A DNA stretch of 32,203 nt, from positions 1-32,203 of the forward strand of contig DASXPS010000182.1 of assembly GCA_036493475.1 (NCBI GenBank), given 5' to 3'. Source of the stretch: Sporichthyaceae bacterium. GTDB lineage: Bacteria > Actinomycetota > Actinomycetes > Sporichthyales > Sporichthyaceae. The position numbers and the translations under genes were made by a program. This document shows positions 1-32,203 of this stretch, one piece after another. The notes beneath the pieces are model-generated. The model was not told the DNA's origin, made no database searches, and saw only the letters and a program-made list of their open reading frames with translations. The stretch's first letter is position 1. The number at the start of each line of letters is the position of its first letter.

Positions 1-1
1 G

Positions 2-727
2 GCCGCCACCTCACCGCAGAACTGGCTGGGCGGGTTGTTGCGGCTCACCCCGGGTGAGGCCAAACGCCGGGTGCGGGTCGCGGAGGCGTTGACCAACCGC
101 TACCGGGACACCGCCTCGGCCCTCGCCGAGGGACTGGTCGAGGAGGATCAGGCCGCGGTGATCGCCACCCTGATCGACGGACTGCCCGATTGCGCCACCC
201 ACGAGCAGCGCAGCCGGGCCGAGGCGTTCCTGCTGGCGCAGTCCCGGGTGCTGGATGCCGACGGGTTGCGTGGGTTGGGCAAGAAGATGCACGACGTGAT
301 CGACCCCGACGGCACCCTGGAACGCGAGCGCGAGGCCAAGGACAAGCGGGCCGCGCACTTCCGCAACCACGGCGATGGGACCCAGACGTTCAACTGGCGC
401 GACACCGATGAGGTGATGGCCAAGCTCAAGGCCGCCCTCGACCCGTTGGCCGCGCCCCGACCCGCGGAGAACGGTGAGGCGGACCCCGTCCCGCGTCCCG
501 GTGCCAGGCGCACCACCTGATCCCGTGGGAAGAGGGGGGTCTCACGGACCTGGACAACATGGTGTTGCTGTGCGACCACCACCACGACACGATCCACCAC
601 CACGACTGGGAAGCCGAATTCGGCAAAGACGGACACCCCACAAGTGATCCCACCACCATGGATCGATCAGAGCCGAACACCACGGCGCAACCACTACTGG
701 CGCCACCGCCCCTTGAATACTTTTGAA
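2..727 (+). pseudogene. DUF222 / HNH endonuclease remnant, 5' cut by window edge
   Basis: The first frame (from base 2 to about 485) encodes the end of a DUF222 domain, with the family signature LRLTPGEAKRRVRVAEAL near the start and a helical segment continuing to LDPLAAPRPAENGEADP. The frame then runs into TGA at 518-520. From about 490 the HNH half continues in another frame: PASRCQAHHLIPW, then DLDNMVLLCDHHHDTIHHHDW (split here as two pieces of one motif). After about 644 it returns to the first frame with IPPPWIDQSRTPRRNHYW, the usual C-terminal signature. The segment that should join DUF222 to the HNH core, including its first Cys-containing strand, is missing, so this is an internal deletion plus a second frameshift. 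Such genes are multicopy in actinobacteria and often decay. The 3' limit is approximate; the last frame stays open to 892 but overlaps the lipoprotein gene. The family call is firm; loss of function is an inference. Confidence 0.75.
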
Positions 728-761
728 CCAAGTCACGCCGGCCACCTGTTTGGTCAGGTCG

Positions 762-1526
762 TTACCGACGGCGCGCCAGCTCCTCCTTCTCGGCGGCGGC
801 CGCAGCTTCCTCCGGAGTTTCTGCGGGCTGCTTGCCCAACTCCCCTTCGCACCAGCCACCGCCGGTCGCATTGCCCACGAGGTGGCACTTGAACGTCTTG
901 AAGCCGGAGATCGCGAAAGTCTGGCCGGGATCGTCCTCGCCGCCGCGGCACGAGGCGATCTGGCGCGCGTCCCGGTCGATGACCAGCGTGGTTGTCTTGC
1001 CCACGTCGGGAAGGCCGAGCTTCACCTCAGTCGCGACGGTCTTGGTACCGAGGTCGCAGCGGTACTTGGCGATGACGACGTCGGCGCTGGACCCGGGTTG
1101 CAAGTGGAACGGAATCTTGTAGGTACCGCGGAGGTACTGTTTGCCGTTCCCGTTCTCGTCCTCACGCAGGCCCACGGAGTTGCCGCGGTCGTCGAGAAAT
1201 TCCACCGTCGGCCGAGTTTTCAGGATGCAAGTTCCCGGACCGTTATTGGTGAATCGCACAACCAGGGATCGTTCGCCGGTCGCGCCACCGTCGGAATCAT
1301 CCCCGAAGCTCACGTCAACGTCGTTGGGTGCACACGCCGATTCCTTAGCTTGCGCCGTCGCTACGGCGCTCGGTGCATCCGTCGGGGAGGCTGTCGCAGT
1401 TGGGGCAGGGGATGCAGTGGACGCCTGTTGCCCGACTGACTCTGTGGAGCCGGAGCCGCAGGAGGCCAGCGCCGTGATCAACGCAGCGGCCGGGATCAGA
1501 CCTACGACGGTGCGGTTGATGCCCAC
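762..1526 (-). CDS. DUF4232-like lipoprotein
   Basis: This encodes 254 residues starting at GTG (1524-1526), preceded by a GGTGAG ribosome site 8-9 nt upstream. The N-terminus is a lipoprotein signal peptide with lipobox LASC and lipidation at Cys23, followed by a Ser/Thr/Pro/Ala-rich linker to about residue 60. The folded part (about 63-225) carries features of the actinobacterial DUF4232 family: an N-terminal CAPNDVDVSFGD segment, a GATGERSLVVRFTNNGPGTC segment and paired cysteines. The C-terminus is an unusual Glu/Ala-rich helix ending in three arginines. It should sit on the outer face of the membrane, anchored by lipid. No substrate or partner is known to me. It is divergent from the L,D-transpeptidase gene, with about 190 nt between them, suggesting a shared promoter region and possibly a cell-envelope role. 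Confidence 0.7.
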   Translation of the reverse strand: MGINRTVVGLIPAAALITALASCGSGSTESVGQQASTASPAPTATASPTDAPSAVATAQAKESACAPNDVDVSFGDDSDGGATGERSLVVRFTNNGPGTCILKTRPTVEFLDDRGNSVGLREDENGNGKQYLRGTYKIPFHLQPGSSADVVIAKYRCDLGTKTVATEVKLGLPDVGKTTTLVIDRDARQIASCRGGEDDPGQTFAISGFKTFKCHLVGNATGGGWCEGELGKQPAETPEEAAAAAEKEELARRR

Positions 1527-1715
1527 GGGACGCTCTCACCTGATGTGTAGGACTGGGTCGGACCTCGTTGCTAGGTTGCCGGCCCGCGCCGTGACCACGC
1601 GAACGATCGCCGAAAGATCGGTCGAACAGCCGAGGCGCGGCCGCTCGACAAAACGGGTCGCGGTTTCCCCCAAACGGGCTGTTCGTTGTGGGTCGCGCGG
1701 GGTAGTGCCGGTGGG

Positions 1716-2870
1716 GTGATCAACGCATGCCCGCCGCTTGTCTTATTCGCCGTGATTTCCCTACTGCTCAGCGGATGTGCAGGCCGGATGACCGCGACGT
1801 CCGCGGCGGCGAGCGGGCCGCCGGCCATCACCGTCACCCCGCGCGACGGCGCAAAGAACGTGGCGCCGAACCAGAAGGTGACGGTCACGGCCACCGCCGC
1901 ATCACTGAGCGAGGTGCGGGTGACCGACACCGACGGCCATGAGATGGCGGGTGGGCTGGATCCCGGTCACACGATCTGGACCTCGTCGGCACCGGTACGG
2001 GTGGGGGCACGGTACGAGGTGCACGCCTGGGGTGCCGGTGCGGACGGCAAGCAGGTCGAGCAGACCGCATCGTTCGCCACCGAGGACATCAAACACTCGA
2101 GCACCCTGCAGGCCACCACGATCCTGCCGAAGGACGGGGCCACCGTCGGCGTCGCGCAGCCGATCGTCGTCGGTTTCGATCAGCCCGTCGCCGACCGCGC
2201 GCTCGTCCAGGCAGCGCTGAGCGTGCAGACCGCGCCGTACGTGGCCGGCGCCTGGCATTGGATCGACAACCAATTCCTCGACTACCGCCCCGAGCAGTTC
2301 TGGCCGGCCGGGACCAGGGTCACCCTCGACGTGCGCACCGCCGGGATCAAGGCCGGCGACGGCGTCGTCGGCGGGTCGGACCAAACCTCGCACTTCACCG
2401 TCGGCCGCAGCCAGGTGCTGCGGGTGGACACCCGGACGCACAAGCTCGTCGTGGAGCGCGACGGCCGTCAGATCAAGTCCTTCGACGTGTCGACCGGAAA
2501 GCCGGGCTGGGAGACCCGCAACGGCACCGAGGTGATGATGGACAAGGTCGGCAAGAAGCATTGGACGAACGATCAGATCGACGCGCCGGAGAAGTACTCG
2601 CTGCACTCCAAGTACGCCATCCGCATCACCGACAGCGGCGAGTTCGTGCACGACGCCCCGTGGGCCACCGGATCCATCGGCGACGCCAACACCAGCCACG
2701 GCTGCGTCGGGCTCAAGCCCGAGGACGCGAAATGGGTCTGGCAGAACAGTCTGCTCGGTGACCCGGTGGTGATCACCGGTTCGGCCAAGGACGGCCAGGA
2801 CGTCTACAACCGCTACGACGACTGGAACATCCCGTGGTCGACGTGGTCCCGCGGCAACGCCGCCCAATAG
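1716..2870 (+). CDS. L,D-transpeptidase lipoprotein (Ig-like + YkuD)
   Basis: This 384-residue exported enzyme forms 3->3 cross-links in peptidoglycan, or attaches partners to it, from tetrapeptide donors. I chose GTG at 1716 because it gives a compact lipoprotein signal with lipobox LSGC (Cys21); the frame is open upstream to a TTG at 1686. Two bacterial Ig-like modules follow (about residues 35-125 and 130-235), the first opening with a PRDGAKNVAPNQKVTV motif and the second with LPKDGATVGVAQPIVV. The YkuD catalytic domain fills about 238-365. It has an upstream histidine in FVHDAPW (His312) and the catalytic motif SHGCVGL (His328, Cys330). The architecture and length match mycobacterial and other actinobacterial Ldt enzymes such as LdtMt2. 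Assignment to the family is firm; which paralogue it is cannot be told from the sequence. Confidence 0.92.
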   Translation: MINACPPLVLFAVISLLLSGCAGRMTATSAAASGPPAITVTPRDGAKNVAPNQKVTVTATAASLSEVRVTDTDGHEMAGGLDPGHTIWTSSAPVRVGARYEVHAWGAGADGKQVEQTASFATEDIKHSSTLQATTILPKDGATVGVAQPIVVGFDQPVADRALVQAALSVQTAPYVAGAWHWIDNQFLDYRPEQFWPAGTRVTLDVRTAGIKAGDGVVGGSDQTSHFTVGRSQVLRVDTRTHKLVVERDGRQIKSFDVSTGKPGWETRNGTEVMMDKVGKKHWTNDQIDAPEKYSLHSKYAIRITDSGEFVHDAPWATGSIGDANTSHGCVGLKPEDAKWVWQNSLLGDPVVITGSAKDGQDVYNRYDDWNIPWSTWSRGNAAQ

Positions 2871-2923
2871 GCGAGGGCGATGCCGACCAGCAGGCGTGAG
2901 CCGGGCCACACCGCCCGCGGCGC

Positions 2924-2929
2924 TAATCT
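2924..2929 (+). promoter_or_regulatory. -10 box for a leaderless priA/hisA transcript
   Basis: TAATCT ends 6 nt before the ATG at 2936 and no Shine-Dalgarno sequence lies between them. This spacing matches the -10 to start-codon distance of leaderless actinobacterial mRNAs. No convincing -35 is visible. Confidence 0.5.
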
Positions 2930-2935
2930 CGCGGC

Positions 2936-3661
2936 ATGCCGGATCGCCTCGAACTGCTACCCGCCGTTGACGTCGCGGACGGCCAGGCCGTGCGCCTGGT
3001 GCAGGGTGCGGCCGGTTCGGAGACCTCCTACGGCGACCCGATCGCGGCGGCGTTGGCCTGGCAAGCCGCGGGGGCGCAGTGGATCCACCTGGTGGATCTG
3101 GACGCCGCGTTCGGCCGGGGATCGAACCGGGAGTTGCTGCACGAGGTGGTTGCCAAGCTCGACGTGAAGGTCGAGATGAGCGGGGGCATCCGCGACGACG
3201 CGTCGTTGGAGGCGGCGATGGCCACCGGGTGCGCCCGGGTGAACATCGGCACCGCGGCGTTGGAGAACCCCGCGTGGTGCGCCGCGGCGATCGCCAGATG
3301 GGGCGACCGGGTGGCCGTCGGGTTGGACGTACGCGGCACCACGCTGGCGGCTCGCGGCTGGACCAAGGAGGGCGGCGACATCTGGGAGGTGCTCGCCCGC
3401 CTGGACGCCGAGGGCTGTGCCCGTTACGTGGTCACCGACGTGACCAAGGACGGCACGCTGCGCGGGCCGAACCTGGACCTGCTGCGCGAGGTGTGCGCCC
3501 GCACCGACCGTCCGGTGGTGGCCTCCGGTGGTGTGTCCAGCCTGGACGACCTGCGCGCCATCGCGTCGCTGGTGCCGCTGGGTGTGGAGGGCGCCATCGT
3601 CGGCAAAGCCCTGTACGCCCGCGCGTTCACCCTCCAGGAGGCACTGGCCGCGGTGTCCTGA
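2936..3661 (+). CDS. priA: PriA: bifunctional HisA/TrpF isomerase
   Basis: This 241-residue (beta-alpha)8 barrel catalyses the Amadori rearrangement of ProFAR to PRFAR in histidine synthesis. In actinobacterial PriA enzymes it also converts phosphoribosylanthranilate to CdRP in tryptophan synthesis. Visible signatures are [18 protein letters not shown] at the N-terminus with catalytic Asp12, the substrate loop [22 protein letters not shown], the phosphate-binding SGGIRDD, GLDVRG (Asp131), and [10 protein letters not shown] (Asp172, the likely second acid/base). A second phosphate site is ASGGVSS. The PriA subtype is inferred from these actinobacterial motifs and from the absence of trpF in the trp cluster downstream. 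The gene appears to be leaderless. It is followed convergently, after 26 nt, by the giant repeat protein, so it is cut off from hisF. Confidence 0.93.
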
Positions 3662-3687
3662 GCGAACCCCGCGGCCAGTAAGTCACC

Positions 3688-6600
3688 TCACCCGCCGTAG
3701 AAGGCGTAACCGTTGGTGGCCACGGCGCCACCGGCCAGGGTGCTGAACGAGCCGAACAGCCCGACCAACCCGGACGGCAGGGTCGTGATCGCGTAGACCC
3801 GAGCGTTCGGGTCGGGGTTGAACAGGTCGGCCGTCCCGTCGTCGGTGGACAACTGTGCCGCGTACGCTCGGGCCGCGCCGCCGATCATGGTGAAGTCGCC
3901 ACCGGCGAACACCTTCGTCCCCAGCAGCGCGAGGGTACGAACGAGGTCGTTTGCCTGCGGGTCCCAGCCGGTGAAGGTGCCGGTGCCGCGGTCGATCCCG
4001 GCTCCATTCAAGCAGGGCGAGCCGGCGGCGCTGGTGAACTTCCCGCCGACGAACACCGTCGTGGAGTCCAGGGCGAGGGCGTACACCGGCCCATTCGTGC
4101 CCTGCGGGTTCCACCCGGTGTCGGTGCCCGAGCCGGTGGCGATCGCGGCCAGGTTCGTGTGCGAGGTCGTACCGACCTTGGTGAACTCACCACCGATGTA
4201 GACGGTGCTGCTGTCCACGGCGATGGCCCGCACGATGGTGCCGGTGACATTCGGGTTCCATGAGGTCACCGCCCCGGTGTTGTCCACCGCGGCCAGGTTG
4301 TTGCGGGTCGACGTGCCGACCTGGCCGAACGCGCCGCCGACGTAGATGGTGCTGCCGGCCACCTGCAACGCGTGCACCTTGCCGTCGGTGCCCGGGTTCC
4401 AGGTGGTCAGTGCGGCGGTGGTGGTGTCGAACGCAGCGAGGCTCTTGCGAGCAGTCGCGCCGGAGTTCGCGAAGTCACCACCGGCGTAGAGCACGCCGCC
4501 GGCCGTGGCCAGTGCCCGCACCGCACCGTCGGTGCCGGACGGCGCCCACGTGGTGAACGTGCCGTCCTGCTTCAGTTCGGCGATGTGGTTGCGGGTGGTG
4601 CCGCCGAGGACCTGGTAGTCACCGCCGACGTAGATCGACGGCGTCCCGGGGGACGGGGCGAACCGCGCCAGGGAGCGCACGGTCTGCCCGGCGTTCGGGT
4701 CCCAGTTGTTCACCGAGGGTGCGGTCGCGCTCGGCGCGGTGATGTGGGCCAGGCGGTGCCGGACGGTGCCGCCGATCGAGGTGAAGCTGCCGCCCAGATA
4801 CACCCCGGAGTCGGCGACCAGGATGGACAGCACCTGACCGTTGTCCACCTGCGGCTTCCACTGCGTGTTCGGGCTGCTGGTCACCGCGGTACCGGCGCCA
4901 TTGTCCTTGTTGGTGCGCACGCCGCTGACCGTCGTGGTGGCGATGCCGTACTCCACCAAACCCTTCAAACCGGTGGTGGCCGGATTGGTCAGCGCGGTGA
5001 AGTTGCCCGCCAGATAGACCTGGTTGGTCAGCAGGGGATAGGAGATCGCCGTGACCGGGCCATTGGGACCGGGGTTCCAGCCGCCGATGACCGGGTTGAT
5101 GTTCGGCACGGTGCCCAGCGCGAACGCTGCGGCGTTGGACCTGGCCACACCGGTGGTGCTGCCCGGCAGATACACCGTGTCGAAGGTGCCGCCGACGATC
5201 AGCTCCGGGAAGAGCACGGTGGCCACGTTCCAGGCCAGCGCCTTGACCTCCGGGTTGGAGCAGGTGGCTCCGCCGCAGTCCACGCCACCGGGGTTGTTGC
5301 TCGCGCTGAGTGCCAGCGGAGTGTTGGCGGTCTGCGCTTGGGCGAGGGTCACCGTGGCCAACCGCGGTGCCGACGTCGCGCCCAGATGGGTGAACGCGCC
5401 GCCGACGAAGAAATTGACCGCCGAGGTGGTGGTGGCGGCCACCGTCGAGTCGTCCACGATCGCGTTGACCGCCCCGTCGAGTTGGTCGCCGGGCGCCGAG
5501 GGCAGGCCGGTGGGGTCGAGGAACATCAGGTTCTGCACGGCGCCGTCGGCGAACGCGCCACCCACGGCCAGGATGTCGACGTTGCTGGTCCCGTCCGGGA
5601 GCTTGACGCTGCGCTTGAGGTAGTCCAGCGCCCGCACCTCACCGGTCAACCCCGAACGGCAGTAGCTGTTGTCCAGCGTGCCGTCGAACTTGATGTGCGC
5701 GATGGCCTTGCAGGCCAGGCCAACCGCCCCGGTGAAGCTGCCGCCGAGGAAGTAGCCCCCGGCGGTGTCCGGGGCCACCGCGTTCACCGTGCCACCGGAC
5801 ACCAGCCCGGCGAGCGAGGCGGTCAGCGGCGTCGGTGCGGTCGGGGTGGCGGGCACCGCGCCGCCGCCACCGACCCGCGGGCCGACGGTGTCGAAGTCAC
5901 CGCCGATGTAGGTGCCGTTGGTGCTGGGCGTGCCGGCGAACACCGGGCCATCGGGGATCAGGTTCGGCAGCACCGGCAGCAATGCGTTGGCCAGCACGAC
6001 CCCGGTCACCGGGGTGGTCTGCGTGTCCTGCCCGTCCAGGTTGGACGCGGTGATCACGACGTTCAGCGTGGAACCGATGTCGCCATGGCCGACGGTGTAC
6101 GTCGCCGCGGTGGCACCACCGATCGGGTCGCAGTGCTGGCCCGAGCTGTCGCAACGCTGCCACTGGTAGCTGAAGCCGGCGGCGTCGGCGTACTTCCAGT
6201 CGTTGAGGTCAAGGGCGGTGTTCAGCCGGTCGCCCTCGAACACGGTCTGACCGGTGGCCGCGGTCACGCCGCTGTACACCTGCGGCAGGGTGGTGTTCTG
6301 CGGGGCCGGCGGGATGAACCAACCGGCGCTGAGTGCGACACCGGCCACCGGGTTGAGGTTGTGCGCAGTGACCCGCACCTTGAGCTGGTGGTCGATGTCG
6401 GCATTCCCGGTCGTGTAGCTGGTGCCGGTGGCACCGCTGATCGGGACGCATCCGGTGAGGTCCACCGGCTCAACCTCGGGGCAGCGGAACCACTGTCGGT
6501 CGTAGCTGTCCACGCCGTTGTCCCAGGTGCCGTCGTTCTCGGTGAGCTGCTTCCCGGAGCCGTGCAAACCGGCGATTATCGGCAGGGCAATGTTGACCGG

Positions 6601-8598
6601 TGCCGGCGGCGGGGTGACCTTGTTGGTCAGCGGGGAGACGCCGGGGGTACTGCCGTCCGGGTTGCTGCCGTTCACCGTGTAGCGCAGCTGCGTGTTCAGG
6701 TCGGCCGGAGTCACCTTGTAGGTGGTTGTGGTCGCGCCGTAAATCTCGAAACAGGACGCGGCGCCGAAGGCGCAGCGCTGCCACTGGCGGGCGAGGGTCG
6801 GGGTGTTCGGCGCGCCGGGCGTCCAGGTGCCATCCACACCGGTCAGCGTCACGCCTTGGTACGCGTTGCCGCTGATGGACGGAGCAGCGGTGTTGACCGG
6901 CTTGAACACGCAGAAGTACGAGGAGAGCGGCAGCGCGCCCTTGCTGACGGTGGTGCCGTCCGGGCAGGTGATGGTGCCGGACTTGGCGGTGACCGGCGGG
7001 GTATTACCGGTGCCCTGCCAGGTGGCGCTGCGGGCGAAGGACTTGAACCCGGCGGGCAAGGTGCCCTTCAGGCCGATGGTGGCCAGGCACCCAGTGGCCG
7101 CGATGTTGGCGGTGTCCACCCACACGTGGCCGGGCGTGTCCGACTTGGCGGTGGGATCGAAGCCGAGGTACATCCGCTGGCCGGTCAGGTGTGCCTCGGG
7201 CAGCAGCGCGAGTGCCGGGCAGGTGGTGGAGGCGGGGTTGAGGCCGGTCTGGTCCACCTGCACCGGCTCGGAGGCCAGCAGGTGCATCGAGCCGCCTTCG
7301 GTGGCCGAGGCGGTCGCGAATTCGTTGCTGCAGAAGCCCTTGGCCGAGGTGCAGTACTCGAACGAGATGGCCCCCGGCGTCTGGGCGATGCCACCCACCG
7401 GGGTGCCGCCGAGCGCCGTGGTGTAGGCGAAGTGGTCGGAGCGGCCGATCGAGGAGTAGTTGTACTGCGTGCCGTTGCCGCTGGTGCCGCCCGGCGTGCT
7501 GGTAGCGAAGTGATAACTGATCGGTGCCTTGGTGGAGGAGAGCCGGTAGCTGGCGAGGCCCAGCAAGGAACTGACCTGATCGAACGTGGTGCCCGCCTTG
7601 AACAGGGTCGTGTCGACCGTGGTGTCGGTCGCCGTGGAGGAGGTGATGTAGCTGGCCGGGGCCTTGCTGGTCTTCGTCTCATAGCCGACATTGATCGCGT
7701 TGCTGAGGAACTGGCCCTGCACGTCCAACGGCAGCGTCCCGGTGAACGGAAGCCGCGCGATCTGCTGGGACAACGTCGACTGGGCGATGGCGCTGGTGTT
7801 GATGTTCACGTTGAACAGCGCGCAGACGTCCTCGCCGGTGTGGCCGTCGACGTCGAGGAAGGTCGGCAGGCCGAGGAAGCCGGGGGTGTCCCGCACCACC
7901 GGGGCCCCGCCGCCCGGCGGGTAGTAGGTGGTGTGCCAGTTCATCTTCAGCAACGACAGCAGGGTCTGCGCCAGCGTGAGGTAGGGGGCCAGAGCGGCCG
8001 CGCCACCGGGCAGGGTGAACGGGGTCAGCAGCTTGGTGAAGGCGTTGGTGTAGAAGGTCTGCAGCGCGTTGGAGATGCCCGCGTCGAGTTGCGCCAGCGT
8101 GGGCGCCAGCGGCCCGAAGATCGCCGGGTTCAGTTTTCCGATGTCGGGCAGGATCGCGGTCAGCGCACCGAGCGTCGAGCAGGTGGGCGTGGACACCCGC
8201 GAGGCCAGGGTGAGCGCCTGGGTCAGGCCGACGCCGGCCAGCGAGCCAAGCTCGGCGGTCGCGGCGCCCTGCAGGGCGGTCAGCGCACCGGCCGGGTCGC
8301 TGGGTGCGCCCTGGACGATGGTAGTGACCGTGCCCGCGAAGGTCTGCGCGTTCGCGGTCAGCGCGGCGACGGCGGCCTGCGCGGCGGCGAGGCTGTCCTG
8401 GACGTTTTTCGCGTTGCGGTTGATGGCGTCGGTGAGCGGTCCGGTGATGTGGTCATCGGCGTGCGCCGAACCGACCAACCCCAGCGGCTGCAGCAGACCG
8501 CTCACCATCAGCACCGCGCTGCCCAGAGCGATGGCGAGGCGCCGCCGACGGCGCCGCGGAGCGGGTTTCCCGGTTTGCGGGTTTTCGTGACGCGCCAT
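3688..8598 (-). CDS. Giant secreted Ig-like / propeller-repeat protein
   Basis: This 1636-residue protein starts at ATG (8596-8598) with a GAGGGG ribosome site 7 nt upstream. An Arg-rich n-region (R15-R20), a hydrophobic core and an AHA site after about residue 47 form a signal peptide. Residues 50-565 are Ala/Thr/Ser-rich and I recognise no domain there. About 569-890 hold three tandem Ig-like modules, each with a WQRC- or WFRC-type strand and a GAT..TY motif. About 890-1636 contain 14 copies of a blade-like repeat with core VYVGGDFTxVGGTxRxxLAA followed by a WNP motif. This resembles delta-60/DUF5122-type beta-propellers, and 14 blades would fit two seven-bladed propellers (inference). There is no LPXTG motif and no C-terminal membrane anchor, so it is secreted or held non-covalently. 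It splits priA from hisF. Function is unknown; adhesion or carbohydrate binding is possible. Confidence 0.8.
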   Translation of the reverse strand: MARHENPQTGKPAPRRRRRRLAIALGSAVLMVSGLLQPLGLVGSAHADDHITGPLTDAINRNAKNVQDSLAAAQAAVAALTANAQTFAGTVTTIVQGAPSDPAGALTALQGAATAELGSLAGVGLTQALTLASRVSTPTCSTLGALTAILPDIGKLNPAIFGPLAPTLAQLDAGISNALQTFYTNAFTKLLTPFTLPGGAAALAPYLTLAQTLLSLLKMNWHTTYYPPGGGAPVVRDTPGFLGLPTFLDVDGHTGEDVCALFNVNINTSAIAQSTLSQQIARLPFTGTLPLDVQGQFLSNAINVGYETKTSKAPASYITSSTATDTTVDTTLFKAGTTFDQVSSLLGLASYRLSSTKAPISYHFATSTPGGTSGNGTQYNYSSIGRSDHFAYTTALGGTPVGGIAQTPGAISFEYCTSAKGFCSNEFATASATEGGSMHLLASEPVQVDQTGLNPASTTCPALALLPEAHLTGQRMYLGFDPTAKSDTPGHVWVDTANIAATGCLATIGLKGTLPAGFKSFARSATWQGTGNTPPVTAKSGTITCPDGTTVSKGALPLSSYFCVFKPVNTAAPSISGNAYQGVTLTGVDGTWTPGAPNTPTLARQWQRCAFGAASCFEIYGATTTTYKVTPADLNTQLRYTVNGSNPDGSTPGVSPLTNKVTPPPAPVNIALPIIAGLHGSGKQLTENDGTWDNGVDSYDRQWFRCPEVEPVDLTGCVPISGATGTSYTTGNADIDHQLKVRVTAHNLNPVAGVALSAGWFIPPAPQNTTLPQVYSGVTAATGQTVFEGDRLNTALDLNDWKYADAAGFSYQWQRCDSSGQHCDPIGGATAATYTVGHGDIGSTLNVVITASNLDGQDTQTTPVTGVVLANALLPVLPNLIPDGPVFAGTPSTNGTYIGGDFDTVGPRVGGGGAVPATPTAPTPLTASLAGLVSGGTVNAVAPDTAGGYFLGGSFTGAVGLACKAIAHIKFDGTLDNSYCRSGLTGEVRALDYLKRSVKLPDGTSNVDILAVGGAFADGAVQNLMFLDPTGLPSAPGDQLDGAVNAIVDDSTVAATTTSAVNFFVGGAFTHLGATSAPRLATVTLAQAQTANTPLALSASNNPGGVDCGGATCSNPEVKALAWNVATVLFPELIVGGTFDTVYLPGSTTGVARSNAAAFALGTVPNINPVIGGWNPGPNGPVTAISYPLLTNQVYLAGNFTALTNPATTGLKGLVEYGIATTTVSGVRTNKDNGAGTAVTSSPNTQWKPQVDNGQVLSILVADSGVYLGGSFTSIGGTVRHRLAHITAPSATAPSVNNWDPNAGQTVRSLARFAPSPGTPSIYVGGDYQVLGGTTRNHIAELKQDGTFTTWAPSGTDGAVRALATAGGVLYAGGDFANSGATARKSLAAFDTTTAALTTWNPGTDGKVHALQVAGSTIYVGGAFGQVGTSTRNNLAAVDNTGAVTSWNPNVTGTIVRAIAVDSSTVYIGGEFTKVGTTSHTNLAAIATGSGTDTGWNPQGTNGPVYALALDSTTVFVGGKFTSAAGSPCLNGAGIDRGTGTFTGWDPQANDLVRTLALLGTKVFAGGDFTMIGGAARAYAAQLSTDDGTADLFNPDPNARVYAITTLPSGLVGLFGSFSTLAGGAVATNGYAFYGG

Positions 8599-8617
8599 CA
8601 GGAACCCCTCAGCGAAT

Positions 8618-8636
8618 GGCCGGCATAGTGCCGGCC
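8618..8636. promoter_or_regulatory. Perfect 8-bp inverted repeat upstream of the giant gene
   Basis: GGCCGGCA-TAG-TGCCGGCC is a perfect dyad centred about 29 nt before the start of the giant secreted protein. It could be an operator overlapping the promoter or a hairpin in the 5' leader. No regulator can be named. Confidence 0.4.
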
Positions 8637-8727
8637 GCGGAAGGGTAGGCCTGCTCCCGGGGAACTCCTAGGAAGTTCACCCGATCCAGCGACCCGAACC
8701 GGACCAGAAGCCGCACAAGCCGCTCGG

Positions 8728-8733
8728 TAGGCT
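8728..8733 (+). promoter_or_regulatory. -10 box upstream of hisF
   Basis: TAGGCT ends 7 nt before the ATG of the short ORF at 8741 and about 48 nt before hisF. Transcription would start at or next to that ATG, giving a leaderless message. Confidence 0.45.
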
Positions 8734-8740
8734 GAGGGCA

Positions 8741-8785
8741 ATGTCCCGTCGATGCGTATCCGCCCTGGTCGAGAGGTATTTGTGA
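8741..8785 (+). CDS. Possible 14-residue leader peptide of hisF
   Basis: The ORF encodes [14 protein letters not shown] and stops at TGA 8783-8785, overlapping the hisF GTG (8782-8784). It has no ribosome site, but a TAGGCT -10 box lies 7 nt before its ATG, so it could be read from a leaderless mRNA and deliver ribosomes to hisF by termination-reinitiation. It has no histidine codons, so classical His attenuation is unlikely. Its existence as a translated peptide is an inference from layout alone. Confidence 0.35.
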
Positions 8786-9555
8786 GCGTTGCCGTGCGGG
8801 TCATCCCGTGTCTTGACGTGGATGCCGGGCGGGTGGTCAAGGGCGTCAACTTCCGCAATCTGCGTGACGCCGGCGACCCGGTGGAGTTGGCCAAGCGCTA
8901 CGACGCCGAAGGTGCGGACGAGCTCACCTTCCTCGACATCACCGCCTCATCCGGGTCCCGGGAGACGACCTACGAGGTGGTCTCCCGCACCGCCGAGCAG
9001 GTGTTCATCCCGCTCACCGTCGGCGGCGGGGTGCGCAGCGCGTCAGACGTGGACAAGTTGCTGCGCGCCGGGGCGGACAAGGTCGGGGTGAACACCGCGG
9101 CCATCGCCCGGCCGGAGTTGATCGCGGAGATCGCCGACCGGTTCGGCAACCAGGTACTGGTGCTGTCCATCGACGCGCGCCGGGTGCCGCGCGGGGAGAC
9201 GCCCACCCCGTCCGGTTTCGAGGTCACCACCCACGGCGGGCGGCGGGGCACCGGCATCGATGCCGTCGAATGGTGCAGGCGCGGTTGTGAGCTGGGTGCC
9301 GGGGAGATCCTGCTGAACTCCATGGACGCCGACGGCACCAAGGACGGCTATGACCTACAGATGCTGCGTCAGGTCCGCGAAGTCGTCACCGTGCCGGTGA
9401 TCGCCAGCGGGGGAGCAGGCCGGGTCGCCGACTTCGCCCCGGCCGTCGACTGCGGGGCGGACGCGGTGCTCGCGGCCAGCGTCTTCCACTTCGGCGACCT
9501 GAGGATCGGTCAGGTCAAGGACGCCCTGCGGGCGGCGGGCCACCCGGTCCGGTAG
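8782..9555 (+). CDS. hisF: Imidazole glycerol phosphate synthase, cyclase subunit
   Basis: HisF (257 residues from this start) condenses ammonia, delivered by HisH, with PRFAR to give IGP and AICAR. The start at GTG 8782 is preferred because it gives the family N-terminus [19 protein letters not shown] and has GAGAGG 5 nt upstream; an in-frame ATG at 8752 would add ten non-family residues. Catalytic aspartates are Asp12 (CLDV) and Asp131 (SIDARR). Phosphate-binding loops are VGGGVRS and ASGGAG, and [13 protein letters not shown] is the conserved C-terminal half motif. The barrel is full length. hisH is not in the window. The gene faces the ParA-like gene convergently, with a strong hairpin at the junction. 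Confidence 0.95.
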
Positions 9556-9589
9556 CGCGCCAGCGCTACCGGACGCGCGCGGAGCGCGC
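9547..9589. terminator. Perfect hairpin between hisF and the ParA-like gene
   Basis: GTCCGGTAGCGC and GCGCTACCGGAC (9547-9558 and 9563-9574) form a perfect 12-bp stem with a GCCA loop that includes the hisF stop codon. A second 6-bp stem, GCGCGC-GGA-GCGCGC, follows directly (9575-9589). There is no T tract, as is common in GC-rich actinobacteria. Its place between convergent genes suits a bidirectional terminator. Confidence 0.6.
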
Positions 9590-9615
9590 AATATGCACGG
9601 CGGTGACCCGCGCCG

Positions 9616-11310
9616 TCAGGTGCCGGTGGAGAAGCGGGGGAAGGCGTCGCCGACCTCGGCAGCCAACTCCAGGTACGCGTGGTAGGCCGGTTTGCTCATC
9701 CGGGCCAGGTCGATCTGACCGCCCTCGGCCAGGTGCGGGTCGTAGGGCACAGCCACCACGGCGCGGGTGCGCTTGGCGAAGTGTCCGACAATCTCGTCCA
9801 GGTGCACCGCGTCGGCCTTCGGACGGACAGAGGTGATCACGGTGACCGAGTCCCGGGCCAGGTCCTTGTAGGAGTGCGCCTCCAGCCAGTCCAGCGTGGC
9901 CGACGCGCTGCGCGCACCGTCCAGGCTGGCCGAGGACACGATGACCACCTGATGCGCCTTGGCCAGCACGCCGACCATCGCGGAGTGCAACAAGCCGGTG
10001 CCGCAGTCGGTGAGCACCAGGTTGTAGAACTTCTCCAGGATGTCGGAGATCACCCGGTAGTCGGACTCGGAGAAGGCCATCGAGGCCAGCGGGTCGGATT
10101 CCGAGCAGAGCACCTCGAGGCGGGATTCGGCCTGCGCGGTGTACTCGCGCACCGCGGAGTACCGATCCAGCTGGTTGCTGCGGCGCACGAAGTCGCGCAC
10201 CGTGTGCGTGTTCTGCCCGGCGACGATCTTGTCGCCCAGCGTGCCGCGGTCCGGGTTTGCGTCCACCGCGACGACCCGGTCCCCGCGCAGCGAGGCGTAC
10301 ATGGAACCCAGCGCGGCCGCCGTGGTGGTCTTGCCGACGCCGCCCTTGAGGCTGATCACGGCGAGCTTGTGGCAGCCGGTGATCGGCGTGCGCACCCGCT
10401 CCTCGAACACCATCTCGCGCAGTTCCTTGCCTGACGGCCCGAGATTGACCACGCCGCCGGTGGCGGACAGCAGACCCTTGCGCCAGCCCTTGCCCGCCGG
10501 CTTGCGCCGCTGCTTGAGCACGTTTTCCGCGGTCAGGTCGTCCGCGGTCAACCCGGAGGGTTCCAGGCGCGGCCTCAGCCTCTCGACCCGAGCGACAGTG
10601 GACGCGGGCGCATTGTGTGTGGGCAGGGAGATGTCTCCGGTCGCGGTCCGCTCGTCGTAAACGCGGAATGGGTTGTCGCCGGTTGGGTCGTCCGAGGGAC
10701 GGGGAGCGGCGGCCTTCTTGGCGGGCTTGCCCGATTCTGCTGCGGCCGGCGGCACCGCGCCGCCGGTTTCGGTTACTGCCGAGGGGTGTCCGCTCGCGCT
10801 GTCCGTCACACCGGACAGCCCGCCGCCGGTACCGGGCTTCGGGAAGCCGTGGAACTTGCGCGGCTCGGGGTCGTCCACGCCGCCGGCCAGCGAGCCGGGT
10901 GGGAACGGCGACGCACTCGGGTCGCCGGGCCGGAACGCGTCGAAGTCGATCGACGGCATGCCGCCCTTGGCCTGGGCCGCGGCGTCCTCGGGGAGGTGCT
11001 CGTCCGACATGCCCAGCTGCCCGTAGATCCAGCTGCGCGGCGGGAGGTCGGCGTCCTTGGATTGCTCACCGCTGGGTTCGCGGGGCGCCGGCGGCGTGGT
11101 GCCGTTGGCCGCGCCGCCCTCCGGACGCGTCGGGGACTCGGCCGGGGTAACCCGGACGGAGTCCTTCTCGTCGCCGGACTGACTCACGGCGATCCCCCCC
11201 TCGGTGGGGTCCAAAAGACCGGTTCGCTTCGATGTGGTGCTGAGCGAATCGTCCCACGTCGGATCCCACTCGGTAGGCGGCTCGACCGGATGGCTGGTGT
11301 TCGTCACCAT
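9616..11310 (-). CDS. ParA/MinD-like ATPase with disordered N-terminus
   Basis: This 564-residue protein starts at ATG (11308-11310) behind a strong GGGGGAGG ribosome site. Residues 1 to about 300 are Pro/Gly/Ser/Asp-rich and probably disordered. The C-terminal half is a deviant Walker ATPase of the ParA/MinD group: SLKGGVGKTTT (about residues 318-328, with the signature lysine before GG), VVAVDANPDRGTLGDK for the switch region, LVLTDCGTGLLHS as Walker B, and VVIVSSASLDGARSA. This combination of long acidic/proline-rich tail and MinD-like domain is seen in actinobacterial proteins linked to ESX/type VII secretion (EspI-like) and in polar or septal positioning factors. No ESX genes are nearby, so the role here is unresolved. 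It lies between hisF and hisI, opposite to both. Confidence 0.85.
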   Translation of the reverse strand: MVTNTSHPVEPPTEWDPTWDDSLSTTSKRTGLLDPTEGGIAVSQSGDEKDSVRVTPAESPTRPEGGAANGTTPPAPREPSGEQSKDADLPPRSWIYGQLGMSDEHLPEDAAAQAKGGMPSIDFDAFRPGDPSASPFPPGSLAGGVDDPEPRKFHGFPKPGTGGGLSGVTDSASGHPSAVTETGGAVPPAAAESGKPAKKAAAPRPSDDPTGDNPFRVYDERTATGDISLPTHNAPASTVARVERLRPRLEPSGLTADDLTAENVLKQRRKPAGKGWRKGLLSATGGVVNLGPSGKELREMVFEERVRTPITGCHKLAVISLKGGVGKTTTAAALGSMYASLRGDRVVAVDANPDRGTLGDKIVAGQNTHTVRDFVRRSNQLDRYSAVREYTAQAESRLEVLCSESDPLASMAFSESDYRVISDILEKFYNLVLTDCGTGLLHSAMVGVLAKAHQVVIVSSASLDGARSASATLDWLEAHSYKDLARDSVTVITSVRPKADAVHLDEIVGHFAKRTRAVVAVPYDPHLAEGGQIDLARMSKPAYHAYLELAAEVGDAFPRFSTGT

Positions 11311-11477
11311 TGACCTCCCCCGTTCGGGCGTTTACCGGGCGTTAGGTTTTGTGCCTCCTCGACCGGGCGAATGGTGGCAACTCTAGACAACCGCGACGAT
11401 TCGGGCCGGATTCGACGCGATCGGCGCGCGCTGAATAAACAGTGGCTTGTACCCACGTGCGGGGGAGAATTCACGTC

Positions 11478-11903
11478 ATGTCCGCTCCTGCCATCCCCGT
11501 CTCCGACCTGGATCCGGCCATCGCCACCCGGCTCAAGCGTGATGCGAACGGCCTGATCGCGGCCATCGCCCAGCAATGGGACACCGGCGAGGTGCTGATG
11601 CTGGGCTGGATGGACGACGAGGCGCTGCACCGCACGCTCACCTCCGGCCGGGTCACCTACTTCAGCCGCAGCCGGCAGTCGTACTGGGTGAAGGGGGAGA
11701 CTTCCGGGCACCGGCAGTGGGTGCGGTCGGTGACCCTGGACTGTGACGGGGACGCGTTGTTGATTCAGGTCGACCAGGAGGGCCCGGCCTGCCACACCGG
11801 TACCCGCACGTGTTTCGACGACGGCGCGCTGCCGGCGGTCACGTTGGACGGCCGGACAGCGCCGCATGATGTCGAGGCCTCCGGCCCGACAATGGCCCCA
11901 TGA
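11478..11903 (+). CDS. hisI: Phosphoribosyl-AMP cyclohydrolase
   Basis: HisI (141 residues) opens the purine ring of PR-AMP in the third step of histidine synthesis, using Zn2+ and Mg2+. ATG 11478 has GGGGGAGA 9 nt upstream; an earlier in-frame start lacks family similarity. The sequence carries [31 protein letters not shown], the metal-binding [14 protein letters not shown] and the C-terminal zinc ligands [12 protein letters not shown], all standard. The tail after CF is about 20 residues longer than the shortest homologues. There is no HisE domain. The stop overlaps the trpE ATG (ATGA), so hisI and trpE are probably co-transcribed and translationally coupled. Confidence 0.95.
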
Positions 11904-13441
11904 CCGCGACCGACGGCACGCTGACCCCCGACCTGGACCGGTTTCGGGAGTTGGCCGCCGGTCGCCGGGTGATCCCGGTGGCCCGCCGACTGCTCGCCGA
12001 CGGGGAGACGCCGGTCGGGCTCTACCGCAAGTTGGCGGGCGAACGCCCGGGCACCTTCTTGCTGGAGTCCGCCGAACACGGCCGGGTGTGGGGGCGTTAT
12101 TCCTTCGTCGGGGTGCGCAGCCCGGCCATGCTCACCGAGCAGGACGGGGCCGCGCGCTGGATCGGTACCCCGCCGGTCGGCGTGCCCACCGAGGGCGACC
12201 CGTTGCAGGCGCTGCGGAACACGGTGGAGTGGCTGCACACCGAGCCGTTGGACTCCGCGGGGCTGCCGCCACTGACCGGGGGGATGGTCGGGTTCATCGG
12301 CTACGACGCGGTGCGCCGGCTGGAACGGCTGCCCGACAAGGCCGTCGATGACCTGCAGTTGCCCGAGCTGGCGATGATGCTGGCCACCGACCTCGCAGTG
12401 CTCGACCACGAGGACGGCTCGGTGATCCTCATCGCGAACGCGGTGAACTGGGACGGCTCCGACGCCGGGGTGGACGCGGCCTACCACGCCGCGGCAGCCC
12501 GGCTGGAGGTGATGACCGCCGACCTGGCCCGTCCGGACGCACCCACCGCGGCAGTGTTCGACGACGGGGTGGTGCCCGAATACACCTGCGGGACGTCCCG
12601 CGAGGACTACATGGCGGCGGTGCGGTCCGCGGTCGAGGAGATCTACGCCGGCGAGGCGTTCCAGATCGTCGTCTCGCAGCGCTTCGCGATGCCCACCGCG
12701 GCCAGCGCGTTGAACATCTACCGGGTGCTGCGGCTGTCCAACCCCAGCCCCTATCTCTATCTGCTGCGCTTCCCGGGCCCGGACGGCACGACTGATGGTG
12801 GGTTCGACGTGATCGGGTCCAGCCCGGAGGCGCTGGTGAAGGTCAACGCGGGCCGAGCCATGCTGCACCCGATCGCCGGCACCCGGCCGCGCGGTGCGAA
12901 CCCGGAGGTCGACGCGGCGCTGGCCGCGGATCTGTTGGCCGATCCCAAGGAACGCGCCGAGCACCTGATGTTGGTCGATCTCGGCCGCAATGACCTGGGC
13001 CGGGTCTGCGCGCCGGGCAGCGTCGAGGTCGTCGACTTCATGTCCATCGAGCGGTACTCCCACGTCATGCACATCGTGTCCACGGTGGTCGGCAAGCTCG
13101 CGCCGGGAAGGTCCGCATTCGACGTACTGGCAGCGTGTTTCCCTGCGGGCACGCTGTCCGGGGCGCCCAAGCCACGGGCGATGGAAATCATCGAGGAACT
13201 CGAACCGACCCGGCGCGGTCTGTACGGCGGGGTCGTCGGATATTTGGATTTCGCCGGCGAGTTGGACACCGCCATCGCCATCCGCACCGCGTTGCTGCGC
13301 GGCGGGGTGGCCTACGTCCAGGCCGGTGCGGGCATCGTGGCCGACTCCGACCCGGCCACCGAGGACCAGGAATGCCGCAACAAGGCGGCTGCGGTGCTGC
13401 GTGCGATTGCCGTCGCCGCGACGTTGCGTGCCGCCCGCTGA
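11900..13441 (+). CDS. trpE: Anthranilate synthase component I
   Basis: TrpE (513 residues) converts chorismate and ammonia (supplied by TrpG from glutamine) to anthranilate. The tryptophan feedback site LLES is present (residues 54-57), so the enzyme is expected to be inhibited by Trp. Chorismate-binding-domain signatures include [67 protein letters not shown] and [20 protein letters not shown]. Length is normal. It overlaps hisI by 4 nt and is followed 1 nt later by the membrane protein gene. The glutamine amidotransferase subunit is not in the window. Confidence 0.96.
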
Positions 13442-13442
13442 C

Positions 13443-14060
13443 ATGGCTGTGCCGCCCGGTTCACCGCCCCCGACCGACCGGACGAACGGCCGTCGCGAAT
13501 TGGTGGCGGCGTTGTCCGGGTGCGTGCTCGGTGCCGGCCTCGTGCTGTTCGCGGCGGATCGGCCGTGGGTGCATGCCCGGGCCGTGCAGGGTTCCTTGCA
13601 GGTGCCGCTATCGGTGCGTGGCGGGTCATTGCAGCCGATCACCCCGGCGTTCGCGGTGGTCGGGTTGGCCGGGGCGTTGGGGCTGGTGGCCACCCGCGGT
13701 GTGCTGCGTCAATTGATCGGCGTGTTGGTATGCGCGGGCGGGGTGGTGGCGGCGGTGGCCGCACTTGGTTCGGTGCATCCCGGCGCGCCGGAACTGGCGG
13801 ATCGCGCGGGTGCCGCGTTGGGCACGGCCTCGGGTACCGCGAGCGCTATCGGGCACACCGGGTGGGGATGGGTAGCCGTGCTCGGGTCGGTGGTGTTCGC
13901 GCTGGCCGGCGCGGCAGCGGCGGTGCGCGGCCCGCGTTGGCCCGGTATGTCCGCGCGTTACGAGAGCCCCGTTGCGGCTGCGCCGCGCGCCGCGACGGTG
14001 GAGGATTCGACATTGGAGCAGTGGCGGGCGTTGGACCGCGGTGAGGATCCGACGTTGTGA
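13443..14060 (+). CDS. Trp biosynthesis-associated membrane protein
   Basis: This 205-residue protein belongs to the actinobacterial family found between trpE and trpC (TIGR02234-like, Trp_oprn_chp). It has four predicted membrane segments at about residues 19-38, 66-84, 88-108 and 139-160. The conserved ADRPWV segment follows the first helix, and the cytoplasmic tail ends in the family motif [11 protein letters not shown]. Its start is 1 nt after the trpE stop. The biochemical function is not established; its constant position in trp operons suggests a role in tryptophan synthesis or export. Family assignment rests on position plus these two motifs. Confidence 0.85.
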
Positions 14061-14091
14061 GGCCGCGCACGGGCCTTCATCGACGGCGGGC

Positions 14092-14097
14092 TACGAT
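14092..14097 (+). promoter_or_regulatory. Candidate -10 box upstream of trpC
   Basis: TACGAT lies about 66-75 nt before trpC in the only sizeable gap within the trp cluster. It would give a leader of about 65-70 nt. A 20-codon ORF (14096-14158) lies in it but contains no Trp codons. No -35 box stands out. Confidence 0.3.
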
Positions 14098-14172
14098 GCG
14101 GCGAACATCACGTCGACCCGTCCCGTATCCCGCGGTCGACCCACTTGTTCGGCGATGATTGGAATGCACTCC

Positions 14173-14988
14173 GTGTCGGTGCTCGACGAGATTCTGTCCG
14201 GGGTTCGGGCAGACCTTGCTGAGCGTCAAGCGGCCGTCCCGTTGGATGTGCTGAAGGAACGGGCGCAGCGCGCGCCCGCCCCCCGCGACACGGTGTCCCG
14301 ACTGCGCGGACCCGGCGTCAGTGTGATCGCCGAGGTCAAACGGTCCAGTCCGTCGGCCGGCTCATTGGCCACGATCTCCGACCCCGCCGCGTTGGCGGGG
14401 GCGTACGAGTCCGGTGGCGCCGGGGTGATCAGTGTGCTCACCGAGAAGCGACGCTTCGGTGGCACGCTGGAGGACCTGAGCGCGGTGCGCGCGGCGGTGG
14501 ACATCCCGGTGCTGCGCAAGGACTTTTTGGTCACCAGCTACCAGTTGTGGGAGGCCCGCGCGTACGGCGCCGACGTGGTGCTGCTGATCGTTGCCGCGCT
14601 GGAGCAGAACGCGTTGATCTCGCTGATCGAGCGGGCCGAGTCCATGGGTATGACCCCGCTGGTCGAGGTGCACGACGAGGAAGAGGCCCGGCGCGCGATG
14701 GACGCGGGGGCCCGGGTTATTGGGGTCAACGCGCGCAACCTGAAGACGCTGGAGGTGGACCGCGCCACGTTCGGCCGGGTCGCCCCGCTGTTGCCGTCAT
14801 CCTGTGTGCGCGTCGCCGAGTCCGGGGTGCGCGGCCCGCACGACGTGATCGAGTACGGCCGGCAGGGTGCGGACGCGGTGTTGGTCGGGGAGACGTTGGT
14901 CACCGGCAAGGATCCACGCACCGCGGTCGCCGACATGGTCGCGGCGGGTGCCCATCCGGCTCTGCAGCGAGACCCGCGCTGTGGCTGA
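14173..14988 (+). CDS. trpC: Indole-3-glycerol phosphate synthase
   Basis: TrpC (271 residues from GTG 14173) closes the indole ring, converting CdRP to indole-3-glycerol phosphate. I prefer GTG 14173, giving the family N-terminus MSVLDEIL, over the in-frame ATG at 14164; the difference is three residues and is not decisive. Key motifs are [13 protein letters not shown] with catalytic Lys56, [47 protein letters not shown] and ESGVRGPHD. It is a stand-alone TrpC, not fused to TrpF, in line with PriA covering the TrpF step. The gene ends 1 nt before the trpB ATG. Confidence 0.95.
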
Positions 14989-14989
14989 C

Positions 14990-16177
14990 ATGGCCGTCGT
15001 TCCCGACGTTCATGGCAAGTTCGGCGAGTACGGCGGGCGGTTCGTGCCCGAGGCGCTGATGGCCGCGCTGGACCAACTCACCGCGGAATTCCATGCCGCG
15101 CAAGCCGATCCGAACTTCCGGGGCGAGCTCAACGCGCTGTTGTCCAGCTACACCGGTCGACCCTCGCCGATCACCGAGGTGCCGCGATTCGCCGCGCACG
15201 CAGGGAATGCGCGGGTGCTGCTCAAGCGTGAGGACCTCAACCACACCGGCTCGCACAAGATCAACAACGTGTTGGGTCAGGCGCTGCTCACCCGTCGGAT
15301 GGGCAAGACGCGGGTCATCGCGGAGACCGGTGCCGGGCAGCACGGCGTGGCCACCGCCACCGCGGCCGCACTGCTGGGCCTGGACTGCGTGGTGTACATG
15401 GGCGAGGAGGACACCCGCCGTCAGGCACTGAACGTGGCCCGGATGGAACTGCTGGGTGCCGAGGTGATCCCGGTGACCACCGGTAGTCGCACCCTCAAGG
15501 ACGCCATCAACGAGGCCATGCGCGACTGGGTGACCAACGTCGAGCACACCCACTATCTGCTGGGCACGGTGGCCGGCCCGCACCCCTTCCCGCTGATGGT
15601 GCGCGAGTTCCACCGGGTGATCGGACAGGAGGCGCGGGCCCAGGTGCTGGAGCTGACCGGCGCCCTGCCCGACGCGATCTGCGCCTGCGTGGGTGGCGGG
15701 TCCAACGCGATCGGCATCTTCTACGACTTCATCCCGGACGCCTCCGTGCGCCTGTTCGGGTTCGAGGCCGGCGGCGACGGGGTGGACACTGCTCGGCACG
15801 CGGCCACCATCACCGGGGGAGCGCCCGGGGTCCTGCACGGCGCGCGGTCCTACCTACTGCAGGACGACGAGGGGCAGACCATCGCGTCGCACTCGATCTC
15901 CGCGGGATTGGACTATCCCGGCGTGGGTCCCGAGCACGCGTGGCTCGCGGACACCGGGCGGGCCACCTATCGGGCGATCACCGATGCGCAGGCGATGGAG
16001 GCCTTCCGGCTGCTGTGCCGCACCGAGGGCATCATCCCGGCGATCGAGAGCGCGCACGCGCTGGCCGGTGTCCTGACGGTGGGTCAGGAATTGGGTCCGG
16101 ATGCGGTGATCCTGGTGAACCTGTCCGGTCGAGGGGACAAGGACGTGGATACCGCTGCGAAGTGGTTCCGCTTGTGA
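14990..16177 (+). CDS. trpB: Tryptophan synthase beta chain
   Basis: TrpB (395 residues) uses pyridoxal phosphate to join indole, channelled from TrpA, with serine. The sequence has the PLP lysine in HTGSHKINN (Lys90), the catalytic glutamate in AETGAGQHG (Glu112), the phosphate cup [10 protein letters not shown], and [15 protein letters not shown]. This is the standard TrpB1 type that partners TrpA. ATG 14990 follows the trpC stop by 1 nt; GTG 14981 is an in-frame alternative adding three residues and overlapping trpC. Its TGA overlaps the trpA GTG. Confidence 0.96.
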
Positions 16178-17007
16178 GCGAGTTCCGAGCTCACGCTGGG
16201 CACAGTACGACCAGTCAGGTCGCGGCGGCGTACGAGCGCGCCGCCAAGGAGAACCGCGCCGTCCTGGTGGGTTATCTGCCCGCGGGCTTTCCGTCCCGGG
16301 ACGGCTGCATCGCCGCGCTGACCGCGATGGTGCAGGCGGGCGTGGACGTGGTCGAGGTCGGCCTGCCCTACAGCGACCCGGTGCTGGACGGTCCGACCAT
16401 TCAGCGGGCCGCCGATCAGGCGCTGGCCAACGGCACCCGCATCGCCGACGTGCTGGCCACTGTGGAGGCGGTCGCGGCGGCCGGCGCCGCCACCGTGGTG
16501 ATGACCTACTGGAATCCGGTGCTGCGCTACGGCGTGGACCGCTTCGCCCGTGACCTGGCCGCGGCCGGCGGCGCCGGACTCATCACTCCCGACCTCACCC
16601 CGGACTCCGGCCCGGACTGGCTGGCTGCCTCTGACGCCCACGGCCTGGACCGCGTCTTCCTGGCCGCGCCGTCCACCTCCGACGAGCGTCTGCGGCTGAC
16701 CGCCGATGCCTGTCGCGGCTTCATCTATGCCAGCTCGGTGATGGGCGTGACCGGTGCCCGCGCGCAGACCTCCTCGGCGGCCCCAACCCTGGTCGCCCGG
16801 CTGCGCGGGATCACCGACCTACCGATCGGCGTCGGCCTCGGGGTGTCCAATGGAGACCAGGCCGCCGAGGTCGGATCGTTCGCGGACGGCGTCATCGTCG
16901 GCTCGGCGTTCGTGCGCACCCTCTTGGACGCCCCGCACGTCGAGGCGGGCGTCGCCGCCGCGGCGGCGCTGGCCGCGGACCTCGCGGCCGGCGTGCGCCG
17001 CCGCTGA
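16174..17007 (+). CDS. trpA: Tryptophan synthase alpha chain
   Basis: TrpA (277 residues) splits indole-3-glycerol phosphate into indole and glyceraldehyde-3-phosphate. Catalytic residues are Glu61 in [10 protein letters not shown] and Asp72 in [45 protein letters not shown] and the phosphate-binding [12 protein letters not shown] are all as expected. The start is GTG overlapping the trpB stop (GTGA), so the subunits should be made in balance. The N-terminus (about 25 residues before [11 protein letters not shown]) is slightly longer than usual. This is the last gene of the trp unit and is followed by a large palindrome. Confidence 0.95.
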
Positions 17008-17046
17008 GCGGCGTCGTTCCCTCCGATCATTCATGAGCGCAGCGAG

Positions 17047-17117
17047 CACTCTCATACGTGAGGCGTCAGTTTTCGGCCGTTTCGCGGGGCAAAAGTGACG
17101 CCCCGCGTATGAGAGTG
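17047..17117. repeat. Large imperfect palindrome after trpA
   Basis: CACTCTCATACG (17047-17058) is matched exactly by CGTATGAGAGTG (17106-17117). The stem continues inward with TGAGGCGTCAGTTTT against AAAAGTGACGCCCCG (three mismatches), leaving a 17-nt loop. It may end trp transcription. Its outer sequence CACTCTCAT is shared with the left edge of the palindrome after gltD at about 24599-24607, so it may belong to the same dispersed family. Confidence 0.65.
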
Positions 17118-17180
17118 GTCGCACCAGGCTCTACGGCCGACCGGCACAGATCGGGGCACAGGTTGATCGGACCGGGTTGA

Positions 17181-17411
17181 CAGCCGGAGTCATGGCCTCG
17201 GCGCTGGCCGTGGGTCGGCTACTACGAGATCCGCCAACGCAGTGCCGCAACCGGGAAGGCCTGGGGTGCCTGGCGCACCACCGTCCTGCGGGGCACGTCG
17301 CTGAAGGTGAAGCTCAAGGCCAAGCACCGCTACGGCTTCGAGGTACGAGCGCGGGACGGCGTCGGGAATGTCGGTGCCTGGAGCGCGGCGCGAACCACCG
17401 CAGTGCGGTAG
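17181..17411 (+). pseudogene. 3' remnant of an FN3-type secreted protein gene
   Basis: An open frame after a TGA at 17178 encodes about 76 residues ending at TAG 17409. It reads VGYYEIRQRSAATGKAWGAW, then a HRYGFEVRARDGVGNVGAW segment. This is the typical C-terminal part of a fibronectin-III-like module in large actinobacterial secreted proteins. There is no start codon or ribosome site for it and no upstream remainder, so it is an orphan tail. With the palindrome above, it accounts for the 465-nt gap between trpA and lgt; I see nothing else there apart from the lgt promoter. Confidence 0.6.
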
Positions 17412-17458
17412 CCGTTCCCGCACCCGGATCGAACGGATCTCTTGTAGGGGTCACGGTC

Positions 17459-17464
17459 TAGGGT
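17459..17464 (+). promoter_or_regulatory. -10 box for lgt, near-leaderless
   Basis: TAGGGT ends 9 nt before the lgt ATG, and no Shine-Dalgarno sequence intervenes. The message would have a 0-3 nt leader. Confidence 0.5.
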
Positions 17465-17473
17465 TGCCGGGCC

Positions 17474-18358
17474 ATGGTTCTCGCCTCCATCCCCAGCCCG
17501 TCGCAGGGTGTCTGGCACCTCGGCCCGTTCCCGATCCGTGGTTATGCGTTGTGCATCGTGGTCGGCATCATCGTGGCCATTGCGGTGGGCGAGAAACGTT
17601 TCGTCGCCCGCGGCGGAACGCCGGGCCAGGTCACTGATATCGCGTTCTGGGCGGTCCCGTTCGGCATCGTCGGCGGGCGGCTCTATCACGTGATCACCAC
17701 CCCGGAGCCCTACTTTGGGCACCACGGTGATCCCGGCAAGGCGTTGGAGATCTGGAAGGGCGGCCTGGGTATCTGGGGCGCGGTCGCGCTGGGCGGATTG
17801 GGCGCCTGGATCGGCTGCAAGCGGATGGGGGTGCGGCTGGCCCCGCTGGCCGATGCCGTCTGTCCCGGGGTGGCGCTCGCCCAGGCCTGTGGCCGGTGGG
17901 GCAACTGGTTCAACCAGGAGTTGTACGGCCGACCCAGCCACCTGCCGTGGGCACTGCGCATCGACCCGGCGCACCGCCCGGACAATACCCCGGACATCGC
18001 CACCTACCACCCGACGTTCCTGTACGAGTCGCTGTGGTGTCTGGGCGTGGCTGCGGTGGTGCTGTGGGCGGACCGTCGGTACAACCTCGGGCACGGGCAG
18101 ACCTTCTGGCTGTACGTCGCGACCTACACCGTCGGGCGGGGGTGGATCGAGGCGCTGCGGGTGGACACCGCCGAGCATGTGCTGGGTCTGCGGCTGAACG
18201 ACTGGACCTCGATTGTGGTGTTCAGCTTCGCCGTCAGTTACATAGTGTGGTCACGCCGTCACCATCCGGCGCGGGAACTGTCGGTTTACCGCGATGGCCA
18301 TGTCCTGGTGTCCGCTGCGCCGCCCGAGGTGGGGGAGCCCGAGCGGGCGGAGCCTTAA
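17474..18358 (+). CDS. lgt: Prolipoprotein diacylglyceryl transferase
   Basis: Lgt (294 residues) moves diacylglycerol from phosphatidylglycerol to the lipobox cysteine of prolipoproteins, the first step in lipoprotein maturation. It would act on the two lipoproteins at the start of this window. It is a multi-pass membrane protein, with helices visible at about 20-40, 55-72, 95-115, 190-205 and 245-262. Conserved motifs are GGRLYHVI and the Lgt signature GRWGNWFNQELYG, plus YHPTFLYESLW and FWLYVATYTVGR. The C-terminus after the last helix is a short hydrophilic tail. The start at ATG 17474 lacks a ribosome site, in keeping with leaderless translation. Confidence 0.95.
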   Translation: MVLASIPSPSQGVWHLGPFPIRGYALCIVVGIIVAIAVGEKRFVARGGTPGQVTDIAFWAVPFGIVGGRLYHVITTPEPYFGHHGDPGKALEIWKGGLGIWGAVALGGLGAWIGCKRMGVRLAPLADAVCPGVALAQACGRWGNWFNQELYGRPSHLPWALRIDPAHRPDNTPDIATYHPTFLYESLWCLGVAAVVLWADRRYNLGHGQTFWLYVATYTVGRGWIEALRVDTAEHVLGLRLNDWTSIVVFSFAVSYIVWSRRHHPARELSVYRDGHVLVSAAPPEVGEPERAEP

Positions 18359-18385
18359 GCAGGGGAGCGCCCTCGGGCGGTGCGG

Positions 18386-18391
18386 TAGGCT
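18386..18391 (+). promoter_or_regulatory. Candidate -10 box for gltBD
   Basis: TAGGCT lies 183 nt before the gltB start and resembles the -10 boxes of hisF and lgt. It implies a leader of about 175 nt. An in-frame, Cys-rich upstream extension of gltB begins at ATG 18482 within it. Confidence 0.35.
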
Positions 18392-18574
18392 TGGTGGACC
18401 GCCGCTGGGCCAGAGTTGTCCCGCAGATTTGTTCGGCCCTCGGCTACCGCCTTGGGCCTGCCACCCTCCGCGCACCACACGATGCGCCTTTGTGGGTACC
18501 ACCGTCAGTGTCGACGTCATCCCGCCTGTTGCGGTAGCCCGCAGCGTCACCTTCCAAACCCGACGGGAGTCCCT

Positions 18575-21500
18575 GTGCCTGTTGGTCCGCCGGCGCCCCA
18601 AGGCCTGTACGACGGCCGCCACGAACACGACGCCTGCGGTGTCGCGTTCGTCGCGACGATGAGCGGCGTTGCGTCCTACGACATCGTCAGCAAGGCACTG
18701 ACCGCGCTGCGCAACCTCGAGCATCGCGGCGCCGCCGGTTCCGACCCGGACTCCGGTGACGGCGCCGGCATCCTCACCCAGGTCCCGGACGCGTTCCTGC
18801 GCGCCTGCGTGGACTTCCCGTTGCCCGCCGCGGGCAGCTATGCCGTCGGTGCCGCGTTCCTCTCGCAGGACGCCGAGGAGCGCACCGCGGCCGAGGCCCG
18901 GATCGAACAGATCGCGGTCGACGAGGGTCTCAGCGTGCTCGGCTGGCGGGACGTCCCGATCACCCCGAGCCTGCTCGGCGCGGCGTCCGGGGCCACCGTG
19001 CCGGTCGTCCGCCAGGTGTTCGTGACCCCCGACGAGACCAGCCCCGCGACCGCCGCCTTCCGCCGCGGCGACACCGCGCTGGCGCTGGAACGTCAGGCTT
19101 TCGTGCTGCGCAAGCGCGCCGAGCGGGAGGCCGGGGTCTACTTCCCGAGCCTGTCCGCACGCACCCTGGTCTACAAGGGCATGCTGACCACCGGCCAGTT
19201 GGAGCCGTTCTACCCCGACCTGTCCGACCGTCGGTTCGCCACCGCGATCGCGCTGGTGCACTCCCGGTTCTCCACCAACACATTCCCGTCCTGGCCACTT
19301 GCCCACCCGTACCGCTACATCGCGCACAACGGCGAGATCAACACCGTGATGGGCAACCGCAACTGGATGCGGGCCCGCGAGTCGCAGCTGATCACCGAGG
19401 AGATCCCCGGCGACCTGGAGCGGTTGTTCCCCATCTGCACGGCCGGCGCCAGCGACTCGGCGAGCTTCGACGAGGTGCTCGAGCTGCTGCACCTGGGCGG
19501 GCGTTCGCTGCCGCACGCGGTGCTGATGATGATCCCGGAGGCCTGGGAGAACAACCCGGACATGGACCCGGCGCGCCGCGCCTTCTACGAGTTCCACGCC
19601 ACGCTGATGGAGCCGTGGGACGGCCCGGCGTCGATCACCTTCACCGACGGCTCTCTGGTGGGTGCGGTACTGGACCGCAACGGCCTGCGGCCCTCCCGGT
19701 ACTGGGTGACCGACGACGGCCTGGTCGTGATGGCCAGCGAGGTCGGTGTGCTCGACCTCGACCCGGCGCGCATCCTGCGCAAGGGCCGGCTGCAGCCCGG
19801 CCGCATGTTCCTCGTCGACACCCGCGAGGGCCGGATCGTCGAGGACGAGGAGATCAAGTCCGCACTGGCCGCCGAACGCCCGTACGACGAGTGGCTGCAC
19901 GCCGGGCTCATCCACCTGGAGCAGCTGCCCGAGCGCGAGCATGTCGCCTACACCCACTCCTCTGTGACGCGGCGTCAGCAAACCTTCGGGTACACCGAGG
20001 AGGAGCTGCGCATCCTGCTCGCGCCGATGGCCCGCACCGGTGGCGAGGCGCTCGGGTCGATGGGCACCGACACCCCGATCGCGGTGTTGTCCGGCCGGCC
20101 GCGACTGCTGTTCGACTACTTCACCCAACTGTTCGCGCAGGTGACCAACCCACCCCTGGACGCGATTCGCGAGGAGCTGGTCACCTCGCTGTCCACCTCG
20201 ATCGGCCCCGAGGTCAACGTGTTGACCTCGTCCGGGGCGCACTGTCGGCAGATCACGCTGCCGTTCCCGGTCATCGACAACGACGAGCTGGCCAAGCTCG
20301 TGCACATCAACGCCGACGGGGACAAGCCCGGCTTCAAGGCGGTCAACGTCACCGGCCTGTACGAGGTGGACGGCGGCGGTGCGGCACTGGCCGCGCGGCT
20401 GGACGCCATCTGTGCTGAGGTGTCCGAGGCCATCGCCGACGGCGCCCGGGTCATCGTGCTGTCCGACCGGCATTCCGACTCCGAGTTCGCACCGATCCCG
20501 TCGCTGCTGCTGACCGGCGCCGTGCATCACCACCTGATCCGGGAGAAGACCCGTACCCGGGTGGGGCTGGTGGTGGAGGCCGGTGACGTACGCGAGGTGC
20601 ACCACGTCGCGCTGCTCGTGGGTTTCGGTGCCTCCGCGGTGAACCCCTATCTGGCAATGGAAACCGTCGAGGACATGGCCAACGCCGAGGTGCTGCTCGA
20701 CATCGCACCCGAGAAGGCCGTGCGCAACTTGGTGAAGGCGCTCGGCAAGGGCGTGCTGAAGGTCATGTCGAAGATGGGCGTGTCGACCGTGGGCTCCTAT
20801 CACGGCGCGCAGATCTTCGAGGCCATCGGTCTGTCGCAGGAACTCGTCGACAAGTACTTCACCGGCACCACCTCACAACTCGGCGGCATCGGTATCGACG
20901 TGGTCGCCGAGGAGGTGTTCCGCCGGCACCGCATCGCCTACCCACTGGGCGGTATCTCCGCCTCGCACCGCAAGTTGGCCATCGGCGGGGAGTACCAGTG
21001 GCGCCGCGAGGGCGAGCCGCACCTGTTCGACCCGGACACGGTGTTCCGGCTGCAGCACGCGACCCGGTCGCGGCGCTACGACATCTTCAAGCAGTACACG
21101 ACCCGGGTGGACGACCAGGCCAAGCGGCTGATGACGCTGCGCGGGCTGTTCGCCCTCCGCGAGGGACTGCGCCCGCCGGTGCCGATCGACGAGGTCGAGC
21201 CGATCTCGGAGATCGTCAAGCGGTTCAACACCGGGGCGATGTCCTACGGCTCCATCTCCGGCGAGGCGCACGAGACGCTGGCCATCGCGATGAACTCCCT
21301 GGGTGGTCGCTCGAACACCGGCGAGGGCGGCGAGGATGCGGACCGGCTCTACGACCCGGCCCGGCGTTCAGCGGTCAAGCAGGTCGCCTCGGGTCGGTTC
21401 GGGGTCACCGCGGAGTACTTGACGAACTCCGACGACATCCAGATCAAGATGGCGCAGGGCGCCAAGCCCGGCGAGGGCGGCCAGTTGCCCGGCCATAAGG

Positions 21501-23128
21501 TCTACCCGTGGATCGCCAAGACCCGGTACTCCACGCCGGGCGTGGGGCTGATCTCCCCGCCGCCGCACCACGACATCTACTCGATCGAGGACCTCGCGCA
21601 GCTCATCCACGACCTGAAGAACGCCAACCCGGCCGCGCGTATCCACGTGAAGCTGGTCGCCGAGGTCGGGGTCGGCACCGTGGCCGCGGGGGTATCCAAG
21701 GCGCACGCCGATGTGGTGCTGATCTCCGGGCACGACGGCGGCACCGGTGCCTCGCCGTTGACCTCGCTGAAGCATGCGGGTGCGCCGTGGGAGCTCGGTC
21801 TGGCCGAGACCCAGCAGACGCTGCTGCTCAACGGCCTGCGCGACCGCATCGTGGTGCAGACCGACGGTCAGCTCAAGACCGGCCGCGACGTGATCATCGC
21901 CGCGCTGCTCGGTGCGGAGGAGTACGGCTTCGCCACCGCGCCGCTGGTCGTCTCCGGCTGCATCATGATGCGGGTCTGCCACCTGGACACCTGCCCGGTC
22001 GGCATCGCCACGCAGAACCCGGTGCTGCGCGAGCGGTTCACCGGCAAGCCGGAGTTCGTGGTCACCTACTTCGAGTACGTCGCCGAGGAGGTGCGGGAAA
22101 CCCTGGCCGCGCTGGGTTTCCGTTCAGTGGCCGAGGCCATTGGGCACGCCGAGGTGATCGACGTGTCCGCGGCGGTGGCGCACTGGAAGGCGTCCGGGCT
22201 GGACCTCACCCCGATCCTGCACGTGCCGGAGATTGAGGAGGGCGCGGCCCGCTACTGCACCACCGCGCAGGACCACGGGCTGGACAAGGCGCTGGACAAC
22301 CAACTCATCGCGCTGTGCGCGGATGCCATCGCGCACTCCGCGCCGGTGCGCGCGCAACTGAGCATCCGCAACGTCAACCGCACCGTGGGCACCATGCTGG
22401 GCCACGAAGTGACGAAGCGTCACGGCGGCGTCGGTCTGCCCGACGGCACCATCGATCTGACCTTCGTCGGATCGGCGGGGCAGTCGTTCGGCGCATTTGT
22501 GCCGGCCGGTATCACACTGCGGCTGGAGGGCGACGCCAACGACTACCTGGGCAAGGGCCTGTCCGGTGGACGGCTGGTGGTCCGCCCGGACCGCGGCGCG
22601 ACGTTCACCGCCGAGGACAACATCATCGCGGGCAACGTCATCGCCTACGGCGCCACCGGCGGGGAGATCTTCCTGCGCGGCGTGGTCGGCGAGCGGTTCT
22701 GCGTGCGCAACTCCGGCGCGCTGGCGGTCGTGGAGGGCGTGGGCGACCACGCCTGCGAGTACATGACCGGTGGCCGCGTGGTGATCCTCGGACCGACCGG
22801 ACGCAACGTGGGCGCGGGCATGTCCGGTGGCGTGGCGTTTGTGCTGGACCTGGACCCCACCGACGTGAACGGTGAGATGGTCGACCTGGACCCGCTCGCC
22901 GAGGAGGACCGCGAGTTCCTGCGCGACGCGGTGACCAAGCATGCCGAGGCCACCGACTCCGCTGTCGCGGCCAAGCTGCTCGACGGCTGGCCCGCCGCCG
23001 TCGAGCGGTTCGGCAAGGTCATGCCGAAGGACTACAAGCGGGTGCTCGAAGCCCAAGCGGCCGCGGCCGCCGAGGGCCTGGACAGTGAGGCGACCATGCG
23101 CAAGGTGATGGCGGCGTCCCATGGCTGA
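18575..23128 (+). CDS. gltB: Glutamate synthase (NADPH) large subunit
   Basis: GltB (1517 residues) takes the amide of glutamine and 2-oxoglutarate to two glutamates, with electrons from GltD. GTG 18575 with GGGAG 5 nt upstream gives a 20-residue propeptide before Cys21 in [12 protein letters not shown], the nucleophile exposed on maturation. The order is a class II amidotransferase domain (about 21-420, with NGEINTV and [10 protein letters not shown]), a central domain, and the FMN/2-oxoglutarate synthase barrel with [22 protein letters not shown] and [14 protein letters not shown]. The 3Fe-4S motif [19 protein letters not shown] is at about 1129-1145, and the C-terminal GXGXG beta-helix has GGRLVVRP and [11 protein letters not shown]. 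Length is normal. It overlaps gltD by 8 nt. Confidence 0.97.
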
Positions 23129-24590
23129 CCCCCGCGGCTTTCTCACCACCGGACGCGAGGTCGCCAAGCGACGCCCGGTCGACGAGCGGCTAAACGACTG
23201 GAACGAGGTCTACCCCGAGGACGGGGTGGGCCGCGCGCTGCTGCCGATCATCACCAAGCAGGCCGGGCGCTGCATGGACTGCGGCATCCCGTTCTGCCAC
23301 TCCGGTTGCCCGCTGGGCAACCTGATCCCGGAGTGGAACGACCTGGTGTGGCGCAACGACTGGCAGGAGGCCATCGAGCGACTGCACGCCACCAACAACT
23401 TCCCGGAGTTCACCGGGCGGTTGTGCCCGGCGCCCTGTGAGCCGGCCTGTGTGCTCGCCATCAACTCCGACCCGGTGACCATCAAGAACGTCGAGGTCGC
23501 CATCATCGACCGGGCCTGGGACTCCGGGTGGGTCGTCCCGCAACCCCCGGAGCGGTTGAGCGGCAAGACCATCGCGGTGATCGGGTCCGGGCCGGCCGGC
23601 CTGGCCGTCGCCCAGCAGTTGACCCGGGTGGGACACACCGTGGCCGTGTACGAGCGCGACGACCGCATCGGTGGCCTGCTGCGCTACGGCATCCCCGAGT
23701 TCAAGATGGAGAAGCGCTACCTGGATCGTCGGCTGCGCCAGATGAAGGCCGAGGGCACCAAGTTCCGCCCCGGCGTCAATGTCGGCGTGGATGTGACGGC
23801 CGATCAGTTGCAGAACAAGTTCGACGCGATCGTGCTCGCCGTGGGCGCCACCGCGGCCCGGGAGCTACCGGTGCCGGGGCGCGAACTGGGCGGCATTCAC
23901 CAAGCCATGGAGTACCTGCCCTGGGGAAACAAGGTGTGCGAGGGTGACCTCGAGGTCAGCCCGATCAGCGCCGAGGGCAAGCACGTCATCATTATCGGCG
24001 GCGGAGACACCGGCGCGGACTGCCTGGGCACCGTACACCGGCAGAAGGCCGCGTCGGTGACCCAACTGGAGATCATGCCGCAGCCGCCGGGCGATCGACC
24101 GGAGAGCCAGCCGTGGCCCACCTACCCGATGATCATGCGCACCGCGAGTGCGCACGAGGAGGGCGGGGAGCGGGTCTACGCGGTGTCCACCAGCGAGTTC
24201 GTCGGCGATGCGGACGGCAACGTCGCCGCTCTGCGGCTGTCCGAGGTGCGGTTCGTGGACGGGAAGATGGAACCGGTGCCGGGCACCCAGCGGGAGATCC
24301 CGGCACAGCTGGTGCTGTTGGCCATGGGCTTTATCGGCCCAGAGCGCAACGAGCTGATCAACGACCTTGAGGTGGAACTCGACGCGCGCGGCAACGTCGC
24401 CCGCGACGAGTCCTACGCGTCCAGCGTGGACGGAGTGTTCGTGGCCGGCGACGCGGGGCGCGGCCAGTCGCTGATCGTGTGGGCGATCGCCGAGGGCCGC
24501 GCCTGCGCCGCGGCGGTGGACGCCTACCTCACCGGTCACACCGCCCTGCCCGCGCCGATCCCGCCGTCCGCGCGCCCCCTGGTGGTCTGA
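23121..24590 (+). CDS. gltD: Glutamate synthase small subunit
   Basis: GltD (489 residues) oxidises NADPH through FAD and passes electrons through iron-sulfur clusters to GltB. Cluster ligands are in [16 protein letters not shown] (from Cys51) and CPAPCEPAC (from Cys102). The FAD-binding fold follows at [15 protein letters not shown] (about 153-167), with [20 protein letters not shown]. The NADPH fold is at [14 protein letters not shown] (about 289-302), and the C-terminal FAD contact is [19 protein letters not shown]. The ATG lies inside gltB (8-nt overlap), so the two subunits are coupled. It is followed after about 15 nt by one of the inverted palindromes. Confidence 0.97.
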
Positions 24591-24605
24591 CCGCCTCCCA
24601 CTCTC

Positions 24606-24667
24606 ATCTTCGTCCGGCGTTTCGGGGTATCAACCTGCTCTGATAGCCCCAAACCCCGGACGAAGAT
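24606..24667. repeat. Palindrome copy 1 (left border of DUF559 unit)
   Basis: The arms are 24606-24632 and 24641-24667, 27 nt each with 24 matches and an 8-nt loop. The core is CGTCCGGCGTTTCGGGGTAT. The same sequence recurs in opposite orientation at 25648-25709. Unpaired positions 13 and 22 of the arm are mismatched in both copies, so the copies share a conserved sequence rather than only the ability to fold. It may also end gltD transcription. Confidence 0.75.
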
Positions 24668-24682
24668 GGGTGGGATGGGTGG

Positions 24683-25579
24683 TCAGGCGGCGCGCGAAAG
24701 CATCGTGCCGACCTCGCGCACGATGAGTTGTGGGGTGCGGAAGACATCCCGTGCCGTGTAGCGCAACAGCGGCAGATCGCCCAGCAGCATTCCGTTCTCC
24801 CGCCGGAGGTCGGCGATGTGGTGTTCGGCCTCCGCATGCTGCTCTCCGTCGTACTCAATGCCGAAATTCGGCCGCCGAAAGCGCATGTCGGGGATGCCGA
24901 GCAGTGTCCCGTCGGCGGCGTAGTAGGGCTCGTTGAGGTAGTCCGGCTCGGGGAGTCCTCCTTGCACGATCACCATCCGCAACCGTGATTCCATTGGCGA
25001 CGCGGCTCCCGGACGGGCCAGCGCCACCGCCTCGCGGACCTTGCGCACGTGTGGCCAGTACGGGCGCTCGTCGGCGTATCGCATCAATCCCTGCGACGTG
25101 ACCAGGCGAGCGTGCAGGAAGCCGTCTGCCCAGACCACCGCTTCGACGAACGTGGAGGCGGCCATCAAGCCGAAGCAGGTGCGCTCCGGAGTGCTGATGG
25201 GGATGCCGTGCCACTCGTCGATGTCCTCGGGGTCGAGGGCCAATCGGCTGGTCCGCGCTCCGGCCAAGACCATGCCGTACTTCTCCCGCGACCCCGCGAG
25301 ATGCAAGGGGATCGTTGTGCCCGTCGGCGGGGTCCAAACCCCGTAGAGCCAGGCCGCGGTCACACCGGTGACGATGGCATGTGCCGGGGAAGCCAGCCGC
25401 ACAGCGTCGAAGCGACGTTGGTCGGTCAGCGGGAGCGAGGCGTGCACCGAGACGTTCCGGAACAGTCGGCGCCAGCACTTCGACCGCAACTGATCAGGCG
25501 TCAGCCCCGCGGCGGCGCCGAAGTCGTGGTGGAAGGGTCCGGTGAGGAGGACATCCGGGACGTAGGGAGTAGGAGCCAT
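24683..25579 (-). CDS. AbiEi-like wHTH / DUF559 (Vsr-fold) nuclease-like protein
   Basis: This 298-residue protein starts at ATG 25577-25579, with MAPTPYVPDVLLTGPF; the frame is open to 25639 but without family similarity or a clear ribosome site. Residues about 14-90 resemble the AbiEi antitoxin-type N-terminus, with GLTPDQLRSKCWRRLFRNVS, and VTGVTAAWLYGVW with a STPERTCFGL segment. The C-terminal region (about 200-295) matches DUF559, a very-short-patch-repair endonuclease-like fold: MESRLRMVIVQGGLPEPD, GIPDMRFRR, FGIEYDGEQHAE, and a D..R...L helix, with candidate catalytic Glu/Asp in GIEYDGEQH. The family is multicopy and patchily distributed in actinobacteria; no substrate is known. No toxin gene is next to it. 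It is convergent with gltD and bracketed by inverted palindromes. Confidence 0.7.
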   Translation of the reverse strand: MAPTPYVPDVLLTGPFHHDFGAAAGLTPDQLRSKCWRRLFRNVSVHASLPLTDQRRFDAVRLASPAHAIVTGVTAAWLYGVWTPPTGTTIPLHLAGSREKYGMVLAGARTSRLALDPEDIDEWHGIPISTPERTCFGLMAASTFVEAVVWADGFLHARLVTSQGLMRYADERPYWPHVRKVREAVALARPGAASPMESRLRMVIVQGGLPEPDYLNEPYYAADGTLLGIPDMRFRRPNFGIEYDGEQHAEAEHHIADLRRENGMLLGDLPLLRYTARDVFRTPQLIVREVGTMLSRAA

Positions 25580-25647
25580 GGACGGAACTCTGACTCCGTC
25601 GCCGGCCCCCTGGCTTCGCTTTCGCCGCCCTGTGGACAAACACGCTC

Positions 25648-25709
25648 ATCCTCGTCCGGGGTTTCGGGCTATCGAGCGGTCCTGATACCCCTAAACGCCG
25701 GACCAAGAC
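25648..25709. repeat. Palindrome copy 2 (inverted relative to copy 1)
   Basis: The arms are 25648-25674 and 25683-25709 with an 8-nt loop. Arm-to-arm pairing is weaker here (seven mismatches). Each arm differs from the corresponding arm of copy 1, read in the opposite orientation, at only three of 27 positions. It lies between the DUF559 gene start and the end of the ML-domain gene and could serve as terminator for the latter. Confidence 0.7.
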
Positions 25710-25724
25710 GGTGGTTCGGCGCCC

Positions 25725-26198
25725 TCAGCGGACCTTGAAGGGGACGCGGACGCAGAGCAGTTGGTCGTCGTGTTGGTCGGCGGCGGTCAGCGTCAGGTTG
25801 TATCTCCCCGGCGGCGCCTGGTCGGGGACCGGCACCCGCTTGTGCAGCGAGAAGTCGCCCGCCGGTAACGGCAGGTGCACCACGTCCGCGAGCCGGCCGC
25901 TGCGGTGCAGCAGGGGCGCGCCGAGGTAGCTGACCCGCAGGTCGTAGCTGCCGCCGGTGACCCGCTGGCGCAACGTGCCGCGCACACTCACGGTCACGTC
26001 GCGACCCGCCTGCAGCGGGTAGGGATCGACGTCGACGGCACTCACCCTGGCGGGGGAGCCCGTGCCGCAGTTGGTGAAGGGCAGCGAGTCCGCAACGGCG
26101 GCCCGGGCGGGAGCCGCCACGGTGACCGCGGTGGCGAGCAGTGCGGCCGCGCCGCCGGAGGCGAGCAGACGGGTTGGGTAACGGCGGTCGGCGGGCAT
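25725..26198 (-). CDS. Secreted ML-domain (NPC2/MD-2-like) lipid-binding protein
   Basis: This 157-residue protein starts at ATG 26196-26198 with GGAGG 6 nt upstream. A signal peptide ends near ARA (residue 33). The mature chain fits the ML (MD-2-related lipid-recognition) fold in order: FTNCG (Cys44), DPYPLQAGRDVTVSV, GGSYDLRVSYLGAPLL, LPLPAGDFSLHKRVPVPD, APPGRYNLTLTAADQ, and LLCVRVPFKV (Cys149). Cys44 and Cys149 match the first and last cysteines that pair in human NPC2; the other two NPC2 disulfides are absent. Plant and fungal ML proteins carry the same PYP, GDF and PPG.Y motifs. ML proteins bind sterols or phospholipids in a beta-sandwich cavity, so an extracytoplasmic lipid-binding role is inferred. 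It is divergent from the FAD oxidase gene (148-nt gap). Confidence 0.75.
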   Translation of the reverse strand: MPADRRYPTRLLASGGAAALLATAVTVAAPARAAVADSLPFTNCGTGSPARVSAVDVDPYPLQAGRDVTVSVRGTLRQRVTGGSYDLRVSYLGAPLLHRSGRLADVVHLPLPAGDFSLHKRVPVPDQAPPGRYNLTLTAADQHDDQLLCVRVPFKVR

Positions 26199-26346
26199 GA
26201 AGACCTCCGGAATGGGTGCTGGTCGATGTCAGCGTGCCGGCCGAACCCGGGATTTTCCCGCCGGCGCCGGGCGAGTCGTTCTGACGGGCAATCTGTTGAT
26301 CGACTTTGCATTCCGCTAACGCGTCGGATGCTGAAGACTGCGCGCC

Positions 26347-27783
26347 ATGACGCTGATGCAGAGCGGAAGTCTAAATGCCCTGCGCACCGAGGTGCGCGGC
26401 GAGGTCTGCGGCCCGGAGGATGCCGGTTACGACCAGGCCCGCAGCGTGTGGAACGCGCAGATCGACCGTCGACCGGCCGCGGTCGTGTACTGCGCGGACG
26501 CCGCCGACGTCAGCGCCGCGATCCGCTGGGCCCGGGCCGAGGGCGTCGGCCTGACCGTCCGCGGCGGCGCGCACAACGCGTCGGGTTCCGCGGTGTGGGA
26601 CGGCGACCTGATGATCAACCTGGCGCGCTGCAACGCCGTCGAGGTCGACCCGGCGGCCCGCATCGCGCGCGTCGGCGGCGGGGCGCTGCTCGGTGATCTG
26701 GACGCCGCAACCCAGGCGCACGGATTGGCCGTGCCCGCGGGGGTGGTCAGCCACACCGGCGTCGGCGGGCTGACCCTCGGCGGCGGCATGGGCTGGTTGT
26801 CCCGCGACCTCGGCCTGACCATCGACAACCTGCTCGGCGCCGAGGTGGTGCTCGCCGACGGCAGTGTCGTGGAGGCCAACGAGACCGAGCACGCCGAGCT
26901 GTTCTGGGCGTTGCGCGGCGGCGGCGGCAACTTCGGCGTGGTCACCCGCTTCGATTTTCGGTTGCACCCGGTCGGCCCGATGATCCAACTGGGCATGCTG
27001 TTCTGGGACGTCGAGGACTCGGCCGCCGGTCTGCGGGCCTGCCGCGACCTGGCGGCGCAACTCCCCGCCGGGTTCGGGTTCATCATCGGCGGAATGAACG
27101 CCCCGCCCGCCCCGGTGGTGCCCGCCGAGCATCACCTCAAGCCCGGCGTCATCGCCCTGCTCGTCGGCTACGGCACCCCGGAGGAGCACGCGGCACAGGT
27201 GGACCGGCTGAAAGAGGCCTCTCTCGCTGACGCTCGAGGGGGGCGCGGGACCTGCCCGCCGCTGTTCGAGTTCGTCTCCCCGATGCCGTACGTCGCGCTG
27301 CAGCAGATGTTCGACGAGGGCAACTGCTGGGGCCTTTACAACTACGAGAAGGGCACGTCGCTGCCCGAACTCTCCGATGACGTCATCGACACCCTGGTCG
27401 AACAACTAGCCGCACGGTCGGTGCCGACCCACATGGTGTTGATGTATCTGATGGACCGGAAGTACTGCGCGGCCGCCGAGGACGCCACCGCCTGGGGTGG
27501 CCGGCGTATCCCGTACTGGGCCACGTTCATCCTCGGCGTCAACCACACCGAGGACACCTGGGGCAATGGTCGGGACTGGGTACGCGCCACCTGCGCGCGG
27601 CTGGGTGCGTTCTCCGACGGCATCGGCACGTACATCAACTCCCTGGTCGACGACGACCCGGACCTCGACACGCTGCGCGCGACCTACGGCGCGAAGTACG
27701 AACGGCTGCGCCGGGCGAAGGCCACCTACGACCCGGACAACGTGTTCCGTCGTGGCGCAAACATCACACCGGCGGGCACGTAA
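26347..27783 (+). CDS. FAD-linked oxidase, berberine-bridge-enzyme type
   Basis: This 478-residue oxidoreductase has a PCMH/VAO-type FAD domain (about residues 35-215) and a C-terminal BBE segment. RGGAHNASG contains His76, the usual site of covalent 8-alpha FAD attachment. GVGGLTLGGGMGWLSRDLGL and FWALRGGGGNFGVVTRF are diagnostic. The second covalent Cys of bicovalent members is not seen at GVVSHTGVGG, so attachment is probably single. The BBE end has a DPDNVFRRG motif with the typical NxF. A signal peptide is absent, so it is cytoplasmic. The substrate cannot be predicted; relatives oxidise sugars, alkaloids or polyketides. No biosynthetic cluster surrounds it. A short stretch, LADARGGRGTC (about residues 296-306), looks like a local insertion. 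Confidence 0.88.
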   Translation: MTLMQSGSLNALRTEVRGEVCGPEDAGYDQARSVWNAQIDRRPAAVVYCADAADVSAAIRWARAEGVGLTVRGGAHNASGSAVWDGDLMINLARCNAVEVDPAARIARVGGGALLGDLDAATQAHGLAVPAGVVSHTGVGGLTLGGGMGWLSRDLGLTIDNLLGAEVVLADGSVVEANETEHAELFWALRGGGGNFGVVTRFDFRLHPVGPMIQLGMLFWDVEDSAAGLRACRDLAAQLPAGFGFIIGGMNAPPAPVVPAEHHLKPGVIALLVGYGTPEEHAAQVDRLKEASLADARGGRGTCPPLFEFVSPMPYVALQQMFDEGNCWGLYNYEKGTSLPELSDDVIDTLVEQLAARSVPTHMVLMYLMDRKYCAAAEDATAWGGRRIPYWATFILGVNHTEDTWGNGRDWVRATCARLGAFSDGIGTYINSLVDDDPDLDTLRATYGAKYERLRRAKATYDPDNVFRRGANITPAGT

Positions 27784-27833
27784 CGTTGCCTGCCCGGCAC
27801 GGCAATTTCGCACGCCCGTAACGGCATTGCCCC

Positions 27834-27839
27834 TAGGGT
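27834..27839 (+). promoter_or_regulatory. -10 box for leaderless pyk
   Basis: TAGGGT ends 6 nt before the pyk ATG with no Shine-Dalgarno sequence. The spacing fits a leaderless message. Confidence 0.55.
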
Positions 27840-27845
27840 CACCTC

Positions 27846-29291
27846 ATGCGACGTGCCAAGATCATCGTGACCCTCGGCCCCGCCACCGACAGCCCGGACC
27901 AGATCCGCGCCCTCGTCGAGGCCGGGATGGACATTGCGCGGCTGAACCTCTCGCACGGCACGTACGCCGAGCACGAGGCGCGCTACGCCCGGGTCCGTGC
28001 CGCCTCCGATCAGGTGGGGCGGGCCGTCGGCATCCTGGTGGACCTGCAGGGCCCCAAGATCCGACTGGGCCGGTTCGCCGACGGGGCCGTGCAATTGGTG
28101 GCCGGCGCGGAATTCACCATCACCACCCGCGAGGTACCGGGCACCGCGGCGTTGGTGTCCACCACGCACCTCGGCCTACCCGGCGACGTCGCACCGGGTG
28201 ACCGGATCCTCATCGACGATGGGAAATTGTCCGTCGAGGTGCTCGACGTGCACGGGCCGGATGTGCGCACCCGGGTGATCGACGGCGGTCAGGTGTCGAA
28301 CCACAAGGGGCTGAACCTGCCGGGCGTCGCAGTGAGTGTGCCCGCGCTCAGCGAGAAGGACATCGAGGACCTGCGCTGGGCGCTGCGCCTGCGCGCGGAC
28401 CTGATCGCGCTGTCGTTCGTGCGCGACGCCAAGGACGTGGAGGACGTGCGCGCGGTGATGGACGCCGAGGGGGTGCGGCTGCCGGTGATCGCCAAGCTGG
28501 AGAAGCCGCAGGCGGTGGACAACCTGGAGGAGGTCATCGATGCCTTCGACGGGCTGATGGTGGCCCGGGGCGACCTCGGCGTGGAGTTGCCACTGGAGGA
28601 CGTCCCGTTGGTGCAGAAGCGCGCGGTGCACGCCACCCGATTGAAGGCCAAGCCGGTGATCGTGGCCACCCAGATCCTGGACTCGATGATCGACGACCCG
28701 CGGCCCACCCGCGCGGAGGCCTCCGACGTGGCCAACGCGGTGCTGGACGGCGCGGACGCCCTCATGCTGTCCGGGGAGACCAGCGTGGGGAAGCACGCCC
28801 TGGGCGCGCTGTCCACGATGGGCCGGATCATTTCCGCCGTCGAGGAGGACACGTTGACCGACCTGGCCCCGCCGCTGGGACCGCCGCACACAGTCGGTGG
28901 GGCCATCGGTCGCGCGGCCGCCGAGGTGGGCGAGGCGATCGACGCCAAGTACCTGGTGGCGTTCACGCAGAGCGGGGACACCGCCCGGCGCTTGGCCCGC
29001 TGCCGCTCGCCGATCCCGCTGCTCGCGTTCACCCCGAATCCCGCGGTGCGCAGCCAATTGGCGCTGAGCTGGGGCGTGGAAACCTTCCTGGTGCCGGAGG
29101 TCGCGCACACCGATCAGATGGTGCGTCAGGTCGATGAGGCGATGGTCGCGCTGGGGCGGTGCGAGCCCGGCGACCGCGTGGTGATCGTGGCCGGCAGCCC
29201 GCCCGGCATCCCGGGTAGCACCAACGCCCTGCGCGTGCACCGCATCGGCGACGCCGTGGGCGAGGTGCATCCCGCCTACACCGCGCCCTGA
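27846..29291 (+). CDS. pyk: Pyruvate kinase
   Basis: Pyk (481 residues) transfers phosphate from phosphoenolpyruvate to ADP at the end of glycolysis. The N-terminus RRAKIIVTLGPATDSPDQI and GMDIARLNLSHG, the B-domain with DLQGPKIRLG, the active-site loop VIAKLEKPQAVDNLEEVI, the Mg2+/K+ signature GLMVARGDLGVELP, VIVATQILDSMI, and ADALMLSGETSVG are all present. The C-terminal regulatory domain is complete, ending GSTNALRVHRIG. It is a normal-length housekeeping enzyme with no neighbours in an operon; the ATG directly follows a -10 box. Confidence 0.97.
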   Translation: MRRAKIIVTLGPATDSPDQIRALVEAGMDIARLNLSHGTYAEHEARYARVRAASDQVGRAVGILVDLQGPKIRLGRFADGAVQLVAGAEFTITTREVPGTAALVSTTHLGLPGDVAPGDRILIDDGKLSVEVLDVHGPDVRTRVIDGGQVSNHKGLNLPGVAVSVPALSEKDIEDLRWALRLRADLIALSFVRDAKDVEDVRAVMDAEGVRLPVIAKLEKPQAVDNLEEVIDAFDGLMVARGDLGVELPLEDVPLVQKRAVHATRLKAKPVIVATQILDSMIDDPRPTRAEASDVANAVLDGADALMLSGETSVGKHALGALSTMGRIISAVEEDTLTDLAPPLGPPHTVGGAIGRAAAEVGEAIDAKYLVAFTQSGDTARRLARCRSPIPLLAFTPNPAVRSQLALSWGVETFLVPEVAHTDQMVRQVDEAMVALGRCEPGDRVVIVAGSPPGIPGSTNALRVHRIGDAVGEVHPAYTAP

Positions 29292-29325
29292 GCGCGCCTA
29301 CTCAACCGCCGCCGGCCGCGCTCAG
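29288..29325 (+). terminator. Possible hairpin after pyk
   Basis: CTGAGCGCG (29288-29296) and CGCGCTCAG (29317-29325) form a perfect 9-bp stem around a 20-nt loop and include the pyk stop. There is no T tract, and the long loop weakens the case. Confidence 0.35.
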
Positions 29326-29341
29326 CCGGGCGACTCGGCGT

Positions 29342-29347
29342 TAGGGT
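29342..29347 (+). promoter_or_regulatory. -10 box for leaderless cNMP-binding gene
   Basis: TAGGGT ends 8 nt before the GTG at 29356; there is no Shine-Dalgarno sequence between. Confidence 0.5.
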
Positions 29348-29355
29348 GGGCTGCC

Positions 29356-29835
29356 GTGGACGACATTCTCGCGCTGTGTGCCGACCTGCCCGAACGGACG
29401 TTCCAGTCCGGGTCGGACCTGCTCGCCGAGGGGTCCCGGAGTGGGGAGATTCACGTCCTGGTCGAGGGCACGGTCGGCATCGAGGTCGGCGGGGTGCTGG
29501 TCAAGCGGGTCTCCGAGCCGGGTGCGTTCCTCGGGGAGATGTCAGCGCTGTTGGGCACCGCTCACTCGGCGCGCGTGGTGGCGCTGACCGACTGCCGGAC
29601 CAAGGTGATGCCCGCCGCGCAGGCCACCGCGAACCCGGACCTGCTGTTGGGCATGGCCCGGCTGTTGGCCGCGCGGCTCCACGCGATGACCGGGTACCTG
29701 GCCGACCTGCGCCACCAGTACGCCGACTCGGACACGCATCTGGGGCTGATGGCCGACGTGCTCTCCGAGCTGACCTCGGCCCGCCCGTCCGGCATCAGCC
29801 CGGGCTCGGCCCGCCCGGACCAACCCGACTACTGA
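29356..29835 (+). CDS. Stand-alone cyclic-nucleotide-binding protein
   Basis: This 159-residue protein starts at GTG and is a single cNMP-binding (CAP_ED) domain: [50 protein letters not shown] in the phosphate-binding-cassette position, then SARVVALTDCRTKVMP and an amphipathic helix to about residue 130. The FLGEMSALL segment lacks the Arg that contacts the cyclic phosphate in CRP (it reads GTAHSARV), so ligand binding is possible but uncertain. There is no helix-turn-helix, so it is not a transcription factor by itself. It converges, after 27 nt, on a gene whose C-terminus is another cNMP domain, which suggests a shared signalling theme. Confidence 0.8.
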   Translation: MDDILALCADLPERTFQSGSDLLAEGSRSGEIHVLVEGTVGIEVGGVLVKRVSEPGAFLGEMSALLGTAHSARVVALTDCRTKVMPAAQATANPDLLLGMARLLAARLHAMTGYLADLRHQYADSDTHLGLMADVLSELTSARPSGISPGSARPDQPDY

Positions 29836-29862
29836 GGAGATCGGGAACGTTGCCGGGGTGGG

Positions 29863-31717
29863 TCAGGCGTCGAGGGCGCGGATCTGCCCGGAGGCCCGCA
29901 GCAGCAGACGGGACAGGTTGTTCCCGGCCCCGATCAACACCTTTGCGTAGACCCGGGGATGATCCTCGGCGAGTTCCCGCAGGTCCGCGACGCCGAGTAC
30001 CCGGCAGACCACCGGGTCGTCGGCGATAACATCCGCGGTGCGTCTGGCCCGTTCGTACAGGGCGGTCTCACCGAACGCGACCCCGGCACCGAACGTGCGC
30101 AGACGTCTCCCGCGGACTGCGCCGGCCGCGCCGGTGGGGTCCGCGCCGGCGCGCAGCCGCGCGGTGGCGCTGCCCGCCGCCAGGAAGAAGACCTCGTCGG
30201 CGTGCTCACCTTCGCGCACGATGACCTCGTCAGCGGCGAAACGTCGGGTCTGTAGGAGCGGCTCGAGGAGCGCGAGTTCGTCAGGGGACAGGTCCCGCAG
30301 GATGTCCAGGCGCTCGAGCGGCAGCTCGGCGGCCTCACCCAGACCCAGTTCGACGCCGTCCAACAGCCGATCCTCGCAGTGCTCCAACGCGTCGTCGGTG
30401 TCCGGCCAGAAATGCCCGGCGGCTATCGCGGCGTCGGCCCTCGGTGGACAGCGCGGGTGCGACGCCGAGGATCGCGGTGCGCAGCCCGTCCGGCCAGCCG
30501 GAGTAGAGCAACCGGATCCCGGCGGATGTCAGCCGGGCGTGCAGATCCGCCAGCAAGCTGATCGCGCCGCACGGCACGCTCCATCCGTCGCCCATCGAAG
30601 ATCACGTACTTGGCCCACGTCGAAGCGGCCTCGACCTGGCGGATCAACTGCTCGGCGGTGGCGAAGTACAGGTCGCCCTGCAGTTCATAGACGTGCACCC
30701 CGCGACCGGCGGCAGCCAGGTGGCGGCGCTCCTCGTCGGCGCGCAGTCGTTTGGACGGCACCTCCGCGGCGTCGTAGCGGCGGCGCACGATGCTCCCGGC
30801 CACCCAGTTGACCTCAAGAAGGTGCAGTCCGAACTCGCCGGCAAGTTGTTCGCAGACCGCCACCCCGCGGGTGCTGTTCCCGAACGAGTCCAGTTGCGGG
30901 GAGAAGGTGCCCACGCCGATCTGCCCGGGCAGCACCGCGAGGATGCCGCCCGCGACCCCGCTCTTGGCCGGGACGCCGACCCGGTACATCCACTCACCCG
31001 ACCAGTCGTACATCCCGCAGGTCGCCATCACGGTGAGCACCCGGCGCACACTGTTTGTCGACGCAGCGCGGCGGCCGGTCAACGGGTTGACCCCGCCGTT
31101 GGCCAGCGTCGCGGCCATCATCGCCAGATCCCGTGCGGTCACCAGGATCGAACACTGCGCGAAGTAAAGGTCGAGGTGGTCCTCCACCGGTTCGTCGATC
31201 ATCCCGGTGCTCAACTCGAGGAAGGCGATGGCCCGATTTCGGTGCCCGGTGGAGCGTTCCGAGGCGCACACCTCCTCGTCGATGCGCAGTTCCCGCCCGG
31301 CGAAGGTCGAGAAAACCCCGAGCAGGTGGTCGCGCCGCGTCTTGAGGTCGGGGCCGCGGACCAATGCGCTGCAGGCGATGGCCCGGCGTTGACCATCGGG
31401 TTGAGCGGGCGGTTGTTGCGCTCGTCCATGACGATCGAGTTGAAGGCGTCACCGGAGGGCTCCACCCCGATTCGATGCATGACCTCCACCGGGCCACGGT
31501 CGTCCAGGGCGATGCCGAAAACGAACGGCTTCGAGATCGACTGAATCGTGAACTCGCGATCGGCGTCGCCGACGCTGTAGACGTGGCCGTCGGCGGCGGC
31601 AATGGCGATGCCGAACTGATTCGGGTCGGCCTTGGCGAGTTCGGGGATGTAGGCGGCAACAGCCCCGCTGTCACCGCTGTGCACCCTGCGGTACACCCGG
31701 TCCAGACGTGCTCCCAT
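29863..31717 (-). pseudogene. glsA: Glutaminase-STAS-cNMP fusion, three frameshifts
   Basis: From ATG 31715-31717 (GTG 31718-31720 is also possible) the first frame encodes a serine-dependent beta-lactamase-fold glutaminase (glutamine to glutamate plus ammonia): TIQSISKPF with Ser60/Lys63, VEPSGDAFNS and PLNPMVNAG. A one-base loss in the C run at 31382-31384 destroys NAGAIA; the next frame carries RGPDLKTRRDHLLGVFS, FAQCSILVTARDLAMMAATLANGG (listed in pieces), PAKSGVAGGI and then a STAS domain with YVIFDGRRMERA. Around 30575-30585 the frame shifts again (ISLLADLHARLTSAGIRLL), and at 30438-30440 an extra C shifts it to GHFWPDTDDALEHCEDRLLDG and a cNMP domain ending at 29863. No in-frame stop interrupts the repaired reading. 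Whether these are real mutations or base-call errors cannot be told here. Related actinobacterial glutaminases have the same three-domain layout. Confidence 0.8.
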
Positions 31718-31832
31718 CACCGAACTCGCCGCGGCTGCCTGCTTCTCAACGAAACCTCACTGCCGTCGGACTGCGTTGTGATCTGTCGACCGTAGCCGGC
31801 ATTTGTTACAGGCGTTGTCGCAGGTCACTCCG

Positions 31833-32203
31833 CTACTGACCGGACCGGGACAGTTGGCGATCCTCCTGGCCCATCATCGAGGTCCACCTGGCCAACCCCA
31901 GGTCCAGATCGATCTCCACGCACGTCGGCACCGGACCGGTCTGCTTGCCGGGATTGAACACCCAGGCCCCAGCGACGGAGTCGACCCAGGATCCGTCGGG
32001 GGAGAACGGGGCCTGATGGATGTGCCCGCACAGCACCGCGTCCGGGTGCCACTTGTCGATCCATTCCGCCACGGCCGCATCACCGAAGTGGCGTGACCCC
32101 GTCCAACTGAGCAGGGACTCCGGCGGGGAGTGGTACACCCATATCCAGTGCCGGGCGTCGCCGCGGTCCACCTCGGCGATCAGTTGTTCGCAGTCCGCGC
32201 GGG
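31833..32203 (-). CDS. Metallophosphoesterase, 5' end beyond the window
   Basis: The visible part (about 123 residues) is the C-terminal half of a calcineurin-like phosphoesterase. It has IWVYHSPPES (a conserved metal-site His region), WTGSRHFGD, the signature LCGHIHQAPF (GHxH metal ligands), a SWVDSVAGAWVFNPGKQ strand, and a final VPTCVEIDLDLGLARW. This matches a small cytoplasmic metallophosphatase family in actinobacteria. The substrate is unknown. It ends at TAG 31833-31835. About 115 nt separate its stop from the start of the upstream-running glutaminase pseudogene; I see no gene in that gap. Confidence 0.8.
   Translation of the reverse strand, partial: RADCEQLIAEVDRGDARHWIWVYHSPPESLLSWTGSRHFGDAAVAEWIDKWHPDAVLCGHIHQAPFSPDGSWVDSVAGAWVFNPGKQTGPVPTCVEIDLDLGLARWTSMMGQEDRQLSRSGQ

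Follow-up and report, generated by a model that had tools for sequence, protein, structure and literature searches.

A candidate class of nuclease-palindrome elements in actinobacteria, seen from one AbiEi/Vsr-like gene bracketed by inverted palindromes

In a 32,203-nt stretch of DNA from a Sporichthyaceae bacterium (GCA_036493475.1, contig DASXPS010000182.1; hereafter the window), one gene of nuclease type lies between two long palindromes, and its neighbours (gltD, an ML-domain gene, a FAD/BBE oxidase gene and pykA) are housekeeping genes. An earlier note on this DNA had proposed that the palindromes may be the recognition sites of the gene's own product, and that gene and palindromes together would form an unusual selfish or defence unit. 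Why such a gene should stand between two copies of one palindrome is the question of this study. The features of the locus are collected in Table 1. Besides the window genome (G000, 4.27 Mb), a congener (G001) and three genomes of a sister genus (G002-G004) were compared throughout.

Table 1 Positions of the palindromes, the nuclease-like gene and its predicted domains in the window
Feature	Position	Strand	Remarks
Left palindrome, 62 nt	24606..24667	+	26-27-nt arms, 8-nt loop; gltD stop 15 nt away, nuclease-gene stop codon 15 nt away
AbiEi/DUF559(MTES_1575)-like gene	24683..25579	-	298 aa, ATG start at 25579
Vsr/DUF559-type PD-(D/E)XK nuclease domain (predicted)	24686..25003	-	residues 193-298; predicted fold and residue conservation
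AbiEi-antitoxin-like domain with N-terminal winged helix (predicted)	25013..25570	-	residues 4-189; predicted fold and PADLOC AbiEi match
Right palindrome, 62 nt	25648..25709	-	family of the left one, opposite orientation; 68 nt upstream of nuclease-gene start codon; ML-gene stop 15 nt away
Palindrome 3' of trpA	17042..17122	+	dispersed copy of another family; also borders a DUF559 paralog on contig C82 of the window genome

As shown in Table 1, two 62-nt palindromes were verified at the coordinates first reported, supported by their fold and by their match to each other. Hairpin z scores against dinucleotide shuffles on the two strands were -7.8/-9.2 for the left copy and -2.3/-4.1 for the right copy, and the two copies matched with an E value of 4.8e-13 in a search of the 4.27-Mb genome. 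Covariance model R1 scored the left palindrome at 81.2 bits on the + strand versus 71.8 on the other, and the right palindrome at 77.4 bits on the - strand versus 60.7 on the other. Since these scores place the copies on opposite strands, the pair is truly inverted, as had been claimed, and the claim that it encloses a single gene was correct too. Mispaired arm positions 13 and 22, read earlier as a mark of common ancestry, were indeed seen in both copies, together with position 18. However, 9 of the 11 copies of this family lack a pair at position 22 and 7 of the 11 at position 13, so that both are features of the family; at position 18 the two window copies carry different mispaired bases, which gives no evidence of common descent. 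Likewise, the outer sequence said to be common to the palindrome after trpA amounted to a short CTCAT-like stretch, the trpA palindrome being of a different family. In Rfam, the locus matched only animal miRNA precursors, all below threshold, and these matches were rejected.

The protein had been labelled DUF559/AbiEi-like. Searches of the window protein against Pfam and NCBIfam models gave nothing at E<0.1 and E<1, respectively, so the label finds no Pfam or NCBIfam match in the protein itself, but it is supported by a PADLOC AbiEi match (E 1.7e-6), by the predicted fold and by the matches of 73 relatives (REase_MTES_1575 in 47/73, DUF559 in 33/73, AbiEi_1 in 16/73 and AbiEi_4 in 14/73). In the AlphaFold model (pLDDT 92.5, pTM 0.89), residues 4-189 aligned with 6y8q (VIA-align Z 8.8, rmsd 6.0, 176 aligned) and with Rv2827c 1zel (VIA-align Z 7.4), while residues 193-298 aligned with I-Bth0305I 3r3p (Z 11.7), the DUF559 protein 3hrl (Z 11.0) and Vsr 1cw0 (Z 10.0). 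The earlier description of a nuclease-fold protein with an antitoxin-like N-terminus thus agrees with the predicted fold. S194, E197, R201, D231, E242, G245 and R260 were at least 90% conserved among 73-88 homologs. The window protein is accordingly predicted from the model to be an AbiEi winged-helix domain joined to a Vsr-type nuclease, with E197, D231 and E242 as putative catalytic residues. A search of 40 genomes found relatives in 29, the closest in G001 (62% identity) and in G002-G004 (56-60%); a scan of the named-genome collection gave 0 relatives for the window protein and 7 for a protein from Tsukamurella.

DUF559/Vsr and AbiEi domains are found in conflict systems. Such a background, together with weak PADLOC AbiEi matches, would favour a defence unit, in which the nuclease would cleave incoming foreign DNA and the palindromes would serve as self-markers, decoys or regulatory sites. 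However, the window nuclease gene has housekeeping neighbours, with neither an AbiEii-like partner nor any other gene of defence next to it, and nothing of the system was found in the phage records and viral contigs searched. In addition, palindromes in the cell's own genome would be targets and not protection. We regard a defence role as quite improbable; of the two roles named by the earlier note, the selfish one is supported and the defence one is left without support.

The palindromes turned out to be dispersed repeats. The window family was found at 11 places in G000 (R1 66-81 bits), 2 of them bracketing the gene and 9 dispersed. In this family the changes in the arms are non-compensatory, so that pairs are broken rather than preserved, and blocks of the arms are invariant. 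About 10 weaker R1 matches (34-56 bits) in G000 belong mostly to a second, related palindrome family (CTCATGGCGTGTGGGGCTATC...), for which no cognate gene was found at its ~10 places in G000 (loci L087-L095, positions 3015-3154 of each). The trpA-type family occupies ~17 places in G000, among them the one beside the DUF559 paralog listed in Table 1, and weaker relatives of it are present in G001. Two G001 palindromes (L054 and L058) are hybrid-looking, mixing arms of the CTCATGGCGTGTGGGGCTATC... family with arms of the G001 family described below, hinting that palindrome arms may change in modules. At one solo palindrome on contig C2 of G000 (L011:2960-3110), both flanks were partly duplicated, with GGCTCGCCACCTGAGCCCGTC twice before and TTGGTCAGAGGGTGAGG twice after, and half a palindrome in between; the duplications look as if a break there might have been repaired imprecisely. 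This convergent site (C2/C37) is occupied in G001 as well, by a different palindrome, and being the only shared solo site of this kind, it is too little to argue for concerted replacement.

The orthologous locus of the congener showed the same architecture with other letters. The G001 ortholog lies at the same gltD/pykA locus in the same orientation, and it is flanked on both sides by a palindrome of very different sequence (ACTTCTGCTGCCTGTCCCACSTATC...). This palindrome was present at no fewer than 40 places in G001 (a lower bound, as 40 of 64 candidates were scored) and at none in G000, G002, G003 and G004. All of 36 G001 copies were 60 nt long, with conserved arms of ~25 nt and a variable centre of ~10 nt. 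A test for complementarity in the sequence immediately flanking the G001 palindromes was negative. In the window, the unit is separated from pykA by the ML-domain and FAD/BBE oxidase genes (25725-27783), and both are absent from G001, suggesting that the gltD-pykA interval gains genes repeatedly.

The earlier note had proposed examining whether the palindromes co-occur with DUF559 genes. Loci of relatives were picked by protein homology only, and 60 further loci were fetched once the pattern had been noticed. At a score of at least 20, a palindrome on one flank recurred on the other flank for 51 of 87 genes, as compared with 0.4% when flanks were swapped between loci. At a score of at least 22, a matched pair surrounded 46 of 79 genes versus 4 of 856 control intervals, homology-anchored and random, from the same regions (Fisher p ~1e-51), so that co-occurrence was far above the controls. 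Among the loci added once the pattern was known, 27 of 44 genes, or 21 of 35 clusters at 60% identity, were positive, and none of 387 other, mechanically called ORFs had a matched pair after exclusion of two DUF559 genes that had gone unrecognised. Eight of the nine paralogs in G000 were bracketed in this way (C182, C155, C147, C214, C82, C217, C12 and C49), with C204 the only negative. No matched pair was found around ~40% of genes, and the 56-60% orthologs in G002-G004 had hairpins that were weak or one-sided only.

Each nuclease gene has its own palindrome sequence, and protein identity was correlated with palindrome similarity (Mantel test, observed value reached in 0 of 2000 permutations). 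Protein pairs of at least 70% identity shared a palindrome in 7/7 cases, not all of them independent as some are orthologs in sister genomes; the share was 35% at 50-70% identity and 13% at 40-50%, and below 26% it was 0/534. At sequence level, these private, co-evolving pairs give good support to the idea that each protein recognises its own palindrome, and we infer binding from them. The inverted arrangement noted at the window locus did not hold as a general rule, as 14 of the 21 pairs with resolvable orientation were direct.

Empty sites, which the earlier note had also suggested looking for, were found both at gltD-pykA in G002-G004 and in Tsukamurella. The gltD-pykA spacing without a nuclease gene is 77 nt in G002 and 76 nt in G003; in G004 it is 120 nt, again without the gene, and holds a solo palindrome akin to the one that accompanies another DUF559 gene of G004. 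In T. tyrosinosolvens, T. ocularis and T. sputi, a palindrome-gene-palindrome unit lies between HAD hydrolase and SpoIID genes. At the same site, T. conjunctivitidis has one solo palindrome of the T. tyrosinosolvens-unit family and lacks the gene; palindrome and gene are both missing there in Tsukamurella sp. 1534 and sp. 8F. Tsukamurella sp. 1534 carries a palindrome-gene-palindrome unit at another locus that has no flanking genes in common with T. tyrosinosolvens, and the homology between the two extends across the whole unit, stopping at the outer margins of its two palindromes. As far as the compared alleles go, presence and absence at empty and solo sites fit gain and loss alike. The T. 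tyrosinosolvens palindrome was found in eight records of that species and in no other among 72,556 plasmid-collection records. The PLSDB "plasmids" of T. tyrosinosolvens NCTC13231 (L248, L249, L285 and L288) carry purB, gatA, cobN and similar genes, and therefore look like pieces of chromosome.

Most palindrome sites are common to G002 and G003, whose nucleotide identity is 92-95%, suggesting that movement is slow; given these shared sites, some nuclease-palindrome systems may have become domesticated. A CobN-like coding sequence contains a palindrome in frame in G002 (L214:1498-1596) and G004 (L234) and lacks it in G003 (L235), the site measuring 99 nt in G002 and 21 nt in G003. Elsewhere on the same G002 locus (L214:82-213) there is a repeat of ~80-130 nt that matches itself on both strands and is high-copy and dispersed in G003, likely another palindrome family.

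Ordinary bidirectional terminators, or mRNA-stabilising hairpins, could flank a gene by chance. The hairpins are strong, and compensatory arm changes in the G001 family exceeded those of all 500 shuffles. The setting would suit terminators as well: for 33 of 37 G001 loci the gene calls on either side were identified, and these were convergent in 16 cases, tandem in 14 and divergent in 3, with no palindrome called within a gene. However, unlike intrinsic terminators, the palindromes are followed by no T-run, and in the window family the changes break pairs while the arm blocks stay invariant. Chance flanking also fails to account for sequences private and tied to each nuclease gene, for the low control rate and the lack of matched pairs around the 387 other ORFs, or for the copy in frame inside the CobN-like coding sequence. 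This explanation is thus very improbable, the least probable of those considered. The outcome that the earlier note had named as speaking against its idea, plain terminators with no link to DUF559 genes and no empty alleles, was looked for and not found.

Another explanation is autoregulation with a passive repeat, in which the protein acts as a repressor by binding to the palindrome upstream of its gene, solo copies are regulatory sites or terminators, and gain or loss proceeds by homologous recombination without the nuclease. The operon that encodes AbiEi is preceded by inverted repeats to which AbiEi binds (PMC3985639); the right window palindrome lies upstream of the start codon (Table 1), and the Tsukamurella one overlaps the start codon. 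A single palindrome, as seen in T. conjunctivitidis, is precisely what recombination between two would leave behind. An autoregulatory or passive-recombination reading therefore possibly fits part of the data. But it leaves unexplained the downstream copy of the palindrome, the strictly conserved nuclease residues, the unit with palindrome borders at unrelated loci and the 40 species-specific dispersed copies, and we consider it unlikely, though less so than the defence or terminator explanations.

The locus is probably one member of a large class of mobile or domesticated nuclease-palindrome elements, which resemble REP-RAYT systems in their working and are not homologous to them. The argument is built from comparison of sequences: bracketing, dispersal, private co-evolving families, replacement at the orthologous locus, borders at palindromes, and empty or solo alleles. 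The two-part element class, consisting of a gene with a private pair of ~60-bp palindromes and solo copies that are mainly intergenic, is apparently new to description. No literature linking DUF559 or AbiEi-DUF559 genes to palindromes or inverted repeats was found in a search that covered subscription journals thinly.

The DNA binding, cleavage and copying route of such an element we infer as follows. The protein, probably dimeric, would bind its cognate palindrome at both ~26-bp arms, and the nuclease would cut or nick at the bound palindrome. Repair might then copy the palindrome alone to new sites, or carry a copy of the entire palindrome-gene-palindrome unit into a solo palindrome in a homing-like manner, the palindromes providing the homology. 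The inverted repeat bound by AbiEi has arms of up to 23 bp (PMC3985639), and I-Bth0305I, a homing enzyme of Vsr fold, dimerises on a target of ~60 bp (PMC3943268); a protein that combines an AbiEi part with a Vsr-fold part would be expected to dimerise on a ~60-bp palindrome and cut it. The chances are about even, in our judgement, that these are selfish or domesticated winged-helix/Vsr-fold nucleases forming a widespread counterpart of REP-RAYT of independent origin, which bind a ~60-bp palindrome as a dimer, propagate it and home into solo copies, with dozens of orthogonal specificities across actinobacteria.

Such a reading would supply a functional hypothesis and a natural substrate for an actinobacterial protein family that is common (up to about a dozen copies per genome here) and uncharacterised, and would explain the families of dispersed palindromes in these genomes. 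As each protein is paired with its own flanking palindrome, specificity could be read from the genome and is directly testable. If true, the set would amount to a catalogue of orthogonal ~60-bp recognition systems.

Comparison with known systems placed the element near several of them. Its borders coincide with palindromes, which may be compared with IS elements and MITEs, and no target-site duplication was seen at the junctions inspected. Rickettsia palindromic elements and other stem-loop repeats (PMC2267715) are likewise long dispersed palindromes, at least one of ours lying in a coding frame (G002/G004 cobN), but the palindromes described here have a cognate gene between two copies. DUF559/MTES_1575/Vsr-like nucleases are resembled in the predicted Vsr-type fold (Z 10-11.7) and in the at least 90% conservation of E197, D231 and E242 among relatives. 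The winged-helix fold predicted for the N-terminus is that of AbiEi from the AbiE type IV toxin-antitoxin system (6y8q, Z 8.8), which also binds an inverted repeat (PMC3985639). However, no AbiEii nucleotidyltransferase gene adjoins, so that membership in AbiE fails; moreover, a nuclease domain is present, and the repeats stand on both sides of the gene and genome-wide.

The closest likeness of the predicted catalytic domain was to I-Bth0305I (fold Z 11.7), a Vsr-fold EDxHD homing endonuclease with a published ~60-bp dimer target (PMC3943268). Unlike I-Bth0305I, the window nuclease is fused to an AbiEi domain and is encoded by a free-standing gene between two complete target-like palindromes, not by an intron or homing endonuclease gene that splits its own site. 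A solo-palindrome allele exists, but in the occupied allele there are two palindromes, both of them whole, and gain and loss would both fit.

In REP-RAYT systems, the gene is flanked by two cognate REPs, copies are dispersed, gene and repeat co-evolve and the gene evolves fast (PMC2817692). As in REP-RAYT and TnpA-REP (PMC2817692, PMC8266576), the genes of the window, G001 and T. tyrosinosolvens lie between two copies of a dispersed palindrome of their genome. Co-evolution of gene and palindrome, species-specific families and intergenic dispersal are in common as well, and the nuclease gene diverges faster than its neighbours (62% identity between window and G001, versus 83% for gltD and 80% for pykA). 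REP-RAYT pairs are inverted, as is the window pair, but the pairs here are often direct, and palindromes of ~60 nt with 25-27-nt arms differ from REPs of 20-40 bp. The enzyme, predicted as an AbiEi wHTH joined to a Vsr-like PD-(D/E)XK nuclease, is not a Y1 HUH transposase, and being unrelated to RAYT it makes the window system not a RAYT. Y1 transposase (PF01797) was not detected in G000-G003, where control genomes gave matches, and a RAYT was rejected as driver of the palindromes in these four genomes. All this suggests that systems of a gene and its cognate palindrome arose with an enzyme unrelated to RAYTs.
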